64,000 bases of DNA, taken from contig NZ_CAAHFG010000002.1 of assembly GCF_900890425.1 (NCBI RefSeq), forward strand, positions 744,001 to 808,000, in the 5' to 3' direction. The position numbers were made by a program, and so were the translations under genes. The stretch is from Pontiella desulfatans. Lineage in GTDB: Bacteria; Verrucomicrobiota; Kiritimatiellia; Kiritimatiellales; Pontiellaceae. Numbering within the stretch: the first letter of the stretch is position 1; every line of letters starts with the position of its first letter. The notes under the pieces are model-generated. The model saw only the letters and a list, made by a program, of their open reading frames with translations, searched no databases and was not told where the DNA came from. Below are positions 1 through 64,000 of the stretch, one piece after another.

Positions 1-62
1 AGCGATTCATAGGCGAAGGTGGTGGATGCAATCAAGCTCAGTGCGATGAGTTGCCGTTTCAT
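1..62 (-). CDS. 5' end of a secreted protein (runs off the window)
   Basis: A start codon at 62 overlaps the stop of the arylsulfotransferase-family gene in an ATGA arrangement. The first 20 codons read as a classic signal peptide: two positive residues after Met, then a hydrophobic run (LIALSLIAS) and a small-residue region. Only the signal peptide lies inside the window, so the product cannot be named. The overlap makes it the second gene of the operon that starts at 1522. It is probably an exported protein working with the arylsulfotransferase-like product, but that is inference. Confidence 0.6.
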   Translation of the reverse strand, partial: MKRQLIALSLIASTTFAYES

Positions 63-1522
63 TTCCGGGCTCCTTTCTTTCCGCCTCGATCTCCGCCGCG
101 TTTGCCTTCGCCGGGCTTCATGTCGGCGTGTTCGCGGTCGGCGCGGCGTTCGGGCGAGACCGGATTCTCGAGGTTCTCGACGAGGGTATAGTTCGGTTTC
201 ATGTTGCGGCCTTTGAAGGCGGGGTGGTTGGCCGGGTAGCGGTGGATTTTAAAGACGGCGTTCTGCGCATGGTAGCGGTGGTCGAGCGGGACGGTTTCGC
301 CCTGTTTCAGTACGCGGCTGGTGACGGGGTTGACGTATTCCCATACGGTTTCCCCTTTGGGTGTCACCTCGAACAACGTGCCGTGGACCCCCGCGCAGAT
401 GAGCGTGTTCCCGTTGGGCAAACGCTGCGCGCCGGAGATTTCCTGCGAGAAGAAGGTTTTCGGGTCGGGATCGGTATAGCTCCACACCATCTTCGTTTCG
501 CCTTTTTTAGAGATTGCCAGTTCATCCACGCTGGTGTGTCCGCGCCCGAGCCCGTTGTTGAAAACAAGGATGTTCCCGGCGCCCGGGCAGCCTGCCGGAA
601 TCCACTGGGAATCGTGCTGCTGGAAGAGGGTTTGCTTTCCATCTTGCCGATGGGTGGAGGGATTGCCCCAGCGGTATAGCAAGTCGCCCTTCGTCCCCCT
701 GGCCTCCTCGGTCGAGATGCCGTGGTCGATGATCCAGATTTCGGAGTTGCCGCGGCAGCTGATCACGATCCGGTCGAGCTCGGCGTTGTAGTCGATCGAG
801 TTGAAATGGTTCCAGAACGCCTTGGCGCGGCGGCCGGAGCCGTTCGGGTCGATCTTGCCGGGGTTCGCGGCCACGTCGCCATAGTTGTCTTTGGTTTTAT
901 CAAAGTCCTGAATCAGATGATCCCAGACATGCCACTGCCAGACAATTTTCCCCGACTTCGGCCCCGTCTTTTGAATCTCGACGATATAGTCGGGGAAGAG
1001 CTTGCTGTCCTTCAGCGCGTTCTTATCGAACCCCGCCTGAACCGCTTCCTCCATCGACTTGTGCTCCACCACCATCGCGAGGATGTTGCCGTTGGGCATT
1101 GGGGCAATATCGTGGTGCATCAGGTTTTGATCGTCCGAGAGCCAATATTCCCAAACGAGGTTTCCGTCCCAGTCGTACTCCTCCAGCCGGCCGCCTTCGC
1201 CTCCGCCGATGAACGCCTTGTTCTTCGTCAGGCAGCAGCGGAGCATGTTGCCGTTTTCCAAGAGGTAGACCGACTGCCCCGGTTCATATTGGCTTTCCCA
1301 CTCGTTCACGATCATCCCGTTGTTGTCCATCAGGTAGGTCTTCGTGAAATGCTTCGGCGCAAAGAGGGTATAGCCCGGAAACGCCTTGTCCGTATGCTTG
1401 ATCAAGCCAAGCTGCCGCTTCGTTTCGCCAAACGATTCCTCCGGCGAGCGGTGCGGCTGACGTTCCGCGGCCATGGTGGATAGCGCGGCCAACAGTGAAA
1501 GTCCAATCCATCTAGTGTTCAT
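59..1522 (-). CDS. Arylsulfotransferase-family (ASST-like) secreted protein
   Basis: This is a 487-residue protein with an N-terminal signal peptide (MNTRWIGLSLLAALSTMAA). The body is a beta-propeller-like repeat series rich in HD/NGN motifs (MHHDIAPMPNGNILAM; QHDSQWIPAG followed by GNILVFNNG), typical of the arylsulfotransferase families that move sulfate between phenolic compounds in the periplasm. Some members have no proven transferase activity. The start at 1522 is chosen because AAGGAG lies six bases upstream and the signal peptide begins there. The C-terminal tail is highly basic and Gly/Lys-rich. A palindromic box (1587-1602) lies 65 bp upstream, and a second secreted gene overlaps its stop. 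Confidence 0.75.
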   Translation of the reverse strand: MNTRWIGLSLLAALSTMAAERQPHRSPEESFGETKRQLGLIKHTDKAFPGYTLFAPKHFTKTYLMDNNGMIVNEWESQYEPGQSVYLLENGNMLRCCLTKNKAFIGGGEGGRLEEYDWDGNLVWEYWLSDDQNLMHHDIAPMPNGNILAMVVEHKSMEEAVQAGFDKNALKDSKLFPDYIVEIQKTGPKSGKIVWQWHVWDHLIQDFDKTKDNYGDVAANPGKIDPNGSGRRAKAFWNHFNSIDYNAELDRIVISCRGNSEIWIIDHGISTEEARGTKGDLLYRWGNPSTHRQDGKQTLFQQHDSQWIPAGCPGAGNILVFNNGLGRGHTSVDELAISKKGETKMVWSYTDPDPKTFFSQEISGAQRLPNGNTLICAGVHGTLFEVTPKGETVWEYVNPVTSRVLKQGETVPLDHRYHAQNAVFKIHRYPANHPAFKGRNMKPNYTLVENLENPVSPERRADREHADMKPGEGKRGGDRGGKKGARK

Positions 1523-1586
1523 TCCATGCTCCTTGTTGAGGTGGTGAACATAACGATGGACGATGCGAAAACCCAAGGGGTGTTGC

Positions 1587-1602
1587 ATTACGGTTTGGTA
1601 AT
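1587..1602. promoter_or_regulatory. Candidate response-regulator box 1
   Basis: The sequence ATTACGGTTTGGTAAT differs at one or two positions from boxes at 14341 and 16525. It sits 65 bp upstream of the arylsulfotransferase-like start codon. The arms ATTAC/GTAAT are complementary. Binding by the nearby OmpR-type regulator is inferred. Confidence 0.5.
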
Positions 1603-1672
1603 GAAATGGAGCTGGAGCGTGCTCGCCGAGCGCGACGTTCCAAAGCTTGGCAGGTGTGCCGTGCGTATGTGC

Positions 1673-1693
1673 GGACGGCTGGGACAGCCGTCC
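1673..1693. repeat. Palindromic hairpin, dispersed-repeat type
   Basis: The arms GGACGGCTG and CAGCCGTCC are perfectly complementary around a GGA loop. It abuts the stop of the RlmA-like gene (1694), so it could act as a 3' hairpin for that transcript. Similar GC-rich hairpins recur in other intergenic gaps of the window. Confidence 0.6.
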
Positions 1694-2533
1694 CTACCCA
1701 GGGCGGTTCATGGCCAGCAGTGTGACGCTGATGGTGATGGCCAGCTCGTCGAGCTGCATCACTGCGGCTTTGGCTTCGGGGCCGGACCGCCAGAAGATGG
1801 GGGTCATTTGGATCAGGTCGGCAATCTGCTCCCGGCTGAGCACAGTCCCGTAGGCCAGTTGCTCCCGCTGGGTTTCGATGAAGTACGGGGCGCACTTGGC
1901 GGCGGCTTCATCGGCCTTTTCCTTGAAGTCGCCGGAGCTGAACTGCAGCTGTTGCCGAAGTTCGGCCAGGTGATTGGGGCCCGGCACGCCGATCAACAGG
2001 GTGCCGTCCGGTTTTAGGATGCGGTTGAATTCGGCCATGTTTCGCGGTGCCAAGATGCTGATAACCACATCCATGGAGGCATCGGCAATGGGCAGTTCCC
2101 GCATGCCGTTGGCCACGATCCAGGTGGCTTGCTTGTGCCGCCTGGATGCAACCTGGACGGCCTTCTTGGAAATGTCGGCACCCAGAAAGAACCCGTCGTG
2201 TGCTTCGCTCAAAGCGCCAAGCAAATGCCCCTCGCCGCAACCGCAGTCCAAGACCGAGAGTGCCTCCGGGCGGTTGAAAATGGCCAAACCGCAAAGCAGA
2301 TTCGACAGCGGGGCAAAAGCGCCGGAATCGAAGAAGCGGCGGCGCGCCATCACCATGTCGGCGTCGTCCCCGGGATTCTTGGATTTGCGCTGATGGCTCA
2401 ATAGCAGGTTGATGTAGCCCTCCTTCGCAATGTTGAAGGGATGCCCGTTGGCGCAGCCGTAGGTTTTTTCAGCCGCCACCAGCGGAGCGGAGCAAACCGG
2501 GCAGAGCAGCGGAGATGGAAGCGGGGGACTCAT
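1694..2533 (-). CDS. rlmA: RlmA-type 23S rRNA guanine-N1 methyltransferase
   Basis: The protein has 279 residues. It starts with a zinc-finger region (CPVCSAPL, then CANGHPFNIAKEGYINLL) that is the hallmark of RlmA(I)/(II) enzymes, which use SAM to methylate a guanine in 23S rRNA helix 35. A Rossmann methyltransferase domain follows, with motif I VLDCGCGEGHLL at about residue 98 and the motif IV region VVISILAPRNMAEFNRILKP. The length matches the family. It stands alone between the arylsulfotransferase-like operon and the esterase. The family assignment is firm; the exact guanine (745 or 748) cannot be told from sequence. Confidence 0.85.
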   Translation of the reverse strand: MSPPLPSPLLCPVCSAPLVAAEKTYGCANGHPFNIAKEGYINLLLSHQRKSKNPGDDADMVMARRRFFDSGAFAPLSNLLCGLAIFNRPEALSVLDCGCGEGHLLGALSEAHDGFFLGADISKKAVQVASRRHKQATWIVANGMRELPIADASMDVVISILAPRNMAEFNRILKPDGTLLIGVPGPNHLAELRQQLQFSSGDFKEKADEAAAKCAPYFIETQREQLAYGTVLSREQIADLIQMTPIFWRSGPEAKAAVMQLDELAITISVTLLAMNRPG

Positions 2534-2658
2534 GGCGCGCGATTATATCCCCGCACTCCCGGGAATCAGCATAAATCATTCGATAGTTGAAAAAGCCTAT
2601 CCGGTTGCACGAAAAAGGAGTTGGCGAACGTCTATTGGGAAAACCCGGGAGTCGATCC

Positions 2659-3717
2659 ATGAAAACAACCTGCATGCTGGCCGTACTGGCGCTGGCAACA
2701 ACCGCCGTCTTTGCCCAGCATCCGGGACGTAGCTCTGAAAATACGCCGAAGCTGGCCGAGCTGCTCAAGGAGCGTCCCCAGCTCGACCTCAACCGCGATG
2801 GCATCCTGACGCTGGAAGAGGCGCTGAAGGCACGCGAGCGCAATGCCCGGCAACCGCGTACCCGCAAGATGGCCCCAACCCATGCCGATGTGTCCTACGG
2901 CGACCATCCCTCGATGAAACTCGATTTTTGGAAAGCCGAGTCCACCGAGCCGGTTGCGCTGTTCGTTTGGATCCACGGGGGCGGATTCCGGGGCGGCGAT
3001 AAGGCACCCGCAAATGCCCGGCTGCTGGAGCCGCTCCTGAATGCGGGGGTTTCCGTCGCCTCCATCAACTACCGCCTCTCCGGCATCGCGCCCTATCCGG
3101 CGCAGATGCACGACAGCGCCCGAGCGATTCAATTCCTGCGCTCCAAGGCGGCGGAATGGAATCTTGATCCGGCGCGGATCGCGGTCGGCGGCGGCTCCGC
3201 CGGTTCCGGCATTTCCCAGTGGCTGGCCTTCCACGACGACCTGGCCAACCCGGAAAGCGACGATCCGGTGGAGCACCGGTCCACCCGGGTCAGCTGCGCG
3301 CTGGCGCTCAGCATGCAGTCCACCTACGACCCGCGCGTCATCCGGCAAATCATCCCCGGCAATGCGTTCGACGACAGCGCGTTGAAACCGTTCTACGGCC
3401 TGCCCGACGACTGGAACTGGGAAACCGCAAAAATCGATGCCAAGCTCGATGCGCTCATCAAGGATGCCTCTCCCATCAACCATCTCACGGCGGACGACCC
3501 GCCGGTCTTCATCTTCCATGCGGAACGAACCCGCACCGACGGCAACATCCACCACCCGAACTTTGGCACCTATCTGGAAACCGCCATGAAAAAAACCGGC
3601 ATCGACTGCGTCCGCACAACCGATGCCGACTACGACTCCCCATCCGGCCCGTACGACCATATGGTTCGCTTCACCCTCCAGCATCTTGCCGCTGCTCCAA
3701 TGGAAAAGGGGCAGTAG
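2659..3717 (+). CDS. Secreted alpha/beta-hydrolase (carbohydrate-esterase-like) with an EF-hand
   Basis: This is a 352-residue exported protein with signal peptide MKTTCMLAVLALATTAVFA. A single EF-hand loop (DLNRDGILTLEE, about residues 38-49) precedes an alpha/beta-hydrolase domain. The domain has the oxyanion motif WIHGGGFRGGD, the nucleophile elbow GGGSAGSG, and a probable catalytic His in PYDHMVRF near the C-terminus. This pattern fits the BD-FAE/lipase-like acetyl- or feruloyl-esterases common in polysaccharide degraders. The start at 2659 gives the signal peptide and has GGGAG seven bases upstream; an upstream in-frame ATG at 2587 would bury the signal. A PQQ-propeller relic follows directly. 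Confidence 0.75.
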   Translation: MKTTCMLAVLALATTAVFAQHPGRSSENTPKLAELLKERPQLDLNRDGILTLEEALKARERNARQPRTRKMAPTHADVSYGDHPSMKLDFWKAESTEPVALFVWIHGGGFRGGDKAPANARLLEPLLNAGVSVASINYRLSGIAPYPAQMHDSARAIQFLRSKAAEWNLDPARIAVGGGSAGSGISQWLAFHDDLANPESDDPVEHRSTRVSCALALSMQSTYDPRVIRQIIPGNAFDDSALKPFYGLPDDWNWETAKIDAKLDALIKDASPINHLTADDPPVFIFHAERTRTDGNIHHPNFGTYLETAMKKTGIDCVRTTDADYDSPSGPYDHMVRFTLQHLAAAPMEKGQ

Positions 3718-3719
3718 GC

Positions 3720-3995
3720 AGGGGCGGGTACAGGACTCCCGTGCCCGGGCAGGCCATTCTTGCTGGTTCCGCATTCACAGGCAACTACGTCTATACGGTG
3801 ACCAATGGAGGATATCTCGTTGTGCTAGATGCCAGGCGAAAAGGTTTGCTGATCCAGAAGGAGTATATTAACGATCGCGCCCATCCAGGGAACAATGACT
3901 ACACAATGAGCACACCTGTCATAGTCGATGGACGTCTCTATGTCGGCAGTGAGACCGGCGGGATCCGGTGTTTCATCGGCAAGAAAAACCTATAG
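3720..3995 (+). pseudogene. C-terminal relic of a PQQ-like beta-propeller protein
   Basis: A reading frame without its own start ends at the TAG at 3993. It encodes the last blades of a PQQ-binding-like propeller: YVYTVTNGGYLVVLDARR, then STPVIVDGRLYVGSETGG, each the strand pattern typical of such blades. It starts abruptly after the esterase stop, so only the 3' end of a larger gene survives, joined to the esterase by an old rearrangement. No start codon or ribosome site is visible for this frame. Confidence 0.55.
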
Positions 3996-4158
3996 GGATC
4001 TGACGGAACGTTTTCCCCGCTTCGCGAGGTGAAGCGATGCTACATCGTGCGATGGTTGAAAAAGGTAGGGAGTGCTCTCCGAGGGCACCGAACGGAGGAG
4101 CGGTCGGTTGCATGGCTTGCGTTCTTTGCGGCTGTGTGGATGGTTCGGCGAACGATTC

Positions 4159-4303
4159 CTACCTCTTGCGCTGACCTCCCTTTTTCTCTTCGCCCTTTTT
4201 GCCTTTCTTTTCGGGAGAGGGTTTCGCGGGATCGTAGTTGGGGTTGGGGTGGGCAGTTTAGGTGCCAACGTCGGATGGATGCTTTTCCAGGAGCTCTCCG
4301 TTT
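4159..4303 (-). pseudogene. Decayed C-terminal tail of a sulfatase
   Basis: On the minus strand the frame reads ELLEKHPSDVGT, an in-frame TAA, then TAHPNPNYDPAKP and a Lys-rich tail ending at TAG (4159-4161). The PNPNYDPAKP motif and basic tail match the C-terminus of type I sulfatases and closely resemble the relic at 9480-9667. Everything upstream of about 4303 is gone; the IS1595-type element starts 28 bp further on. The rest of the gap from 3996 holds a short hairpin-rich spacer and no other gene. Confidence 0.55.
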
Positions 4304-4330
4304 TATCTATCTTTTTGATAATTAATGAAT

Positions 4331-5342
4331 AGGGGTATTCACTTCGCTGGACTAAGTCTGTATCTTGTGGTTTCTTCCCCTGACCGACAGGGATATTTCC
4401 TTGAACCGAACGGGTTCCATAGCGACTGCATTTTGTAGCAGACGGTAAAGCAGCATTCCCCGCGAGCGGGAAGTGCGCCGGTTGAAGCGGAACGTGTATT
4501 CGTCGAGATAGTATGCCAAATGCTCGTGACTTACTGCGCCCTGATGTGTTCCGCCAAGCCACCGCTTAAGCAAACTGGCGACTCGATGGCAAAGGGGGAG
4601 CAGGTTCGCGCCAACATCCTCGGATTTCCGAACGACTTTATGGTCGTAGCCCAAAGCTCCCAAACCATTGTACCCCTTCCACCCGTCCGTCTTCACCTGC
4701 GTACCCGGATCAACCGTTTCTCGGATGGCCCCTTCAAGGCTTTTGGATGAGGCATCGGGTATTTTTACAAGGCGAATGCGACCGACGGCCTTACCATTCT
4801 CCTGCGCCACGATCAGCACAAGGGTCTTGCCTTCGGCTCCGCGCCCCCGTTTCCCGGGCCTTGTGCCGCCTATGAAGGTTTCATCCACCTGCACGGTTCC
4901 GGCCAGTCTTTCCCGTCCCGGACGTACCATCGCCCGGCGGAGCTTGTGCAGCCACGTCCATGCGGTCTTGTAGCTTCCGAGGCCGAGAACGCGCATCAGT
5001 CCCAAGGCGCTGGCTCCGTTCTTCTGGCTTGTCACCCACCAGATCGCCCTGAACCAGGACGCCAGCGGTTTGCGGGTGCCCTCAAAGATCGTACCCGAGG
5101 TTACAGATGTTTAACGACTGCACGTCTTGCACTTGAAAAGGCCGTCTGACAGTCGCCACGACTCCCCATGGCCACAGGCCGGGCAAAGGAAGCCGTTCGG
5201 CCATCGCAATGATGCAAGATAGTCGCGACATGCTTCTTCACTTGAAAAGTTCAGTTCCAATTCTTCCAGATCCTTTGGATACGCTTCCATGAAACGTGTG
5301 TACCACAACATGTGGGTCTAGTCCATCGAAGTGAATACCCCT
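4331..5342 (-). mobile_element. IS1595/ISXO2-type insertion sequence
   Basis: The element is 1,012 bp. Its ends are near-perfect inverted repeats: the left end reads AGGGGTATTCACTTCGCTGG and the right end is its complement with one mismatch, continuing for four more bases. A 10-bp direct repeat (ATTAATGAAT) flanks it at 4321-4330 and 5343-5352, which marks the insertion site. That is slightly longer than the 8 bp usual in this family. It carries one transposase gene, which is interrupted. It lies between the sulfatase tail relic and the start of the DUF1611 operon. Confidence 0.85.
4352..5311 (-). pseudogene. IS1595-family transposase with one in-frame stop
   Basis: Two halves lie in the same frame. 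The first (5311-5114) has the N-terminal zinc ribbon (WPNGFLCPACGHGESWRL, FKCKTCSR). An ochre TAA at 5111-5113 then interrupts it. The frame continues as TSVTSGTIFEGTRKPLASW and the DDE-type core (VQVDETFIGG, VKTDGWKGYNG) to the stop at 4352. The family normally has Gln at the interrupted place (CSRQTS), so a single CAA-to-TAA change explains it. No base is lost or gained. The copy should be inactive unless the stop is read through or a related transposase acts in trans. Confidence 0.85.
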
Positions 5343-5493
5343 ATTAATGAATAAGCGATTCTCCTATCTATTCCGGGAGGGCCATAGTAGGTTGCGTCCT
5401 TCATCCACATTTAGTGGGGACTTCTCGCTGACCTTCTGCCGCTTCTGGCAGGCACGATTCCGTCGCCTCCTCTGAACACACCCAAGAGGACGC

Positions 5494-6609
5494 ATGTCTA
5501 TTCCAGATCTATCTATTATTTCCCAGCACCCAACCGCGGTGGTCTATTGCGAAGCCAACTTTGGCCGCATGGACGGCAAAACCGCCAACGGTCTGGTTCG
5601 CTATTCCGAAAAATATAAAATACTCTCGGTCATTGACAGCACCAAAGCGGGACACGATTCGGGCACATTGCTGGATGAAAAAGAAAACGGCATTCCGATC
5701 TGCCGCAGTCTTTCTGCATCCCTTGAGCTTGCCGAAGGCGTGCCGGACTATTTCATTTTCGGTATGGCGCCCTCCAGCGGCATGCTGTCGCCCGTCGAAC
5801 GAAGCATCGTGCTGGAAGCCCTGGGACTGGGGATGAATATCGTGAACGGCCTGCATGAATTTTTAAACGACGACCCTGAGTTTGCGATGGCGGCTAAGGC
5901 GGGAAACGTTAAGATTATTGACATTCGACGGCCCCGTGCAAAGAAAGACCTGCGGATGTTTAGCGGCAGGATTTCCAAGGTCACCTGTCCGCGCATTGCC
6001 GTTCTCGGCACCGACGGTGCCATCGGGAAGCGTACAACGGCAACCATTCTCGTCCGTGCCCTGAATGAGCGCGGCATCAAGACGGTATTGGTGGGAACCG
6101 GCCAGACGGGGCTGATTCAAGGTGCTCGGTACGGCGTGGCAGTTGATGCCATCCCTTGCCAGTTTTGCTCCGGCGAACTGGAGTCTACCATCGTTGAAGC
6201 TTTCGAAAGTGAGCAGCCTGATGTCGTTATCATTGAAGGGCAGGGGGCGCTCAGCCACCCGGCCTATCTGACTTCGGCCTACATTCTCCGCGGCAGCATG
6301 GCAAATGGAGTAGTGGTGCAGCACGCGCCGGCCCGGACCCATCTCGGCGACTTTCCCGACACGCCGATGCCCACCGCGACTTCCGAAATCAATCTGATTG
6401 AAACCTTTGGCCGTACGAAAGTCATCGGCCTGACGATCAACCACGAGAATATGACGGACGATGAAGTCAGCGCGGCAATCAAGGCCTATGAGAAAGAACT
6501 CGGCATCCCCGCCACCGATGCGCTGACCCGTTCACCCGACCGGCTAGTCGATATGGTTGTAGAGGCTTTTCCTGTTCTTGTGGAAAAGCTGAGTGCCTGC
6601 ACTATATGA
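5494..6609 (+). CDS. DUF1611 P-loop protein (DgcN-like)
   Basis: The protein has 371 residues. It shows the two-part architecture of DUF1611: a Rossmann-like N-terminal part (about residues 1-145) and a P-loop NTPase-like part with GTDGAIGKRTTA at about 171. After it come GTGQTGLIQGARYGVAVDAIP and VVIIEGQGALSHPAY, both conserved in the family. One characterised group, DgcN, N-acetylates D-glutamate, and others sit beside amino-acid racemases or epimerases. It is the first gene of a tightly coupled operon: its stop overlaps the start of the racemase-like gene (ATGA), which overlaps the YcaO start. A GAGG lies just upstream of the ATG. The substrate is unknown. Confidence 0.8.
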   Translation: MSIPDLSIISQHPTAVVYCEANFGRMDGKTANGLVRYSEKYKILSVIDSTKAGHDSGTLLDEKENGIPICRSLSASLELAEGVPDYFIFGMAPSSGMLSPVERSIVLEALGLGMNIVNGLHEFLNDDPEFAMAAKAGNVKIIDIRRPRAKKDLRMFSGRISKVTCPRIAVLGTDGAIGKRTTATILVRALNERGIKTVLVGTGQTGLIQGARYGVAVDAIPCQFCSGELESTIVEAFESEQPDVVIIEGQGALSHPAYLTSAYILRGSMANGVVVQHAPARTHLGDFPDTPMPTATSEINLIETFGRTKVIGLTINHENMTDDEVSAAIKAYEKELGIPATDALTRSPDRLVDMVVEAFPVLVEKLSACTI

Positions 6610-7739
6610 TTGCGCCGCGATTAGAGATCGACCTCGAAAAAATTAAAGTTAACGCCCGCACCTTAGTCAAACGATTGGCTCTTCAAGGTATTTCGGTTAC
6701 AGCCGTGATGAAAGCCACACTCGGAGCCCCTGAGATTGCAAATGCGTTGCGTCAGGCTGGTGTGAAGACCCTGGGTGACGCCCGCATTGAAAATATTGTC
6801 AAGATGCGCCATCGCGGCGTACCTGGTCCCATGGCCATGATTCGCTCCCCGATGATCAGTCAGGCGGCGCGGGTCGTGAAATATGCCGAACTGAGTTTTA
6901 ATACGGAACTCGAGGTCATCCGCATGCTTTCGGCCGCAGCGCAAATAGCCAAGCGGATGCATGGAATTGTGCTGATGGTTGAACTGGGCGATCTGCGCGA
7001 AGGCATTTTGCCGAAGGATCTCCACGGCATGGTGCGTGAGATTCTTCGCTTGCCGAATATTGCGCTCAAGGGCATTGGAACCAATCTGGCCTGTCGCAGC
7101 GGCGTATCGCCCGATGCGGTGAATATGCGCGAACTCTCCGCTCTCGCGGACTCAATCGAATCCACCTTCGGATTCCCATTGGAAATTATTTCGGGAGGCA
7201 ACTCAGCCAATCTGGCCTGGGCGCTCAGCGGAGCGAACACCGGACGTATTAATAACCTGCGTCTGGGAGAATCCATTCTTCTCGGATGCGATCCGCTCCA
7301 GCGGCAACCGATCAGCGGCCTGCATACCGATGCCATTACCCTCGTGGCTGAGGTGATTGAATCAAAGGTAAAGCCGTCGCAACCCTGGGGAACCATCGCG
7401 CAAAACGCCTTCGGTGCGCCTTCAACTCCCAAAACACATGGCCACATCCAGCAGGCCATCCTTGCCATCGGCCGGCAGGATATCGATCCGTTGGGGCTTG
7501 AACCCCCGCAGGATGTTGAAATTCTTGAAGCCAGCAGCGACCATCTGGTGGTCAAAACCGGCCGCTATGCTTATCCCGTAGGCTCCGAGATTGCGTTTCG
7601 GTTAAACTACAGTGCACTGCTCCGGGCCATGACCTCGCCTTTTGTTTCCAAGCTTTGGGTAAACCGTACGCCCATCCTGCAGTCCCCGCCTACTCTCACG
7701 AAAAAGCCCCGCCTCGTTTCCAGCCTTCAGGAGAAATAA
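6606..7739 (+). CDS. Alanine/ornithine racemase-family PLP enzyme
   Basis: The protein has 377 residues and starts inside the stop codon of the DUF1611 gene. It has the N-terminal PLP barrel of the alanine racemase fold. The Schiff-base lysine is in VTAVMKATLG (about residue 37), and ISGGNSANLAWAL (about 197) is the phosphate-cradle region. It resembles the alanine/ornithine racemase group rather than the biosynthetic Alr: RLGESILLGCDP is typical, and the C-terminal domain is short. It probably interconverts L- and D-forms of an amino acid or related compound. Pairing with a DUF1611 protein suggests the product is acylated or ligated by its neighbour, which is inference. Confidence 0.75.
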   Translation: MIAPRLEIDLEKIKVNARTLVKRLALQGISVTAVMKATLGAPEIANALRQAGVKTLGDARIENIVKMRHRGVPGPMAMIRSPMISQAARVVKYAELSFNTELEVIRMLSAAAQIAKRMHGIVLMVELGDLREGILPKDLHGMVREILRLPNIALKGIGTNLACRSGVSPDAVNMRELSALADSIESTFGFPLEIISGGNSANLAWALSGANTGRINNLRLGESILLGCDPLQRQPISGLHTDAITLVAEVIESKVKPSQPWGTIAQNAFGAPSTPKTHGHIQQAILAIGRQDIDPLGLEPPQDVEILEASSDHLVVKTGRYAYPVGSEIAFRLNYSALLRAMTSPFVSKLWVNRTPILQSPPTLTKKPRLVSSLQEK

Positions 7740-9499
7740 TGCCCACCAAAACACATATCCCCGGCAAAGACGCCGCGTTAGAAGATACCCTTGAAAAAGC
7801 GAGGGCGTTGCTGGACCAACACGGTTTTCCCGTCGATCTGGTTTCTAGCAAGCATCCAGTACAAAACTGCTGGTCGGTGCACCTGCGTTCGTCCGAGTGC
7901 CCGCAGGTCTACACCAATGGGAAAGGAAGCTCCGAATTAGCCAGCGAGGCCAGCGCAGTCCTTGAATTTTTTGAACGCCTTTCTACGAACCTTTTCTTCT
8001 TCGATTATTACCTCGGGGACGATGCCGCCGAAAAGGACTTCGTGTTCTACCCGACCGAAAAATGGTTTCCCATAGAAGCTCCGTCAACCATCCCGACCCA
8101 TCATCCCGATGGAACCGAGCTGCTCAACGCCACCCTCCGTTTGTTCTACAATTCTGCGGATGAACTGACTCCCGCCCAGCTGCTCGATAATAATACCGAC
8201 GATCCTGCCCGCGGAATTGCCGCCTTGCCCTTTGAGCACATCGGCACCGAAGAAACCGTCTATTTCCCCGTCAGCATTCTCACCAATCTCTATGTGAGCA
8301 ACGGCATGGCCGCCGGCAACACGCCCACCGAATGCCGCGCACAGGCGCTGGCCGAAATTCTGGAGCGGTACGTGAAAAACAATGTGATCGCCATGGGACT
8401 ATGCCTGCCCACCGTGCCGCAAAACATACTCGACCGTTATCCCCGCATACAAAAAGACATCGAAGAGCTCAAGGCACACGGCTTCCCTGTTCTGGTTAAA
8501 GACGCGTCCATGGGCGGTCAATTCCCGGTCATCTGCGTTTTGCTCATAAATCCTGAAAACGGCGGATGCTATGCCTCTTTCGGAGCAAGTTGCCGCTTTG
8601 AGGTCGCGCTCGAACGCACCGTCACCGAACTCCTGCAGGGAAGAAGTCTCGACCAGCTCGATATTTTCAACCGGCCATCGCACGACCTCGAGATCGTTGC
8701 CGACGAGCTGAACCTGGAAAGTCACTTCATCGACTCCGATGGACTTCTATCCTGGAAAATGTTCGGCGACCAACCCGACTTCGAATTCAACGACTGGAAT
8801 TTTGAGGGCAGCACCGCCGAGGAATACGACCATTTAAAAGCTATCGTCAGCAAATCAGGGCATAAAGCCTATTGCGCGGAATATCTGCATTGCGGCATCT
8901 ACACCTGCCGCATCATTATTCCCGGCATGTCGGATATCTATACGCCCGACGATCTGATCTGGAGCAATAAAAATGCCGGGGCCTCCCTGCGACCGCAGCT
9001 GCTCAAGCTGAATCAAATGTCCGTCGACGAATTAAACGTCTTCGCGAACCATCTAAGCGAACTCGGACTGAGTGATCTGCAACCCGTCTCCGACACCATC
9101 GGCGTCCTCTTCGAAGAAGGCACGGTGTGGCACACGTTGCGTATCGGCGAACTCAAAGGCATGCTCGCGCTCGCAACCGGGAATCTCGAAGAAGCCGCGC
9201 AGTGGTGCGGCTGGCTTCAGCACTTTGAGTTTAGTCCGCCTGCCCGGAAAAAACTGTACCGCGCCATTCATGAGTTGATCGACTTTGGATTGTCGGAAGA
9301 AGGAACCGACCGGTACGACGCATCGCTCAGCCTCTTTTTTGAAAAGAAGACCCTGGCTGATGCCAAAGAAATCGTTGCGGGAAAACAAACCTTTCACGGC
9401 CTGACCTTTTCCGGGCACTGGGAAAACATCTCTGCTAGTCATCAAACGCTGATCAGCATGTACCGTCGCCTTCATCCGCTCAAGGCAGTCTCTCTTTAG
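7739..9499 (+). CDS. ycaO: YcaO-domain protein (E. coli YcaO-like, full length)
   Basis: The protein has 586 residues, about the length of E. coli YcaO. It carries the ATP-binding YcaO core: SSELASEASAVLEFFERLST at about 62, TECRAQALAEILERYV at about 200, and FGASCRFEVALERTVTELLQ near 280. A helical C-terminal region follows. YcaO enzymes activate backbone amides with ATP; E. coli YcaO assists RimO in methylthiolating ribosomal protein S12. The start is fixed by AGGAGA upstream and a one-base overlap (TAATG) with the racemase-like gene. Co-transcription with racemase-like and DUF1611 genes is unexpected for a pure S12 role. The C-terminus lacks the Pro-rich tail of azoline-forming YcaOs. Confidence 0.85.
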   Translation: MPTKTHIPGKDAALEDTLEKARALLDQHGFPVDLVSSKHPVQNCWSVHLRSSECPQVYTNGKGSSELASEASAVLEFFERLSTNLFFFDYYLGDDAAEKDFVFYPTEKWFPIEAPSTIPTHHPDGTELLNATLRLFYNSADELTPAQLLDNNTDDPARGIAALPFEHIGTEETVYFPVSILTNLYVSNGMAAGNTPTECRAQALAEILERYVKNNVIAMGLCLPTVPQNILDRYPRIQKDIEELKAHGFPVLVKDASMGGQFPVICVLLINPENGGCYASFGASCRFEVALERTVTELLQGRSLDQLDIFNRPSHDLEIVADELNLESHFIDSDGLLSWKMFGDQPDFEFNDWNFEGSTAEEYDHLKAIVSKSGHKAYCAEYLHCGIYTCRIIIPGMSDIYTPDDLIWSNKNAGASLRPQLLKLNQMSVDELNVFANHLSELGLSDLQPVSDTIGVLFEEGTVWHTLRIGELKGMLALATGNLEEAAQWCGWLQHFEFSPPARKKLYRAIHELIDFGLSEEGTDRYDASLSLFFEKKTLADAKEIVAGKQTFHGLTFSGHWENISASHQTLISMYRRLHPLKAVSL

Positions 9500-9667
9500 T
9501 TCCTCTCTGTTCAGTAGAAGATTTGGCGGGATCGTGGTCGGGATTGGGGCGGGGGAGCTGGGCACCGATTTCCGCGAGATACTTTTCACGCCGCTCCTTC
9601 AACTCGGCGGTTTTTTCGGGCAACTGTTTTGAGAGGTCGTTGCGTTCACCCCGGGGAAGCTGTGTCA
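9480..9667 (-). pseudogene. C-terminal relic of a type I sulfatase
   Basis: The minus strand reads LTQLPRGERNDLSKQLPEKT, then AELKERREKYLAEIGAQLPRPNPDHDPAK, and ends at a TGA (9480-9482). This is the usual sulfatase C-terminal pattern, in which a 'NDL...PEK' helix is followed by a PNPDYDPAK tail. It has no start: it abuts the end of the AbiEii-like gene, and its 3' end overlaps the YcaO stop. It may be the 3' half of the sulfatase whose 5' half lies at 11482-11922, split by the AbiE insertion, or an unrelated copy. Confidence 0.65.
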
Positions 9668-10468
9668 GGGGCGGGAGAGAAGCGAAAGATAATGTTCGGC
9701 GGTCATGAGTTCGGCTTCCTTCGGTCGTTCGAGGAAGGGGTGCACATCGGCGGAGATTTTCAAATAATCAAGCTCCCTCACTTTGGCCTCCAGCAGGGAG
9801 CGCCAGTCTAGGGCATTGAAGGTGCCCGCTCCCTGGGTTTGGTCGAGGGCGTTTTGCAGCAGCACCATGTTGGGTTCCAGTGGTGGGCGCTTTCCGAGAT
9901 ACCAGAGCAGGTCATACCAGTCGCGGCCTTTTTGGTATTTGCGTGTGAGCAGTGCATGGGTTTTCCCGGCCATGAGCGAAGGCAGGCTGTGGTATTGGAG
10001 CGCAAAGACCAGATGCCGGTTGATGATGGTTTTTGTGCATTCGGCTCCGGCGGGGGGGCGGGTGTCGATCTTCAGCTTGATTGACAGCTTCTGGTCGGCC
10101 ATGGCCACCAGTCCGGTCTCCTTCAGGATGCCGCCAACCTTGATCCATGCCGCGTGGACGGTCTTGCGGTCGTTCCAGTTGATGGAAACATCGAAGCCCG
10201 CGAGCATCATGTCGTTCTTGAGCTTCTTCATCCATTTCAGCGGAAGATAGGCTTCGGGGTTTTCGAGGGAAAAATCGAGGTCTTCCGAAAAGCGGGGAAG
10301 GTTGAAGGCGAACCGCAACGCGGTTCCGCCAACGAAGGAGAGTGACAGGAAGGCTTCGCTTTCATGCAGGGAACGCAATGCGAAGGCCTGGAGATATTCC
10401 CGCAACACATTCAGCTTTTCGGCTGGACTGGTGGCCGATGCGGCGATCGCGATGGCTTGCTCCTTCAT
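9665..10468 (-). CDS. abiEii: AbiEii/AbiGii-family nucleotidyltransferase toxin
   Basis: The protein has 267 residues. The nucleotidyltransferase signature is visible as FVGGTALRF followed by RFSEDLDFSLEN, with the paired acidic residues (DLD). KYQKGRDWYDLLWYL in the C-terminal half is also typical of the AbiEii family. These toxins act on nucleotides or tRNA and are held in check by the AbiEi partner. The start overlaps the stop of the AbiEi gene (ATGA), giving the standard antitoxin-first order. The gene ends against a sulfatase tail relic. Confidence 0.85.
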   Translation of the reverse strand: MKEQAIAIAASATSPAEKLNVLREYLQAFALRSLHESEAFLSLSFVGGTALRFAFNLPRFSEDLDFSLENPEAYLPLKWMKKLKNDMMLAGFDVSINWNDRKTVHAAWIKVGGILKETGLVAMADQKLSIKLKIDTRPPAGAECTKTIINRHLVFALQYHSLPSLMAGKTHALLTRKYQKGRDWYDLLWYLGKRPPLEPNMVLLQNALDQTQGAGTFNALDWRSLLEAKVRELDYLKISADVHPFLERPKEAELMTAEHYLSLLSRP

Positions 10469-11106
10469 AGTTCCACTGTTCCTTCCTGTTCAGTCCGGGC
10501 GAGTTCATTCCAGAGTTCAACCGTCCGCAAAAGGCGCGGGGAGTTGAAGCGGTTGGCATATTCGGCCAACCGCTCCGGTTCGACGGCCTCAAAGTTTTGA
10601 AAGCGCATCTCCCGCATGCGATCCATGCTCCATGTGCCCCGGTTCAGGTGCCATAGATCCAGCAACGCTTTTTCCGGGGATGCCAACAGAATCTGTTCGT
10701 TGCCCAGTTTGACCGATTCATAGCCAAAGAAGGCGGGTTGTTTGATATTGAAATAGGCAAAGGTGCCGAAGGCGTTGTTGAACGTGCGCGGAACACGCGT
10801 GGCGATGGCGGTGTAGGTGGCGGTTTTTTCAGGAATCAAGCCGTAGAAGGAGAGAGCCCATTGCAGGCTGAGGTAGGACGGCGTATAGAGCCGATTGGAA
10901 AGCACGGCGGGATCAATCGCAATCCGCCGGTAGGGTTCGGCAATGGCATACATTCCACGTCTCAGGGGAATCAGTCGCCCTGCCTTGCGCCATTGGTACA
11001 ACCGCGAGCGTAGGGTTTCCCTGCTTTCTCCCGAAAGCTGGGCCACCATTGCAAAATCAAAGCAGCTTTGGTCTCCAACCATGAAAAGTAGATCATCAAA
11101 TCTCAT
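10465..11106 (-). CDS. abiEi: AbiEi-type antitoxin and autoregulator
   Basis: The protein has 213 residues with an N-terminal winged helix-turn-helix (SGESRETLRSRLYQWRKAGR) and the line LIPLRRGMYAIAEPY that marks AbiEi antitoxins. A C-terminal domain follows, with the typical SPEKALLDLW. AbiEi proteins neutralise AbiEii and repress their own promoter by binding inverted repeats. The start at 11106 is chosen because the protein homology begins there and longer in-frame extensions run through the promoter and repeats. No Shine-Dalgarno precedes it, and the predicted transcript begins at or just before the ATG. Confidence 0.85.
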   Translation of the reverse strand: MRFDDLLFMVGDQSCFDFAMVAQLSGESRETLRSRLYQWRKAGRLIPLRRGMYAIAEPYRRIAIDPAVLSNRLYTPSYLSLQWALSFYGLIPEKTATYTAIATRVPRTFNNAFGTFAYFNIKQPAFFGYESVKLGNEQILLASPEKALLDLWHLNRGTWSMDRMREMRFQNFEAVEPERLAEYANRFNSPRLLRTVELWNELARTEQEGTVEL

Positions 11107-11113
11107 ATCCGTT

Positions 11114-11141
11114 AATGTATGAAAACATACATCAATGTAAA
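11114..11141 (-). promoter_or_regulatory. AbiE promoter with palindromic operator
   Basis: On the minus strand TTTACA (11136-11141) and TACATT (11114-11119) are spaced by 16 bp and could be the -35 and -10 boxes. A 7-bp inverted repeat, ATGTATG-AAAA-CATACAT (11115-11132), fills the spacer and overlaps the -10. That is where an autorepressor would block polymerase. The implied start of transcription (about 11107) almost coincides with the start codon, so the mRNA may be leaderless. Confidence 0.55.
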
Positions 11142-11253
11142 TGAAAAAACGGGGCGGATTGGGGCGGCTACCGTAGCAGGTTTTTCGAGTGCTTTGGGTG
11201 TGAAGCCATCCAGGAGCTTGCGACAGAGAACCGGGCGATACGGAAAACGTACC

Positions 11254-11270
11254 GCAGGCCGCTGGCCTGC
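11254..11270. repeat. Copy of the 'GTACCGCAGGC' palindromic repeat
   Basis: The hairpin GCAGGCC-GCT-GGCCTGC is preceded by GTACC and followed by CCCG. The same frame recurs at 52549, 60503 and 60700 with GCAGGCG/CGCCTGC arms, so both sides of the stem change together. Confidence 0.65.
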
Positions 11271-11318
11271 CCCGTCGTTTGGCCATTCCAATGGGAAACA
11301 TCCTTGAGTTAGTGCCAT

Positions 11319-11465
11319 TAGAGCATTTCACAAATGAAATGCCGCAACCCGATGGCGGACCGGTTCCACCCGGTCTTCCGTTCGAGCGGGTTCTGTCGAG
11401 GTGACGCGAAGCGAGGCCACTGCCTCACCTCGACCATTACGGCATCTCAATTGTTCAATGCTCTA
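11319..11465. repeat. MITE-like palindromic element
   Basis: The ends are a perfect 9-bp inverted repeat: TAGAGCATT at 11319 and AATGCTCTA at 11457. Inside lies a second 10-bp inverted repeat, GTCGAGGTGA and TCACCTCGAC (about 11396-11436), and a GGTTCCACCC motif shared with repeats near 17 and 47 kb. It codes for nothing. With the hairpin at 11254 it fills the gap between the AbiE promoter and the sulfatase relic. Confidence 0.5.
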
Positions 11466-11481
11466 GCGCGTCGTGCAGGCT

Positions 11482-11922
11482 TTACTGCTTCTTTCGTTTT
11501 CCTTTTTCCCGACTCTTGCCGTAGCCCACGGTTTTGAGCATTTCGGCGATGGTGGTTTCGCCCGCCGGAAGGTTCTTGATGATGGAGGGCGGGATCAGCG
11601 GAAAGTTGTCCGCCGCCGTCACGGGGCTTGAGGCCTTGGTCCAGCGCAGTGCCGCCGGACTCTTGCCGGTCTGCAGGCTGATGCGGGTCGGCGAGCAGAC
11701 GGGCGCGGGCGCATAGGCCGCGGAAAAGACCATGCCTTGGGCGGCCAGCTTTTCAAGGTTGGGCGTTTCGATGAAGGCGCTTTTCGAATTCGGCAGTTCC
11801 GGATGCATCTGCACCGAGGTTTCCGTCCAGTCCTGGTCGTCGGAAAGGATGAAGACCACGTTCGGTTGCTCCGCGAAAATGCGAGTGGGACACAACAGCG
11901 CAAGAATCAGGAGGGCCTTTAT
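11482..11922 (-). pseudogene. N-terminal relic of a formylglycine-type sulfatase
   Basis: The frame encodes a sulfatase N-terminus: a signal peptide (KALLILALLCPTRIFA), PNVVFILSDDQDW with the metal-binding Asp pair, and the modification motif CSPTR in VCSPTRISLQTGKS. It should continue into the HFGKWHLG region after MLKTVGYG. Instead it jumps to a short basic tail and a stop at 11482, so about three quarters of the gene is deleted. The natural start position reads ATA (11922-11920) rather than ATG. It overlaps the stop of the SUMF1-domain gene by four bases, as a coupled gene would. Confidence 0.75.
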
Positions 11923-14276
11923 TTTCGGCCTCCCTTGCCTTTGGGCGCCGCATCCACTTCCTGTTGCGAAAGCGTTCCACTTCCATCCTTGTCGATTTGC
12001 CCAAACTTTTGCTTTGCGCGGGACGCGTCCACCGAGCCTTTTTTCTTTTTCTCCAGCTCGACAAATTCATCGAATGAAACGGTGCCGTCTTTGTTGGCGT
12101 CCATTTCGGCAAAGCGGTTCCCTCCGCCTTGTTGAGGGCGTGACGATTGAGGCGCGAGGCGTGATTCGTCCTGTGAGTCGACTTTGCCATCTTTGTTTTT
12201 GTCGGACTTGTCGAACAACTTGGCGGTTTCCCCCATCATTTCCATTTCGGTGATGGTGCCATCGCCATTGCTGTCGAGCTCTTCGGCATGCAGTTTGATG
12301 AATCCCCCCATGGCCGACTTGGCCATGCCTTTTCTTTTTAGTTCCGCCTCGGCCAGCTCCCCGTCCTTGTTTTTGTCGTAAAGCTTGAAGGCCTTTTCCG
12401 CTTCATCGAGCATTTCCTTGCGCGCCACGGCACCGTCGCCATCCACATCCAACTCATCGGCGTGTTCGAGCAGCCACGGTTTTTCGGGGCGCTCCTGCGG
12501 GCGCTTCGCTTCTGTTTTCTGTCGCCTGCCTTCGGACTCCAGACTCCTGACTCCTGCTCCCGAAGCATTCATTTCGACGGCGCAAAGGTGGGTGCGGGCG
12601 GTGATGAACAGGGTGCGGTTGCCTTTGCCGCCGAAGGTGACGTTGGTGGGGCGGGCCGGGGTTTTGATCTCGCCGATGGGTTTGCCGTTGGGATTGAAAA
12701 TTAGAACCGATTCCTGTGTGGCGTAGATATTGCCGGCGGCATCGATCGTCATGCCATCGCTGGCGGCGCCGGCGAAAAAGGTTTTTCCGGCCAGCGTGCC
12801 ATCGGGGTTGATGGCATATTTCCAAATCTTTCCACCGCCATGGTCGGCGACATAGAGGGTCTTGCCATCGGGGGTGCCGATGATGCCGTTGGGGCGGGTG
12901 AAGTCGGCAACGACGCGGATAACCTTCGAGCGGTCGGGCAGGATGTAGTAGACGTGTTCGCCGTCCTTTCTCTTTGGGGTGCGGCCATAGATGGGGTCGG
13001 AAAAATAGACGCCGCCCTTGGGGTCGATCCATAGGTCGTTGGGTTTGTTGAATCCTTCTGCCAGCACCGTTTCCCCATTCAGCGTCACACTGCCGTTTGC
13101 CCCTTCGCAGGCGAGCAGGTTGCCGTCGGCATCAAAGAACAATCCGTTGGCTCCGCCCGAGTTTTCCCTGAACACCTCGATCTTGCCGGCCGCGTCCATG
13201 CGGTAGATCCGGTTGGCGCGAATGTCCGTAAAGAAGAGGTTGCCGTTGCCATCGGAAGCGGGGCCTTCCGTGAACTGGAAACCGTCGCCCAGGATGTTCA
13301 GCTCCCCCGCGATCAACGGAACGTCGGCGGCGTTGCGGGCGATCCGCAGGCCAATGTGGTAGTAGGGGTGGTTCGGATCCTGCGGGCCGCGGAAATAGCC
13401 GGGGTTGCGGTTGGAGACGCGCGAGTGGCCCCATTCGCCGTTGAACCAGTTGCCGCTGCGCAGGACGTGGTAGTCCTTGCCATCGGGCATGGGCTTCGCG
13501 GTGTCCGGATCGGCGGAGCTTTGCGAGTAGAGGTCGTTGCACCATTCCCAAACGTTGCCGGCCATGTCGTGGAGCCCGTAGCCGTTGGAACCGTCGAGGG
13601 TTTGATAGCCGTCGTGCTTCGATCCATCGTAGTAGCCGACCGGGGTGGTGTGGGGAAGGTCGCCCTTTTCAAAGGGATCGCCGGACTTGGGCCAGTTGGC
13701 GCGGGCGGGATTATCGTCGTCGCCCCACGGAAAGATGCGATAGGGGCTGTACAATCCCCCTCGGCCGGCGAATTCCCACTCCTCCTCGGTCGGTAGGCGG
13801 TAACCGTTTTTCGTGAAATCATGGTTCCAGTTCTTGGAATAGCAGGGCTCCAGTTTTTCCTGGAGGCTCAGCCAGTTGCAATAGGCCGCCGCGCCCTCCC
13901 AGCGGATGCCCGTTGCGGGATGCTTTTCCTTCCCGTAGAGCACGCCGAACCTTTTGCCGTCGTAACCGAAGCGGCTGTATTCGCAACCTCCACGCGTGTC
14001 GCACAGCAGGGTGCCGATCGCATAGACGAAGCCGTCCTTAACCTGCACCGGGGCGCTGTTGAGAAACTCGACGTACTCCGCATTGGTCAGTTCATACGTG
14101 CCCATGAAAAAGGGCTTGAGCGTGACCGTCCGTATCGGCAGCTCGTCGTTGCGGTGTTCGCGCCCGCCAAGATCGTGGTGGTCGCCCATGTCGAACGAGC
14201 CGCCGGGAATCAACCTGGTTTCGGGCGCGGCCAGTGCACCGGATGCAATCAGTAGGGTCGGTATAAGTGTTTTCAT
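11919..14276 (-). CDS. Secreted SUMF1 / SMP-30 propeller / EF-hand fusion protein
   Basis: The protein has 785 residues and a signal peptide. About residues 20-300 form an FGE-sulfatase (SUMF1) domain: RLIPGGSFDMGDHH, NGYRLPTEEEWEFAGRGG, GYGLHDMAGNVWEW and HIGLRIARN. Residues of about 310-570 form an SMP-30/gluconolactonase propeller (FTEGPASDGNGNLFFTDI, NKPNDLWIDPKGGVYFSDP, FTRPNGIIGTPDGKTLYVAD). The last 180 residues hold six EF-hand loops, for example DVDGDGAVARKE and DKDGSGTLSQQE. AAGGAG lies ten bases before the ATG. Whether the SUMF1 part makes formylglycine is doubtful: many such secreted domains serve other roles. A sulfatase relic overlaps its stop. Confidence 0.85.
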   Translation of the reverse strand: MKTLIPTLLIASGALAAPETRLIPGGSFDMGDHHDLGGREHRNDELPIRTVTLKPFFMGTYELTNAEYVEFLNSAPVQVKDGFVYAIGTLLCDTRGGCEYSRFGYDGKRFGVLYGKEKHPATGIRWEGAAAYCNWLSLQEKLEPCYSKNWNHDFTKNGYRLPTEEEWEFAGRGGLYSPYRIFPWGDDDNPARANWPKSGDPFEKGDLPHTTPVGYYDGSKHDGYQTLDGSNGYGLHDMAGNVWEWCNDLYSQSSADPDTAKPMPDGKDYHVLRSGNWFNGEWGHSRVSNRNPGYFRGPQDPNHPYYHIGLRIARNAADVPLIAGELNILGDGFQFTEGPASDGNGNLFFTDIRANRIYRMDAAGKIEVFRENSGGANGLFFDADGNLLACEGANGSVTLNGETVLAEGFNKPNDLWIDPKGGVYFSDPIYGRTPKRKDGEHVYYILPDRSKVIRVVADFTRPNGIIGTPDGKTLYVADHGGGKIWKYAINPDGTLAGKTFFAGAASDGMTIDAAGNIYATQESVLIFNPNGKPIGEIKTPARPTNVTFGGKGNRTLFITARTHLCAVEMNASGAGVRSLESEGRRQKTEAKRPQERPEKPWLLEHADELDVDGDGAVARKEMLDEAEKAFKLYDKNKDGELAEAELKRKGMAKSAMGGFIKLHAEELDSNGDGTITEMEMMGETAKLFDKSDKNKDGKVDSQDESRLAPQSSRPQQGGGNRFAEMDANKDGTVSFDEFVELEKKKKGSVDASRAKQKFGQIDKDGSGTLSQQEVDAAPKGKGGRK

Positions 14277-14320
14277 GCTGCTCCTTATCAATTGGTTCAA
14301 CAAGATAACGTTGGCGCACC

Positions 14321-14340
14321 AAAAAGCCGACGGCTTATTG
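14321..14340 (-). terminator. Possible terminator after the histidine kinase
   Basis: On the minus strand AAGCC-GTC-GGCTT is followed by a T run just past the kinase stop codon. The stem is only about five pairs, so this is a weak candidate. Confidence 0.35.
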
Positions 14341-15774
14341 ATTACGGTTCGGTAATTTAAGGCTAAAAGTCGTTTCCCTCCCGGCGGGGTTCAACAGCTC
14401 CAGCGTTCCGCCGTGGGCGTGGGCGATTTCGCGGGCGAGGCTGAGGCCGAGGCCGGTGCCGTCGGTCTTGCGGCTGTGGGCCTTGTCGGTGCGGTAGAAG
14501 CGTTCAAAAATCCGATCGTTGTCTTCTTCGGGAATCCCTTGGCCGCGATTGGAAATGGTGAACTCAACCTGCTCGCCGGCAGTCAACGACAACGTGATCG
14601 GCGATTCGCCCTCGCTGAACTTGACGGCGTTGCTGGCCAGGTTCTGGATCACCTGTTCAATCAATTCCTCGTCCGCTTCAATGTTTACGTTGGGTTGAAC
14701 GTCCGCCGCCACTTCGAGCTCCGGATTGAGGATGCCGATGTCTTCGACGAGGTTTTCGATCATCTGGCTAAAGTCGATGGTGGCCGCGTTTAGCGGCAGC
14801 CGGCCGGAGTCGGCCTGGGCGAGCAGGAGCAGTTTGCGGATGATCGTCTTGAGCCGCTGCACTTCATCCAGCGCTTCCTTGTAGGTGCGCTGGTCGCCGG
14901 AGCCGTCTGGCGCGGATTGCAGGGCGGCTTCGAGCTGGCCTTGCAGGATGGTGAGCGGTGTCTTGAGCTCGTGCGCGGCATCGGCGCTGAAGCGCACCGC
15001 CTGCTGGAAGCTGGCTTCGAGCCGTCCAAGCATTTCGTTGATGAGGTCGATCAGTTGCCGGAATTCATGGTCGGCACGGGTGGCCGGAATACGTTCGTCG
15101 AGATGCAGGGCACTCACTTTTCGCGCGGTGCGGGCGATGGCATTCACCGGGCGCAGGGCGAGCTGGGCCAGCAACCAGCCTCCGCCGATCATCAGCAGCA
15201 GCGCAACCGGAACGGCCAGCAGCAGTGCGTTGCGGAAGCGGGCGATCTCGGCGTTCAGCGGCTCCAGGCTGATGCCAAGCTGTGCAGTGATTTCCGCGTT
15301 GCCTACGGTCATGATGCGCCAGCTGTTGATGGTGATGAACCGGGCCTCGCTGAGCGGGAGCACGGTGGGCGGGGGACGATCGCTTTTACGCTGCCGGCCT
15401 GTGCGCTGTTTTTCGGACGGCACTTCGGCCGGCGGGGCTTTGGGAGCGGATGGCAGTACGGCTCCAACCAGTTCTTTTTCCCATTGCGCCGATTCAAAAA
15501 GAGGCTGGTTCTTTTTGTCGCTGACGCGCAGCAGAAACTGCTTGTCGGCGGCATCGCCAAAGAATCCGGTGAGCGAATCGTTGAAGCGGTTCCAATGGTT
15601 GGACGGCTGCGATTTACCCATGTCCGCATCCACCAGCGCGCGCAGCTCCCGATCGATGCGGTCGATCCCGATCCGGTAGGACATCTGGATGAAGAACAGC
15701 CCGAAGCCCGTCAGCAAAGCACCGGACAGCAGCACGCTGAACAGGGCAATCTTAAGTTTGAACGATCGGATCAT
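14335..15774 (-). CDS. OmpR-partner sensor histidine kinase
   Basis: The protein has 479 residues. A first transmembrane helix (about 7-30) and a second (about 182-208, NALLLAVPVALLLMIGGGWL) enclose a periplasmic sensor region of about 150 residues containing a Pro/Lys-rich stretch. A HAMP domain follows, then the H-box SADAAHELKTPLTI with the phosphorylated His, the N-box QNLASNAVKF, and the G-box GTGLGLSLARE. The order matches CusS-like kinases. It follows the response regulator by 44 bp, in the same operon. A copy of the putative regulator box lies inside its last codons, upstream of the SUMF1 gene. The signal is unknown. Confidence 0.9.
   Translation of the reverse strand: MIRSFKLKIALFSVLLSGALLTGFGLFFIQMSYRIGIDRIDRELRALVDADMGKSQPSNHWNRFNDSLTGFFGDAADKQFLLRVSDKKNQPLFESAQWEKELVGAVLPSAPKAPPAEVPSEKQRTGRQRKSDRPPPTVLPLSEARFITINSWRIMTVGNAEITAQLGISLEPLNAEIARFRNALLLAVPVALLLMIGGGWLLAQLALRPVNAIARTARKVSALHLDERIPATRADHEFRQLIDLINEMLGRLEASFQQAVRFSADAAHELKTPLTILQGQLEAALQSAPDGSGDQRTYKEALDEVQRLKTIIRKLLLLAQADSGRLPLNAATIDFSQMIENLVEDIGILNPELEVAADVQPNVNIEADEELIEQVIQNLASNAVKFSEGESPITLSLTAGEQVEFTISNRGQGIPEEDNDRIFERFYRTDKAHSRKTDGTGLGLSLAREIAHAHGGTLELLNPAGRETTFSLKLPNRNQ
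14341..14356. promoter_or_regulatory. Candidate response-regulator box 2
   Basis: ATTACGGTTCGGTAAT overlaps the 3' end of the kinase gene and lies 65 bp upstream of the SUMF1-fusion start codon. That is the same distance as box 1 has from its gene. It matches box 3 at 15 of 16 positions. Confidence 0.5.
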
Positions 15775-15818
15775 TGTTTAGTGTATTCCGTGGTTCCTTG
15801 GTTTTCACGTCTCACGCA

Positions 15819-16478
15819 TCACGTTTCAGTTTTGTTGAAGCGGTAGCCGACGCCGCGGATGGTTTCGATGAAGCGGTGGCCTTCGCGGTCGATCTTTTCG
15901 CGGATGCGCCGGATGCAGACATCGACCAGGTTGGTCTGCGGATCAAAGCCATAGCCCCAAACCTGCTCCAGCAGCTGATCGCGGGTGAAGATGTTTCCGG
16001 GCGCACGCATCAGGTGCTCCAGAACGCTGAACTCGCGCGGGGCAAAGAAGATTTCCTCGCGGCCATAGTGCGCCTCGCGCGACAAGGTGTTGAGGGTCAG
16101 CTTGCCCGCGTGCAGGAGGTTGGTGCGCCGCGCCACGGCGTTGATGCGCGCGATCAACTCATCCATGAAAAAGGGTTTGGTCACATAGTCGTCCGCACCG
16201 GCCTCCAATCCTTGTACGCGTTCGTTGGCCTCCGTGCGCGCGGTCAGAACAATGACGGGAACCGTATTGCCGCGTGCCCGCAGCTCCTGGAGAACAGACA
16301 GTCCGTCGCGCCCCGGCAGCATGAGGTCGAGCACCACCACGTCGTAGTCCCCGGTCGACGCAAGCGCGTGGCCTTCGTCGCCGTTGTCGGCCACCGTGGC
16401 CTGGAACCCCCGGGCTTCGAGCCCTTTGCGGACGAACCCGGAAATTTTTTCTTCGTCTTCAACCACGAGCACCTTCAT
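15819..16478 (-). CDS. OmpR-family response regulator
   Basis: The protein has 219 residues. The receiver domain has the acidic pocket VVEDEE, the phosphoacceptor Asp in VVVLDLMLPG (about residue 51), the switch Thr in VIVLTARTEA, and the Lys in YVTKPF. The C-terminal winged helix (about 125-219) has the OmpR-type pattern (FFAPREFSVLEHLM, QTNLVDVCIRRIREKID, IRGVGYRFN). It is closest in style to CusR/CopR heavy-metal regulators, which bind palindromic boxes. A perfect palindrome lies 47 bp upstream of its start, consistent with autoregulation. Confidence 0.9.
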   Translation of the reverse strand: MKVLVVEDEEKISGFVRKGLEARGFQATVADNGDEGHALASTGDYDVVVLDLMLPGRDGLSVLQELRARGNTVPVIVLTARTEANERVQGLEAGADDYVTKPFFMDELIARINAVARRTNLLHAGKLTLNTLSREAHYGREEIFFAPREFSVLEHLMRAPGNIFTRDQLLEQVWGYGFDPQTNLVDVCIRRIREKIDREGHRFIETIRGVGYRFNKTET

Positions 16479-16524
16479 GAGAGCACGCTAGCAATTCCGG
16501 CTCGCCGAAAACATGCAATTCTTC

Positions 16525-16540
16525 ATTACGGTTCCGTAAT
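16525..16540. promoter_or_regulatory. Candidate response-regulator box 3 (perfect palindrome)
   Basis: ATTACGGTTCCGTAAT is fully palindromic around TT, and the symmetry extends one base on each side. It lies 47 bp before the regulator gene and 22 bp before the divergent GreA-like gene. It could therefore control both. Confidence 0.55.
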
Positions 16541-16562
16541 GGAGTGTGTATCTTGGGGCGCT

Positions 16563-17030
16563 ATGGATAAGACAAAAATTTTAAAGGCGGTGCTGGCGGA
16601 ACTCGAAGAGGAGTTGCGGCGGCAGTTGAAAGGGCAGGAGACGGCCGCAGAGGGCGCGACCCATGCCGAGGCCAAGGCGGAAACCAAATGGGATACCTGT
16701 GGCCTGGAGCAATCCTATCTGGCCCGTGGCTTGGCCAAGCAGTTTGAGAAATTGGCGAAAGGGTTTGAGGATCTTCGCTCGTTCCGGCCTTCGGATTTTA
16801 CAGGCAAACCGATCGGCGTCGGCGCGTTGGTCGAAACCGAAATGGATGGCTATACGGATCTGTTTTTCATGCTCGAATGCGGCGGGGGCACGGAAGTTAA
16901 CGTCGATGGCCGCGAAATTACCGTCATCACGCCCGAGTCGCCGGTCGGTGCCGCGCTGATTAAAAAGCAGCAGGGCGAAACCTATTCCTTCCGCGCCGGC
17001 ATGGAAGGCAATATTCTTTCGGTAGCGTGA
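16563..17030 (+). CDS. GreA/GreB-C-terminal-like protein
   Basis: The protein has 155 residues. The N-terminal half is charged and helical (KAVLAELEEELRRQLKGQ), compatible with a coiled coil. The C-terminal half resembles the FKBP-like C-terminal domain of transcription elongation factors GreA/GreB (VITPESPVGAALIKKQQGE). True Gre factors have a longer two-helix finger with acidic tip residues, which is not obvious here. The product may bind RNA polymerase or be a Gre relative of other function. It is transcribed away from the response regulator across box 3. Confidence 0.6.
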   Translation: MDKTKILKAVLAELEEELRRQLKGQETAAEGATHAEAKAETKWDTCGLEQSYLARGLAKQFEKLAKGFEDLRSFRPSDFTGKPIGVGALVETEMDGYTDLFFMLECGGGTEVNVDGREITVITPESPVGAALIKKQQGETYSFRAGMEGNILSVA

Positions 17031-17036
17031 GTTTGG

Positions 17037-17064
17037 TTGGAGGGCCCGGTTCCACCCGGGCCTG
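17037..17064. repeat. GGTTCCACCC-type palindromic repeat
   Basis: TTGGAGGGCCCGGTTCCACC is followed by CGGGCC, giving a stem GGCCCGG/CCGGGCC. It lies between the convergent GreA-like and NAD synthetase genes. The same unit recurs, in both orientations, at 47030-47096. Confidence 0.6.
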
Positions 17065-17100
17065 CAGAACATGGGGCGGATTGGAATCCACGCCCACGCC

Positions 17101-18711
17101 TTAATTTCGGTAGCGGTTGACGATCGGGATGCGGCGGTCGCGGTCGAACGACTTGGGCGTGATCTTCACGCCCGGCGGGGACTGGCGGCGCTTGTATTCG
17201 CTCAGTTCAACCGCATGCACCACGCGGCGCACCAGGGCTTCGTCGTAGCCCTTGGCAACCAACCCGTCGATACCCATGTCGTTTTCGACATAGTCTTCGA
17301 GAATCGGGTCGAGCACTTCGTAGGGAGGGAGCGAATCGGAATCTTTCTGGTCGGGGCGAAGCTCGGCGGACGGTGGCCGCTCGATAATGCTGGGCGGCAT
17401 GACGATGCCTTGTTCGTTGCGCCAGCGGCAGAGCTCGAACACGAGCGTTTTCGGGACATCCTTGATGACGGCGAAGCCTCCGGCCATATCGCCATAGATG
17501 GTGCAGTAGCCCATGGCCATTTCGCTCTTGTTGCCGGTGGTGAGCACCAACCAGCCATATTCGTTGGAGAGCGCCATGATCAGGTTGCCGCGGATGCGCG
17601 CTTGCAGGTTTTCCTCGGCGAGGCCGGGTTGCTTGTCCGCGCCCCAAACCTTGGAAAGCTCGGCTTCGAAATTGTCGTAGAGCCCCTTAATCGGAATTTC
17701 GTGGAATTCAATATCCAGGATCTTCGCCATCTCATGGGCATCGCCGAGTGTGCCGGACGAGGAATATTGCGAGGGCATCGTGACAGAAGCCACGCGGTCC
17801 TTGCCCAGTGCGTCAACGGCGATGGCCAGCACCAGAGCCGAGTCGATGCCGCCGGAGAGGGCCACGACGACGCGTTTGAAGCCAATTTTGTTCACATAGT
17901 CGCGAAGCCCGAGCTTGAGCGCTTCGTAGACCTCTTCCAGGTCGGGCAACGGAAGCTCTTTTCGAGCAGGTTTTTCAGTCTGCCCTTCGGAGAAATAGAG
18001 AATGTCTTCCTGGAACTGCTTTGCGCGGGCGATGCGGGAGCCGTCGGGCGCGAACACCATGCTGGCGCCGTCGAAGACAAGCTCGTCCTGCCCGCCGACC
18101 ATGTTGCAGTAGAGCAGGGGGGTGTTGAGCCTTTGCGCGGTCTGCGCGAGCACGTTGATGCGGTTGTTGAGCAGCTTGCCGCGGTGGTAGGGCGAGGCGG
18201 AGAGGTTGATCAGCAGGTCGATGCCTTGGTCTTCCAGCGAAGCAACGGCCGCGCCTCCGGGTTCCCAGGAATCCTCGCAGATGTGGATGCCGGCCTTCTG
18301 CCCGTCGAGGTCGATGACGAGCGGGCCGGTTCCCGCTTCAAACAGGCGCTTTTCGTCGAACACGCCATAGTTGGGCAACAGCATCTTGTGGTATTCACCA
18401 ATAATCCCGGAACCGTTGAACACCAGTGCGGCGTTATATTTTTTGCCATTGCGCGAAACGGGGGCGCCCACCACGACCGTTGCTTCCGGCGGCAGTTCGG
18501 TTTTCAGCCGTTCGAGCTGCGCTTCGCAGTCGCCGCAGAAATGGTCTTTCAGAATCAGGTCTTCCGGCGGATAGCCCGAGATCGCCAGTTCGGGAAAGAC
18601 GATCAACCGTGCCCCTTCGTTGAAGGCTTCATGGGCTTTGGAAACGACAAGGTCGGCGTTGCTTTGCAGCGCGCCGACCGTCGGGTTCATCTGGATCAGA
18701 GCTGTTTTCAT
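17101..18711 (-). CDS. nadE: Glutamine-dependent NAD+ synthetase
   Basis: The protein has 536 residues, the size of two-domain glutamine-hydrolysing NAD synthetases. The N-terminal nitrilase-like amidase (about 1-250) shows the Glu-Lys-Cys triad in VFPELAISGYP, YHKMLLPN and IHICEDSWEPG. The C-terminal synthetase has the PP-loop VALSGGIDSALVLAIA. It converts nicotinate adenine dinucleotide to NAD+ with ATP and glutamine. The NadB gene of the same pathway lies at 33 kb. It is a single gene, separated from guaB by an inverted repeat. Confidence 0.93.
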   Translation of the reverse strand: MKTALIQMNPTVGALQSNADLVVSKAHEAFNEGARLIVFPELAISGYPPEDLILKDHFCGDCEAQLERLKTELPPEATVVVGAPVSRNGKKYNAALVFNGSGIIGEYHKMLLPNYGVFDEKRLFEAGTGPLVIDLDGQKAGIHICEDSWEPGGAAVASLEDQGIDLLINLSASPYHRGKLLNNRINVLAQTAQRLNTPLLYCNMVGGQDELVFDGASMVFAPDGSRIARAKQFQEDILYFSEGQTEKPARKELPLPDLEEVYEALKLGLRDYVNKIGFKRVVVALSGGIDSALVLAIAVDALGKDRVASVTMPSQYSSSGTLGDAHEMAKILDIEFHEIPIKGLYDNFEAELSKVWGADKQPGLAEENLQARIRGNLIMALSNEYGWLVLTTGNKSEMAMGYCTIYGDMAGGFAVIKDVPKTLVFELCRWRNEQGIVMPPSIIERPPSAELRPDQKDSDSLPPYEVLDPILEDYVENDMGIDGLVAKGYDEALVRRVVHAVELSEYKRRQSPPGVKITPKSFDRDRRIPIVNRYRN

Positions 18712-18775
18712 GCGTGATTCGTGACGATTGAGCCGTGAAGCATGGCAAAATCACGCCTCACGATTCACGCATCAC
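18712..18775. repeat. Inverted repeat between nadE and guaB
   Basis: The outer arms TGCGTGATTCGTGA and TCACGATTCACGCA pair with one mismatch, enclosing an inner GTGACGATTGAG...CGCCTCAC hairpin. Pieces of the same unit occur inside the SUMF1-fusion gene at about 12139-12178. Confidence 0.6.
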
Positions 18776-20263
18776 TTACCTTCGATAGTTCGGCGCTTCC
18801 TTGGTGATCTTGATGTCGTGGGCGTGGGCTTCCACGGCGCCGGCGCTGGAGACGCGCACAAACCTGCCCTTGGCCTTGAGGTCGGGTATGTTGCGGGTGC
18901 CGCAGTAGCCGAGGCTGGCCTGGAGACCGCCGCAGTATTGCTTCATCACCTTGCTCACCGTACCGGAATACGGAACCATGCCTTCGATGCCCTGTGGAAC
19001 GAGATCGTCGTCGTTGCTGAGTCCATAGCGCTGGCGGCTGCCTTCGCGCGATTTCATGGCATCGAGGCTGCCCATGCCGCGGTAGATCACAAATTGGCGG
19101 CCTTCGTAAATGATTTTTTCGCCGGGGCTTTCCTCGGTGCCGGCCAGCACGGAACCCATCATGACGGTGTCGGCACCGGCAACGAGGGCCTTGGCAATGT
19201 CGCCGGAGTTGCGGATGCCGCCGTCGGCAATCACAGGGATTTCACCCTTGAGCGCGCTGGCGGCGGCATAGATGGCGGAAATTTGCGGGATGCCCACGCC
19301 GGCCACCACGCGGGTGGTGCAGATGGAGCCGGGGCCGATGCCGACCTTCACGGCGTCGGCGCCGGCATCGCGCAGGGCGATGGCGGCTTCGCCGGTGGCA
19401 ATGTTGCCGCCAATGACATCGATGTGGGGGAATTTGTTTTTCACCCAGGCGACCATCTCGATCACACCCTTGGAATGGCCGTGGGCCGTATCGACCACCA
19501 TCACATCGACTTCGTTTTCGCTCAGGATCTCGGCGCGCTCGTAGTCGCCGGGCCCCACGCCGGCCGCGACGCGCAGGCGGTGTTTTTCATCGCGGTTGAA
19601 GAGCGGCTCTTCGTTTTCGATCAACCGGCGGACGTCGGCATAGGAGTAGAGGCCAACCAATTTGCCCGTCGAATCAAGAAGGGGCAACTTGCCAATCTTG
19701 TGCTGCTGCATGATGTCGTAGGCCTGCCGCAAGTTGGTTTCGGGCTGGGCCGTGATGACGTCGGAAGTCATGATGCCGGTCACCGGGGCGCGCTTGGAGC
19801 GGGAGAAGCGGATATCCTTGGACGTCAGGATGCCGACCAGTTTCCCGTCGTCGTCGAGGATCGGGAAGCCGCTGAAGCTGTATCCCTTTTCCTCGCGGCG
19901 GATGGCGATGCTTTCGAGCGTATCGTTGACATTGAACGTGATGGGGTCGGAAATCAGGCCGTTGAGATGGTGCTTCACCCGGCTGACCTGAAGCGCCTGC
20001 ACTTCGGGGTCGAGATTTTTATGGATAACCCCGATTCCGCCCATCATCGCCATCGAAATGGCCATGCGCCCTTCGGTCACGGTGTCCATGGCGGCACTTA
20101 AAAAAGGAATCTTCACCCCGACGTTCCGGGTCAGTTTCGAAGAGATGTCCGTGTCGCCCGGCAGAAAGTCCGCATACTGGGTAATCAGCGAGACGTCGTC
20201 GAACGTCAACCCCTCGAACGGGAAGGTTTTCATGAATTCATCGATAAACATATTCTGCTTCAT
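18776..20263 (-). CDS. guaB: Inosine-5'-monophosphate dehydrogenase
   Basis: The protein has 495 residues. It oxidises IMP to XMP with NAD+ in guanine synthesis. Visible landmarks are LTFDDVSLI near the N-terminus, a CBS pair (about 100-215, ending [11 protein letters not shown]), the catalytic loop [11 protein letters not shown] with its Cys, the phosphate-binding [12 protein letters not shown], and the flap region around RGMGSLDAM. The start at 20263 is preferred over the ATG nine bases earlier because an AAGGA lies eight bases before it. It is alone in its strand run, downstream of the Deg pair. Confidence 0.93.
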
Positions 20264-20387
20264 ATTTTGCATCCTTTTGCCGACGCATTTTGTGCAGATT
20301 GCCGAATCGAGTCAACCCAAAGATGTGGCGGAAGCGGATTTGGTGGTCCGAATCCTCCGAATGAGCCGGTGCCTTGTGGGCGTGGCA

Positions 20388-21848
20388 CTAGGGATTTAGC
20401 CGGATTCTGGAGGGAATCTGGTATTTTTCCATGATGCTTTCCGTGGCTTGCCCGAACGTGGCCGCATCGAGAATCACCGTGCAGGTTCCGTAGGAGGGCA
20501 TGAATTCGATGACGTGGAACCCGTTTTGCGGGTGCTGGAAGGCTTCCTCCATCTTGCGGATGGAGTCGATCGGTTGGCCATTGACGGTTTTCACGATGTT
20601 CTGGGCCATTTCGTGGTAGCCGAGGTTGTATTCGTCGGGGAACACATCGGTCAGAACGATCAGCCGTTTTTGCTCCGGGGAGGGCGCTTCGCTTTTCAGG
20701 TCGTTGAGGATGCGCAGGGTGGCGGGGATTTGGTCTTCCCAGTTGCTGCCCCAGGCCTTGAGGTAGGGGACGTCCAGCTCCCGGAACACCAGACCGCCGG
20801 CAACCAGGTAGGGGGGCGGTTGGTCCGGGCGTGCGAAAGGGATCAGTGCGGCCGAGGGCGGAATGTTCTTGAGCGGGATTTCGAGTTCGATCTCCTGTTT
20901 GTTGCGCAATACCTTTGCGGTCAGGAGGTCGCCGGCATAGTGGCCTTCCGTTGCGATAAGGTTCAGCGACATCCTGCCGTAGCGGGGGTGTTTGTAGTCG
21001 CCTTCGGAATCGATGGCATGGCCATCGAGCTCCAGCAGGATATCGTCCTTTTCCAGGATGCCCGCGGCGGATCCCTCCGGGAAGCAGCCCCGGATGCGCA
21101 CGCCCGTTGGTTTGCCCACCTGCCCGAAGTAGGCGGCCTGCGCCTGGCCTTGGTTGAACTGGAAATCGACGCCGAGCCGTCCGAATCCGGGATATTCCGG
21201 CAGGTCGATGGCCTTGAGGTAGGCCTTGATGAGGTCGATGGGAACGACCGTTATGGTATCCTTGTTCTGCGACCGGGTCATGCCGATCATCCGGTTTTCG
21301 CTGAAGACGGGTTCGCCGCGCCCGCCGCTCTTGAGGTCGGTGATGAAGGTGATTCCGGCATAGCCGAAGTAGGGAACCGACGACTTGAAGGTTTTCACCT
21401 GCGACCAGCGGCAGGAGGAGAGGTTGAGTTGGCTGGACTTCCAGGCGGCGCAATAATAGTTGTCGCCTTCGGCATAATCGGCCGTCGCGACGGGGTTGAG
21501 GTCGTCGAAGAATCCCGGTTCGTCGGTGGTGAGCACCGCCAAGCCCACCTGCTGGTCGCAATGCACGATGCGGGCGGGGGTACGCGGCGGGCGGTCGAAC
21601 TTTTCGAGTTGGATCAGGGTGGCGTCCAGCAGATAGGCGGCCGGCACGAGAATGCGGTTTTCGGCAACGACCGTTCCCAGGAAGGTTCGGCTGAGCGGCT
21701 TCGCTTTCTGCCACGGGCGGTATTCGTTCCAGGCCTGGTAGGAAACGCGCACGGTGACCAGCTGGTGTTCGATGGGATGGTCCGGCCGGGCAAAGGCCAG
21801 GCTCGACAGCACCATGGGGAGGGTTAAGGCGGCAAGGAGGGTTTTCAT
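20388..21848 (-). CDS. Deg/HtrA-like pseudoprotease with PDZ region
   Basis: The protein has 486 residues and a signal peptide (MKTLLAALTLPMVLSSLAFA). It aligns with its upstream neighbour but has lost all three catalytic residues. TNAHVV is replaced by VPAAYLL, the Asp position in DLAIL reads GLAVL, and GNSGGPV reads GGRGEPV. A PDZ domain follows (about 235-320), then a Deg9-like C-terminal domain. Its start overlaps the stop of the active protease (ATGA), so the two are made together. It may be a regulatory or scaffolding subunit of a mixed oligomer; this is inference. Confidence 0.75.
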   Translation of the reverse strand: MKTLLAALTLPMVLSSLAFARPDHPIEHQLVTVRVSYQAWNEYRPWQKAKPLSRTFLGTVVAENRILVPAAYLLDATLIQLEKFDRPPRTPARIVHCDQQVGLAVLTTDEPGFFDDLNPVATADYAEGDNYYCAAWKSSQLNLSSCRWSQVKTFKSSVPYFGYAGITFITDLKSGGRGEPVFSENRMIGMTRSQNKDTITVVPIDLIKAYLKAIDLPEYPGFGRLGVDFQFNQGQAQAAYFGQVGKPTGVRIRGCFPEGSAAGILEKDDILLELDGHAIDSEGDYKHPRYGRMSLNLIATEGHYAGDLLTAKVLRNKQEIELEIPLKNIPPSAALIPFARPDQPPPYLVAGGLVFRELDVPYLKAWGSNWEDQIPATLRILNDLKSEAPSPEQKRLIVLTDVFPDEYNLGYHEMAQNIVKTVNGQPIDSIRKMEEAFQHPQNGFHVIEFMPSYGTCTVILDAATFGQATESIMEKYQIPSRIRLNP

Positions 21849-23287
21849 AGGTTGCGATCCTTCGGTATGGCGTATTTTTCGAGGATTTCAAGGTGGGCGG
21901 CGTCCGCTTGCTTCCGGTCGAGTGCCATGATCCGGTTGCCGTGCTGGAGCTCGATCAGGTGCTGGTCGGCGGTGTTGCCCTCGATGGCTTCGATGGTTTC
22001 CGCAAGGGTGCGGGTTCTCTTTCCATTGATGGAGTCGATCAGCCGGTAGGTGTAGAGGGCCTCCTCAACGTTCACCTCATGGTCGAGGCGCCGGATGATC
22101 ATCACCTGGGGGGCGTCGAGGAAGTCGCGCTCTTCGAGATGGCGGTAGTACATTTCATGGATCAGCTCCTGGGGGGCGTCGGTGAACCAGTCGTTCGAGT
22201 AGGTTTTAACCGTCTCCCGGTTGAGCGGGACGAACACCAGCCCGGCATAGACGAAATAGCTCGGTTGGCGGTCGTAGAGGTTGGCTTTGGCCGGAAGCGG
22301 GTTGTAGGGGCTCAATGTGGCTTCGACCTCCATTCTTTTCCCGTCGCGGATGATCCGCAGCGGTAGCTTGTCGCCTTTCTGCAGTTGATCCGGAACCACG
22401 TTGAAGTCGAGCCGCATCCCGTTCCAGTCCACCGTGCCGTTGTTGGCCACCGCATAGCCGTTGATCGAGGTAATGATGTCGCCCCGGCGCAAGACGGCCT
22501 CGGCCCCGCAGCCGCGCAGCAGGTTTTCAATGCGGACTCCGGTCTCGCCCTCCACCATGCCCGCATGGCGGCGTGCCGCCGGGCTGTCGAGCGAGGTGGT
22601 GTAGGCGCCGAATTCCGGATAGCCGTCATAGCGCCCGTCAGCCAGGTCGGTCAGGAAATGCTCCACCACCTTCACCGGAATAAAGAAGCCCATGTTTTCG
22701 AGCTGTTGGTTGCCCTGGAACGCCACGCCAACCACCTTGCCGTTCTGGATGACCGGCCCGCCGCTGTTGCCCGGGTTGATGGCGGCATCCGTCTGCACGG
22801 TCAGGTGCGAATCCAGCCCGGTGTGCACATAATCCTGCAGTTCGATGCGCGAAACCACCCCCGCGGTGCTCGAGAGCAACCGGCCGCCCGTGGGGTAGCC
22901 ATAGGTCACCACCTGCGAGCGAAGGGCGGGCAAGGCATCGAACTCCAACGCCGGAACGGACTCCGTGCGCGCCGGTGCGTTCAGCTCCAGAATCGCGAGG
23001 TCGCAGTCGTGCCCGATGGCGGCGACGTGCGCCGGATAGGGCGTTGGGTCGTTGTGGAAATAGACCAGCAGCATCGCGGCATCGCTCACCACATGCGCGT
23101 TGGTCATGATGCGGTTTTTCGAAATCACGAACCCGCTGCCCGAGCCGCTGCCGGTCGAGCCCGAATCCCACGGCGTGAACCAGCTGAACCGGTTGTACTG
23201 GTTCACGATCCTCACCACCGATTGCTCCACCTGCGCCCGCGCGCCCAGGGAAAGAACCACCATGCAAACTATCGCCATTCGCCTCAT
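21845..23287 (-). CDS. HtrA/Deg-family serine protease
   Basis: The protein has 480 residues and a signal peptide. The catalytic triad is complete: His in RIMTNAHVVSD, Asp in GHDCDLAILEL, Ser in AINPGNSGGPVIQ. One PDZ domain follows (GVRIENLLRGCGAEAVLRRG) and a C-terminal module like that of plant/bacterial Deg9-type proteases (YFVYAGLVFVPLNRE). The start at 23287 has TGAGG at good spacing; the ATG 15 bases earlier lacks it. It is probably periplasmic, degrading or checking damaged exported proteins. It overlaps the gene for its dead paralogue. Confidence 0.85.
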   Translation of the reverse strand: MRRMAIVCMVVLSLGARAQVEQSVVRIVNQYNRFSWFTPWDSGSTGSGSGSGFVISKNRIMTNAHVVSDAAMLLVYFHNDPTPYPAHVAAIGHDCDLAILELNAPARTESVPALEFDALPALRSQVVTYGYPTGGRLLSSTAGVVSRIELQDYVHTGLDSHLTVQTDAAINPGNSGGPVIQNGKVVGVAFQGNQQLENMGFFIPVKVVEHFLTDLADGRYDGYPEFGAYTTSLDSPAARRHAGMVEGETGVRIENLLRGCGAEAVLRRGDIITSINGYAVANNGTVDWNGMRLDFNVVPDQLQKGDKLPLRIIRDGKRMEVEATLSPYNPLPAKANLYDRQPSYFVYAGLVFVPLNRETVKTYSNDWFTDAPQELIHEMYYRHLEERDFLDAPQVMIIRRLDHEVNVEEALYTYRLIDSINGKRTRTLAETIEAIEGNTADQHLIELQHGNRIMALDRKQADAAHLEILEKYAIPKDRNL

Positions 23288-23359
23288 ATTGACCTCATTC
23301 AAATAAAAGAACGTAATCAGTCTACCTGTTTCTTTTTGAGTTTAAAGGCCAGACTTCGT

Positions 23360-24238
23360 TTAGAGCGACAGCGGCGGGGCGCCGGGGGCTTCGGTGTCGA
23401 GGGTGCCGGAGGCGAGGAGGGTGTTGAGCTCGTCGAGCAGGCGCGGCTTGTCCTTGGGGAAGCGGCCTTCGAGCGGCAGGATGTTCGACGAATGGTCGGC
23501 GCGGAAGACGGTGCCTTCGAGCTCCAGCCCCTCGATCATGTCGCGCAGCTCCTGCATCGCCTGGTATTCGGTAACCTGCTGGAAGGTTCCGGCCTGCTCC
23601 TGCCCATGGAGCTCGGTTCCGGGAATGGGGATGACGCGCAGGGCGGAGAGTAGGCGCGGCTGCATCCGGTTGAGCGCGTCGGCGGTGGCGGCGGCATGGA
23701 GCTGGCGGTTGGTTTGTCCGCCGAGTCCGGTCAGCACCATCACCGACATCCGTAGGTCGGCGGCCTGCGCGCGTTGCCCGGCCTCGATCATCTCTTCGGC
23801 GGTTTCGCGCTTTTTCGCCGCCCGCAGGGTTTCCTCGTGGCCGCTTTCGAGTCCCATGTAGAGGGTGTTGAGCTTGAGCCGTTTCAATGCCGCAAGTTCC
23901 TCGTTCGTTTTCCGGAGGATCGAATGCCCGTTGGCATAGACGTTCACCCGGGCGAGCCGGGGAAAGCGGTCGTTCAGCATGCCCAGCACGGAGTGGAGTT
24001 TGTCGAACGGCATCGCCATCACATCGCCATCCGCCAAAAAGATGCGGCGGGCGGAAGGCCAGTCCTTGCGGGCGGCATCGATGCCCAGTTCCATCTCCTC
24101 CATCGAGCGGAAGCGGCAGTTGACCCCTTTGTACATGCCGCAAAAGGTACACTGGTTCCACGGACAGCCGTCCTGGATGCGGATAATCAAACTACGCGCC
24201 TCGGCGGGCGGACGAAAAAGGGAGTGGTTGCTTTGCAT
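23360..24238 (-). CDS. Radical SAM protein with a CX4CX2C cluster motif
   Basis: The protein has 292 residues and a radical SAM barrel. The cluster-binding motif is CPWNQCTFC, with four rather than three residues between the first two cysteines. Later landmarks are FLADGDVMAMPFDKL (SAM-binding region), LYMGLESGHEETL and MVLTGLGGQ. The pattern resembles the COG1032-like radical SAM proteins of unknown substrate. The start is uncertain: ATG 24238 is used, and an in-frame ATG lies 18 bases upstream. No strong ribosome site is seen. A dispersed hairpin repeat lies just upstream. Confidence 0.75.
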   Translation of the reverse strand: MQSNHSLFRPPAEARSLIIRIQDGCPWNQCTFCGMYKGVNCRFRSMEEMELGIDAARKDWPSARRIFLADGDVMAMPFDKLHSVLGMLNDRFPRLARVNVYANGHSILRKTNEELAALKRLKLNTLYMGLESGHEETLRAAKKRETAEEMIEAGQRAQAADLRMSVMVLTGLGGQTNRQLHAAATADALNRMQPRLLSALRVIPIPGTELHGQEQAGTFQQVTEYQAMQELRDMIEGLELEGTVFRADHSSNILPLEGRFPKDKPRLLDELNTLLASGTLDTEAPGAPPLSL

Positions 24239-24249
24239 GTCGAACATTA

Positions 24250-24314
24250 GCCACAAAAGAACGCAGAGAACGCAAGGAAAGAAATCCTTTGTGTTCCCTG
24301 CGCTCTCTGGCGGC
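24250..24314. repeat. Dispersed hairpin of the 'ACGCAGAGAACGCAAGG' type
   Basis: GCCACAAAAGAACGCAGAG on the left is answered by CTCTCTGGCGGC on the right, with AAGGAAAGAAATCCTTTG in the middle. Related CACAGAG repeats occur near 53.1 kb. It separates the radical SAM gene from DUF1501. Confidence 0.55.
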
Positions 24315-24323
24315 CAATCACTT

Positions 24324-25574
24324 TTAAATGAAATTCAGCGTATCGTATTTGCCAAGTAGCACCGGCTTGCTGTCGACGCCCATGTGTTTTTCGAGCAGGG
24401 TGGCGTAGACGGAGCGGTAGTCGGTGGTGTGCGCGATGTCGCCCTTGACGAGGTCGTCGGGCGCCAGGCTCGGGCGCTTGCCGTAGCGGCCGCCCCTGAC
24501 CGCCCCGCCCATCACGAAGACGGGCTGCGCCACGCCGTGGTCGGTTCCGCCGCTGGCGTTTTCCTTCACCCGGCGACCGAATTCGGAATAGACCAGCACG
24601 CAGACGCGGTTGGAGAGGCCGGCGGCTTTCATCTCGGCGTGGAAGGCCTGTAGCCCGTCGCCGATCTCCTTCATCAGCGCCATGTGCGATCCGCTCTGGT
24701 TGGTGTGGGTGTCGAACCCGCCGCGCGAGAGGTAGTAGATGCCGGTGGGCATTTCGCCGCGGATCAGTTGAGCGGTAACCTGCAGCTCCTTGGCGAAGCG
24801 GCTGCCCGGAAACGTGGTTTCCGGCTTCACCCGTTTGAGGATGGTTTCGATCTGCTTGGCGCTGATGCTCGCTTCGGTGGCCGTGTTTTCAAGGAACTCC
24901 AGCGGGTTGAGGCCGGAGGTGTTGCCGACCGCGCCGCCGAGGTCGCCGATGGACTCGCCGGCGGTGGCTTCCATCCCGTCCTCCTCCATACCCATCATCT
25001 GCATCATCATGGCATCGGAGCCCTTGGCCTTCTTGACCCTGAGCTCGCGGGGGTCGTTGAAGGTGACGCCCTTGGGCATGGCGGCGGTGAAGGCCTGCGG
25101 GTTTTGTTTCCCGATGCAGAGGCCGATGCTGGCCGGCGACTCCTTGCAGTAGGTGTCGAAGTAGCGCCCGATCCATCCATGTTTCTCGAACGTCTTGGAA
25201 TCGGAGCCGGTATGCCAGATTTCGGTGGAACGGAAATGCGAGCGGTTGGGGTTGGGATAGCCCACGCCCTCGACGATGGCGAGCTGCCCTTCGTCATGGA
25301 TCGCCTTCAACCCGGTCAGGTTGGGGTGCAGCCCGGTGGCGCCGTCGATGGCAATGGCATCCGAGGGCTTGATGGCGATCTTGGGGCGCGCGGTGTAGTA
25401 GTGGTCGTTGTTGATCGGGACGACGGTGTTGAGCCCGTCGTTGCCGCCCGCCAGTTGGATGACGACCAGGATGGGGGCCTTGGTGTCCGGTGCGCCGAAT
25501 GTTGTGCGCGAGGCCATGCCGATGGCGCCGCCCCAGGCGGTGAGATAGGTGAATTCACGTCGATTCATTTTCAT
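24324..25574 (-). CDS. DUF1501 protein with Tat-like signal
   Basis: The protein has 416 residues. The N-terminus MKMNRREFTYLTAWGG is Tat-like (NRREF plus a hydrophobic stretch). The body has DUF1501 marks: PILVVIQLAGGNDGLNTVVP, RSHFRSTEIWHTG, GGFDTHTNQ, YSEFGRRVKENASGGTDHG. The fold is phosphatase/sulfatase-like, but the substrate is unknown. AAGGAG stands seven bases before the start. It follows the DUF1800 gene by 14 bp in the same operon, the usual arrangement of these two families. Confidence 0.88.
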   Translation of the reverse strand: MKMNRREFTYLTAWGGAIGMASRTTFGAPDTKAPILVVIQLAGGNDGLNTVVPINNDHYYTARPKIAIKPSDAIAIDGATGLHPNLTGLKAIHDEGQLAIVEGVGYPNPNRSHFRSTEIWHTGSDSKTFEKHGWIGRYFDTYCKESPASIGLCIGKQNPQAFTAAMPKGVTFNDPRELRVKKAKGSDAMMMQMMGMEEDGMEATAGESIGDLGGAVGNTSGLNPLEFLENTATEASISAKQIETILKRVKPETTFPGSRFAKELQVTAQLIRGEMPTGIYYLSRGGFDTHTNQSGSHMALMKEIGDGLQAFHAEMKAAGLSNRVCVLVYSEFGRRVKENASGGTDHGVAQPVFVMGGAVRGGRYGKRPSLAPDDLVKGDIAHTTDYRSVYATLLEKHMGVDSKPVLLGKYDTLNFI

Positions 25575-25588
25575 GATCCGTCTCCTTG

Positions 25589-27052
25589 CTACGTCAGTTG
25601 GTACTGCGGTGTGCTCATCATTACGTGCAATATATTCCGCACGTGGGCATCCGTCCACTCGTTTGCGGGTGGTTGTGCCCCGAGGAAGGCATTGAGCCGT
25701 TCCATGTCTTCGCCGGGCAGCTGGGCCTGGTAGACGCGGTCGACCAGGTAGTCGCGCGCCTGCCCGGTGCTTGCCCGCATGGCTTGTGGCAGCACGGTTT
25801 CGGTTTTCACGGTGTAGGGCAGGCGCTCGTTCTTCTCCTTGCCGCGCGGCCGGTGGTTGAGGAGCGACGACGCGAGGTTGTAGCGCTGCGTCAGCGACGA
25901 GGTGGTGATCCAGGCATAGCCGCCGTCCCAGCCCTTGACGTTGGGCGGGGCGAACAGCTCCTGGCACAGCGTTCGCATGGCATTCATGCCGAATCCGGGG
26001 TCGGGCTCGTCGATGCCCAGCACGATGCACGAACCGGCCAGCCATTGCGCCGGGCTCTTGATCTGCGTACGGATCGCTTTCTTGCCGTAGAATGCCTTGC
26101 TCATGAACATGGCCCTTAAGACAGGCGCGATTTCATAATTGTTCAATCTGAACTCGGCGGCCAGCTGGTCAACCAGCTCCGGCTCGGGGTCTTCGTAGGC
26201 AAAAAAGCGCCATAGCTTGGCCACCATGAACTTCGAGGCCTGCTCCTGCTCCAGGATGATCCGGATAATGTCGTGACCGTCGAAGTGGCCCTCCTGGCCA
26301 AAGAAAACCTTGGAGCCCTCGTCGTGATAGCGGTTTTTCTGCGGCTTGCCTTTTTTCGGTGGAAGGGGGGCGGTGGCATCGCGGAAGGCATACTTTTTCG
26401 AATCGACCATCCATCCGGTGAAGGCCCGGGCGGATTCCTTGATGTCCTGTTCGGAGTAGTGGCCTTCGCCAAGGGTGAACAGCTCCATCAGCTCGCGCGC
26501 ATAGTTTTCGTTGGCCGCGCCCGCCTTGGAGCGGGTGTTGTCGAGGTAGATCAGCATCGCCGGATCCTGCGAAACCGCGGTAACCAACTCCTTCCAGTTG
26601 CCCAGCCCATGTTTCCGGAAGGTTTGGTTTTGCAGATACATCATATAGGGGATGCGCACCTTGCGGGAGCTGGTCGCAAAATGGCCATGCCAGAAAAGCG
26701 TCATTTTTTCCTGCAGCTGGCTGGGGGAGGTGACCATCCGGTTGATCCACCAACCAACCAGTTCGCGCTGCTGTTCGTTGTATTCCTGCTGGATGATTTT
26801 CCGAACCGCTTGCTTTTCCTCTTCGTTGAGGCCTTGTTGCAACTCCTTGTAGTTGGGCTTTTCATCCACGCCCGGCCCAATCCACGAAGGGGGGGCGATA
26901 TCCGTGGCCGGGGTGAGAATCCGGTCGACCACCTCTTCCATCGGCCGGTTCTCGGCGGCCTCGATTTGCTCCGGGGTTGCGCCAAAACCGGATCGGGCCA
27001 GCAGGTGCGCGGCGCGCTTGCTGTTCCATTTCTCTGGGGATAGCTGCTTCAT
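25589..27052 (-). CDS. DUF1800 protein
   Basis: The protein has 487 residues. DUF1800 features are AAHLLARSGFGATPEQI near the N-terminus, TLFWHGHFATS, NENYARELMELFTLGEGHYSEQDI and VKGWDGGYAWI. No function is established; the family nearly always travels with DUF1501 in Planctomycetes, Verrucomicrobia and Bacteroidetes-like genomes. The start at 27052 is set by AAGGAG eight bases upstream. Earlier in-frame codons run through the intergenic region. No signal peptide is evident. Confidence 0.88.
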   Translation of the reverse strand: MKQLSPEKWNSKRAAHLLARSGFGATPEQIEAAENRPMEEVVDRILTPATDIAPPSWIGPGVDEKPNYKELQQGLNEEEKQAVRKIIQQEYNEQQRELVGWWINRMVTSPSQLQEKMTLFWHGHFATSSRKVRIPYMMYLQNQTFRKHGLGNWKELVTAVSQDPAMLIYLDNTRSKAGAANENYARELMELFTLGEGHYSEQDIKESARAFTGWMVDSKKYAFRDATAPLPPKKGKPQKNRYHDEGSKVFFGQEGHFDGHDIIRIILEQEQASKFMVAKLWRFFAYEDPEPELVDQLAAEFRLNNYEIAPVLRAMFMSKAFYGKKAIRTQIKSPAQWLAGSCIVLGIDEPDPGFGMNAMRTLCQELFAPPNVKGWDGGYAWITTSSLTQRYNLASSLLNHRPRGKEKNERLPYTVKTETVLPQAMRASTGQARDYLVDRVYQAQLPGEDMERLNAFLGAQPPANEWTDAHVRNILHVMMSTPQYQLT

Positions 27053-27169
27053 GACGGATGCTCCTTCCAATGGGATGACGAGGGTCGCTGGAAATATCGG
27101 ACAATTCAATGTTTAAAACATGATCGCGTATCACCATGTATTGCGCCGGGGAAAACGCAATTCCCGGGG

Positions 27170-27213
27170 CAGGCCACGTAACCATCCACGGCCGTGGATG
27201 GTTCCGTGGCCTG
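27170..27213. repeat. 44-bp near-perfect palindrome in a divergent promoter region
   Basis: AGGCCACGTAACCATCCACG and its mirror on the other side form 22-bp arms with one mismatch and no loop. It lies between the divergent DUF1800 and TPR genes. It could be an operator, a cruciform, or a dispersed repeat; only this copy was noticed. Confidence 0.6.
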
Positions 27214-27293
27214 TGCGGGAAGTCGATGGGAAGAATTGGCTTTATATTTTCCGGCCAATCGAAATAATGGTCGATCAACCATTGGGAATCTTG

Positions 27294-29828
27294 ATGCGGC
27301 ATACCCGTTTATCCATTTTAATAGTGTTTTCGCTGTTGTTCGCCCTAGGGGCGGTTGCGCAGAATGCGGTTCCAAAACCGGAGAGTACGCGCCTGCCGAA
27401 CATACGGGCATCGCTGGACGACGGTTTTTATGTGCTGGCCGAGCAGCAGGCCCGGGGCGTGTTGCGCTCGGAGGAACCGAACCCGGATGATGTCCGCGAG
27501 GCGGTGCTGCTGCTCTCGCATGCCTTGTGGGGGCAAAAGCGATATTCCGAAATGCTGGAGTTGTTGAAGGAATACGACGGAGAACCGGGCTATGTCTACT
27601 GGCGGGCCCGCGCCAACTTCGAATTGCGGAAATACAGCGTGGCGCTCAAGGAACTGGCCAAGGGCGGCGAGGCCATGGCGCAAAGCCGCTACGCCCCCTC
27701 GGCCCTGCGGCTCCGGGCAAGCATGGAGCTGAAAAACGGAAAGCTCGATGAGGCCGAAGCGTCCTACCTGCAATTTTCCAAGGCGTTTCCCCAGCATCGC
27801 GACCGCATCGAAAACCAATTTGATCTGGCGGCGGTCTACACCCGGCAAAAGCGCATTCCCGAAGCGATTGCCATCTATGAGGCGCTGGCGAAAGAGAGCG
27901 GCGCACAGGCCACGCAACGGGCCCGGCTCAAGCTGGCGCACGTGCTTTACACCCAAGGCGGGCAGGAAAATTTCGATCCCGCCCGCGACCTGCTGGCCGG
28001 ACTGGCCACGAACCAGCAGACGCGCCTGGCCTACCGCATCGATGCCTATGTCGACCTCGCTGCGCTCGAAGAAACGGCGGGCCGGCAGGAGCCGTCGGTG
28101 GCGGCCATGCGCCGGGCCATCCTGCTTTCACCCGATGCCCGCCAGCGGGTGCCGCTAAAGATGTCGCTCGCACGCATGCTGCTGCGGGAAGGCGACACGG
28201 GCGGGGCGCTCAAGGTGCTCGAAGAGTGCCGTGCGGAAGCCCCGAACGAAACCATTGCCGCAGAACTTCAACTGGAAAAGGCCGGCGCGCTCCTGCAGGC
28301 CAAACGCTATGCGGAAGCCGACGAAGCCTATCAGGTTTATCTGGATGTCGCCGTCGATCCGGACGGATTGGCCAAGGCCTATTTCGGCAAAGGGGTTGCC
28401 CTGTGGTCGATCGAACCGGGGCGCTATGCCGAGGCCGCCGTGGTGCTCGACAAGGCGGTGAACGAGCTGAAGCTGCCCGCCGACAAGGCCGCTGCACTGT
28501 TCAAGTCCGGCGATGCCTACTACAAGGCCGGGAAATACGAGGATGCCGAAAAACGCTACAAGGATTTCATTACCCAGTATTCCGATTCGGAGAACGTGCC
28601 GAACGCGCTCTACCAGCAAGGGCTGGCGCTGGCGCGCGGCGGCAAGCGGCCCGAGGCCCTCCAGGTGTTCCAGACGCTGGAGCAGAACCATGCCTCCAGC
28701 GGGTTCGCCGAAAAGGCGGCACTGCGGGCCGCGGACGTTTTGTGGGCGAGCCAGAAATGGGAGGAGGTGCTGGCGAAATACACGCTGATCGGCCAGACCT
28801 ATACCAACAGCCCGGCCACCCAGGCGCTCAGCGAGCACCAGCGGGGAATCGCCCTCTACAAGCTTCGGCAGTTCCCGGAAGCGCAGAAGGCCTTCGAGAG
28901 CGTGATGGCCAACTATCCGCAGAGCGAGCACGTTCCCCAGGCCACCTACCTGCGCGGCTTCAGCCTCGCCTGGCAGGGGAAAACCGAGGAGGGCGTCAAG
29001 ACCTGCCAGGACTTCATCGAAACCTATCCCGACTCCGAATGGACACCGGAGGTGATTTTCTGGTTGGCGGAACACCACTTCAACCAAGGCAACTATACGG
29101 ATGCAGAACCGCTCTTCCTGCGGATCGCCGCCGACTTCAAGGGCAACCGCCTGGCGCCGCGGGCGCTCTATTGGGCCGGGCGCTGCGCCTCGGCGCAGTC
29201 GAGCTATGTGACGGCGATCGAGCGCTATTCGGAGATCGCCAAGAACTATCCCGAAAGCGAGATCCTGCCGCAGACCCGCTTTGCCCAGGGCGATGCCTTG
29301 ACCGAGCTCGGCGAGTTTGCCCGCGCCATCCTGGCCTTCGAGGAAATCATCAAGAACTATCCGGAGAGCTATCTGGTGAACGGGGCCTGGGGGCGCAAGG
29401 GCGGTTGCCAGTTTACGCTGGCGAGCGACAACCCGGCGCGCTATGCCGAGGCCATGAACTCCTACCAGGCCATCCTCGACCGCGCCTCCGCGCCGGTGGC
29501 GCTCAAGCTCGAGGCCGAATACTGGATTGGGCGTTGCCTCGAAAAAACCAATGTGCCCGACAAAGCCTTCAGCCGCTACATGAACGTGGTCTACACCTTC
29601 ATCAACGACAATGTGGAGCATTCTCCCTATAGCGTGATCTGGTTCACCCGCTCCGCATTCGGGGCGGCGACGCTCAAGGAAAAGGAAAAGGCCTGGAAGG
29701 AAGCGGTGCAAGTCTACGAACGCGTCATCCAGGCCAATGTGCCGGCCAAGGACGAGGCGGCCAAGCGCATCGAAAAAATCAAGGCGGACAATTGGCTGAT
29801 GTTTCAGCAAGCAGAGGAGACGGAATAA
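27294..29828 (+). CDS. Large TPR-repeat exported protein of a Ton/Tol-type operon
   Basis: The protein has 844 residues. A signal peptide (MRHTRLSILIVFSLLFALGAVA) precedes about 18-20 TPR units over the rest of the chain, with recurring patterns such as GKYEDAEKRYKDFITQYSDS and YPDSEWTPEVIFWLAEHHF. These look like YbgF/BamD-style periplasmic repeats. The start at 27294 is chosen for the signal peptide; only a weak GGGAA precedes it. Its TAA overlaps the ExbB-like start by one base (TAATG), so it belongs to the energy-transduction operon and may contact the envelope or an outer-membrane receptor. Confidence 0.8.
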   Translation: MRHTRLSILIVFSLLFALGAVAQNAVPKPESTRLPNIRASLDDGFYVLAEQQARGVLRSEEPNPDDVREAVLLLSHALWGQKRYSEMLELLKEYDGEPGYVYWRARANFELRKYSVALKELAKGGEAMAQSRYAPSALRLRASMELKNGKLDEAEASYLQFSKAFPQHRDRIENQFDLAAVYTRQKRIPEAIAIYEALAKESGAQATQRARLKLAHVLYTQGGQENFDPARDLLAGLATNQQTRLAYRIDAYVDLAALEETAGRQEPSVAAMRRAILLSPDARQRVPLKMSLARMLLREGDTGGALKVLEECRAEAPNETIAAELQLEKAGALLQAKRYAEADEAYQVYLDVAVDPDGLAKAYFGKGVALWSIEPGRYAEAAVVLDKAVNELKLPADKAAALFKSGDAYYKAGKYEDAEKRYKDFITQYSDSENVPNALYQQGLALARGGKRPEALQVFQTLEQNHASSGFAEKAALRAADVLWASQKWEEVLAKYTLIGQTYTNSPATQALSEHQRGIALYKLRQFPEAQKAFESVMANYPQSEHVPQATYLRGFSLAWQGKTEEGVKTCQDFIETYPDSEWTPEVIFWLAEHHFNQGNYTDAEPLFLRIAADFKGNRLAPRALYWAGRCASAQSSYVTAIERYSEIAKNYPESEILPQTRFAQGDALTELGEFARAILAFEEIIKNYPESYLVNGAWGRKGGCQFTLASDNPARYAEAMNSYQAILDRASAPVALKLEAEYWIGRCLEKTNVPDKAFSRYMNVVYTFINDNVEHSPYSVIWFTRSAFGAATLKEKEKAWKEAVQVYERVIQANVPAKDEAAKRIEKIKADNWLMFQQAEETE

Positions 29829-30472
29829 TGTGGGAACTGATGGTTAAAGGTGGATGGATCATGTGGCCGCTCCTGGTATGCAGCGTGGCGGCGGCCATCC
29901 TGTTCCTGGAACGCGTGTTCCATCTGCACCGCGCCCAGATCAAGCAGGACGATTTCCTCAGCGGCATCTACACCATTGTCAACCGCGGCAATACCACCGA
30001 GGCCGTATCGATTTGCGATCAAACCCCCGGCCCCGTCGCGCACATCGTCCGCACCGGGTTGCTGCATGCCGATGAGCCGCCGGAGGAACTCAAGCAAACC
30101 ATCACCAAGGCCGGACTCGGGGAAATCCCGCGCCTGGAAAAAAACCTGGGCGGCTTGCTGACCATTGCACAGGTCTCGCCGCTGCTGGGATTGATGGGCA
30201 CGGTCATCGGGCTGGTCCGTGTTTTCATGGCCATGCAGCAGAATGCTCCCCTGGCCGAGATCGGCGATCTTTCCGGAGGTATTTGGCAGGCACTCACCAC
30301 CACCGCCTTTGGATTGGGCGTTTCGATTCCATCCTTTGCCGGCTACAACTTCCTGCTCAGCCGGGTGGAGACCATCACGCTGAACATGGAATATGCCGCC
30401 GAGGAGGTCTATCGCTTCCTCGTCTACGACCGAAGCAGCCCAACGGGGGAATCCGGCGATGAAACCCTTTGA
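29828..30472 (+). CDS. MotA/TolQ/ExbB proton-channel family protein
   Basis: The protein has 214 residues and three membrane spans: an N-terminal one (GGWIMWPLLVCSVAAAILFLE) and a pair in the C-terminal half. The latter include LTIAQVSPLLGLMGTVIGLV and WQALTTTAFGLGVSIPSFAGY, the conserved TolQ/ExbB region. It forms the stator with the ExbD-like product and couples the proton gradient to an envelope process. It is translated from TAATG after the TPR gene, and its 3' end overlaps the ExbD gene by 14 bp. Confidence 0.88.
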   Translation: MWELMVKGGWIMWPLLVCSVAAAILFLERVFHLHRAQIKQDDFLSGIYTIVNRGNTTEAVSICDQTPGPVAHIVRTGLLHADEPPEELKQTITKAGLGEIPRLEKNLGGLLTIAQVSPLLGLMGTVIGLVRVFMAMQQNAPLAEIGDLSGGIWQALTTTAFGLGVSIPSFAGYNFLLSRVETITLNMEYAAEEVYRFLVYDRSSPTGESGDETL

Positions 30473-30920
30473 CCCGCACGCCAAAAGCCAGCAGCTGCGC
30501 CGCTTCAAGCCAACGCGCAAGCCCGCCGGGGTGTTCACCATTAGCGTGGCTTTCAGCGATGCGGCGCTCTTGGCGCTGGCCTTCTTCCTGGCCGTTTCTC
30601 CCTTTGTCATGCAACCGGGAATCAATATCAGCCTGCCGGAATCCGCGTTCAGCGGCGGTGCGCGTTTCGAGTCGATGGTGCTCTCCATCACACGCGGAGG
30701 GTGGTTCTATTTCGACGATGAACGCCTCGACCTCGACCGCCTTGCCCTGGCCCTGGAATCCGCGGCCGGCAAGCACCGCGGTTCGCCGCTGATCATCGAG
30801 GCCGATGAACGCGTGGCGCATGGAACCGTGATCAAGGCGTGGAACGCCGCAATGGATGCCGGCATCTCCGAAGTCTCAATCGCCACGAAAATCGCCGCCG
30901 TCGAGGAGCCTGTGCAATGA
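30459..30920 (+). CDS. ExbD/TolR-family protein
   Basis: The protein has 153 residues. One N-terminal membrane helix (SDAALLALAFFLAVSPFVM) has the acidic residue expected near its start (FSDAA). The periplasmic domain follows the ExbD layout (LPESAFSGG, LSITRGGWFYFDDERLDLD, PLIIEADERVAHGTVIKAW, SEVSIATK). It partners the preceding ExbB-like channel. The start overlaps that gene, and the TGA overlaps the following TonB-like gene (ATGA). Confidence 0.85.
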   Translation: MKPFDPHAKSQQLRRFKPTRKPAGVFTISVAFSDAALLALAFFLAVSPFVMQPGINISLPESAFSGGARFESMVLSITRGGWFYFDDERLDLDRLALALESAAGKHRGSPLIIEADERVAHGTVIKAWNAAMDAGISEVSIATKIAAVEEPVQ

Positions 30921-31672
30921 CCCACCCCCCCTCCAACAGGGGATTGCTATGGGCGGCATTGGTTGGTGTTGCTGCACATCTGTTGCTTTTTGTTGTCCTG
31001 TCGCCGGCGGGACGCAACGGAATCGGCGGTGTGCGGGTGCCCCCCCAGACGGGCTATATGATGCAACTGGATAAAAGCTTTCCACTTACCGAAACCCAAA
31101 TTCGCACGGTGAAGTCGCCCGTGGTCTTTTCCCTTCCTTCCGGCATGGGATTCAGCCGCGAACTGTTCCTGAACGATGTGGTTACGCCGTTGAACACCCT
31201 TTCGCGGCCCGAGCAGTCCGAAAGCTTCCTGGAGGTTGATCCGGTTTCGCAAGTCCCGGATCACCGGTTGGTGCCGCAGGGGTTGATGCTGGCCGGCGAT
31301 GGGGGCGAACCCTCCTTGCCGGTCGATGTGTTCGTGGCGCCGGAAGCGCAACCGGCCGCCCGGCGCGTAACGATCGCGCCCGAACTGAAGGAGCGTCTCG
31401 AAGGCGGCATCGTGCTTCCGGCATCGTTGAACCTGGAGGTGCAAAAGGCCTGGGAAGCGCGCGCGTCCGTCAGCGTGTCCGAAGCCGGTTCCGTTCAGCA
31501 TGTGTTTCTTGAGCGCCCGCTCGAATCCGCGTCGCTGAACCGGCAGGTATTGCTGCTGCTCTACGGCTTGCATTTCAAGCCGGGGGAGTCCATCGAGGGT
31601 AGCATCGAGATCTACTCGCCCGAAACATCCGCCAAGCCCGAAACCGCCGCCAAGGAAAAGGAGGGGAAATGA
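30917..31672 (+). CDS. TonB-like energy transducer (divergent)
   Basis: The protein has 251 residues. A single N-terminal membrane helix (GLLWAALVGVAAHLLLFVVL) precedes a long periplasmic region. The C-terminal 80 residues could form a TonB-like domain (ARASVSVSEAGSVQHVFLER, QVLLLLYGLHFKPGES), but the usual Pro-rich spacer and YP motif are absent. Position after ExbB and ExbD is the main reason for the call. Both ends overlap neighbours by four bases (ATGA), so translation is tightly coupled. Confidence 0.55.
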   Translation: MTHPPSNRGLLWAALVGVAAHLLLFVVLSPAGRNGIGGVRVPPQTGYMMQLDKSFPLTETQIRTVKSPVVFSLPSGMGFSRELFLNDVVTPLNTLSRPEQSESFLEVDPVSQVPDHRLVPQGLMLAGDGGEPSLPVDVFVAPEAQPAARRVTIAPELKERLEGGIVLPASLNLEVQKAWEARASVSVSEAGSVQHVFLERPLESASLNRQVLLLLYGLHFKPGESIEGSIEIYSPETSAKPETAAKEKEGK

Positions 31673-31899
31673 TTTCCCTGGAGTTGGGCACCATCATGGT
31701 GGTTTTCGTCAGTGTGCCGTTGTTGGTTACCGCCATACTGGCGCTGGTCTACAACTTCCGCAACATGCACCACCCGATGCGCGAACGCGAGAGCATCTAC
31801 GAATGTTCCCGCTGCGGCCATGTCTACGCCTTCGCCCGCAGCCGCCCGATGGACCGCTGCCCCCGCTGCGGCAACCTCAATGAGGCCGTCAGGACTTAA
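31669..31899 (+). CDS. Small membrane protein with a C-terminal zinc ribbon
   Basis: The protein has 76 residues. One membrane helix (TIMVVFVSVPLLVTAILALVY) is followed by a cytosolic or periplasmic zinc ribbon with two CXXC pairs (YECSRCGHVYA, DRCPRCGNLNE). It starts inside the stop of the TonB-like gene (ATGA), as the fifth gene of the Ton-type operon. Rubredoxin-like knuckles of this sort usually bind Zn. Its role in the operon is unknown. Confidence 0.7.
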   Translation: MISLELGTIMVVFVSVPLLVTAILALVYNFRNMHHPMRERESIYECSRCGHVYAFARSRPMDRCPRCGNLNEAVRT

Positions 31900-31917
31900 C
31901 TTCCCTTGGAGATCGAC

Positions 31918-32178
31918 ATGGGACTCGATGGCGTTGAGTTGATCATGGAAACCGAAAATGTCTTTGGTATTCGAATCGAGGATGAAGAGGCGGAGGTTTG
32001 CCTGCACCCAAGGGATGTGATCGAACTGGTCTGGTCGAAGGTCAGTCATGCGGATAAAGCCGTGTGCCCATCGCAACGGGCTTTTTGCATTAGCCGCCGG
32101 GCATTGGTGGATGTCTTCGGTATTGCAGAGGAGCAGTATTCGGAAGATGCCCGTTTCGTGGAGGATTATGGGGTTTGA
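31918..32178 (+). CDS. Acyl-carrier-protein-like small protein lacking the Ser
   Basis: The protein has 86 residues. The N-terminal 45 residues resemble helices II-III of an acyl carrier protein (MGLDGVELIMETENVFGIRI, then EDEEAEVCLHPRDVIELV). The phosphopantetheine Ser of the usual DSL/DSV motif is Gly here. The start at 31918 has GGAG six bases upstream; a TTG four codons earlier is possible. It may be a degenerate carrier, or a regulatory protein of the same fold. It follows the zinc-ribbon gene by 18 bp and ends just before a hairpin at 32199. Confidence 0.55.
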   Translation: MGLDGVELIMETENVFGIRIEDEEAEVCLHPRDVIELVWSKVSHADKAVCPSQRAFCISRRALVDVFGIAEEQYSEDARFVEDYGV

Positions 32179-32198
32179 GCCTGGTGGATATCGCCCAA

Positions 32199-32227
32199 TC
32201 CGAAACGACGGCCGTCGATTTGGATCA
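32199..32227. terminator. Bidirectional hairpin between convergent genes
   Basis: ATCCGAAACGACGG and CCGTCGATTTGGAT form a near-perfect stem-loop between the ACP-like gene and the end of the PaaX-like gene. Its core GACGGCCGTC also occurs upstream of the PaaX-like gene at 33064-33078. It may serve as a terminator for both. Confidence 0.5.
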
Positions 32228-33043
32228 GGCGTTTTGGAGCGTCTTCCCAATGGATTCAAAAAGTGTTCGGTGGAGGCCGATGGCCCGTTCCCCTTCATAG
32301 CCGGGAGGCCAAAGAATTTTTGGTAGCAGGGGGTCTTCGGAGAACGCTGCACCTAGGCCTTCAAGGGACAGGCGTATGAGCGGGGCAAGATCTTCCACGC
32401 CGACCTTCCCGTTGGCCAACCGGGCCATGTTTTCTTCCATCACGTTGCAGTAGTGGGACTGGATTTGCTTCACCCGATCAAAATCCCATGCATCATCAAC
32501 CACGCGCCGGTTTGGCAATCCAAGCACGGTTCTTGATTCGAACAAATAGGCGAAGGCATCCACCGATGCCGCCTTGACCAAGTCGTCGAATTCGGGGCGA
32601 ATGTCAATCGGTGTGATCCACACGCTCTGCTGAAGGCATCCCATGTTCAGGCGTTTGAGGAATTGCCTTAATACGTCGCGATACTTGCGGTCGGCTTCGG
32701 GAACGTCGTAGACGAAGAGGTACCAAATGCTGTTCCATTTCCTGCTCCACGCCTTTTCCGGGTTGAAATAGTCGGGGAGGCTGCCTTCACCCGCTTCTGT
32801 CAATGTAAGTTTGGGGGTTCGTCCTCCCTCGCGGTGGTGAACAAGCAGCCCCTTGTCGCGCAATCGGTAAGTCGCATCCCTATATAGTTTTTGGTTGGGA
32901 TAGCACGAGCGGTTTAGTACGGCCCAGCCGCCCCTGCTGAGGAACACGGAGGCGACATCCAGCAGTTCGAGTAGCTCCATCGCCATGCGCCGCCTAACGA
33001 CGGGGAAGCTGATGTCCGGATGATGGAATGTCGCCCATTGCAT
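32225..33043 (-). CDS. PaaX-family transcriptional regulator
   Basis: The protein has 272 residues. An N-terminal winged helix (RRRMAMELLELLDVASVFLS) is followed by a Cas2-like ferredoxin-fold domain (WYLFVYDVPEADRKYRDVLR, FLKRLNMGCLQQSVWITP) and a C-terminal helical domain (ENMARLANGKVGVEDLAPLI). This order defines the PaaX group, which represses phenylacetate or other catabolic genes; a member of other function is equally possible here. No phenylacetate genes are nearby. The start is taken at 33043, and a later ATG would also leave the HTH intact. Confidence 0.75.
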   Translation of the reverse strand: MQWATFHHPDISFPVVRRRMAMELLELLDVASVFLSRGGWAVLNRSCYPNQKLYRDATYRLRDKGLLVHHREGGRTPKLTLTEAGEGSLPDYFNPEKAWSRKWNSIWYLFVYDVPEADRKYRDVLRQFLKRLNMGCLQQSVWITPIDIRPEFDDLVKAASVDAFAYLFESRTVLGLPNRRVVDDAWDFDRVKQIQSHYCNVMEENMARLANGKVGVEDLAPLIRLSLEGLGAAFSEDPLLPKILWPPGYEGERAIGLHRTLFESIGKTLQNA

Positions 33044-33063
33044 GCCCGAAGTGTCGTATCTAA

Positions 33064-33078
33064 ATCGACGGCCGTCAA
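33064..33078. promoter_or_regulatory. Palindromic site upstream of the PaaX-like gene
   Basis: AAATCGACGGCCGTC contains the palindrome GACGGCCGTC. It sits 21 bp upstream of the regulator start, and an inverted copy lies after the gene's stop. It could be the autoregulatory operator. The remaining gap up to 33210 has no gene. Confidence 0.4.
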
Positions 33079-33210
33079 ATCAGAAACGACGTTGTGGGTG
33101 GAATTGATATGGGGGGTGAGTGGTACTGGTTCACTGCGCGGAGGCGTCCCAAGGCCTGCGGCACAGTTCTTGCGCCTGCTAGGGCTGCAGTGCTATTCGT
33201 GCCGCCGGCT

Positions 33211-34824
33211 TTAGGTCAGCGGTCCGCCGGGTTTGTCGTGGATGATGGTGTCGGTCGGGGCATCGTCCTGCTGCTGGTGGTCGGCCATGTAGTGGAGGCC
33301 GCGACTCTCCTTGCGCTGCTTGGCGGAGCGGACGATCAGCTCGGCCACGTCGGCAATGTTGCGTAGCTCCAGCAGGTCGGAGGTGACGAGGTAGTCGCCG
33401 TAGTATTGCTTGATTTCCTCGCGCAGGTTGCGGATGCGTCGGCGGGCGCGCGACAGGCGGCGCTCGGTGCGGACAATGCCGACATAGTCCCACATGGCGG
33501 TGCGCACTTCGTTCCAGTTGTGCTCCACCACGACCGCTTCGTCGGAGGAGACGGCCTCGCCGCATTTCCATGCGGGGATCGCCACCTCTTCATCGAACTC
33601 TTGCCAGACGCGCCCGATTTCGAGCGCGGCTTCGTGCCCGCAAACGAGCGCTTCGAGCAGCGAGTTGCTGGCGAGTCGGTTGGCGCCGTGCAGGCCGGTG
33701 CTGGCCACTTCGCCGCAGGCGTAGAGGCCGGGCAGGGCGGTGGTTCCGTTGACTTCCGCCACGACGCCCCCGCAGGAATAGTGCGCGGCGGGCACGACCG
33801 GGATCGGGTCGGTGGCCATGTTGATGCCGTAGCGCAGGCAGGCGGCATAGAGGTTGGGGAAGCGCTTTCGCAGGAAGGCTTCGGAACGATGGGTGATGTC
33901 GAGATAGACATACGGGTCGCCGTGCTTCTTCATCACGAAGTCGATGGCGCGCGCGGTGACATCGCGCGTGGCGAGCGAGCCGCGGGCGTCGAAATCCTCC
34001 ATGAAAGCGTGTCCGCGGATGTCCTTGAGCTCGGCGCCTTCGCCGCGTACGGCCTCGGAAATGAGGAACGATTTGGCCTGTGGGTGGTAGAGGCAGGTGG
34101 GGTGGAACTGCACGAATTCCATGTTGCGGACCGGTAGGCCGGCGCGCCAGGCCATGGCAACGCCGTCGCCGGTGGCGACATCGGGGTTGGAGGTGTAGGG
34201 ATAGACCTTGCCGAGGCCGCCGGTGGCCAAGACGGTGCACTTGGCGTTGATCGCGTATATCTCGTCGGTTTTCTTGTTGAGGAAGTAGGCGCCGATGCAG
34301 CGGTTTCCTCCGGGATGTTTGATCCAGCCCGTGGTGACGAGGTCGACCGCCATGAGGTTTTCGCGGATGGTGATGTTGGTGTTTTCGCGGGCGCGGGCAA
34401 TGAGCACCTGCATCATCGATTGCCCGGTAATGTCGCCGGCATGCAGCACGCGCCGATGCGAGTGGCCGCCTTCCTGGCCAAGGTCGTATTCGTTTTCCTT
34501 GCCCTTGCGTTTGCGCTGGTCGAACTCGATGCCGAGCTCTTCGAGTTGGGCGATGCGTTCAAGGGCACCCTGGACCACGCGCCTGACCACGTCCGGATCT
34601 CCCAGTCCATAGCCGGTTCCGAGCGTATCTTCCATGTGTGCTTCGACCGTGTCTTTCGGGTCGATTACGCAGGCGATGCCGCCTTGGGCATAGAAACTGT
34701 TGCACTCGGAGGCCTCGACCTTGCTGGCCACCAGCACGCGCCCGTGTTTGCCGAGCTCGAGCGCGGCGGTGAGTCCGGCCAGGCCAGAGCCAATGATGAG
34801 GAAGTCGTATGATTGGGTGTTCAT
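33211..34824 (-). CDS. nadB: L-aspartate oxidase
   Basis: The protein has 537 residues. It oxidises L-aspartate to iminoaspartate for NAD synthesis. The FAD-binding DFLIIGSGLAGLTAALELG is at the N-terminus, followed by SFYAQGGIACVID, then the active-site stretch VQFHPTCLYH and RGEGAELKDIRG, and a C-terminal helical domain. YSCGGVVAEVNGTTALPGLY and GANRLASNSLLEALV are characteristic. The start at 34824 fits the FAD motif; no clear ribosome site is seen. NadE lies at 17 kb; NadA was not seen. Confidence 0.92.
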   Translation of the reverse strand: MNTQSYDFLIIGSGLAGLTAALELGKHGRVLVASKVEASECNSFYAQGGIACVIDPKDTVEAHMEDTLGTGYGLGDPDVVRRVVQGALERIAQLEELGIEFDQRKRKGKENEYDLGQEGGHSHRRVLHAGDITGQSMMQVLIARARENTNITIRENLMAVDLVTTGWIKHPGGNRCIGAYFLNKKTDEIYAINAKCTVLATGGLGKVYPYTSNPDVATGDGVAMAWRAGLPVRNMEFVQFHPTCLYHPQAKSFLISEAVRGEGAELKDIRGHAFMEDFDARGSLATRDVTARAIDFVMKKHGDPYVYLDITHRSEAFLRKRFPNLYAACLRYGINMATDPIPVVPAAHYSCGGVVAEVNGTTALPGLYACGEVASTGLHGANRLASNSLLEALVCGHEAALEIGRVWQEFDEEVAIPAWKCGEAVSSDEAVVVEHNWNEVRTAMWDYVGIVRTERRLSRARRRIRNLREEIKQYYGDYLVTSDLLELRNIADVAELIVRSAKQRKESRGLHYMADHQQQDDAPTDTIIHDKPGGPLT

Positions 34825-34846
34825 CTTGTAGGAAGGAACGAGTGCC

Positions 34847-35119
34847 TTATGCCTTTTGCCTGACGTTCTCCTTTTTCTCTTCGGCATCGGCCTTGATTCT
34901 GGCGATTTGCTGCTGCCGGGTTTGCAGGATCATGGCCGCCTTGGCTGGATCGGCTTCGGTGGCCAGCTGCTGATCGAACATGATCTCGGTTTCGGCCACC
35001 TTGGCCTTCGTTTTCGTGTCGATTTCCGAGAGGGCCGCCTTCTGCCCGTCGGTTAGTTCGTTCGATTCCCCGCCGAGGCGTTCCATGGCCAGATCGTATG
35101 CACTTTTCATTCCGCTCAT
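34847..35119 (-). CDS. Small helical hypothetical protein
   Basis: The protein has 90 residues, is charged and predicted helical (ALSEIDTKTKAKVAETEIMF, QTRQQQIARIKADAEEKKE). It has no signal peptide or membrane span. The start at 35119 follows AAAGGA by nine bases. It lies 22 bp upstream of nadB on the same strand, so the two may be co-transcribed. The family is not recognised. Confidence 0.6.
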   Translation of the reverse strand: MSGMKSAYDLAMERLGGESNELTDGQKAALSEIDTKTKAKVAETEIMFDQQLATEADPAKAAMILQTRQQQIARIKADAEEKKENVRQKA

Positions 35120-35329
35120 CTTTTCCATTCCTTTCGGGCAAGCAATATACGGTTCGGGGAGCGGAAAAGAAACCGCGAATTCACGTGAATGGGAAAGAGC
35201 GGCGCGGCGGGGTTTTAAAGAATATCATTCGTCGGGCAAAATAAACGTTATTAAACATCGCTTGATGAAGAAGGTTTTGGTTCATTCCCAGCTTGCGAAA
35301 AAAACCGTGGAGTGAATCTGGGAGGTTCC

Positions 35330-36496
35330 ATGAAGCGTGCGTGTCTGTTTCTTATATGCAATCTATGGATCACAATGCGCCTCTACGCGCAGACGGAGTA
35401 TGTGCAGGATGGTTCCCCAACGGCGTTGGAGGAAGAGATTCGCTGGTTGCTGAACCGAGGCCGCTACGATTTCGCCGCCGAGAATGCGGCGCGGGGAACC
35501 GCCTATGCGGTTGCAGGCGACGGCTCCCCTTCCGCTGGGCCGCTTGCCCCCCACGAGGCGCTCATTCGCTCGGCCCGCCGCCATTCGGAGGACATGGCCC
35601 GCCGCAACACGTTCCAACACGACACCTTGTCGAACAGCTTTTACTACGATGCCGCGCTCTATCCTGGGTTCCAGGACCGGATGGAGGTTGAAGGCTATGA
35701 CTGGGGAACTCCCCGCGAAAATATTGCGGCCTCCCAGAATTTGACCACGGCGCAGATCTATCTCGGATGGTGGAACAGTACCTACCACCGCGAGGATATG
35801 TATGTTGAACGGCTTACCGACTTCGGATGCGGCCATTATTATTCCTCTTCCTCAAAGTATTGGCACTACTACACCATGGATCTGGGGAGAACCAGGTCGT
35901 ACTTCTACACCTTCACCGGCACCCTGTTCTACGATGCCGATCATGATGGAAGGTATGACCAGGGGGAAGGGGTTCCCGGCATCGAGGTAGGCATCGAGGT
36001 CAATGGAACGGCAACGGGTTCCTATGATGTTTCCGGGACCGTCGGGAGTTTCGCGATCCCCATCATGGATATTCCCTCTGGCACCGGTGCGGTCGTGCTC
36101 CTGCGCAACACCACCGAGGGCATCCGTTCGCTTTCGATTCCACAGGATTACCACAACTTTGAAACCGTAACCCTTGCGCCGGGCGAGTCCGTTGCCTTGG
36201 GAGGGTTCACGCGGGTTTCAGGTTCTAGAAACGTTGGTTTCCGCAACCTGAATCCTCTGCCGCCGGAGCCGTCGTGGGCCACCTATGCCTCGGTGGCGAC
36301 CGACTTCACGGTGTCCTGGAATTCCTCCGCCGACGTGCAGTACCGGATTGAGCGCAGCACCAACCTGGTGGATTGGATTCCCGCCCATGCGGCGTTCTCC
36401 AACGGAACCGGTGCCGTGATGACCTTTACTGATGGCGGCGCCTTTGGGCGCGACGCGAACAGCTTCTACCGGATCGTTGCCCGTTGGATGCCTTGA
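35330..36496 (+). CDS. Secreted CAP/SCP-domain protein
   Basis: The protein has 388 residues and a signal peptide (MKRACLFLICNLWITMRLYA). A CAP/SCP-like domain spans about residues 30-190: LIRSARRHSEDMARRNTFQH and GTPRENIAAS carry the conserved His and Glu, and WWNSTYHREDM matches the second His region. A carbohydrate-protein-like middle domain has the Ca-site-like DADHDGRYDQGEG. The C-terminus holds a beta domain with the motif IERSTNLVDW, also seen in the cassette protein at 58462. GGGAGG precedes the start. It is probably secreted to the envelope or medium. Confidence 0.75.
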   Translation: MKRACLFLICNLWITMRLYAQTEYVQDGSPTALEEEIRWLLNRGRYDFAAENAARGTAYAVAGDGSPSAGPLAPHEALIRSARRHSEDMARRNTFQHDTLSNSFYYDAALYPGFQDRMEVEGYDWGTPRENIAASQNLTTAQIYLGWWNSTYHREDMYVERLTDFGCGHYYSSSSKYWHYYTMDLGRTRSYFYTFTGTLFYDADHDGRYDQGEGVPGIEVGIEVNGTATGSYDVSGTVGSFAIPIMDIPSGTGAVVLLRNTTEGIRSLSIPQDYHNFETVTLAPGESVALGGFTRVSGSRNVGFRNLNPLPPEPSWATYASVATDFTVSWNSSADVQYRIERSTNLVDWIPAHAAFSNGTGAVMTFTDGGAFGRDANSFYRIVARWMP

Positions 36497-36508
36497 ATCA
36501 ATATGGCT

Positions 36509-37384
36509 TTATAATTGCTCGAGCGAGAAACCCTTTTTCCTGAGCAGCTCCAGGAGGCCGGTGGGACTCGGCAGATGGCCTGCTCCGACGACCACCATGT
36601 AGGTTTCGTCGTCCATGGAGAGTTTGGCGAGGCGATCAATCCAGATTTTGTTTCGTGCGGTGATGAACCGGTTATAGATGTCCGGGTAATCCTTGAAGCC
36701 CGAGTTCAGCAGTTCGTCCAGCGTTGCCATGTCGCCCGTCTCCCAGGCGGCGAGCAGTTTTTCAATCTCTTCCTCAACCATTTTCAGGTCTTCGAGGGCG
36801 CGGTTGACGAAATCGTCCGGATTGGCATCGGACAGGCTGTCGAACAGGCTGATTTGGTAGTCGATGCTTTCGAGTCCGATAATCTTTTTGTGGTCGGCCT
36901 TGGCTTTTTCATAGAAATGCTTATCGAGGCCATGTTCGGCGGCGAGTCCCATTTGCTGCATTTTGACGAGCGTGAGGGTCATGGTGGCGAACCAGGGTTT
37001 GAATTGTTGGATTGCGGCGATCGGCAAACCGATTTCGGTGCAGGCGCTTTCCAGGCTTTGGTAGGTGACGGGCTTGAGGACGCTTTGCAGGTTGGCCGGC
37101 GGGGCAAGCATGGCCTTGCCCATGATGAGCTGCTGGGTCTTGGGCGACATCATCTCGGCCATGTCCACCTCCAGCACCAGGGCGGTTGAGTTGGAGTAGG
37201 CGGCTTCGATGGCCGGGGCCAGGGGATAGTTTTCCGCCTTCAGCACGTGCGACGAGCCTTGCACGTAAAGGGTGCCATTTTTCGATGTTGCCTTCCATAG
37301 GCAACTTTTGGCCTGCGCGACGCCCGCCAGGGAAAGTGCGAGAGCCAGGAACGAGGAAACCATGAATGAACGTTTGGTCTGCAT
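36509..37384 (-). CDS. TraB/GumN-family exported protein
   Basis: The protein has 291 residues with a signal peptide (FMVSSFLALALSLAGVAQA). Family marks are YVQGSSHVLK near the N-terminus, GLDKHFYEKAKA in the middle, and a C-terminal VVVGAGHLPSPTGLLELLRK. These proteins have a Tiki/EreA-like metal-dependent fold, possibly proteolytic, using the GSSH and GAGHLP histidines. It faces the CAP-domain gene end to end, 12 bp apart. Confidence 0.85.
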   Translation of the reverse strand: MQTKRSFMVSSFLALALSLAGVAQAKSCLWKATSKNGTLYVQGSSHVLKAENYPLAPAIEAAYSNSTALVLEVDMAEMMSPKTQQLIMGKAMLAPPANLQSVLKPVTYQSLESACTEIGLPIAAIQQFKPWFATMTLTLVKMQQMGLAAEHGLDKHFYEKAKADHKKIIGLESIDYQISLFDSLSDANPDDFVNRALEDLKMVEEEIEKLLAAWETGDMATLDELLNSGFKDYPDIYNRFITARNKIWIDRLAKLSMDDETYMVVVGAGHLPSPTGLLELLRKKGFSLEQL

Positions 37385-37491
37385 TGCTACTCCTTCTGGG
37401 GTTTGTGGAACTGTACAGAATTCAAGGTTGCTTGAAAGAAGTATATGGGCTGCGCCGTCGCTGCCGGTTTCGTGTTCGAGTCTTTATATAC

Positions 37492-37519
37492 TTGCCAGAC
37501 ATGTTTCCCTTTCTATAAT
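37492..37519 (+). promoter_or_regulatory. Sigma-70-like promoter of mscS
   Basis: TTGCCA (37492-37497) and TATAAT (37514-37519) are separated by 16 bp. The promoter lies 52 bp upstream of the MscS start, which also has GGGAGGG just before it. It is the clearest -10 box in the window. Confidence 0.65.
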
Positions 37520-37570
37520 CCTCTTTATTAAATGAATGGAAATTGAATCAGTAAATCCTGGGAGGGAAAA

Positions 37571-38428
37571 ATGAATACCAATGCAGTAATCATCGCGGAA
37601 ACATCGGCCGATGCAACACCTATTGCCGAACAGGTCACGGGCATTGCCATCGAATGGGGGTTGAAGATTGTCAGCTTCCTGCTCGTCCTGTTGATCGGGA
37701 TGTGGATTGCAAAGGCAATCAAGAAGGGTTTCACCCGTGTTATGGAGAAGAAGGGGGTTGATGTCACGCTGACCAAGTTTCTTACCTCCTTGCTCTATGT
37801 GGGCTTGCAGGCCTTTGTGATTGTGGCCGCGTTGGAAAAGCTGAACGTCAAAACGGCATCGTTCATTGCCATTCTCGGTGCCGCCGGCCTGGCCGTAGGC
37901 CTGGCACTTCAAGGTTCGTTGGCCAACTTTGCCTCGGGCGTGCTGATGATTATCTTCAAGCCCTTTGCCATTGGCGACTTCATTGAAGCGGGCGGTGCCA
38001 TGGGCGGCGTCAAGGAGATCGGCATCTTCACCACCACGGTCGATTCGCCGGACAATAAACTGATGATTGTCCCCAACGCGCAGATCATGGGCGGCAAGAT
38101 CACCAACTTCAATGCCAACGGCACACGCCGCGTCGACCTGGTGGCGGGCATAGGCTACGGCGACGACATCGACAAGGCCAAGAGCGTGATTGAAGGCATC
38201 CTGGCCGCCGACAAGCGGATCCTAAAAGAGCCGGCCCCGACGGTTGCCGTGGTCGAAATGGCCGATAGCTCCGTCAACATTGTCGTCCGCCCGTGGTGCA
38301 GCGGCGCCGACTATTGGGGGGTCTACTTCGACACCACCGAAACGATCAAGAAAACGTTCGACGAACAGGGCATCACCATTCCGTTCCCGCAACGCGACGT
38401 GCATATCTACGAGCACAAAGAAGGGTAG
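37571..38428 (+). CDS. mscS: Small-conductance mechanosensitive channel MscS
   Basis: The protein has 285 residues, the length of E. coli MscS. Three membrane helices come first; the third carries the Gly/Ala zipper (LGAAGLAVGLALQGSLANFA) that lines the pore. The beta domain (FKPFAIGDFIEAGGAMGGVK) and the alpha/beta cap ending FPQRDVHIYEHKEG follow. It opens under membrane tension to release solutes during osmotic downshock. A GGGAGG ribosome site and a strong promoter precede it, and a terminator follows. Confidence 0.93.
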   Translation: MNTNAVIIAETSADATPIAEQVTGIAIEWGLKIVSFLLVLLIGMWIAKAIKKGFTRVMEKKGVDVTLTKFLTSLLYVGLQAFVIVAALEKLNVKTASFIAILGAAGLAVGLALQGSLANFASGVLMIIFKPFAIGDFIEAGGAMGGVKEIGIFTTTVDSPDNKLMIVPNAQIMGGKITNFNANGTRRVDLVAGIGYGDDIDKAKSVIEGILAADKRILKEPAPTVAVVEMADSSVNIVVRPWCSGADYWGVYFDTTETIKKTFDEQGITIPFPQRDVHIYEHKEG

Positions 38429-38454
38429 TCCGACGATATACGAGGCATATGGGG

Positions 38455-38480
38455 AAGCCGGGGCGAACTGCTCCGGCTTT
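38455..38480 (+). terminator. Intrinsic terminator after mscS
   Basis: AAGCCGG and CCGGCTT form a 7-bp stem around an 11-nt loop. A short T-rich run follows, 27 bp after the stop codon. Confidence 0.6.
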
Positions 38481-38517
38481 CTGCGTTTCGGCACTTTGCA
38501 GGGCGCGGGTCTCTGGC

Positions 38518-38892
38518 TCAGGCCGCCATTCTGTGGCGTTTGCGGTCGCTGTGCCGGGCAATGGCCTGGCGTAGTTTGAAGTGGGCCCCTCCGGCAAGCT
38601 TCAGGCAGATGCGATGGCCTTTCCGCGTTTGCAGGATGTAGACCGGGCTGACCGAGCGTCGGTTGGTCAGCAGGAACTGCGGCCAATTGAAGATGAAGTA
38701 GACCGGGGAAACCTCCGAGCGGGTGGCCAGCCGCAGATAGTGAACGGCCCCCAAATGGATGCGGAGGTAGGGGATGATGCCGAAAAGGCGCCCCACAATA
38801 TGGTCGCCGCTCAGTTCGTAGGTGCAGGGAGCGCCGAAGCTCATCGGCGCGAGCTGGTAGGTGGAGATCGTTTTATGCGTCACGCCGGCCAC
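38518..38892 (-). CDS. Unknown protein, tandem paralogue 2
   Basis: The protein has 124 residues and appears to start at a GTG (38892) inside the end of its neighbour. It is rich in beta-type patterns: ELSGDHIVGRLFGIIPYLRI, VHYLRLATRSEVSPVYFIF, SPVYILQTRKGHRICLKL. These line up with the gene upstream, in the same order and spacing, which marks tandem duplication. No catalytic motif is seen. A pleckstrin-like lipid- or ligand-binding fold is possible, but this is only a guess from the alternating strands. Confidence 0.55.
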   Translation of the reverse strand: MAGVTHKTISTYQLAPMSFGAPCTYELSGDHIVGRLFGIIPYLRIHLGAVHYLRLATRSEVSPVYFIFNWPQFLLTNRRSVSPVYILQTRKGHRICLKLAGGAHFKLRQAIARHSDRKRHRMAA

Positions 38893-39208
38893 CCAGTTTG
38901 TTCTTCATGTCGATATGCGAGCCCCGGTCAAGCCGCATGAAGATTCTGGGTCTGTTTTCTGCCGCCTGCAAGGTGTAGACCGGGCAAAGCTTGCGGCGCG
39001 AGGGGAGGAAGCTGAACCAGTTCAGGTGGTTGAGTTTGGTCACGTCCTCAGCGTCGGCCTCCCGAAGATCCATCACTTTGTTGAGCGGAATGGAGTTTAG
39101 GGTAATGATGCGAAACAGCTTGGTGGTCAAGGATTCGGCGGTGAGTTGGTAGCTCACGAACAGTCCAACATCCATATCGACGAGATTGAGTGCGCGCTTC
39201 TTATTCAT
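38873..39208 (-). CDS. Unknown protein, tandem paralogue 1
   Basis: The protein has 111 residues. The line SYQLTAESLTTKLFRIITLN, then IPLNKVMDLREA and CPVYTLQAAENRPRIFMRL, corresponds to the neighbouring gene's ELSGDHIVGRLFGIIPYL, LRIHLGAVHYLRLA and SPVYILQTRKGHRICLKL. The two overlap by 20 bp and are probably translated together. No known domain is recognised. The ribosome site is weak, so the exact start is uncertain. Confidence 0.55.
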   Translation of the reverse strand: MNKKRALNLVDMDVGLFVSYQLTAESLTTKLFRIITLNSIPLNKVMDLREADAEDVTKLNHLNWFSFLPSRRKLCPVYTLQAAENRPRIFMRLDRGSHIDMKNKLGGRRDA

Positions 39209-39329
39209 GTATGCATATTAGCACACGATGTGCCATGTGGTGCGCGGAGGTCAAAATAGTGGCGAAAGTGCGGCAATTGCAATGTTAGCGGAACGCCGTT
39301 TCAATAACAGGTCTTCTCGGTGGTGAGAA

Positions 39330-40160
39330 TCAGCGGTGCTTGAACAGGAGCGAGAACAGATAGGCGAACCCCGCCAGGACAATGATGGTGGCCCCGGCCG
39401 GAAGATCGGGTTGGTAGCTCAAGGCAAGGCCGCCGAAGGTGAGCAGGGCGCAAATGCCCGCCGCCAGCGCCATCATCGAACCCATGCGCAGGCAGAAGCG
39501 CCCGGCAATGGCGGCGGGCAGGGTCAGCATCACGATCACCATCACAATCCCGACGATCGATACCATCAGCACCACGGTCAGGGCCGTGAGCGCCAGCATC
39601 AGGAAATAGAAGAATTGGGTGTTGATGCCCCGCAGGCGGGCGAATTCCTCATCGAAGCAGACCGCCACGAATTGCTTGTGGAACAGCAGGGAGGTGGCAA
39701 TGATGAAAAGGTCGAGCATCCCGATAATCAGCAGGTCGCGCTGCGTAACCAGCAGAATGTTGCCGAACAGGTAGGCCATCAGGTCTTCGCCATAGCCCGG
39801 CGTTTTGGCAATGAACAGGATGCCGGCGGCCATGCCAAGCCCCCAAAAGGCACTAATGACCGTATCGATCCGCTCCTTGGCCTTGATGTTGATCCATCCA
39901 ATCACAAAGGCGGCCAGCAAGGCGGCAAGCATGGCCCCGAGCATCGGCGTCATGAACGACCAGCCGTGCACCACCTGCATATAGCGGGCGAAACCCATGC
40001 CGCCCAGCACGCAGTGGGCAATGCCCCCGGCGAGATAGGTGATGCGCCGGGTAACGACATAGGTGCCGACCACCCCGCAGGAAATACTGGCGAGCCATCC
40101 GGCCAGCAGGGCATGCTGCAGAAAGCCATGCTGGAACAGGGCCTGGAAAAAATCAGCCAT
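39330..40160 (-). CDS. znuB: Zinc/manganese-type ABC transporter permease
   Basis: The protein has 276 residues and about eight membrane helices (for example LLAGWLASISCGVVGTYVV, GLGMAAGILFIAKTPGYGED, ALTVVLMVSIVGIVMVIVML). It matches the ABC-3 permease family for Zn, Mn or Fe. The start at 40160 has CAGGAG seven bases before it; the ATG two codons earlier does not. Its start overlaps the stop of the ATPase gene. Confidence 0.88.
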   Translation of the reverse strand: MADFFQALFQHGFLQHALLAGWLASISCGVVGTYVVTRRITYLAGGIAHCVLGGMGFARYMQVVHGWSFMTPMLGAMLAALLAAFVIGWINIKAKERIDTVISAFWGLGMAAGILFIAKTPGYGEDLMAYLFGNILLVTQRDLLIIGMLDLFIIATSLLFHKQFVAVCFDEEFARLRGINTQFFYFLMLALTALTVVLMVSIVGIVMVIVMLTLPAAIAGRFCLRMGSMMALAAGICALLTFGGLALSYQPDLPAGATIIVLAGFAYLFSLLFKHR

Positions 40161-40896
40161 CACCATGCTCCTGGTCGTGCCGCACCATATGCACGTGTTC
40201 GCCATACATGTCGTGGATGATATCCTCGCTGATCTCGCTGACGGGGTGGACGTGCACAACGCGGTTCACGCAGATGACCTTTTCCACGTAGCGCGAAACA
40301 AAGCCGACGTCGTGCGAAACCACCACAATCGTCAGCTCCTTGTTGAGTTCCAGCAACAGATCGTAAAGCTCCCGTTCAACATAGTCGTCCAGGCTGGAGG
40401 TGGGTTCGTCGAGCAGGAGCAATTTGGGCTCGGTCACCAAGGCCCGGGCAATCAGGACGCGCTGGCACTGTCCGCCGGAGAGCGCGGCCAACGGGCGATG
40501 GCTTAGTTTTTCGAGTCCCACCCGTTCCAGCATGTTGCTGGCGATGGCGCGGTCGGTCTTCGAATAGAAACCGAGCCGCCGCGTTTTGCCCAGCCGGCCC
40601 ATCAGCACCACATCCAGCGCCGTGACCGGAAACTTGGAATCGAGGTGCGAATGCTGTGGAAGATATCCGATCCATTTCCGGCCAAGGATGGGCGTTTCCC
40701 CATAGACGGAGGCCGAACCCGCTCGCGGCTCAAGAAGCCCCAGCAGTATTTTAAGCAACGTGGTCTTGCCGCCGCCATTGGGGCCCACAACCGAGACAAA
40801 CTCACGGTCGCCGATTTCCAGGTTGGCCTTTTCCAGCACGGAGACCGGCCCATAGGAAAAATCCAGGTTTTCAATATGGATGGGTGGCGGATTCAT
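40153..40896 (-). CDS. znuC: Zinc/manganese-type ABC transporter ATPase
   Basis: The protein has 247 residues. The Walker A motif is VVGPNGGGKTTLLKIL, the signature is LSGGQCQRVLIARAL, the Walker B is KLLLLDEPTSSLD, and the switch His is in TIVVVSHDVGFV. It powers the permease encoded just downstream. It starts inside the stop codon of the binding-protein gene (ATGA). The C-terminus ends in the His-rich MYGEHVHMVRHDQEHGDG, which may bind metal. Confidence 0.9.
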   Translation of the reverse strand: MNPPPIHIENLDFSYGPVSVLEKANLEIGDREFVSVVGPNGGGKTTLLKILLGLLEPRAGSASVYGETPILGRKWIGYLPQHSHLDSKFPVTALDVVLMGRLGKTRRLGFYSKTDRAIASNMLERVGLEKLSHRPLAALSGGQCQRVLIARALVTEPKLLLLDEPTSSLDDYVERELYDLLLELNKELTIVVVSHDVGFVSRYVEKVICVNRVVHVHPVSEISEDIIHDMYGEHVHMVRHDQEHGDG

Positions 40897-41750
40897 TGTT
40901 CCAAGGTTTGGGCAACAGCTTCCGCGATTTGCCGGAGGTTGGCAACAACATCTTCGGCCAGCGGATCCAGCTGGACCACGTTGCCGCCGATGGCATCCGC
41001 CACCGCCTGGGCGCTTTCGGCCGGAAACTGCTTCTGTACGAAGACCACCTTCACTCCATCCACCTGCGCCTGCTCGATCAGGTCGGCGAGCTGGCGCGGC
41101 GCGGGCGACTTGCCATCCAGCTCGATCGGAACCTGTGTCAGGCCGTATCGGTCGGCAAAATAGCCGAACGAGGGGTGGAACACATAGAAGCGGCTTCCGT
41201 TGAACGGGGCGAGACGGGTTTCGAGGTCTTCATCCAGTTGCTTCAAGGTTTGGACCAGTTTTGCGTGGCGGTCATCGTTGTTTTTTGCGAGCGCATTGAA
41301 CATGCAGGTGGCAATCCGTTCGGCGTTTTGCGGACTCAGCCAAACATGCGGGTCTTTTGCGCCATGGTCGTTCGTGCATTGGTGGCCGGCATGCTCATGC
41401 GGCATCGAGCGTTTTTCAATGGCCGAGTCGGTTTCGACAATACGGAGTTTCGGATAGATCGGTTTAATCTTCTTGAGCAGGGCCTCTTCGAACGGGACGC
41501 CGATGGTGAAAAGCATACCGGCCTCTCCAAGGGCCGCCAGCTGGCGGGCGGTCGGTTCGTAGGCATGGGGGGATTGGCCCTCGCCAAGCAGCGTCCGGAT
41601 TTCCAGATCGTTTCCCGCAATCTCCTTCAGCAGCCCAGCCATGGGGGGTATGCTCACGAAAACCATTGGTTTTCCAGTGGTGTCCGGGGTCGGGTCTTCC
41701 GCGCATCCGAAGAGCAGCAGGGCGGTTAATAGTAAAATAGTACCTTTCAT
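40893..41750 (-). CDS. znuA: Zinc/manganese-binding lipoprotein of the ABC transporter
   Basis: The protein has 285 residues. The signal peptide ends in a lipobox (LLLTALLLFGC), so it is a lipoprotein. Metal ligands are visible as SIPPMAGLL and SPHAYEPTAR. A His-rich loop (SMPHEHAGHQCTNDHGAKDP) precedes DPHVWLSPQN, as in ZnuA-type proteins. The loop favours Zn, although Mn cannot be excluded. The start at 41750 follows a CAGGA. No Zur box was seen upstream. Confidence 0.88.
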   Translation of the reverse strand: MKGTILLLTALLLFGCAEDPTPDTTGKPMVFVSIPPMAGLLKEIAGNDLEIRTLLGEGQSPHAYEPTARQLAALGEAGMLFTIGVPFEEALLKKIKPIYPKLRIVETDSAIEKRSMPHEHAGHQCTNDHGAKDPHVWLSPQNAERIATCMFNALAKNNDDRHAKLVQTLKQLDEDLETRLAPFNGSRFYVFHPSFGYFADRYGLTQVPIELDGKSPAPRQLADLIEQAQVDGVKVVFVQKQFPAESAQAVADAIGGNVVQLDPLAEDVVANLRQIAEAVAQTLEQ

Positions 41751-41766
41751 GTCCTGTATAAATGGC

Positions 41767-42063
41767 CTAGCCCGTTTCAAATGTCAACAATGCCGCCCGT
41801 AATTCGTCGGGCGGGTTCGAAATGCACAACCGCTTGTTGCGGCCGGTTTCCCCCGAAAGGATTTCAATGCTGGTTCGCGGAATCTTCCAGAGTTTCGAAA
41901 GGAACTTGATGAGGTAGGCATTGGCCTTGCCCTCCACCGGCGGGGCCTGGATGCGCACCTTCAGCGCATCGCCCATCACTCCGGCAATGCCATCCTTCGA
42001 GGCGCGCGGTACCGCGCGCACATTCAGGATAAGGCATCCATCTTTTTCCTCGAAACAGGGCAT
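41767..42063 (-). CDS. DUF167 (YggU-family) protein
   Basis: The protein has 98 residues. It has the family pattern LILNVRAVPRASKDGIAGVM, LKVRIQAPPVEGKANAYLI, and ILSGETGRNKRL. The family is conserved but not well understood. It lies 16 bp upstream of the znuA start and 3 bp after the HepT-like gene, on the same strand. Confidence 0.85.
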   Translation of the reverse strand: MPCFEEKDGCLILNVRAVPRASKDGIAGVMGDALKVRIQAPPVEGKANAYLIKFLSKLWKIPRTSIEILSGETGRNKRLCISNPPDELRAALLTFETG

Positions 42064-42065
42064 GG

Positions 42066-42410
42066 CTATTCCGGTTCAGGGATGAGTTCCTTCAGCTTTG
42101 CCAGAAGGTTCGGAAGTTCATCGTTAACGACATTCCAGATGACATCAAAGTTTGCCCCGAAATAGTCGTGAATCAGTTTATCCCGCATTCCGGTAATATT
42201 CTTCCACGGAATGTTTCCATGGGCCGAGCGAAAGTCGGTTCCAATGTTTTTTACCGCTTCTCCAAGGATTTCGATGTTGCGGGTGACGGCATCCTGCGTT
42301 TTGTGATCGCGAAGAAAGGCATCGTAATGCATGCCATCGCAATATTGAATTGCCCGTTCTGCGGCTTCAACCATATCCAGTAAAGAGGTTCGCAGGGATC
42401 GTTTAGACAT
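42066..42410 (-). CDS. hepT: HepT-family toxin (RNase-like)
   Basis: The protein has 114 residues, all helical. The active-site motif RX4-6H is seen in GMRDKLIHDYFGANFDVIW, and NIEILGEAVKNI matches the family. HepT is the toxin partner of MntA; it is neutralised by MntA-driven AMP modification near this motif. It overlaps the end of the MntA gene by 8 bp. Confidence 0.85.
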   Translation of the reverse strand: MSKRSLRTSLLDMVEAAERAIQYCDGMHYDAFLRDHKTQDAVTRNIEILGEAVKNIGTDFRSAHGNIPWKNITGMRDKLIHDYFGANFDVIWNVVNDELPNLLAKLKELIPEPE

Positions 42411-42705
42411 AGGTGACGGAATTTTCGATGCTTTTGATGATTTCCGGTTGGCGTATGCTGCGCAATCCTTCAGGCGTGAGGATATCGATTGATCGGTTTA
42501 CCGAATTCTCCAGTTTTTCAGCAAACTCCACGAATCGCAGGCCAATAGGTTTATCGAACTCTACAAGGACATCCAGGTCGCTTTCGTCCGAAGAAGTCCC
42601 GGACGAAAACGAACCAAAGATGCCCAGCGATTTTACGCCGAATTCTCCACGAAGTTCGGGCAATAATCCTCTCAGTAGTTCGATCATGTCCTGTTTGTTT
42701 TGCAT
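42403..42705 (-). CDS. mntA: MntA-type minimal nucleotidyltransferase antitoxin
   Basis: The protein has 100 residues. It shows the nucleotidyltransferase motif GIFGSFSSGTSSDESDLDVL, with the GS dipeptide and paired Asp. MntA proteins adenylylate HepT and so silence it. This is a second toxin-antitoxin pair, separate from AbiE. It is transcribed away from ddl. Confidence 0.85.
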   Translation of the reverse strand: MQNKQDMIELLRGLLPELRGEFGVKSLGIFGSFSSGTSSDESDLDVLVEFDKPIGLRFVEFAEKLENSVNRSIDILTPEGLRSIRQPEIIKSIENSVTYV

Positions 42706-42876
42706 GGTCCGAGAGTACCCGCAATGGAATGGTGGGTCTATGCTTTCGTTGAGGTTTTTTCCCGATTCCTTGCCGGATGGATCGGGCTGCAGGCTTTCGC
42801 AAGCTGAACCTCGACACCGCTTTCATAAAAGGGGCATATTGATGCCACGAAACAGAATCTGGCAAAGGAATAACAA

Positions 42877-43770
42877 ATGGCGGACAGACGATTTAACAAG
42901 GTGGCAGTCTTGAAGGGCGGGATCTCTTCGGAGCGCGAGGTGTCGTTGAAGTCCGGCGCGGCGATCGCGCAGGGCTTGCGCGACGGCGGCTACGACGTCA
43001 GCGAGATCGACATTGAAACCAAGGATTTCTCGCTTCCCGCCGGCATCGAGGCGGTCTTTATTGCCCTGCATGGCCAGTTTGGCGAAGACGGCGAAATCCA
43101 GCAGCGGTTGGTTGATCTCGGCATGCCCTTCACCGGTTCCGGCGCCGAATCCAGCCGGGTTTCGTTCGATAAGGTTCTGACGCGCGAGTGCCTAATCGCC
43201 AACGGTATTCCTGTCGCAAAAGGTGAAGTCATCACCAAGTCGGCCGCCCGCACCCTCCCCGTACCGCTCGTGGTCAAGCCGCCGCGCGAAGGTTCGAGCG
43301 TCGGGTGCCATCTGGTTTTCGAAGAGGAGCAGTGGGGCGCCGCCTTTGCCGATGCCGCGCAATATTCCGCCGACGTGCTGGTCGAGGAATATATTCCCGG
43401 ACGCGAGCTGACCGTCGGCGTGGTCGATGGCCAGGTGCTGCCGGTGGTTGAAATCAAGCCCAAGACCCCGTGGTACGACTTCAAGGCCAAATACATTACC
43501 GGCGACACCACCTACGTCTGTCCCGCCGAGCTCGATCCCGATCTGGCAGCCGAGCTGCAGTCCATCGCCCTCCGAACGTTCGACTGCCTCGGGGCCGAGG
43601 GCTTCGGCCGCGTCGATTTCCGCCTCTCGCCCGAAAACAAGCCCTACGTGCTCGAGCTCAACGCCATCCCCGGTTTCACCGCCACCAGCCTCCTGCCCAA
43701 GGCCGCGCAAGCCGCCGGAATCGGTTTTTCCAAGCTTTGTTGTCGAATCATGGAATGGGCTCATCTATAG
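42877..43770 (+). CDS. ddl: D-alanine--D-alanine ligase
   Basis: The protein has 297 residues. ATP-grasp landmarks are VAVLKGGISSEREVSLKSG, FIALHGQFGEDGEIQ, PLVVKPPREGSSVGC, VEEYIPGRELTVGV and the metal site VLELNAIPGFT. It joins two D-Ala for peptidoglycan. AAAGGA precedes the ATG. It is the first gene of the division block with ftsQ, ftsA and ftsZ. Confidence 0.93.
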   Translation: MADRRFNKVAVLKGGISSEREVSLKSGAAIAQGLRDGGYDVSEIDIETKDFSLPAGIEAVFIALHGQFGEDGEIQQRLVDLGMPFTGSGAESSRVSFDKVLTRECLIANGIPVAKGEVITKSAARTLPVPLVVKPPREGSSVGCHLVFEEEQWGAAFADAAQYSADVLVEEYIPGRELTVGVVDGQVLPVVEIKPKTPWYDFKAKYITGDTTYVCPAELDPDLAAELQSIALRTFDCLGAEGFGRVDFRLSPENKPYVLELNAIPGFTATSLLPKAAQAAGIGFSKLCCRIMEWAHL

Positions 43771-43797
43771 TGTTGCGATTGATTCAAGGGTGTAGGA

Positions 43798-44637
43798 ATG
43801 GCCGCGCGGAAGAAGACGACAACACGAAAAAAAGCACAGTATGTGCGGGCGAAAAAGCGCGGCGGTGGCGGGTCGGCGCTGATGGCCCAGCGCACGGTGG
43901 TGCTGACGATTGCCTGCTGCCTGCTGCTGGCCCTGCTTGTTGGGGTCGTGATGGGCTTCCGTTGGGTCAACCGCAAGCTCTATGCCGAAAACCAGCGTTT
44001 CGAAATCCAGAACCTGCTGATTTCCTGCAATGGCAAGCTGACGGAGGAATACATCCGCGAGATGTCCGGCCTGAGCGAGGGCATGAACCTGTTCGAATGC
44101 AGCTTCAAGGAGATCGAAGGCAAGTTGCTGGAGGTTTCGATGATCGAGTCGGTCTACCTTGAGCGCAAGTTGCCGAACACGATGATTGTCAAGGTCAAGG
44201 AGCGCGTGCCGGTGGCGCAGATCATCGGTCGCCAGGCCACCCGGTACCCGTTCATGGTGGATCGCTACGGGTATGTGATGCCGCATCGGCGCAAGCTGGC
44301 GACGCTACCGGTCATCAAGGGGCTCGACATCGACCTGGGGCTGGGGCAGCCGGCCAGCCATAGCGATGTGGAAACCGCGTTGAAGATCGTTGCGATGTGC
44401 GAAAGCAGCACCTATCTGCACACCTTTGTTCCGCTGGAAAGCATCGACCTGCAGTATTCCGACTATGTCTACCTCTACCTGAAAAACGGCGTGCGCGCAA
44501 AAATCCCGCGCTTCTCGCTCGAGCCCCGTCTCCATAAGCTCGCCTCGGTCATCAAGATCGAAACCGGCCGGGGGCTGAAGGTGAAGACCGTCGATGTCAC
44601 CCTCGATACGGCCAAGGTGCCTGTAACCTACTATTGA
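43798..44637 (+). CDS. ftsQ: Cell division protein FtsQ/DivIB
   Basis: The protein has 279 residues. A basic cytoplasmic tail (MAARKKTTTRKKAQYVRAKK) precedes one membrane helix (TVVLTIACCLLLALLVGVVM), then a POTRA-like domain (FEIQNLLISCNGKLTEEYI) and the FtsQ beta domain (VYLERKLPNTMIVKVKERVP). It links early and late divisome proteins. It sits 27 bp after ddl and 12 bp before ftsA. Confidence 0.85.
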   Translation: MAARKKTTTRKKAQYVRAKKRGGGGSALMAQRTVVLTIACCLLLALLVGVVMGFRWVNRKLYAENQRFEIQNLLISCNGKLTEEYIREMSGLSEGMNLFECSFKEIEGKLLEVSMIESVYLERKLPNTMIVKVKERVPVAQIIGRQATRYPFMVDRYGYVMPHRRKLATLPVIKGLDIDLGLGQPASHSDVETALKIVAMCESSTYLHTFVPLESIDLQYSDYVYLYLKNGVRAKIPRFSLEPRLHKLASVIKIETGRGLKVKTVDVTLDTAKVPVTYY

Positions 44638-44649
44638 TCTTGGAGAAGC

Positions 44650-45876
44650 ATGGCGCTCGAAGCTACGGCAGTTTTGGAAATCGGAACCAGCACCGTCCGC
44701 GTAATCGTGGGGGAGCTGCGCGATGACGGTTTTGTGTCGGTCGTCGGGATTGGCGAAGCCGAGTCGCGCGGCATCCGCAAGGGCGAAATCATCAACCGCG
44801 ACGACGCGATCGCCTGTGTCCGCAAGGCCATCAAGGCGGCCGAGGAAAACCGCCGCAAGGGGATCCAGTCGATCATGCTCGTCACCTCCGGCGGGCAGGC
44901 GCTCGCCAAGAAAAGCACCGGCATGCACAAGTTGGTCGATCCGTCCGATAACCAGCTGGCCGAGGTTGTTGAGGAGGACGTCGACGAAGTCGTCGAGCTG
45001 GCCCGCAAGGTGGCGCTTCCCGAAAACCGCATGAAGCTGCATACCTTGCAGCAATATTTCCAGATCGACGACTCCATGAACGTCACCAACCCCATCGGAA
45101 TGGCCGGCGAGGAACTGCGCGTCGACATGCTCACGATCCATGGCAAGCGGAGCGCGGTCGATAACTTCCGGAAGATTGTCGACGATGTGCCGATCACCTG
45201 TTCCGATGCCGTCTTCAGCGGCCTTTGCTCCGCCATCGCCGTGGTGAACGACGAGCAGAAGAAAGCCGGGGTGCTCGTCATCGATATCGGCGGGGGCACC
45301 ACCGACTTTGCCCTCTATCACGACGGCTTCCTCCAGGCGGCCGGTTCCTTCGCGGTCGGGGGCGACCACGTGAGCAACGATATTGCCGTGGGCTTGCAGA
45401 TTCCCCTGGCCGCCGCCGAGAGCGTCAAGAAGAAGGACGGCAGCGCCCTGACCAACCTGATGGAGCGCGACCACAATATTTCCATTCCGAGCTCAACGCA
45501 GGGATTTGGCGGGAAGATGGTCCGTGCGGTGACGCTCAACACGATCATCAACGCCCGCATGGAGGAAATCTTCACCCTCGTGAAGGAGCAGGTGGATCTT
45601 CAGTGCCCGAATGTTCCGCTCAGCGCCGGCGTGCTGCTGGTGGGCGGCGGCGCCTTCCTCAATGGGGCGCGCGATCTTGGGCAAAAGGTTTTCAACGTTC
45701 CCTGCATGTACGGGAAACCGTCCGATGTCCACGGGCTCTCCTCCGCGAAGGAGGCGCCGCTCTATGCCTGCCATGTCGGGGCCATCCGCTATGCCGCCTC
45801 CCTGCGGACCGTCGAAGAAAAACCGCCGCTGGGCAAGCGGTTGCTGCAGCTGTTCTGGGGAGGTGCCCATGAGTGA
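44650..45876 (+). CDS. ftsA: Cell division protein FtsA
   Basis: The protein has 408 residues. Actin-fold landmarks are AVLEIGTSTVRVIVGEL at the N-terminus, VLVIDIGGGTTDFALY for phosphate 2, and GVLLVGGGAFLNGA for the adenosine loop. The 1C subdomain (VTSGGQALAKKSTG) is present. The C-terminus ends with a short amphipathic stretch (GKRLLQLFWGGAHE) that could bind membrane. Its 3' end overlaps ftsZ by 8 bp. GGAGAA precedes the start. Confidence 0.92.
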   Translation: MALEATAVLEIGTSTVRVIVGELRDDGFVSVVGIGEAESRGIRKGEIINRDDAIACVRKAIKAAEENRRKGIQSIMLVTSGGQALAKKSTGMHKLVDPSDNQLAEVVEEDVDEVVELARKVALPENRMKLHTLQQYFQIDDSMNVTNPIGMAGEELRVDMLTIHGKRSAVDNFRKIVDDVPITCSDAVFSGLCSAIAVVNDEQKKAGVLVIDIGGGTTDFALYHDGFLQAAGSFAVGGDHVSNDIAVGLQIPLAAAESVKKKDGSALTNLMERDHNISIPSSTQGFGGKMVRAVTLNTIINARMEEIFTLVKEQVDLQCPNVPLSAGVLLVGGGAFLNGARDLGQKVFNVPCMYGKPSDVHGLSSAKEAPLYACHVGAIRYAASLRTVEEKPPLGKRLLQLFWGGAHE

Positions 45877-47026
45877 GCCCGCCAAGGCTGATGGCCGCGG
45901 CATCGCCGCGCCCCGCATGTTGGTGATGGGGGTCGGCAGCAGCGGTGTGCGGGCTGTTGCCGCCATGCGCCAACTCAACCCGGGCCTGGATGCCGTGGTG
46001 ATCGATACCGACACGAAGGTGCTGGAAGCCACCTCGATGGATCGCGTGATCCACGTCGGGGCAACCGTTACCCGCGGCTTCAGTTCCGGTGGCGACGTTG
46101 AACTCGGTCGCCAGTCGATTGAAAAGGATTCCTCCAGCATCCGGAACCAGCTGCGGCTGGTGGATCTGCTGGTCATCGTGACCGGGCTTGGAGGGGGAAC
46201 CGGTTCCGGCGCCGTGCCGGTCATAACCCGGATCGCGCGCGAGGCCGGTTCGCTCGTGTTGGTGATGGCGGGCATGCCTTTCGCCTTCGAAGGCCGTAAA
46301 GTCGCCCGGGTTGCGGAGGAGGCGCTGAAGCGAATCCGAACCCATGCCGACGCCATCATCCGTATTTCCAACGAACGGTTGGTCGACCGGTCCGATGCCG
46401 AGCTTCCGGCCGAGCAAGCCTATGCCCGCAGCCATCAGGTGATGATGGACGGCATCTGCGGGATCTGGCGCTTGTTGACGAAAAACGGCGTCTGCGGTCT
46501 GGACTTTTCCTGCCTGCACACCATGTTGCGCAACTGCGATGGCTATTGCCATTTCGCCAGCGCGGAAGGCTCCGGCGACACCCGGGCGACGCGGGTTGCG
46601 GAAGGGTTGGCCAAGCATCGGTTGCTCAACAAGGGCAAGCTGCTGGAGGCGTCCGAAGGGGTTGTGGTTAGCCTCACCGGCGGGCACGACCTGAAGCTGA
46701 GTGAAATCGAAGCGGTGATGAACCGTTTGCAGGAGTTGCTGCCGGAGGAGATCTGGCTGAATTTCGGCGTTGTGGTCGACCCTGCTTTCGAAGGGCGCAT
46801 TTCCGCCATCGCACTGGTGGCCGAGCACTGGAAGGAGCCGCTGGTGGACGATGCCAACCGGCAGATGGGCTTCAGCTTCAACCGGCGCCAGGGTCTGCAA
46901 CAGGGCGAGCTTCCGCTCGAAACCGCCGGGAAGGGCGAATTCACCTACGTCGATCCAACCATCCATAACAACCAGGATCTCGACGTCCCCGCCTATATCC
47001 GCCGCGACATCAAGTTGCCGAGGTAG
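45869..47026 (+). CDS. ftsZ: Divergent FtsZ (tubulin-like GTPase)
   Basis: The protein has 385 residues. The tubulin signature GLGGGTGSGAVPVITRIARE is intact. The N-terminal nucleotide loop reads GVGSSGVRAVAAM rather than the usual GGGGGNAVNRM, and the T7 loop reads GLDFSCLHTM where NVDFADVRTVM is usual. The N and second D that complete the GTPase site across the polymer interface are therefore replaced by G and C. A long acidic C-terminal linker and the usual conserved tail are missing; the end is NNQDLDVPAYIRRDIKLPR. GGGGAGG precedes the start. Place after ftsA supports the FtsZ assignment. Confidence 0.8.
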   Translation: MSEPAKADGRGIAAPRMLVMGVGSSGVRAVAAMRQLNPGLDAVVIDTDTKVLEATSMDRVIHVGATVTRGFSSGGDVELGRQSIEKDSSSIRNQLRLVDLLVIVTGLGGGTGSGAVPVITRIAREAGSLVLVMAGMPFAFEGRKVARVAEEALKRIRTHADAIIRISNERLVDRSDAELPAEQAYARSHQVMMDGICGIWRLLTKNGVCGLDFSCLHTMLRNCDGYCHFASAEGSGDTRATRVAEGLAKHRLLNKGKLLEASEGVVVSLTGGHDLKLSEIEAVMNRLQELLPEEIWLNFGVVVDPAFEGRISAIALVAEHWKEPLVDDANRQMGFSFNRRQGLQQGELPLETAGKGEFTYVDPTIHNNQDLDVPAYIRRDIKLPR

Positions 47027-47029
47027 GGT

Positions 47030-47096
47030 TGGAGGGGCGGGTTCCACCCCGCCCTAAACCAGTCGAGCGGTGGCCCGGGTGGAACCGGGCCCTCCA
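47030..47096. repeat. Two GGTTCCACCC repeats in opposite orientation
   Basis: TTGGAGGGGCGGGTTCCACC reads forward and a second copy reads backward (GGTGGAACCGGGCCCTCC starts near 47077), each able to form its own hairpin. They fill the gap between convergent ftsZ and the MBL gene and may stop transcription from both sides. Confidence 0.65.
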
Positions 47097-47097
47097 T

Positions 47098-47721
47098 CTA
47101 TTGCATAAAGAAATTGGTGGCGCGCTCGGTGCCGATGGTGGTGTCTTCGCCGTGTCCGGGGAAAACGAGCACGTCGTCGGGCAGCTGCTTGAGCTTGTTG
47201 AGCGATTCCTTGAGCTGGCGCGGGTTCCCGCCCGGCAGGTCGGTGCGGCCGCATGATCCCTTGAAAAGCGTGTCGCCGGCAATCAGGATTCCGGGCTCCG
47301 GAAACAGGATGCAGCAGCCTCCGGGGGTATGGCCGGGGGTCTCGATGCACTGGAACCGGATGCCGGAAAACTCCCAATCCTTCGCGCTTTCGAGCGGCAT
47401 GGGGGTGTCGATTCGGGGGCGCGCCGGGACGGGATAGTAGGGGGCGATCTGGTTCGCGGAATCGAAGGCCCAGGCCCAGTCGTTGGAATGCATGGCCACC
47501 GGGGCCGGCAAGTTGGCATGCAGCGCGGCCAAGGCGTTGATGTGGTCGGCATGGGCGTGGGTGCAGACATAGGCGGCAACGGTAAGCCCGAGCTTGCCCA
47601 GGCGCTGCTCAATCACCTCCGCGTCATCGCCGGGGTCGAGCACAATGGCCTGCTTCGCGTCGTTGTGGACGATGTAGCAGATTTCCTGGAAGGCGCCGGT
47701 GGGAATGGCCTCGATATGCAT
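47098..47721 (-). CDS. MBL-fold metallohydrolase (glyoxalase II-like)
   Basis: The protein has 207 residues. The metal motif THAHADHINALAAL is followed by His/Asp ligands in ETPGHTPGGCCILF, AGDTLFKGSCGRTDLPGG and FPGHGEDTTIGTE. This resembles the YcbL/glyoxalase II group of hydrolases; the substrate is unknown. It is separated from the PilO-like gene by no bases, so it is likely the last gene of the secretion operon. Confidence 0.85.
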   Translation of the reverse strand: MHIEAIPTGAFQEICYIVHNDAKQAIVLDPGDDAEVIEQRLGKLGLTVAAYVCTHAHADHINALAALHANLPAPVAMHSNDWAWAFDSANQIAPYYPVPARPRIDTPMPLESAKDWEFSGIRFQCIETPGHTPGGCCILFPEPGILIAGDTLFKGSCGRTDLPGGNPRQLKESLNKLKQLPDDVLVFPGHGEDTTIGTERATNFFMQ

Positions 47722-48267
47722 CTATTTTTTCCCCGCGTTCGGCTTTTTGGTATAGGCGCAGTGAATCAGCATGTTGCCGCCGAGCTTGCCGGTGTTGTTG
47801 CCCACGGGCTTCACGTTGAGGGTGCGCACATCGTAGCGAACGCCTTGCTGCTGGAGCTCCGCCAGGAAATCGACCATGGCTTCCAGGTCGCTCTGCCACG
47901 TGCAGTTGATGGCCAGCTCGAAGAGGTCGCCAATGGGTTTCTCGCTGCGGGGCTGGTTGCGGGTGATGTCCATGCCGTGCTTGTCGGAGATTTGCTTGAT
48001 CGTTTTCATCAGCTCGGGCGCAACCGACTTTTGCTTGGTGTCGAACACGCGCAGGCCTTTCTGCAGCTCGTTCAATTCGCCGAGCCAGTCTTCCTGCATC
48101 TTGATCGCCTTCTGGTTGAAGCTGATCTGCCGTTCCAGTTTTTCAATCTCGGTCGCCTTGGCCTTGTATTCGTCCATCTTGTTGCTGACGATGTACCAGG
48201 TCAGCCAAGCCAGCCCTGCGGCGAGCGTCGCAACGCCCAGGATCATTTCGCGTTGGGAAATCTTCAT
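47722..48267 (-). CDS. PilO/GspM-like inner-membrane protein
   Basis: The protein has 181 residues. One membrane helix (MILGVATLAAGLAWLTWYIV) precedes a coiled coil (EIEKLERQISFNQKAIKMQE) and a ferredoxin-like domain (FELAINCTWQSDLEAMVDFL). This is the PilO/GspM layout. It starts in the stop of the PilM-PilN-like gene (one-base overlap). Confidence 0.75.
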   Translation of the reverse strand: MKISQREMILGVATLAAGLAWLTWYIVSNKMDEYKAKATEIEKLERQISFNQKAIKMQEDWLGELNELQKGLRVFDTKQKSVAPELMKTIKQISDKHGMDITRNQPRSEKPIGDLFELAINCTWQSDLEAMVDFLAELQQQGVRYDVRTLNVKPVGNNTGKLGGNMLIHCAYTKKPNAGKK

Positions 48268-49655
48268 TATTCGGCCTCCTTCGTCGGGAAGGGGAGGGTC
48301 ACGGAGTACACTGCGCGCCTGACGCCCTTCGTCGTTTTGGTGCTGACCGAAACATCCTTGGTGCCGTCGAACAGGGCCGACTTGTTCAGCGCGGAGAAAT
48401 AGTCGTTGGCCAGGTCGTCGCTGCGGGCGGTGCCGCGAAGGGAGATGGCCTTGCCCTTGGTGTAGTTGAAGCTCACGAATTCAATGTCGCCGATCGGGAG
48501 CAGGCGGGTGACTTCGCGCAGGGTCTCAAGCGAGGAGTCGGAGCGGTCGGTGTATTCCTTGAGCGCCTGGAGCTTTTGCCGGTTTTGCAAGGCTTGTTCC
48601 GCCGCCGGGCGGATCGCCTCGGCATCGGCCTGGATGCCGGCGAGCTGTACGTCGCGCACCTTGTAGATGCCGAAGAACACCAGCAGCACCATCACCCAAA
48701 TGGCGGCGATGCCGGCCGAAATGATGGTGAATTTCTTGCGCAGTTGCTTGCGCTGTTCGTGCTCGATCCATTCGCGCGGGATCAGCTCGATGCGGTTTTC
48801 GGCGTGCAGGGCGCGCTCGACGATGCCTTGGGACAGCGGGGGGAGCATCCCGAGATCGTGGTGCTCCACCCGGATGCCCGACTTTTCCGACAGCTTGGTG
48901 AGGAGTGCGTCGGGAATCTCGCCAAAGCTCCAGAACTGGATAACCGATGGCGTTTCCAGTTCGTGTTCGGTATCGAGCATGGTGAGGGTGTAGCCGATCT
49001 CGTAGACGAGTTCCTCGACCACGTTCATGTCGCCGGTATCCTCCTGGAGCGAGCGGAAGGCGATGGGGATGCCCTCGTTCATGACGGTGAGGGAAAAATC
49101 GATTTGATCGTCGATGATCAGGATTTCGCATCCGCGATCCCGCAATTGTTCCTTGCCCCGCAGGAGCTCGAGCCAGCCGAGGATCCGGGCGTCGATGCTG
49201 TGGATGCGCACCCCTTTTTTCTCGAAGGTGTCTCCGATGGCATCGATGCACGCGCGTTTGGCGCCGGCCATCAGGACGTCGGCACTTTCGCCGTTGTCTC
49301 GCAGGATTTCGTGGGCAATCGCAAGCTGGTCGATGGGGAAGGGGGAAACCTTGTCGATCTGGAAGCCGACCATGTTGGCGATTTCGGAAGGATCGGAGGT
49401 GGGGAACTCCATGGTGCGCATGAGCAGCTCGGAGGTGCGCAGCGCCGCGGTAACATCGCCAGCGAGATGCTCGATGAGCTGCTCGGGCAGTTGGATGGCC
49501 GCAATCGACTCTTCCAGGTTTTCCTCGGGGAGGGCAACGGCGTGCGCGCGTTGCTCAACGAGTTCGTTGCCATCCTGCTTGATCTTCAGGGTGGTCCATT
49601 CGATGCCGTCCGGGGTGCGGCATGCTGCTGTGATGATCTTATCGCGTATTCGCAT
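48267..49655 (-). CDS. PilM/PilN-like (GspL-type) fusion protein
   Basis: The protein has 462 residues. An actin-like PilM/GspL cytoplasmic domain fills about residues 1-310 (ILIIDDQIDFSLTVMNEGIP near 180 and a GMLPPLSQGIVERAL region). A membrane helix (IISAGIAAIWVMVLLVFFGI) and a PilN-like periplasmic domain (ETLREVTRLLPIGDIEFVSF) follow. PilM and PilN are separate in type IV pilus operons, but joined as GspL in type II secretion. It overlaps the GspK-like gene by 17 bp. Confidence 0.75.
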   Translation of the reverse strand: MRIRDKIITAACRTPDGIEWTTLKIKQDGNELVEQRAHAVALPEENLEESIAAIQLPEQLIEHLAGDVTAALRTSELLMRTMEFPTSDPSEIANMVGFQIDKVSPFPIDQLAIAHEILRDNGESADVLMAGAKRACIDAIGDTFEKKGVRIHSIDARILGWLELLRGKEQLRDRGCEILIIDDQIDFSLTVMNEGIPIAFRSLQEDTGDMNVVEELVYEIGYTLTMLDTEHELETPSVIQFWSFGEIPDALLTKLSEKSGIRVEHHDLGMLPPLSQGIVERALHAENRIELIPREWIEHEQRKQLRKKFTIISAGIAAIWVMVLLVFFGIYKVRDVQLAGIQADAEAIRPAAEQALQNRQKLQALKEYTDRSDSSLETLREVTRLLPIGDIEFVSFNYTKGKAISLRGTARSDDLANDYFSALNKSALFDGTKDVSVSTKTTKGVRRAVYSVTLPFPTKEAE

Positions 49656-50655
49656 TGTTCTTGACCGGTCCTTCGTTCCAATAGACCACTACCGAGTCCT
49701 TGTCTTTGAGCGCAACAATGCACTCGATCTGGTATTGGTTGCCGAATATATCTCCAACAGACGTTACCTTTACGAAAGTACTTTGCAATTTAAATTTGTT
49801 TCCATCGGCCCCCACGTCGCCGAGGCTCTTGATGCCATCGTCGAGCGTGTCTTTCTCGCCATCCTCGCCCATGCGGGCCTCGAACACGCTTTCAAGCTCC
49901 CAATCCTCGTATTCGGAGTAGCTTAGCAAGACATCGGCCGTGGCCGAATTCAGGTTCACCTTGCCGTCGCCCCAGACCGTCAGCTTGTCGGCGATGCCGA
50001 TGATTTCGTCGCCCTCCTCGTCGGCGGAGCGGCCATAGAGGATGTCCGGCCCCCAGTTCTTGATGAGCAGCAGCTCCTCGACGCTGTCGAGCGGGCCGTT
50101 TTTCACGGGATAGCCCCGTTCCTCGTAGAACTCGTCGTCCGACTCGGCGCCGTTGAGGCCATGCAGGTCGTTTTCGTCCTTCCAGTCCTCGAGGCAGTCG
50201 ATCATGGCATCCCAGTCGGAGGAGGGGACATTGGCGAACTCGAGCATATCCATCCATTGTTCGCGCGTCAGCAGGTTGACGTTGCGGCCGTTTTCCGCCG
50301 GTTCGACGGTGACGGTAAACTTGCCGCCATCTTCGAATTCAATGGTGGACGGGGCGGGGAGGCCGCGCTGGATGTAGAGGGCGGCCTGCATGAAACCGTC
50401 CTTGTCCTCGTCCATGTCCTCGATTTCCATCTCCTTGGCGTCTTTGTGCGCGTCGAGCAGGGCTCGGCCATATTCAAGGCCGGAGCGGGCCATCATTTCG
50501 GCCCGGTATTTCTTGCGCTTGTGCGAAACCAGCATGGCCTCCAGCTGCACCTCGAACGCAAACGAACCTACGATCAGCGAAAGGATGATGAGCACCCAAA
50601 GCGCCACCAGTAGCGCGGCGCCTTCCTTTTTTCGGTTGGAGCGAGGGTTCGTCAT
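49639..50655 (-). CDS. GspK-like minor pseudopilin
   Basis: The protein has 338 residues. The prepilin start is atypical, with GAALLVALWVLIILSLIVGS as the hydrophobic part. A long globular domain follows, containing the helix-hairpin-helix-like stretch typical of GspK (LNSATADVLLSY, GPLDSVEELLLIKNWGPDIL) and very acidic linkers (MEIEDMDEDKDGF). GspK caps the pseudopilus tip. The gene overlaps GspJ (ATGA) and the next gene. Confidence 0.82.
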   Translation of the reverse strand: MTNPRSNRKKEGAALLVALWVLIILSLIVGSFAFEVQLEAMLVSHKRKKYRAEMMARSGLEYGRALLDAHKDAKEMEIEDMDEDKDGFMQAALYIQRGLPAPSTIEFEDGGKFTVTVEPAENGRNVNLLTREQWMDMLEFANVPSSDWDAMIDCLEDWKDENDLHGLNGAESDDEFYEERGYPVKNGPLDSVEELLLIKNWGPDILYGRSADEEGDEIIGIADKLTVWGDGKVNLNSATADVLLSYSEYEDWELESVFEARMGEDGEKDTLDDGIKSLGDVGADGNKFKLQSTFVKVTSVGDIFGNQYQIECIVALKDKDSVVVYWNEGPVKNNANTR

Positions 50656-51425
50656 CGTTTGTTCGAGTTGATGATGGTGGTGTTTTTGGCGCCTCCGGAG
50701 GTGGAGGTGGTGCCTGAGTTGCCAGATGTGATGGAGGGGCCCGCAAGCTTTTCCTTGACCGATTTGGCCACCGGAATTTCGACCGTGCGGGAAAATTCGA
50801 TGGGTTCCTCCTTTTCATCGGAGGATGCCACGAAGATCGTCAGCAGGATCCGCTCGGGGATGGAGTTTTCCGGTTCCCATTCCTCCGTCCAGTCCTCGGA
50901 CTCCTCGTCCCAGAACATGATTTCCAGCCCTTGGATAACGCGGGAGACGAGGATGGGGTCGACGTCGTATTCATCCTCGAACTCCTCGTCGTCGGCGATG
51001 GCCGGCATGGCCACGGCAAACAGGGCCTGTTCGCCCCCCTCGTCGTCGATGTAGAGTTTAACCCGGTGCGGCCCTTCCGCAAAGGGCGAGTCGGCCGGCA
51101 TGAAGGCGGAGCTGGAGGTCACGAAGCTGATCATGTCGGCCGGCAGGCCGCCGGACGAGCCTTTGTCGAACTTGAAGGCGTAGGTCTTGCGCGGATTGTA
51201 GAAATAGATGGTGGAATTCACGGCCGCCATGAGCTGCCCCATCGCAAAGTCGCCATGCTTGATGCCGTCGATCACCTCTGAACCGCGCTTCCATCCCCGG
51301 ATGGTTCCGCTGAACGCCTGGAACGCCATCGACATCGCGATGGTCAGAATAATCATCGCCACCATCAGCTCCAGCAGGGTGAATCCACACTTGGCCTTAT
51401 TCAGTTGGTTCGTTTCAGGTTTCAC
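50652..51425 (-). CDS. GspJ-like pseudopilin
   Basis: The protein has 257 residues. The N-terminus carries a prepilin cleavage site (KCGFTLLELMVAMIIL) with the Glu at position +5. An acidic globular domain follows, and the C-terminus is Ser/Thr/Gly-rich (ITSGNSGTTSTSGGAKNTT). It is probably processed by a prepilin peptidase encoded elsewhere. Confidence 0.8.
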   Translation of the reverse strand: MKPETNQLNKAKCGFTLLELMVAMIILTIAMSMAFQAFSGTIRGWKRGSEVIDGIKHGDFAMGQLMAAVNSTIYFYNPRKTYAFKFDKGSSGGLPADMISFVTSSSAFMPADSPFAEGPHRVKLYIDDEGGEQALFAVAMPAIADDEEFEDEYDVDPILVSRVIQGLEIMFWDEESEDWTEEWEPENSIPERILLTIFVASSDEKEEPIEFSRTVEIPVAKSVKEKLAGPSITSGNSGTTSTSGGAKNTTIINSNKR

Positions 51426-51433
51426 GTTTCAAT

Positions 51434-51853
51434 CTAGTTTCCCTTGACCGAGCTCGTTACGCTTTCCGCATCGGGGGCATATTTGAAAACGGTGATTGCC
51501 TCGAAGGCGTCGCGGCCCTTTTCCGACCACTGGATGCGGGTTGTCACCTCGAAAAGGCCGGGGCGCTCCTCTTCATCGACCATCAGGATTTCCCGGAACC
51601 AGGTATACCCCTCGACATCATCGAAATCGCCATCCTCGGTCATTTCATCCATATCGACGCTTTCGATCGGATTCTCGATGTCCACCCGCTGGATCAATCC
51701 GCGCGCCACATCGCGGTTGCGCGCGGTGCGCACCACCGAAAGGCACCGAGCCATGGCCACCATCATCGACGAAACGCCGACGCTGAGGATAATCAGGGCA
51801 ATCAGCACTTCAATCAGCGTCAGCCCTCTTTTGGATGCAGGTGGTTTTTTCAT
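51434..51853 (-). CDS. GspI-like pseudopilin
   Basis: The protein has 139 residues. The prepilin signal is KRGLTLIEVLIALIILSVGV with cleavage after Gly. The remainder has the GspI pattern with VVRTARNRDVARGLIQRVD. It is the first recognisable gene of the operon; GspG, GspH, GspE, GspF and GspD are not in the window, so they are elsewhere or replaced. No clear ribosome site is seen. Confidence 0.8.
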   Translation of the reverse strand: MKKPPASKRGLTLIEVLIALIILSVGVSSMMVAMARCLSVVRTARNRDVARGLIQRVDIENPIESVDMDEMTEDGDFDDVEGYTWFREILMVDEEERPGLFEVTTRIQWSEKGRDAFEAITVFKYAPDAESVTSSVKGN

Positions 51854-52069
51854 AAAGCAGATGCGAATAATCCCAGTTCGCCGCAGTTAAATAAAGACAA
51901 ACATACCCGCTTTTTATTGCCTTCCAATCCCGACTTTAATGGGCGGGCGGGACGGGGCGGACATAGGGTGCGGGAACGGGGTTGCCGTGGTGGGGGAAGG
52001 GTGTGGTCCGTAATTGGCTCGACCGGTGGGGTGGATTGCGCTTTTTTATGCACAACGGAGCCTCTTGCA
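51854..52069. other. Gene-free stretch upstream of the pseudopilin operon
   Basis: A GC-rich spacer of G runs (GGGCGGGCGGGACGGGGCGG) with no convincing reading frame. It presumably holds the promoter of the secretion operon, but no clear -35/-10 pair is visible. Confidence 0.5.
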
Positions 52070-52212
52070 AAACCCTTCGAGTTTGCGAGGCGGTTTGTTA
52101 AAAGTTATTGGTTATTGGGCTAAACCGATGGTTGCGTACGACGTGTCCTGATAACCAATAACCAGTACCTGATAACTGGAACGGCAAAACCAGAGGTTTT
52201 GCAAGTTCCTCA
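52070..52212. repeat. Nested palindromic repeat
   Basis: The outer arms CTTGCAAAACC and GGTTTTGCAAG (52071 and 52194 regions) enclose inner arms TTATTGGTTATTGGG and GATAACCAATAACC. The element is about 140 bp and is probably a dispersed non-coding repeat. Confidence 0.6.
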
Positions 52213-52230
52213 ACGTATTACTTTTTAAAA

Positions 52231-52425
52231 ATGACCGTCTTCATCTCCATTTTGTTCTGGTTCGGCATCGCTTTCATGGTGGATGGGGCGTGTGGCCTGC
52301 TTTTCCAGGAAAAGTGGCAGAAGCTGGTGGCCGGGCTCAATATCCAGCGTTTGGCATTGATTGAAATCGGCGTATCCCTGGCCTTGCTCGCCGCCCACTA
52401 TATCTTGCTCAATGGCGGAGGCTGA
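52231..52425 (+). CDS. Small DUF2065/YjeT-like membrane protein
   Basis: The protein has 64 residues and two membrane segments: VFISILFWFGIAFMVDGACG and IEIGVSLALLAAHYILL, joined by a short positively charged loop (QEKWQKLVAGLN). Size and layout resemble YjeT/DUF2065 proteins. No ribosome site is visible, so the call is moderate. It lies immediately after the nested palindrome. Confidence 0.5.
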   Translation: MTVFISILFWFGIAFMVDGACGLLFQEKWQKLVAGLNIQRLALIEIGVSLALLAAHYILLNGGG

Positions 52426-52586
52426 TGCGCCTTTTTTTGGAGGGCGGGCCATCCCTGCAACAGGGGCGATGCGGCGGGGTTGGACACAAGCACCGCCTAC
52501 GGGTACCACCCCAGCGGAAAGCTCGCCACCCGCACCTGGAGCCGTACCGCAGGCGTCCCGCCTGCCCCGTGGGGTAGGCTTTCCAG
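52426..52586. other. Spacer with a GTACCGCAGGC palindrome
   Basis: No gene is visible. GCAGGCG-TCC-CGCCTGC at 52549-52565 is one more copy of the covarying hairpin seen at 11254, 60503 and 60700. Confidence 0.6.
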
Positions 52587-52817
52587 CCTGCCCAGCCCGG
52601 CCATGAGCAGGCAAGAAAGCCCGCTCCACATTTGGAGGGCGAGGTTCCATCCGAGCCGCTCGTGGAGGGGCGGACGCTGTCCGCCCGGGCGCACGGCGTG
52701 CGCCCCTCCAGCAACGATTCCATCCGAGCCGCCCGCCGCACCGGATCGTGATTCGCCGCAAACCTCCTTCGCCAAGGCTACGGCGGTCAAGTATCGCGCA
52801 GGGAAACGCAAGGACGG
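52587..52817. repeat. 231-bp repeat, copy A
   Basis: This segment is nearly identical to 53498-53730 (direct orientation). It begins CCTGCCCAGCCCGGCCATGA and ends GGAAACGCAAGGACGG. Differences are scattered single bases. It contains the GGAGGGCGAGGTTCCATCC motif that links it to other palindromic repeats. Open frames across it are by-products of GC content. Confidence 0.75.
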
Positions 52818-53497
52818 GGCGGAAAGAAATTATGGAGTGCGGCGGGAACTGAAAGGCCACGCCGCTTTAAAAACCGGTGCGGACGGTTTTGGTTGGCCAC
52901 ACAATTGAGATGCAATTGCGCGCATAGCACAAAGACCACCGCCAGGCTCTTCATCCCTATATGAACTTTACTTGAATGGTCTCACCACTGAGGACCTAGC
53001 GCGGCATAGCCGCAACCAAATTGTTTAGAACCACTGATGAACACCGAAGACACAGATTTTTTTTTACCACAGAGAACTCAGAGGCACAGAGCACCCTAAT
53101 CCTCTGAGCCTCAGTGTCCTCTAGCGCAGCGGGTGGTGAAAACTTGTCAGGAAAACAAGAAATTGACGGATAGTAGTACGAAGGCACAGAGGAGCGGGAA
53201 TGTTCAATTGCTCTGTGTCTCGGTGACCTCTGTGGTAAAAAAAATCTGTTTAATTGGGTATGATTCACACCAAAGCGGCTTCGCAGTAGAAAAAATGACA
53301 GAACAATTGGGACAGAATGATTTCCTTTATGCCGTAACCATGAATCATTTTGTCCTAATTATTCTGTCAAAAAAATTGCACGATTTGCTTAACCGCGAAT
53401 GAACACGAATTTCCCCTGCGTCCGCACCGGAAATAGTCCTGTTATAAATCGTCCTGTAAAATCTCTCCGTCCGCACCGAGAATCATTTTGCAAAAAT
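52818..53497. repeat. Repeat-only spacer with two large inverted repeats
   Basis: No gene is visible. 53053-53248 is an inverted repeat of CACAGAG type: CAGATTTTTTTTTACCACAG on the left, CTGTGGTAAAAAAAATCTG on the right. 53296-53369 is a second, TGACAGAA...TTCTGTCA, with long arms of about 26 bp. Both look like dispersed structural repeats. Confidence 0.65.
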
Positions 53498-53730
53498 CCT
53501 GCCCAGCCCGGCCATGAGCAGGCAAGAAAGCCCGCTCCACATATTGGAGGGCGAGGTTCCATCCGAGCCGCCCGTGGAGGGGCGGACGCCGTCCGCCCGG
53601 GCGCACGGCGTGCGCCCCTCCAGCAACGATTCCACCCGATCCGCCCGCCGCACCGGATCGTTATTCGCCGCAAACTTCCTTCGCCAAGGCTCCGGCGGTC
53701 AAGTATCGCGCTGGGAAACGCAAGGACGGT
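53498..53730. repeat. 231-bp repeat, copy B
   Basis: Second copy of the segment at 52587, with a one-base insertion. It is followed by a partial copy of the TGACAGAATGATT unit seen at 53296. The gap up to the transposase end at 53816 has no gene. Confidence 0.75.
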
Positions 53731-53815
53731 GCGGGCGGATTATTTGACAGAATGATTTGGTGGCAGAATAATTTTGCGGCGCAGCCGCCCTGGAGCAACA
53801 GTGCTTAACAGCAAC

Positions 53816-54730
53816 CTAAATTTCAGCATTTTTAACGGCGGAGTTGGCGGCGATGAGCAACTTTCTCATGACCGCCGTAAGCGCGACCATTTTGGGGCGG
53901 TGGTTTTCATTTACCAGACGCTGGTAGAACTCGCGCAGAACGGGGTTGTATGTCCTGGCGTTCATGGCAGCCATGTACAGACAGGAGCGCAGCCTGCGCC
54001 TTCCTCCGCAGACATGCCGTCTGCCGGACTTGCCCCCGCTGTCCCGGTTGAAGGGAGCGAGTCCCGCCAGCGACGCGATCTCCCTGCGCGAAAGCGTGCC
54101 GATCTCGGGGAGATGGGCGAGCAGTGTCACCGCATTGACGATGCCCAGACCTTTGATGGACTGGATGCACTTGGCCTTCTTCGTCATGGTTGCGTCTTCG
54201 GCAAGGGTGTCAGTGATTTTCGCTTCGATTTTCTCGAGCTGCTTTTCAAGCCATTTGAGGTGCTGTTTGATCAGTCTGATCATCTCCGGCTCGTCGGCGG
54301 TTCCCAAGCGGTTCTTCTCGGCCGTATGCATGTCGCTCAGGTGCACCCTTCGGTCAACGAGAGCGGTGAGCCTACGCTGCGCAGAGGAAGGCTTCTTGGA
54401 CGGCTTGGGCTCGGTGTGCGACGCAAAGTCGCAAATCATCCGCGCGTCGATCGGGTCGGTCTTGGCGATCTGCCCCATGCCCAGCGCGAAGTGCCGGACA
54501 CGCGACGGGTTCACGATGCTCGCGGTGCCGTCGGCGGCCATCACCATCCAGGCGGCCATGCGTTCGTAGCCTCCCGTGGACTCGAAGACATAGTGGGCGT
54601 TGCCCGCCCAGTTCATAAGCGCCGTGGCACCCTCGCAGGTGTTGTCGAAGCGCCGCGCTGTTTTTCCATTGAAGGCGTCCAGATGCTTCTTGGAAACATC
54701 GACGCCGCAGTATACTTTTTCCATGTTCAT
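53816..54730 (-). CDS. IS110-family transposase (intact)
   Basis: The protein has 304 residues. The DEDD-type catalytic domain has YCGVDVSKKHL, FESTGGYERM and AKTDPIDARMI. The C-terminal transposase_20 domain reads SIKGLGIVNAVTLLAHLPEI and LAGLAPFNRDSGGKSGRR. No frameshift is seen, so it may be active. IS110 elements usually lack inverted ends, so its boundaries cannot be fixed from sequence alone; they probably lie near 53.76 and 54.85 kb. Confidence 0.88.
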   Translation of the reverse strand: MNMEKVYCGVDVSKKHLDAFNGKTARRFDNTCEGATALMNWAGNAHYVFESTGGYERMAAWMVMAADGTASIVNPSRVRHFALGMGQIAKTDPIDARMICDFASHTEPKPSKKPSSAQRRLTALVDRRVHLSDMHTAEKNRLGTADEPEMIRLIKQHLKWLEKQLEKIEAKITDTLAEDATMTKKAKCIQSIKGLGIVNAVTLLAHLPEIGTLSRREIASLAGLAPFNRDSGGKSGRRHVCGGRRRLRSCLYMAAMNARTYNPVLREFYQRLVNENHRPKMVALTAVMRKLLIAANSAVKNAEI

Positions 54731-55104
54731 ATTTGCTCCTACTTGCTAATGCGAGCTCGCTCGTACGGCTCATGCAACAGTTCGAGTTCAATATGGCAAC
54801 CATCCGGCGGATCCGGGCTCCAGGACGTTCGCCCAAGGCGAACCAGTGCGCGACGATCTCACCGGACGGGAACCTCTCCCGGCTGGCCGGCCGGGGGAGG
54901 CACTCCTCTACGAGGATTGCACAACCCCTTTCACGGGAAAAAGGATTTCTCCGACGCTATAGAAATTCATTCTCAAAATCCTTTTTCCCTACCTGTTTTG
55001 AGTTGGTTGGAAAACATACAAGTGCGCCGACGGCGTCGGCGCTTTCCGTTGTGCGGGCGGTTGAGGAGTTAAAAGACGGCCTGCCATGGGAGTTGAATGC
55101 CGAA
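54731..55104. other. Gene-free gap between IS110 and the integron
   Basis: It holds the probable IS110 left end and a perfect 9-bp-arm hairpin, GCGCCGACG-G-CGTCGGCGC, at 55024-55042. A plus-strand frame ending at 55116 (EELKDGLPWELNAEMTN) looks protein-like at its end, but has no recognisable start or family. Confidence 0.45.
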
Positions 55105-55127
55105 ATGACGAATTAGGCGGCCTGACC
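55105..55127 (+). repeat. Left copy of the 23-bp inverted repeat bounding the integron
   Basis: It is a perfect inverted match to 60311-60333. It contains the stop codon of the truncated integrase, so that gene ends at this repeat. Outside both repeats the flanks share TTGAAT followed by CGAA, a possible target duplication. Confidence 0.75.
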
Positions 55128-55472
55128 CTTTTTCTCGCAAGCCGAGAGCCGCCCTTCCCAGTCGTAGGCCGCCGGCCAGTCCAGTTCCGTCATTTCCAGA
55201 AACAGGATTCTGAGTGCGTAAATGACTTGGCGCAACTGCCAGACCTTAAAACCGGGCGTTCTGCCTAACACATCGAGATAGGAATCGAGATAGGCAGAAG
55301 ACACAGCGTTCAGTTTAAGCCCGTCCAGCCCATAAACGAACTCCTGCGCACGCCGCACATGCCACTCAGCATTTCGGCCGGAGACCCCGTATTTGGCGAG
55401 CTTCTCGGCATACTTGCCCCAGAACACCTGCTCTTTGCCCGACATTTTTCTTTTCACATGCTCTTTAGCCAT
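55113..55472 (-). pseudogene. intI: Truncated integron integrase (N-terminal domain only)
   Basis: A 119-residue frame has the N-terminal SAM-like domain of integron integrases: FWGKYAEKLAKYGVSGRNAE, then WHVRRAQEFV, then GRTPGFKVWQLRQVIYALRI. It ends at the left inverted repeat, before any catalytic Arg, His or Tyr. A full enzyme has about 320 residues. It points away from the cassettes, the normal layout. It cannot be an active recombinase. Confidence 0.75.
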
Positions 55473-55559
55473 GCATTCTACCTATCACATAAAAAAAGGC
55501 CTGTTAAGGAAATAAATAGGCAGATGCCGTTTCTGCCTAATCAACTGTTCGATTGAATA
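55473..55559 (+). promoter_or_regulatory. Presumed attI/leader region of the integron
   Basis: This AT-rich stretch lies between the integrase and the first cassette gene. GTTCGAT (55547-55553) is a plausible insertion point, since the cassette's own 3' box ends TTCGAAC (57246-57252). It also has an imperfect inverted repeat (GGCAGATGCCGTTTCTGCC). Confidence 0.45.
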
Positions 55560-57218
55560 ATGAAAAATAATACTAAACTAATCTTTTGGGCGGCATTAAT
55601 TCTCTTGCTCGTAAGCTGTACGCATTTTCCTTCATCCGAAGAGAATGAGCAGAAGTCTTCTACTGAAGATTTCACAGACGTCGCGCATGCGCTTGCTGTT
55701 TTTCAAGGCCCAGGCTCCGGCTTGAACGACAGCATTAAGGCAAAAAATTATCTGATAGAACATTCAGAAGAGTCCATCGATCCTCTATTAGAAATCGTAA
55801 AGACCAGAGATTACTCATGGCAGACGGCTGGTCATGCCTTGGCGAAGACTAAAAATGAAAAGGTTCTCTACACGTTTATAGAGTTACTTGCCGACAATCA
55901 TTTTGAAACAGAGGCAGACGGCTCCCGCAGGCTGTTTGCGAAAGGGGTTTCCTATGGAGGAAACATTGCTAAATTTTTAGGAAAAATGGGAGATGAAAGA
56001 GCGATCCAAGCTCTGAGGGATGCCGTTGATCAAGGCGACCATCAAGTCAGGTGGGCCGCAATAAAAGCCCTGTACTATCTGGGTGACCTCTCAATGGATC
56101 AGCTTTTTGAGATGGGAATAAATGAAGGATACCATTCTACCGGAACTGTTATTTTAGGTATCGCTTATGATGACAAATACTCTGATCCCGCTTATATCCT
56201 GACTGTTCTTGACCGTTTTATCGAAACTTTTCCTGAAGAGGAGTTCGAAGTAAGCTTAGCTCATGGGTATAAGGCGTACTGCTATGACTATCTTGGACAA
56301 TATCCAGAAGCCTTGAGAGAGATCGACGTAGTCTTCGAGAGGCAGGGATACCTATCGTCACCGACCAAAAAGCACAAAGAGCGAATCTGGAACAAGATGA
56401 TCGCGCCCCCCACCGCGACATGGAGCTATGTAAACGCCTGTGAAGGCGATGCTGAATGTAGCCTAAGCTTGAATATACTGTTTAAAACAAATGAGGTGAA
56501 AGTCTCCACCGCCTATACGTCTTTCTTTAAACCACACAACTATTCCGACACAGGATCGAACAGCACGCATACTTTATCCCAATTCCCAATTGAAACGGGC
56601 AACCCACAATCGAATGGTGACAATGAGACACTTGAGAAATCTCATTCATCTTTTTGCGTATCGGGTATTACTGAAACCGGTGTCGTTGTTCGAGTGGAGT
56701 TTGAATGCAGCTCGATAGAGGATGAGATTAGCTGCGATGTTGATCATAGCGTCCTTATTCCCTTTGGAGGAACCGGTCGCTGTAAAAAGGACGACGTACT
56801 ATATCGATGGAAATGGGAGAATCTAAAAACGCGTCAGAGTCCCCATTTTATCGCACCTATAGATGTACTGGTTGTTCCAGAAAAAAAGACCCCGGTTGAT
56901 GAAAAAGATAAAGCGACAGGACTCAAGCTTGTTGGTAGGTGGAAGGCAGTATTTGAGCCAAATATTCAAGTTATACACTGGTTTAAAGCCAATGGGGAGC
57001 ATGTCCATGAAATGTTGGGCGGTGACATGAAGATAGACGGGGTTTGGGAGGTCGTGGGAGATACGCTGCGAATCAAATCAGGTGATATAGTGCTGCTGGG
57101 ATCTAAACAGAAAAGCTCTACAACCTGGGTGGAACACAAAATCATCCATCTTTCAAAAGAAGAACTTCACACGCAACTGGAAGGTCGTCCTGTGGTCAAA
57201 TATGTCAGGATGAAATGA
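55560..57218 (+). CDS. Cassette 1: lipoprotein with HEAT-like repeats
   Basis: The protein has 552 residues. A lipoprotein signal (ILLLVSC) is followed by HEAT/TPR-like helical repeats (DPLLEIVKTRDYSWQTAGHA, DERAIQALRDAVDQGDHQVR). A beta-rich middle part and a C-terminal lipocalin-like domain come next (LVGRWKAVFEPNIQVIHWFK, WEVVGDTLRIKSGDIVLLG). The codon choice is AT-rich, unlike the chromosome. The function is unknown. It is the first gene of the integron array, one base after the leader region. Confidence 0.75.
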   Translation: MKNNTKLIFWAALILLLVSCTHFPSSEENEQKSSTEDFTDVAHALAVFQGPGSGLNDSIKAKNYLIEHSEESIDPLLEIVKTRDYSWQTAGHALAKTKNEKVLYTFIELLADNHFETEADGSRRLFAKGVSYGGNIAKFLGKMGDERAIQALRDAVDQGDHQVRWAAIKALYYLGDLSMDQLFEMGINEGYHSTGTVILGIAYDDKYSDPAYILTVLDRFIETFPEEEFEVSLAHGYKAYCYDYLGQYPEALREIDVVFERQGYLSSPTKKHKERIWNKMIAPPTATWSYVNACEGDAECSLSLNILFKTNEVKVSTAYTSFFKPHNYSDTGSNSTHTLSQFPIETGNPQSNGDNETLEKSHSSFCVSGITETGVVVRVEFECSSIEDEISCDVDHSVLIPFGGTGRCKKDDVLYRWKWENLKTRQSPHFIAPIDVLVVPEKKTPVDEKDKATGLKLVGRWKAVFEPNIQVIHWFKANGEHVHEMLGGDMKIDGVWEVVGDTLRIKSGDIVLLGSKQKSSTTWVEHKIIHLSKEELHTQLEGRPVVKYVRMK

Positions 57219-57245
57219 GTGAAAAACCACTAATAGAAAAGAAAA

Positions 57246-57332
57246 TTCGAACCAGATCCTAGACCCTACTTGGACAACGCCCGTTTTGAAGGCAACGTCT
57301 ATTTCCCAAGCGGGTCAGGATTAACGTTGGAA
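57246..57332 (+). repeat. attC site 1
   Basis: TTCGAAC (57246-57252) and GTTGGAA (57326-57332) are the outer boxes. Between them ATCCTAGACCC and GGGTCAGGAT pair except for one extra A, and CTTGG/CCAAG forms the inner stem. This is the extrahelical-base pattern of attC. The centre CTACTTGGACAACGCCCG is shared with attC 3. Confidence 0.75.
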
Positions 57333-57340
57333 ACAGATAG

Positions 57341-57925
57341 ATGAAACAACTAATCCCATTCTTAGCAATTGTTATCTTAACGGGCTGTGCTGGCCCAATG
57401 GATTATGTTTCTCCGGGACTCCAAGTTGTCGGGAGGTTAAACCAGACAAATATTTATGCGACTCAGCCCTATGACTATCGTCATATGAAACGGATTTTGG
57501 ATGAATCAAATACTGAAGAAGAAAATCACAGACCAAAAGAACCCGTCGAAATATCAGAAAACGGAGAATTTGAGATTAACGTATATGGGTTTAGAAGAGG
57601 TGGTTTATTTTGGATTCTTCCACCGCTTGGAGGAATTGGGTTAGATTACAAAGCAGAAGTTATTATTGAAGTAGAGGGGCAATCTCCCAGAGGAATTGTC
57701 ATGGGAAAGAAACCCGAAACTTACATTTATGACCCTGAGCAAAAAAAGGTTGTTAGAGATGTCTCAGATTTCATTCAAGTTGTTTCAGTATCAAAGACAG
57801 AAAGAACGGAGCCCTTCCCGTGGAGTGAAGACAAAAAAGAAATTGTGGATAAATTAACAATTAAAATAAAAGATTTCCAACCAGTGAATTCACATGTACC
57901 AGTTAAACGCGGCGAAATTTATTGA
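57341..57925 (+). CDS. Cassette 2: small lipoprotein
   Basis: The protein has 194 residues. A lipoprotein signal (FLAIVILTGC) precedes a mixed domain (FEINVYGFRRGGLFWILPPL, VIIEVEGQSPRGIVMG). The last codons run through the 5' half of its own attC. The family is not recognised. The codon choice is AT-rich. Confidence 0.65.
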   Translation: MKQLIPFLAIVILTGCAGPMDYVSPGLQVVGRLNQTNIYATQPYDYRHMKRILDESNTEEENHRPKEPVEISENGEFEINVYGFRRGGLFWILPPLGGIGLDYKAEVIIEVEGQSPRGIVMGKKPETYIYDPEQKKVVRDVSDFIQVVSVSKTERTEPFPWSEDKKEIVDKLTIKIKDFQPVNSHVPVKRGEIY

Positions 57926-57977
57926 TGAGGCAAAGCCGTTTGCGCGTTTAACTGGCCAGTGATTCTGGTCGTTGGCA
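57875..57977 (+). repeat. attC site 2
   Basis: TTCCAAC (57875-57881) matches the complement of this cassette's own 5' end (TTGGAA at 57327). CCAGTTAAACGCG and CGCGTTTAACTGG make a perfect 13-bp inner stem. GTTGGCA closes it at 57971. The cassette therefore spans 57327-57971. Confidence 0.8.
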
Positions 57978-57994
57978 TGACATAAGAAAAATAC

Positions 57995-58381
57995 ATGGAA
58001 GAAGCATTAACATCTGAACCTTTCACAGTATGGGGATTGATATCCTCAGCTGGAATATTTGGTGCGATAGTAATTCTTATCTCAAGCCTATTGATCATAG
58101 TCAGCACAATTGGATTAATCTCCAACAGATCAAAATCGAAATTCTATCAGTGGATTCTCGGAGTAATAGTTAAGTTCAACTTATTGTCAGCCACCATTAT
58201 TTTTACAGCAGGAATCATAAAATTCATTGTGATTAGTCAGACAGCAATGTGTTTTCATTATCATAGTTATTTGAAGGAACTATTGATGGGAATTCACATT
58301 CTATTGCTCACAGCCTTAGTCGCTTTCGGTATAAAAACTTTGAGTTCAATCAAACAGAAATTTTGCCAACCAGAACATTGA
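57995..58381 (+). CDS. Cassette 3: small membrane protein
   Basis: The protein has 128 residues with three likely membrane spans: FGAIVILISSLLIIVSTIGL, LLSATIIFTAGIIKFIVI and GIHILLLTALVAFGI. No family is recognised. The stop lies within its attC site. Gene cassettes often encode small membrane proteins like this. Confidence 0.6.
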   Translation: MEEALTSEPFTVWGLISSAGIFGAIVILISSLLIIVSTIGLISNRSKSKFYQWILGVIVKFNLLSATIIFTAGIIKFIVISQTAMCFHYHSYLKELLMGIHILLLTALVAFGIKTLSSIKQKFCQPEH

Positions 58382-58453
58382 GCCTACTTGGACAACGCCC
58401 GATAAATTCGGTCAACGTTTAATTCCCAAGGCGGCTCATGTTGAACGTTCGAG
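58364..58453 (+). repeat. attC site 3
   Basis: TGCCAAC (58364-58370) is the complement of the cassette's 5' end (TTGGCA at 57972). GAACATTGAGCC and GGCTCATGTTGAAC pair with one extra T, and CTACTTGG/CCAAGGC gives the inner stem. GTTCGAG closes it at 58447. Cassette 3 spans 57972-58447. Confidence 0.82.
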
Positions 58454-58461
58454 AAAATAAA

Positions 58462-59994
58462 ATGAAAACAATAAAGCTATTAGCAATACTGCCATATCTC
58501 GTAATCACAACAATTGCCTCAGAATTATCAGAACCAGACTTAAGCCTCAACATTCGCTGTAATGAAGGAGAAGTTATCCTTGCGGGCAACTCCAATACCA
58601 ACTTTGAGTATTTCATATGCTCATCCAGCAACTTGACCGAGTGGTGTGTTCTCAACGAACACAAATCACCAACAAACGGCCTTTCAGAAATCTCAATAAC
58701 CAAACCTCTTTCAAACCAAGCATTTTTCAAAAAAACAGTTGCGTCTGTGAAAGATATTGCATTCGTTACAACAGGGAATGCTGATATTTCAACAGGAGCA
58801 ATTAGAAAGGACGGCTACTCACTTTTCGTAGTATCGACTGATAATTCATCTGGTGAGGCATTATTCACTACCCCCGATGGATCAGGAGCCTTGATAGCTT
58901 ACAACGAGAATGGACTTCCTGAAACATTAACCACAGATAAGTATGTTTTCTACTTCACGAACTGGAGAAGTGACTCTGCTGATGTGTATTGCATCTCAAA
59001 CGGAATTGTTTTGGAAACTTGTTATAATGTTCCCGTTGATGAAGCACTCATTGAACAAGCACAAGAACTGACAGCTGACATCCCCCAAACAATGCTTACC
59101 CTTGCCTCTCAGCAGAACTCATCTAATCTTGATGAATTTCAAAAGAATCTTTCGATTGCAGGGACTGCCGCAAGCACGGGGATTTGCATAGTAAGCACCG
59201 CTGCAACAATTGGTTCATGGGGAACCTCATCAGGGATTACAGTCCCTGTTGCGGCAGTTTCATGCACAAGTGCAGTACTTGATATTACAGCACTAATTAC
59301 AGAAAATCGCTGGATTGGTCGAGCAAGTACTGTTTGGTCTGCAACTACTGCCTTTATCAATCCCGGCGGATGGGCAACAGCGACCGCATCAGCAATCGGT
59401 TTTGGAAATTCTTTGCTAGGGGAGTACCTAAATGGGGCTACAGACGCAAGAGATGCAATTGAAGAGATAGAGAATAATTATGGAACCGAATTTAAAGGAA
59501 TTACATTCCCTCTTGGACTTGCGAGCTTCGCCGACAGAGTAATCTCGTATAATCCAAGTTACTCTGGCGGAGCAACACCCACTGAACCTACATCTATGAA
59601 TGAACAATCAGCAATTGGCTCCCCTGATCATCCGGGAGGAATTAGCCCGGGTAGCGTTGCTTTGGGATCAGGAGGAAGGATTGTTTTAAAGTTTACAGAT
59701 AATTATCTACTAGGTAGCGATAGCAGCGCCCCAGATCTATATATTTTCGAGGTAGGAAGTAATGTTGAGGATACATTTGTCGAAATAAGTAGTAATGGCT
59801 CTACTTGGCACTCCGTTGGGAAAGTCTACGGAGGAACCTCGTCAATTGATATTGATAGTTATGGTTTTTCATCAAGCAATACATTTAGCTATGTTCGACT
59901 AACTGATGACCCCAATGAGGGCGGCAACACAGGGACGTGCGTTGGAGCAGACATTGATGCAGTAGGCGCAATATCTTCTACTAGAAGAAACTAG
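58462..59994 (+). CDS. Cassette 4: secreted protein with hydrophobic middle and C-terminal beta domain
   Basis: The protein has 510 residues. A signal peptide (MKTIKLLAILPYLVITTIAS) leads to a beta domain with YFICSSSNLTEWCVL. A middle Gly/Ala-rich hydrophobic region follows (about 230-320: AASTGICIVSTAATIGSW, VPVAAVSCTSAVLDITALI), resembling pore-forming or membrane-inserting segments. A C-terminal galactose-binding-like domain ends it (GSGGRIVLKFTDNYLLG, STWHSVGKVYGG). The start at 58462 is chosen because the upstream ATG at 58438 lies inside attC 3. Confidence 0.65.
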   Translation: MKTIKLLAILPYLVITTIASELSEPDLSLNIRCNEGEVILAGNSNTNFEYFICSSSNLTEWCVLNEHKSPTNGLSEISITKPLSNQAFFKKTVASVKDIAFVTTGNADISTGAIRKDGYSLFVVSTDNSSGEALFTTPDGSGALIAYNENGLPETLTTDKYVFYFTNWRSDSADVYCISNGIVLETCYNVPVDEALIEQAQELTADIPQTMLTLASQQNSSNLDEFQKNLSIAGTAASTGICIVSTAATIGSWGTSSGITVPVAAVSCTSAVLDITALITENRWIGRASTVWSATTAFINPGGWATATASAIGFGNSLLGEYLNGATDARDAIEEIENNYGTEFKGITFPLGLASFADRVISYNPSYSGGATPTEPTSMNEQSAIGSPDHPGGISPGSVALGSGGRIVLKFTDNYLLGSDSSAPDLYIFEVGSNVEDTFVEISSNGSTWHSVGKVYGGTSSIDIDSYGFSSSNTFSYVRLTDDPNEGGNTGTCVGADIDAVGAISSTRRN

Positions 59995-60068
59995 CTCGAA
60001 CAAAGCGTTCCACAACTATTTCTCACCGCGCAAACGCGGCGAGAAAAGTGTGAACGCACACGTTAGCA
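59995..60068 (+). repeat. attC site 4
   Basis: CTCGAAC (59995-60001) is the complement of cassette 4's 5' end (TTCGAG at 58448). The stems GCGTTC/GAACGC and TTCTCACCGCG/CGCGGCGAGAA surround a CAAA loop. GTTAGCA closes it at 60062. The cassette spans 58448-60062. Confidence 0.82.
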
Positions 60069-60091
60069 AATAATAAAATAGGAAATACATT

Positions 60092-60235
60092 ATGAAAAAA
60101 TTTACCACACTAAACGAAGTAGCAGAGGCCATTGATGATCGTGGGTTCTCAGTTGTCGATCCCAATGGAGTCTCTCTTTACATTTTTTCTGAAAGAGATC
60201 CATCTGAAGAATTCAAACAATACTACAAAAACTAG
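60092..60235 (+). CDS. Cassette 5: 47-residue protein
   Basis: A short frame begins MKKFTTLNEVAEAIDDRGFS and ends FKQYYKN. AGGAAATACATT lies just before the ATG, a good ribosome site. It fills the last cassette. The product is small, acidic and without membrane spans. Its position between two attC sites is the main support. Confidence 0.6.
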   Translation: MKKFTTLNEVAEAIDDRGFSVVDPNGVSLYIFSERDPSEEFKQYYKN

Positions 60236-60279
60236 CCGAACCAGCTTGACCCTACCGAAAAAGGGGTCAGCCGATGAAT
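60235..60279 (+). repeat. Decayed attC site 5
   Basis: GCCGAAC, then GCTTGACCC paired with GGGTCAGC through one extra T, retains the attC pattern. The closing GTT is replaced by GAT at about 60273, so the site is probably no longer recombined. It marks the end of the array. Confidence 0.5.
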
Positions 60280-60310
60280 CTTAGAATCAAGGATTATTGA
60301 AAGGACAAAT

Positions 60311-60333
60311 GGTCAGGCCGCCTAATTCGTCAT
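60311..60333 (-). repeat. Right copy of the 23-bp inverted repeat
   Basis: It is the exact inverted copy of 55105-55127. Together they enclose 5.2 kb: the integrase fragment, all cassettes and the decayed attC. Its inner side follows cassette 5 by about 30 bp. Confidence 0.75.
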
Positions 60334-60758
60334 ATTGAATCGAAGCCCAGCATTACCCTGCTGCACTGCGTTCAAGACACGAAAGCCCCCGCTCCGTTGG
60401 AAGCATCCATGAGGCCGGATTCGGCAAATGGGTCAGAGTACCTGGGTAGATGCAAAAGATCACGAGCGGTTTTGGGGGCGCGGTGGTTGCCCGTTCGGCG
60501 GGGCAGGCGGGACGCCTGCGGTACAGCAAGTGGCGCGTAAGCGTGCGGTGGTATTTCCCCGACGGGGGCCAGAAAGCCCCCGCTCCGTTGGAGCCGCCCA
60601 TCGATCCTGTCCATCAGGTAATTCGGGCAGAACACGACTAGCCGATGCTTTGGGGCACGGGATGAACTCGCGCCAGCGGACGAGGCCGGATTCGGCGGGG
60701 CAGGCGGGACGCCTGCGGTACGGCAAGCGGCGCGTCGGCGGGGCGGAAGTTTGTCCGG
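60334..60758. repeat. Repeat-rich spacer
   Basis: No gene is visible. Two copies of the covarying hairpin lie at 60503-60519 and 60700-60716. Each continues into GTAC, GCAAG and GGCGCGT. A 'GCCCCCGCTCCGTTGGA' unit also occurs twice, at about 60385 and 60580. Confidence 0.6.
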
Positions 60759-61691
60759 TCAGCCGCCGATGCCGACGTCGAGGCCCTGTTCCTTGAAGAT
60801 GGCAATGGCGCGGTCGATATCGTCCTGCGTTGGTTCCTGCATGGCGTGGAGGTTGCAGGGCTGGTTTAGCCGCTTGAGTTTGGAGGCCGCGATGTTGTGG
60901 TATGGGAGCAGGTCGATGGGTTTGCGCGCCCCGTCGAGCGAGGCGATGAAGGCGGCCGAGGCGCGTATGTTTTCCTCGTCGGCATTGATGCCTTTGATGA
61001 GCGGGATACGGATGATGATCGAGGCACCGCTTTTGGCGAGGAGCTGGAGGTTTTCGAGGATTATGCGGTTGTCGACACCCGTCCATTTTTTATGTGCGGC
61101 TGGATCCATGTGTTTCAGGTCGAAGAGGAAGAGTTCGGTATGCCCGGCGATTTCGAGCAGGGTTTCGGGGTCGGCGAAGCCGGAGGTGTCGACCACGCGG
61201 TGGATCCCTTTTTTTCCGCAGGCCTTCAGCAGGTCGAGCAGAAAGGCGGGTTGCATCAGCGGCTCGCCGCCGGAGATCGTTACACCGCCGCCGGACTGGT
61301 CGAAGAAGACGGTTTCCTTTTCGATTATCCTGGCGAGCTCCTCCGCGGTTTCCTCCCTGCCGGTCGTTTCGATCGCCTTGGCCGGGCAAACCTCCGCGCA
61401 GGTTCCGCAGAGCGTACAGGCGGCGGGGTCGGTCACGATTGTGCCCTTGGCCAGTTCCAGTGCGTTTTCGGGGCAGGCCTTCACGCACTCGCCGCAACCG
61501 ATGCACTTGGCGGCATTGAACATTTTCTGCTGTTTGGGTGAAATGCTTTCCGGGTTGTGGCACCACGCGCAGGAAAGCGGACAGCCCTTGAGAAAGATCG
61601 TCGTGCGGATGCCGGGGCCATCGTGGATGGCATAGTGCTTGATGTCGAATATAAGGCCAGATCCCATGTCATGAAATGAAGGGTTAAGCAT
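60759..61691 (-). CDS. Glycyl-radical enzyme activating protein
   Basis: The protein has 310 residues. The radical SAM motif CPLSCAWC follows GPGIRTTIFLKG. Two ferredoxin-type CxxCxxCx3CP clusters (CIGCGECVKACP and CTLCGTCAEVCP) are inserted, as in HypD, BssD and CutD activases. VTISGGEPLMQP and FLFDLKHMD are also typical. It installs the glycyl radical on the neighbouring enzyme. An alternative start (MGSGLIF) lies eight codons inside. Confidence 0.9.
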   Translation of the reverse strand: MLNPSFHDMGSGLIFDIKHYAIHDGPGIRTTIFLKGCPLSCAWCHNPESISPKQQKMFNAAKCIGCGECVKACPENALELAKGTIVTDPAACTLCGTCAEVCPAKAIETTGREETAEELARIIEKETVFFDQSGGGVTISGGEPLMQPAFLLDLLKACGKKGIHRVVDTSGFADPETLLEIAGHTELFLFDLKHMDPAAHKKWTGVDNRIILENLQLLAKSGASIIIRIPLIKGINADEENIRASAAFIASLDGARKPIDLLPYHNIAASKLKRLNQPCNLHAMQEPTQDDIDRAIAIFKEQGLDVGIGG

Positions 61692-61697
61692 TCTTAT

Positions 61698-64000
61698 TTA
61701 AAAGGATTCGTTTTCGGTTCGATCGATGACCTCCTGCTGGAGGTCTTCGTTCATGTCGTTGAAATAATCGCTGTATCCGGCCATGCGCACGAGCAGGTCC
61801 TTGTAGTCTTCCGGGCATTCCTGCGCGGCGCGCAGGGTGGCGGTGTCGACGATGTTGAACTGGATGTGGTGGCCGCCCAGGGTGAAGTAGCTGCGGATCA
61901 GGTGGCAGAGCTTGGCGATGTCTTCGTCCTTCTTCAACAGGCTGGGCAGGAAGCGCTGGTTGAGCAGGGTGCCGCCGGACATGGTGTGGTCGAGCTTGGC
62001 CAGCGATTGGATGACGGCGGCCGGCCCGTGCGTGTCGGCGCCGTGCGATGGCGAGGTGCCGTCGGAGATGGACTTTCCGGCCAGTCGCCCGTTCGGTGTT
62101 GCGCCCATCACCTTGCCGAAATAGATGTGGCAGGTGGTGGAGAGCATGTTGAGGTGGAACTTCCCGCCTTTGGTGTTGGGTTGTCCTTCGATCAAGCCCA
62201 GCAGGTCGTTGTAGACCTTCAGGGCAATGCCGTCGGCTTCGTCGTCGTCGTTGCCGAAGAACGGGGTGCGGTTGAGGATCGTCTGGCGCATCACCTCGTT
62301 GCCCTCGAAATTTTTCGCGACGGCATCGAGCAGGGCGTCCATTGCGTAGCGCTTGTCCTCGAAGACGTGCTTTTTGATGGCCGCGAGCGAATCGGTCACG
62401 GTGCCGAGGCCGGTGCACTGGATATAGTTGGTGTTGTAGCGCGGCCCGGCATCGTAGTAGTCGCGCCCCTTGGCGATGCAATCCTCGATGACGACGGAGA
62501 GGAACGGTGCCGGGGCATACTTTGCAAACATGCGGTCAATATAGTTGGAGACGCGGATTTTCTGGTCGATCACGAACGAGAGCTGCTTGTGGAAGGCTTC
62601 GTAGAGTTCCTCGTAGTTCTTGAAGTCGCGCGGGTCGCCGGTCTGGATTCCGCAGCGCTTTCCGGTGCACGGATCCATCCCGTTGTTCAGGGTGACTTCC
62701 AGGATTTTCGGTACGTTAAGGTAGCCGGTTAGGACATAGGCCTCCTTGCCGAATGCGCCGACTTCGATGCACCCGGAGCAGCCGCCTTCGCGGGCGTCGT
62801 GCAGCGATTTTCCCTGGCGCATCAGTTCCATGATGTAGGTATCGGCATTGAAGACGGAAGGATAGCCGTGGCCCTGGCGGATGACGCGCGCGGCCGCCTT
62901 GAGAAACTGTTCCGGCGTTTTGGTGCTGATGTGAACGGAGTTGCCCGGCTGCAGGATGTGGAGCTCTTCCACGATTTCGAGCATGATGTACGACACTTCG
63001 CTCACGGCGTTGCCGCCGTTGCGGTCGACGCCGCCTATGTTGAGGTTGGTGAAGTCGTTGTAGGTGCCGCTTTCGCGGGCGGTGATGCCGACCTTGGGCG
63101 GGGCGGTGTGGTTGTTCACCTTGATCCAGAAGCAGGAGAGCAGTTCCTTGGCCTGGTCGCGCGTTAGCGTGCCGGCGGCGGTTTCCGCGTTGTAGAACGG
63201 GGCGAGGTGCTGGTCGAAGTGGCCCGGGTTCATGGCATCCCATCCGTTGAGTTCGGTGATGGTGCCGAGATGGACGAACCAATACATCTGGATCGCTTCG
63301 TGGAACGTGCGCGGCGCGTTGGCCGGAACACGGCGGCACACCTCCGCCATCTTCCTGAGCTCGGCGGCGCGCTGCGGGTTCTTTTCGGTGAGGGCCCTCT
63401 GTTCGGCGAGCTCCGCATGGCGGTTCGCGAAGACGATTGCGGCATCGCAGGCGATGGCCATGGCCTTGAGTTCCTCGGCCTTGTCGGTCGCATCGGGGTC
63501 GGCCAGGTAGTCGAGGCGGTCGAGATGCGCTTCGATCTGTTTCTTGAAATCGAGCATGCCCATCCGATAGATTTTGCCGTCGAGGCTGGTGTGGCCGGGG
63601 GCGCGCTGCTCCATGAATTCGGTGAAGAGGCCCGCTTCGTAGGCCGCCTGCCACTCCGGCGGAACGTGGCTGAAGATGCGTTCGCGAACGGTGCGGCCTT
63701 TCCAGTAGGGGATGACTTCGCGCTCGTAGGTGTCGATATCCTCCTGGGAGATGGTGTAGCGCTGTTGCTCGCGTGTGTTGAGGACTTGGAAATCCTCGAC
63801 GGAATGGCAGGTCAGCTCCGGGAAGGTGGGTACGGCCTTGGGGGCCGGGCCGCGTTCGCCGACGATCAGTTCGTCGTCGCCGAGATAGATGGTGTGGTTG
63901 CGGCAGATTTCCAGGTAGGTCAGGGCGCGCATGACCGGGATGGAGTGCTTGCCGAGGTTTTCCTGGTAGAACCGCGTTTCGATCAGGGCGCGCTCGATGG
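61698..64000 (-). CDS. Glycyl-radical enzyme, HypD-like (5' end outside the window)
   Basis: At least 767 codons are visible. The active-site Cys-x-Glu is in GGCSGCIEVGAFGKEAY, followed by LTGYLNVPKILEVTLNNG and DPCTGK. The C-terminal glycyl-radical motif is RMAGYSDYF near the end. This pattern is close to trans-4-hydroxy-L-proline dehydratase (HypD), which feeds hydroxyproline to proline. Other dehydratases of the same superfamily cannot be excluded. The frame runs through the window edge, so the true start lies beyond 64000. The activase gene follows 6 bp downstream. Confidence 0.8.
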   Translation of the reverse strand, partial: IERALIETRFYQENLGKHSIPVMRALTYLEICRNHTIYLGDDELIVGERGPAPKAVPTFPELTCHSVEDFQVLNTREQQRYTISQEDIDTYEREVIPYWKGRTVRERIFSHVPPEWQAAYEAGLFTEFMEQRAPGHTSLDGKIYRMGMLDFKKQIEAHLDRLDYLADPDATDKAEELKAMAIACDAAIVFANRHAELAEQRALTEKNPQRAAELRKMAEVCRRVPANAPRTFHEAIQMYWFVHLGTITELNGWDAMNPGHFDQHLAPFYNAETAAGTLTRDQAKELLSCFWIKVNNHTAPPKVGITARESGTYNDFTNLNIGGVDRNGGNAVSEVSYIMLEIVEELHILQPGNSVHISTKTPEQFLKAAARVIRQGHGYPSVFNADTYIMELMRQGKSLHDAREGGCSGCIEVGAFGKEAYVLTGYLNVPKILEVTLNNGMDPCTGKRCGIQTGDPRDFKNYEELYEAFHKQLSFVIDQKIRVSNYIDRMFAKYAPAPFLSVVIEDCIAKGRDYYDAGPRYNTNYIQCTGLGTVTDSLAAIKKHVFEDKRYAMDALLDAVAKNFEGNEVMRQTILNRTPFFGNDDDEADGIALKVYNDLLGLIEGQPNTKGGKFHLNMLSTTCHIYFGKVMGATPNGRLAGKSISDGTSPSHGADTHGPAAVIQSLAKLDHTMSGGTLLNQRFLPSLLKKDEDIAKLCHLIRSYFTLGGHHIQFNIVDTATLRAAQECPEDYKDLLVRMAGYSDYFNDMNEDLQQEVIDRTENESF

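Follow-up and report, generated by a model that had tools for sequence, protein, structure and literature searches.

The three closely joined genes at positions 5,494–9,499 of the window (the whole 64,000-nucleotide stretch analyzed here) probably represent two functional units: a D-amino-acid module of a DUF1611 protein and a racemase resembling ornithine racemase (Orr), and a YcaO protein acting as uL16 thioamide synthase that became co-transcribed with the module by a lineage-specific accident. The DUF1611–racemase pair is a strongly conserved, widespread two-gene unit that is apparently undescribed so far; our literature search found no paper describing DUF1611 together with racemases. YcaO joined the pair solely in Pontiellaceae, one small group of marine bacteria.

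All three open reading frames lie on the plus strand. The DUF1611 gene (5,494–6,609) encodes 371 aa with a Rossmann-like N-terminal domain and a P-loop domain in a predicted DgcN-like fold, and belongs to an Orr-linked clade. It is followed by a PLP-dependent alanine/ornithine-racemase-like gene (6,606–7,739, 377 aa) and an Escherichia coli-type YcaO gene (7,739–9,499, 586 aa) with a YcaO_C domain. The original prediction of three coupled genes was borne out: an ATGA overlap (6,606–6,609) combines the racemase start codon ATG at 6,606 with the DUF1611 stop codon TGA at 6,607–6,609, and a TAATG overlap (7,737–7,741) combines the racemase stop codon TAA at 7,737–7,739 with the YcaO start codon ATG at 7,739. 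We infer from the sequence that the three genes share a transcript. On the minus strand, the operon is flanked by an IS1595-family transposase gene (4,352–5,035; PF12762, E = 6.6e-31), occupying the position of the prolyl-tRNA synthetase gene found upstream in three relatives (L017, L018 and L019), and by an AbiEii/AbiEi-like toxin–antitoxin pair (9,665–11,331; PF08843, E = 1e-21; PF13338, E = 4e-5, slightly below the Pfam cut-off). The latter sits where two of these relatives (L017 and L018) carry a DUF5698–DUF2179 gene; the DUF5698 gene had no match within the 64-kb window.

Across genomes, the first two genes travel together. A search seeded with the racemase placed DUF1611 immediately upstream in 51 of 55 loci, and the pairing spans at least seven phyla. 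When searching independently with DUF1611 in another order, the racemase directly followed the Orr-type DUF1611 gene in 30/30 cases, and a DUF1611-first search within the window's own phylum gave 4/4. Start and stop codons overlapped in 44 of the 46 scorable pairs (−4 in 38, −1 in six), and the sequences of the two proteins co-vary (Mantel r = 0.90). Adjacency in both searches and covariation uphold the earlier proposal of a D-amino-acid-type module. The suggested inspection of the next two genes after DUF1611 homologs thus had a split outcome: the racemase recurs, but YcaO was beside the pair in none of 48 non-Pontiellaceae loci. Flanks of the pair are otherwise diverse. Among 107 flanking proteins from 25 diverse loci, no families except M81/MlrC, Band-7/HflK and fatty-acid desaturase reached three hits, so the pair lacks a constant third partner, and the pathway context given by these neighbors is therefore thin. 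No aminomutase was among the flanking families recovered.

Both Pfam domains of the DUF1611 protein scored above the gathering threshold (PF07755, 224 bits versus 25, E = 1.6e-66; PF17396, 92 bits versus 22.6, E = 3.7e-26), and its AlphaFold model (pLDDT 88) matched the DUF1611 structure 2obn (TMq 0.83) and the DgcN structure 7xrj (TMq 0.68). With the DgcN equivalog model NF041892, it reached 164 bits against a curated cut-off of 480. In the DUF1611 tree, racemase-linked proteins, including that of the window, were monophyletic with 100/100 support, L037 and L038 having been tagged as Orr-linked through a weak match to a neighboring alanine racemase while belonging to the other clade. The Orr-linked branch stands apart from DgcN-like DUF1611 proteins adjoining dipeptide epimerases, and MR_MLE partners were found only beside the non-Orr clade. 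Many Rhodobacterales genomes carry both types, the Orr-linked at 57–63% and the DgcN-like at 28–34% identity.

The pair thus recalls DgcN–DgcA (D-glutamate N-acetyltransferase and N-acetyl-D-glutamate racemase), in which a DUF1611 enzyme is likewise encoded beside a racemase/epimerase, and shares with DgcN the fold and common invariant residues. It differs in the distinct clade of its DUF1611 protein, which can coexist with the DgcN-like type in one genome, and in its partner, a PF01168 PLP racemase with alanine-racemase fold, whereas the DgcA-type partner is an enolase-superfamily epimerase. The DUF1611–racemase pair is a new variation on the DgcN–DgcA kind, using a PLP racemase.

The racemase matched PF01168 with 89 bits (versus 24; E = 4e-25), and its structure model resembles the alanine racemase fold (TMq ~0.72), with lysine racemase 4dza also similar. 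Residues K36 (the putative PLP lysine), C163, R219 and S311-D312-H313 were invariant in 24 relatives. Taken together, the PF01168 barrel, putative PLP lysine and matching modeled fold identify it as a predicted alanine-racemase-like fold-III PLP enzyme. It belongs to the same subfamily as Orr of the clostridial D-ornithine (OraE/OraS) pathway, with 46–47% identity to an aminomutase-linked homolog (L091) and common invariant residues, but scored 357 bits against the curated cut-off of 480 of the Orr model NF040742, and its partner is DUF1611 rather than aminomutase genes. As both proteins fall below the thresholds of NF041892 and NF040742, their substrates may differ from those of both namesakes. 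Hints come from relatives. In L029, an arginase domain (Pfam arginase, E = 4e-60) is fused to the same racemase subfamily (41–47% identity); in L091, a D-ornithine aminomutase lies in one gene string with the racemase relative; and in L053, a gene for an ArgZ-like C-terminal domain follows the DUF1611–Orr pair. By analogy with this fusion and these neighbors, the racemase substrate is probably ornithine or a similar compound. Long frames in L029 and, similarly, in L030–L033 had raised the suspicion of a DUF1611–racemase fusion, which was discarded after the extra domain of L029 proved to be arginase.

The substrate, product and direction of the pair that we infer, like the YcaO activity proposed for Pontiella, are as follows. 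The pair would be a self-contained, mobile and horizontally spread D-amino-acid module in which the PLP racemase converts a free amino acid between its L and D forms, our best guess being ornithine or else another basic or small one. The DUF1611 enzyme, as a relative of DgcN, would acylate the D form and so pull racemization one way toward an N-acyl-D-amino acid. The module thus comes with a simple prediction, racemization followed by acylation of the D form, and its bearers range over at least seven phyla, among them many Rhodobacterales that can be cultured. If its function were assigned, a second DgcN-type route would be on record, and some of the marine D-amino-acid turnover could be accounted for.

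Alternatively, the pair might be catabolic and detoxifying, with scavenged D-amino acids being acylated, as by DgcN with D-glutamate, and L-amino acids recovered by the racemase. This reading is possible, if somewhat doubtful. It is consistent with the fold and invariant residues common to this DUF1611 protein and DgcN-type proteins, with genes for MlrC-like metallopeptidase, peptidase E, M19 dipeptidase and D-aminoacylase-like proteins close to some pairs or relatives, and with the description of dgcN as key gene of an irreversible racemization route (PMC12363236). However, catalysis by a PLP racemase requires the amino group to be free, which excludes the acylated product as a substrate, unlike what is said of DgcA, and the conserved unit contains no dedicated deacylase. 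A third role, production of an acetylated diamino acid as a compatible solute in marine or saline bacteria, appears unlikely. Many bearers of the pair are marine by name or source (Roseovarius, Roseibacillus, Marinicella and Pontiella), and N-delta-acetylornithine is a known osmolyte; yet osmoregulation genes were not recurrently linked to the pair and, to our knowledge, the acetylornithine osmolytes described so far come from other enzymes.

For the third gene, family assignment points to the ribosome. The protein matched PF02624 (198 bits) and PF18381 (126 bits) and exceeded the cut-off of the curated E. coli-type model NF040716 (‘YcaO_for_S12’; 721.7 bits versus 700). Aligned to E. coli YcaO (4q84; E = 3e-162), it showed ~50% identity over 503 positions. 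E. coli YcaO thioamidates the ribosomal protein uL16 at Met82 in vivo and in vitro, as reported in a 2026 paper, and a precursor peptide gene is not expected for this family (PMC13063428). Shared with the E. coli enzyme are the C-terminal domain, an acidic pI (4.9), the ATP-site residues (E76, E79, N194, E198, E206, E209, R210 and R293) and eight of 12 tested uL16-interface residues; S184 of E. coli YcaO corresponds to A191. The uL16 target loop RMGKGKG is intact in this genome but equally present in YcaO-less relatives and, being identical with or without YcaO, does not discriminate YcaO-bearing genomes. Judged by these similarities, the window's YcaO is most likely a uL16 thioamide synthase that would use ATP to activate the uL16 backbone amide and exchange its oxygen for sulfur. 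A difference from E. coli is that the Pontiellaceae protein, with its putative activity, is encoded as third gene behind a D-amino-acid module.

The DUF1611–racemase–YcaO order is retained in two other Pontiellaceae genomes at 75–85% protein identity and with differing flanks, so the triad is not a chance arrangement. Racemase and YcaO genes are similarly close there, with a 1-base gap in L017 and a 4-base overlap in L018. These junctions, and the persistence of the triad in three genomes, could suggest a single pathway: an unusual D-amino-acid product would arise from racemase and DUF1611, and YcaO would modify an amide of this product or of a peptide that carries it. We regard this as very unlikely. 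Besides the 48/48 non-Pontiellaceae loci with no adjacent YcaO, 25 of the 26 pair-bearing genomes searched whole lacked YcaO anywhere, the sole match being 40% identical and away from the pair. Conversely, close YcaO orthologs occur without the pair in three genomes (G308, G303 and G032), standing as a solo gene in the sister genome G308. A functional contribution of YcaO to the module, as first proposed, is thus not supported. The accompanying idea of RiPP-like modification of a peptide backbone amide fails on family scores, the protein falling within the ribosome-modifying E. coli YcaO family by the curated cut-off while reaching 37 of the 219 bits required by TOMM_cyclo_SagD.

Under the two-unit explanation, YcaO would have become the third cistron in an ancestor of a few Pontiellaceae species, with no required role in the D-amino-acid module. 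Selection for co-expression would also fit the tight coupling kept in three species with rearranged flanks. A far-reaching extension, which we consider decidedly improbable, is that marine bacteria of several phyla widely share a so far undescribed D-amino-acid pathway, DUF1611–Orr, in which racemization by the PLP enzyme is coupled to N-acylation. Its product, an N-acyl amino acid in the D configuration, would serve as a solute, a store or a component of the cell envelope, and Pontiellaceae would have placed the pathway under joint control with uL16 thioamidation, linking translation tuning to D-amino-acid metabolism.

That YcaO is an accessory factor for S12 beta-methylthiolation, as the name of the matched model NF040716 says, is extremely unlikely and was rejected because RimO is absent: no protein exceeded the TIGR01125 cut-off in four genomes (G000, G228, G248 and G289, triad genomes included), the two full-length MiaB/RimO-family enzymes of this genome are MiaB and MtaB, and in E. 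coli the YcaO substrate is uL16, while RimO is essential for S12 methylthiolation and acts on a peptide in vitro without YcaO (PMC13063428). Database labels thus still assign an enzyme of uL16 thioamidation to S12, in this case even where the genome has no RimO.

As minor observations on the surroundings of the pair and its relatives, an M81/MlrC metallopeptidase gene lies close to three pairs, and a D-aminoacylase-like amidohydrolase gene adjoins the racemase in L094, each a hint at D-peptides or deacylation.

The three overlapping genes described in the original prediction are borne out by the window sequence: a DUF1611 gene (P0001, 5494-6609, + strand), a racemase-like gene (P0002, 6606-7739, +) and ycaO (P0003, 7739-9499, +) are joined by ATGA and TAATG junctions, respectively, and a ribosome-binding-like AAGAGGA precedes the ATG of the first. 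The ycaO gene starts at ATG 7739; position 7655 of the ORF listing is merely the first in-frame TTG. The genome (8.66 Mb, six contigs) has its nearest named relatives in Pontiellaceae, Kiritimatiellota. Domain searches revealed both DUF1611 domains in P0001, which scored 164 bits against the curated model of the D-glutamate N-acetyltransferase DgcN, far under the cut-off of 480; its predicted model superposed on known structures, both of DUF1611 proteins and of DgcN (7xrj). P0002 contains an alanine-racemase barrel, with an alanine racemase-like fold in the predicted model, and its top curated match was ornithine racemase (357 bits, under the cut-off of 480). P0003 exceeded the cut-off for the E. 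coli YcaO family (721.7 versus 700 bits), carries the C-terminal YcaO_C domain and matched E. coli YcaO crystal structures.

The DUF1611 gene and the ornithine-racemase-like (Orr-like) gene form a genuine unit. A racemase-query scan covering genomes of 84,980 species yielded 55 loci, 51 of which carried DUF1611 immediately upstream on the same strand; of the remaining four, three were of Firmicutes type and one was a very weak match. Pair bearers include Kiritimatiellota, Verrucomicrobiota, Planctomycetota, Krumholzibacteriota, Thermodesulfobacteriota, Actinomycetota and Pseudomonadota. Among 46 scorable junctions, the genes overlapped by four bases in 38 and by one base in six, and pairwise identities of the two proteins were correlated across 48 loci (Mantel r = 0.90, p = 0.001), a figure to which shared ancestry of the genomes adds. 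Since these 55 loci had been found via the racemase, a reciprocal test was conducted from the DUF1611 side in 197 genomes of one alphaproteobacterial order. Here, DUF1611 proteins fell into two groups (57-63% versus about 28-34% identity), and the near group was followed by the racemase in 30/30 fetched loci. The same applied to 4/4 near-type genes in the window's phylum, whereas distant ones lacked this racemase. Near-type DUF1611 proteins constitute a single clade (support 100/100). Several distant DUF1611 genes adjoin an enolase-superfamily epimerase and some an alanine racemase; together with the Orr-like enzyme, DUF1611 thus recurs next to three kinds of racemase. The pair would represent a variant type among D-amino-acid modules that combine DUF1611 with a racemase. 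No prior description of it was found in the literature searched, and it is the part worth pursuing. At L035, L037 and L038, a canonical alanine racemase adjoins distant DUF1611, with an additional dipeptide-epimerase-like gene at L035.

Gene context of the pair and of racemase relatives provides weak hints about the substrate, several of them pointing to ornithine. In a genome of the window's phylum, an Orr-like domain is fused to an arginase domain (L029, 1501-3450), plausibly an arginine to D-ornithine enzyme; L030-L033 from the same phylum contain similar long frames (the arginase domain was tested in L029 only). A racemase homologue shares a gene string with D-ornithine aminomutase (L091), and an ArgZ-like C-terminal domain gene follows one pair (L053). 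Hints of D-peptide or deacylase chemistry are a D-aminoacylase-like amidohydrolase adjoining a racemase relative (L094) and M81/MlrC metallopeptidases near three pairs. Because PLP racemases require a free alpha-amine, the enzyme must act before acylation. On these chemical grounds, racemisation would precede acylation in the pair, the reverse of the reported order of DgcN followed by DgcA, the N-acetyl-D-glutamate racemase of the enolase superfamily.

The original prediction further proposed all three genes as one system, which is supported only in part. The pair association is conserved, but ycaO trails it in Pontiellaceae alone (the window plus L045 and L046), and a YcaO match was absent from 25/26 pair-bearing genomes of other lineages, the match in the remaining genome being distant (40%) and located elsewhere. 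Conversely, G308, G303 and G032 have YcaO orthologues (70-76% identity) unaccompanied by the pair, with ycaO standing alone in G308 and G032. A fourth genome (G289, L044) is ambiguous, because the frame, after an ATG and some eleven codons similar to the beginning of ycaO, breaks close to a contig end bearing transposase-adapter (Nextera-type) sequence (C471; L019, 1-300). Its ycaO loss may be an assembly artefact; its only YcaO match elsewhere is 40% identical. YcaO is therefore most likely a hitchhiker whose coupling to the pair is lineage-specific.

The flanks also differ. Relatives have a divergent prolyl-tRNA synthetase gene on the upstream side; in two of them, ycaO is followed by a gene for a DUF5698-DUF2179 membrane protein that overlaps or nearly touches it (L017, 11799-12374; L018, 2248-2820). 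The latter gene has no match in the window, where an IS1595 transposase lies upstream and a convergent AbiEii/AbiEi-like toxin-antitoxin pair directly downstream (9665-11331). The triad thus persisted despite changing flanks. This is compatible with some benefit of co-expression; a common pathway does not follow.

An older role of YcaO, in ribosomal protein S12 modification, is disfavored because it requires the methylthiolation enzyme RimO, absent over cut-off from all triad genomes; the two full-length MiaB/RimO-type candidates in the window's genome are MiaB and MtaB. Across the window's genus, RimO occurs patchily and independently of YcaO: G087 clearly has it, G050 has a fragmentary version, and most other genomes have no match over the cut-off. 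E. coli YcaO, an acidic protein, thioamidates Met82 of ribosomal protein uL16 and needs no nearby precursor peptide or TfuA-kind partner (PMC13063428, 2026). The window YcaO is likewise acidic (pI 4.9) and keeps 8/12 tested interface residues, and uL16 of the same genome has an RMGKGKG loop. Also kept, save one Ser-to-Ala change, are the tested residues assigned to the ATP site of the E. coli enzyme.

Two minor observations concern the pair. An isolated racemase fragment without DUF1611 in G290 (L023, 6325-6720; 83% identity over residues 229-361) is apparently a decaying copy. In most of 23 loci from two proteobacterial classes (Rhodobacteraceae and Woeseiaceae-type), a protein with an apparent signal sequence and repeated Cys-containing motifs is encoded directly upstream of the pair (for example, L076, 2359-3198; L058, 1227-2021).

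Follow-up and report, generated by a model that had tools for sequence, protein, structure and literature searches.

The integron cassette array described here probably sits on a satellite attI platform that derives from the chromosomal integron of the same bacterium and is loaded in trans by an intact integrase encoded elsewhere on the same contig. It lies in the window, by which we mean the whole 64,000-nucleotide stretch analysed (positions 744001-808000 of contig C2 in the 8.66-Mb, six-contig genome of Pontiella desulfatans, G000), and spans window positions 55134-60257, with four attC sites and a fifth one halved by a repeat. A first-pass annotation had recognised an integron array here, and this was borne out by the four attC sites and by cassettes 2-4, whose ends match exactly. 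It had also called the array AT-rich against a GC-rich chromosome; indeed, the five 1-kb bins of 55001-60000 have a G+C content of 0.38-0.48, as against 0.505-0.645 in the other 59 bins of the window. The features, in window coordinates, are as follows.

53796-55020, IS110-family insertion inside the left flanking repeat; transposase at 53816-54730, minus strand (NCBIfam NF033542, 199 bits)
55021-55127, plus strand, left outer repeat, a flank common to other copies, which ends in the 21-bp repeat GACGAATTAGGCGGCCTGACC (55107-55127)
55134-55472, minus strand, 5' fragment of intI (intI'), codons 1-113, 100% identical to the intact integron
55260-55298, pair of 8-bp words within intI', TCTGCCTA at 55260-55267 and TAGGCAGA at 55291-55298, the words being those of the attI palindrome
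55517-55549, plus strand, attI, with the palindrome TAGGCAGA-N7-TCTGCCTA (55517-55539) and the crossover G|TT (55547-55549)
55548-57326, plus strand, cassette 1, 552-aa HEAT-repeat protein (55560-57218; Pfam HEAT_2); attC1 at 57246-57332; end rule 6/7
57327-57971, plus strand, cassette 2, 194-aa ORF at 57341-57925 with a start that is lipoprotein-like by eye; attC2 at 57875-57977; end rule 7/7
57972-58447, plus strand, cassette 3, 128-aa ORF at 57995-58381, membrane-protein-like by eye; attC3 at 58364-58453; end rule 7/7
58448-60062, plus strand, cassette 4, ORF of about 515 aa (listed as 58438-59994, 518 aa); attC4 at 59995-60068; end rule 7/7
60063-60257, plus strand, cassette 5, truncated, 47-aa ORF at 60092-60235; 5' half of an attC only
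60258-60410, right flanking repeat, with a second 21-bp repeat at 60311-60331, minus strand, inverted with respect to the left one; loci L041 and L042 hold stretches 98.4% and 91.4% identical, respectively

The left flanking repeat is found without the IS110 insertion at L040 and L041, where the alignments skip from 53795 to 55021. No Rfam family reached its gathering threshold in the window, and no tRNA gene, as a possible target, lies within it. A scan of 55120-55620 for a Pc, limited to sigma-70-like promoters, gave no site; the single terminator-like hairpin of this interval is the attI palindrome read toward intI. In a defence-model search with six cassette proteins, five had no match, and the weak match of the window cassette 4 protein to LeoBC (E 0.0033) was not credited. 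The right-hand neighbour of the array is a glycyl-radical activase, whose best relatives are 55% identical.

All four attC sites were found at the coordinates originally assigned to them. A covariance model was built from 11 attC sites of this genome, two of which are window sites. It matched attC1 with 97.5 bits and attC3 with 90.2 bits, scores that are partly obtained by construction because both sites are among the 11 seed sequences, and it missed attC2 and attC4, which are of other attC types. In the underlying alignment (n = 11), 92.6% of the stem cells are paired and two-sided changes occur in 13 of 22 pairs, and none of 500 shuffles was as high on either measure. The count of further pair types was reached by 39 of 500 shuffles, and sliding the structure left 24-44% of the cells paired. 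Folding of the bottom strands, proposed as a check, gave structures far better than those of shuffled sequences for attC2 and attC4 (z -3.95 and -5.32, respectively, with 0 of 200 shuffles as good in each case) and modestly better ones for the two sites matched by the model (z -1.57 and -2.10; 17 and 6 of 200 shuffles, respectively, did as well). The window attC sites therefore show the paired, covarying stem of integron recombination sites, two of the four by folding only. Across the genome, the model found at least 44 attC-like sites at E up to 1 and at least 43 at E 2e-4 or better, counts that are lower bounds (150 of 3544 first-look candidates were scored, and 11 of the sites are model seeds); the 43 sites found form 20 clusters when split at gaps >10 kb.

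In integrons, the 5' box of a cassette and the R'' box of the attC site that belongs to it are expected to match. This end rule, assessed by script in the five arrays that bear an attI, is exact in 11 of 15 cassettes, as against a mean of 1.27 in shuffled arrays, and none of 10,000 shuffles reached 11. Cassettes 2, 3 and 4 of the window, for which the complementarity of the two boxes had been pointed out earlier, are exact at 7/7 each. Two of the 15 show one mismatch, namely window cassette 1 (6/7) and cassette 2 of the intact integron, and the poorest are window cassette 5 (4/7) and cassette 1 of L038 (2/7). In this L038 cassette, by eye, the end of a group II intron appears to stand in place of the attC start. 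In the window, the site annotated as a decayed attC at 60235-60279 does have an attC 5' half, up to about 60257, but its remainder reflects not decay but a dispersed repeat, as 60258-60386 recurs on contig C4 with 98.4% identity.

The integrase fragment does stop before the catalytic residues, as had been stated, with only codons 1-113 of a 460-codon intI. It contains no canonical integrase domain and has no Pfam match, and its open frame continues through the repeat to 55113 (119 aa). The description of the integrase as broken is true in cis, but an intact integrase of the same kind is encoded on the same contig, 177 kb from the window array (C2:975560-976939, 460 aa). Window positions 55134-55554, comprising the intI 5' end and attI, are 100% identical to this intact integron over 421 bp. 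The intact integrase matches TIGR02249 with 409 bits (C2:975563-976492; cut-off 265); a second integron integrase above the cut-off, at C1:1467546-1468271 (330 bits), is split across two frames. Only matches above the cut-off were counted, because the family gives matches below it in all 14 control genomes. Residues 152-458 of the intact IntI align to the V. cholerae IntI4 (2a3v), the HTLRHSFATHLL and ELLGHADVSTTMIYTH stretches included. A complete integron has a functional intI beside its attI; at the window, codons 1-113 adjoin an attI that is recognised by its sequence and crossover position only.

What can such a fragment encode? In the intact IntI the Pfam SAM-like domain begins at residue 150, and the part preceding it has no Pfam match. 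As the fragment corresponds to codons 1-113 of this pre-SAM part, the window encodes at most the extra N-domain. AlphaFold, run on 8 sequences with the 119 aa of the window as query, predicted a helical domain (pLDDT 86). A Foldseek search with the predicted domain gave nothing at E <= 0.001 (best 0.52), its top 12 rows, all above E 0.001, being tyrosine recombinases. VIA-align gave a Z of 10.5 and an rmsd of 3.6 over 100 residues to 2a3v_B; going by their titles, 26 of its 27 top rows are chains of recombinases or integrases, and the best-aligned chains are core-binding domains of tyrosine recombinases. The N-terminal extra part of IntI is likely, though not proven, to be a second core-binding domain, because a Z of this order may be chance for helical folds.

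The 29-bp attI core (55519-55547) is present in five places of the genome with 0 mismatches each: in the window, in the intact integron, and at C1:4118775, C1:4289453 and C3:1198778. No copy with 1-3 mismatches was found in the genome, and the control gave 0. One of the five adjoins the intact intI and the other four an intI cut at codons 77-113, the pieces comprising codons 1-113, about 1-106, 1-94 and 1-77. The three satellites outside the window show 98.6-99.5% identity over 303-399 bp. All five attI copies diverge precisely at the G|TT crossover, each into another cassette. We saw no cassette shared at the DNA level among the five arrays, the intact one included: matches of at least 120-130 bp between them consist of intI'-attI, of insertion sequences and repeats, of pieces that span an attC, and of one stretch at 65% identity that links cassette 1 of the window to that of L038. 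These two cassettes, with 49% protein identity, form the sole shared family that we saw, in a comparison that left out cassette 1 of the intact integron. Two clusters devoid of attI, L041 and L045, share 557 bp at 81.5%. A 1469-bp segment common to L038 and L042 was considered as a cassette present in two arrays and was taken for an insertion sequence, because it has flanking direct repeats of about 11 bp, inverted ends and a transposase-like ORF (by eye). Finally, a sixth and older attI, in L163, is 72% similar over 158 columns; since it is diverged and has almost no intI', platforms evidently decay.

Because four of the five attI copies lack a working enzyme and each is followed by different genes, these data suggest that one integrase may serve several scattered landing sites. 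We propose that a piece of the integron, made of the 5' 339 bp of intI, the leader and attI, would have been copied to a new place and cut on its intI side, beside a REP-like repeat. The copied attI would then carry its own cassettes, and the intact integrase 177 kb away would most likely load and reshuffle the window copy and the other attI copies in trans. Given the lack of cassettes shared at the DNA level, such movement has left no direct trace. Two further observations count against the satellite reading, namely that window cassette 5 breaks the end rule and that the older attI of L163 has decayed.

Could the satellites instead be passive copies of intI'-attI together with the cassettes present at the time, the parent array having turned over since then and no insertion occurring now? 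We hold this to be possible but doubtful. It explains the different first cassettes without any activity in trans, and on their right the satellites of the window, L038, L039 and L040 break off in a cassette whose attC is missing or incomplete (by eye), as copied fragments would; furthermore, no cassette was seen moving between attI arrays. Yet the window copy is identical to its parent over 421 bp, and the two integrons of a relative, G032, differ by about 2 in 1470 bp, and in neither case is a cassette shared (matches >120-150 bp in the stretches compared). With platforms so nearly identical and no shared cassettes, the turnover would need to have been completed in a short time. It is very improbable that an independent integron at the window locus simply lost most of its integrase in place: such decay fits poorly with the 421-bp identity to the intact copy, with the truncation of the same gene four times at different cut points, with an array that ends at repeats, and with the absence of a near-identical C-terminal integrase piece among the matches listed for this genome.

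If the window array is a satellite platform, why do pieces of intI persist there? A free-standing N-domain protein is disfavoured as the reason, because the shortest copies do not extend to the end of the predicted domain and the reading frame is broken in some copies. The RNA fold of intI'-attI was no better than that of shuffles (z -1.13; 14 of 100 did as well). We tentatively raise the idea of a distributed integron, in which one intact integrase might serve dispersed platforms composed of attI and the first ~70 codons of intI, kept as DNA and not as protein. It would account for the ends of ten truncated copies from this genome and five relatives, which fall at about codons 72-119 and none earlier, although two fragments misfit. 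A search with the N-domain matched 14 of 43 genomes of the order. The ten copies with a readable end (four in G000, two in G018 and one each in G032, G005, G028 and G033, that of G033:C89 having lost its 5' part at a contig edge) stop at codons ~72, 77, 77, 82, 86, 94, 106, 106, 113 and 115-119; matches cut by a contig edge on their C side (G001:C184, G037:C18) and matches to full integrases were left out. The misfits are G023:C333, which ends at about codon 208 and whose 5' part is cut by a contig edge, and G018:C22, which covers codons 86-179 and has no attI. Fragments comprising only the C-terminal part of the integrase exist in relatives.

Near nt 174 and 205 of intI, a script found the arms of the attI palindrome again, as TAGGCAG/A in G000, G005 and one of the G018 copies and as TAGGTCGC in G032. 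By eye, the second inner word and the first attI word are identical in G000, G005, G033 and G035 (CAGA), in G032 and G042 (TCGC) and in G031 (CCGA); they differ by one base in G039 and in the broken G018 copy, and by two in G008. The remaining two words fit less well, and G033, G035 and G042 have an imperfect attI palindrome. The script found no repeat of attI words inside more distant integrases (L108-L112, L114, L138). In 529 kb of G000 sequence the 8-mer occurs 22 times, 19 of them in the five platforms, 2 in L163 and 1 elsewhere, and the words are kept in the frame-broken copies L186, L210 and L205. We read the TCTGCCTA/TAGGCAGA words as putative DNA sites needed at the platform. As the words in attI and in intI (~nt 174-213) change together between species, the functional attI would reach ~210 bp into intI; the words common to both offer a direct handle on the definition of attI in this lineage.

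The ends of the arrays are marked by repeats. On the intI side, the window array and L038 go directly from intI into the 21-bp repeat, with a CCCTTTTT border and at different points of intI. At the cassette end, L038, L039 and L040 run up to the inverted repeat, and the window array stops 53 bp short of it, at a different GGGGTCAG repeat. The 21-bp repeats are similar to the GGGGTCAG repeats that surround the Y1 transposase lying behind the intact array. The same IS110 element is present in the outer flanks of three loci (window, L038 and L051), and a second element, whose ORF is IS110-like by eye, adjoins the intI' pieces of L039 and L040.

These repeats bring up the vehicle of spread. The 21-bp repeat has 26 copies with <=3 mismatches in the genome (control 0). 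Compatible with the other readings, but unlikely in our view, is that the 21-bp inverted repeats bound a transposable unit, one that carried the array and that a REP-associated (Y1/HUH) transposase moved. Twelve of the 26 copies have an attC or attI no more than 3 kb away, compared with a random mean of 0.46 and a maximum of 5 in 5000 draws, although the copies are non-independent draws. The 21-mers are found on both sides of four of the 20 attC clusters (window, L038, L040 and C4:55k), and of L042 too if the copy at 856642 is counted, but the intact integron has none, nor do 11 of the 20 clusters. There are 19 Y1_Tnp matches in the genome, one of them directly behind the intact array amid GGGGTCAG repeats, but the 21-mer is identified as REP by its look, the outer flanks are themselves repeats common to several loci, and neither a target duplication, looked for by eye, nor an empty site was found.

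How does the window array compare with known systems? As in a CALIN, it has two or more attC sites and no working integrase in cis; it differs in that a perfect attI core and an intI 5' end copied from the intact integron of the same genome are kept, and this in four places. With the sedentary chromosomal integrons of the V. cholerae / Xanthomonas type it shares an IntI4-family IntI, an attI and attC cassettes, but several scattered platforms replace the single one, the arrays are short, and the integrase has ~150 extra N-terminal residues without a Pfam match. Integration at attG places cassettes at chromosomal sites without an integrase gene, but would not be expected to transfer an attI together with 231-339 bp of intI. 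The available sections of PMC12444791 name attG integration of cassettes at secondary sites, describe CALIN as mobilisable in trans by a functional IntI, and report scattered CALIN and truncated intI in Xanthomonas. According to the accessible part of PMC9024848, integrons typically have one attI, close to the integrase, and attI is poorly described outside class 1 integrons, where IntegronFinder 2.0 detects none. Other cases of multiple attI may have been overlooked because the standard tool misses attI outside class 1. A literature search for a duplicated, second, secondary or orphan attI returned no paper, and we have not found the multi-platform arrangement of this genome described. Five attI sites, four of them without an integrase, would enlarge the space open to new cassettes and uncouple the enzyme from the sites that it loads, and the copying of platforms would represent an origin of CALIN besides decay.

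The remark that integrons are rarely reported in genomes of this type fits the literature that we found. No paper combining Pontiella and integron was retrieved, and none of those mentioning Kiritimatiell- and integron presents integrons of these genomes in its title or the opening of its abstract. The words Kiritimatiell, Verrucomicrobia and Lentisphaerae are absent from PMC9024848, and the accessible parts of two older integron surveys (PMC2426708, PMC3108266) name Planctomycetes. The genomes themselves give a different picture, however, as attC-like sites are present in 44 of the 57 relatives searched (45 of 58 including G000). G032 has three attI copies: two belong to intact integrons whose intI genes are 99.86% identical over 1470 bp, and the third adjoins an intI truncated at about codon 106. 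G021 (P. sulfatireligans) likewise has two intact integrons (intI 99.1% identical over 1353 bp), together with an attI without intI (L177) and an intI' piece that departs before the crossover (L179). Since several attI copies are found in G032 and G021 as well, attI amplification is recurrent in the order Kiritimatiellales, and within each of these two genomes the first cassettes differ at all attI copies.

The integrase coding sequence repeats words of the attI palindrome. In the window the two inner words lie at 55260-55298 and the palindrome at 55517-55539, and the same repetition is found in the intact integron of contig C2 (L037) and at five other loci compared (L181, L106, L107, L148 and L151). 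Across species the attI words and the inner words of intI vary in concert, in the classes CAGA, TCGC and CCGA. At L183, a satellite in the related genome G032, the two inner words are unlike attI, yet they pair with each other (TAGGCCGC/GCGGCCTA).

Around the arrays and elsewhere in the genome, the following features were located:

window 53796-55020, IS110-family element, left flank of the array
L040:6754-7785, second IS110-like ORF (identified by eye), adjacent to two satellites, L039 and L040
L037:10816-11829, transposase of the Y1 (RAYT-like) kind, immediately following the intact integron's final attC
L038:7228-8553, reverse-transcriptase-like ORF (identified by eye), preceding an attC without its start
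L044:8119-8220 (C4:463118), a further 21-bp repeat, running straight into the latter half of an attC and then a cassette-like ORF
L056:7544-8487 (C1:1467543-1468486), a second integrase of integron type that belongs to a different clade, its coding sequence split between two frames

Copies of the window array's left flank devoid of the IS110-family element exist, and GGGGTCAGTCCTCGG repeats surround the Y1 transposase of L037. The DNA end at L038 has similar counterparts at L053 and at the older attI locus L163, likewise ahead of an attC; this arrangement of ORF and shared end is presumably that of group IIC-attC introns, here a putative family.

The half attC of L044, for which our attC covariance model reported no match, is one more fragment bounded by the 21-bp repeat. 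Contig C2 also carries attC-like sites near its two ends (C2:4115 and C2:1372506), perhaps a single array split by assembly.

The second integrase is adjoined by its own attC array and repeats. In G032, two integrons on opposite strands of one chromosome (C1:536355 and C1:2638244) are 99.86% identical over intI-attI and differ in their first cassettes, a natural duplication suited to study. At L205 (C222 of the related genome G028), intI has an internal deletion, with codons 3-86 and a foreign insert followed by codons 440-460, and this remnant adjoins an attI-like palindrome.
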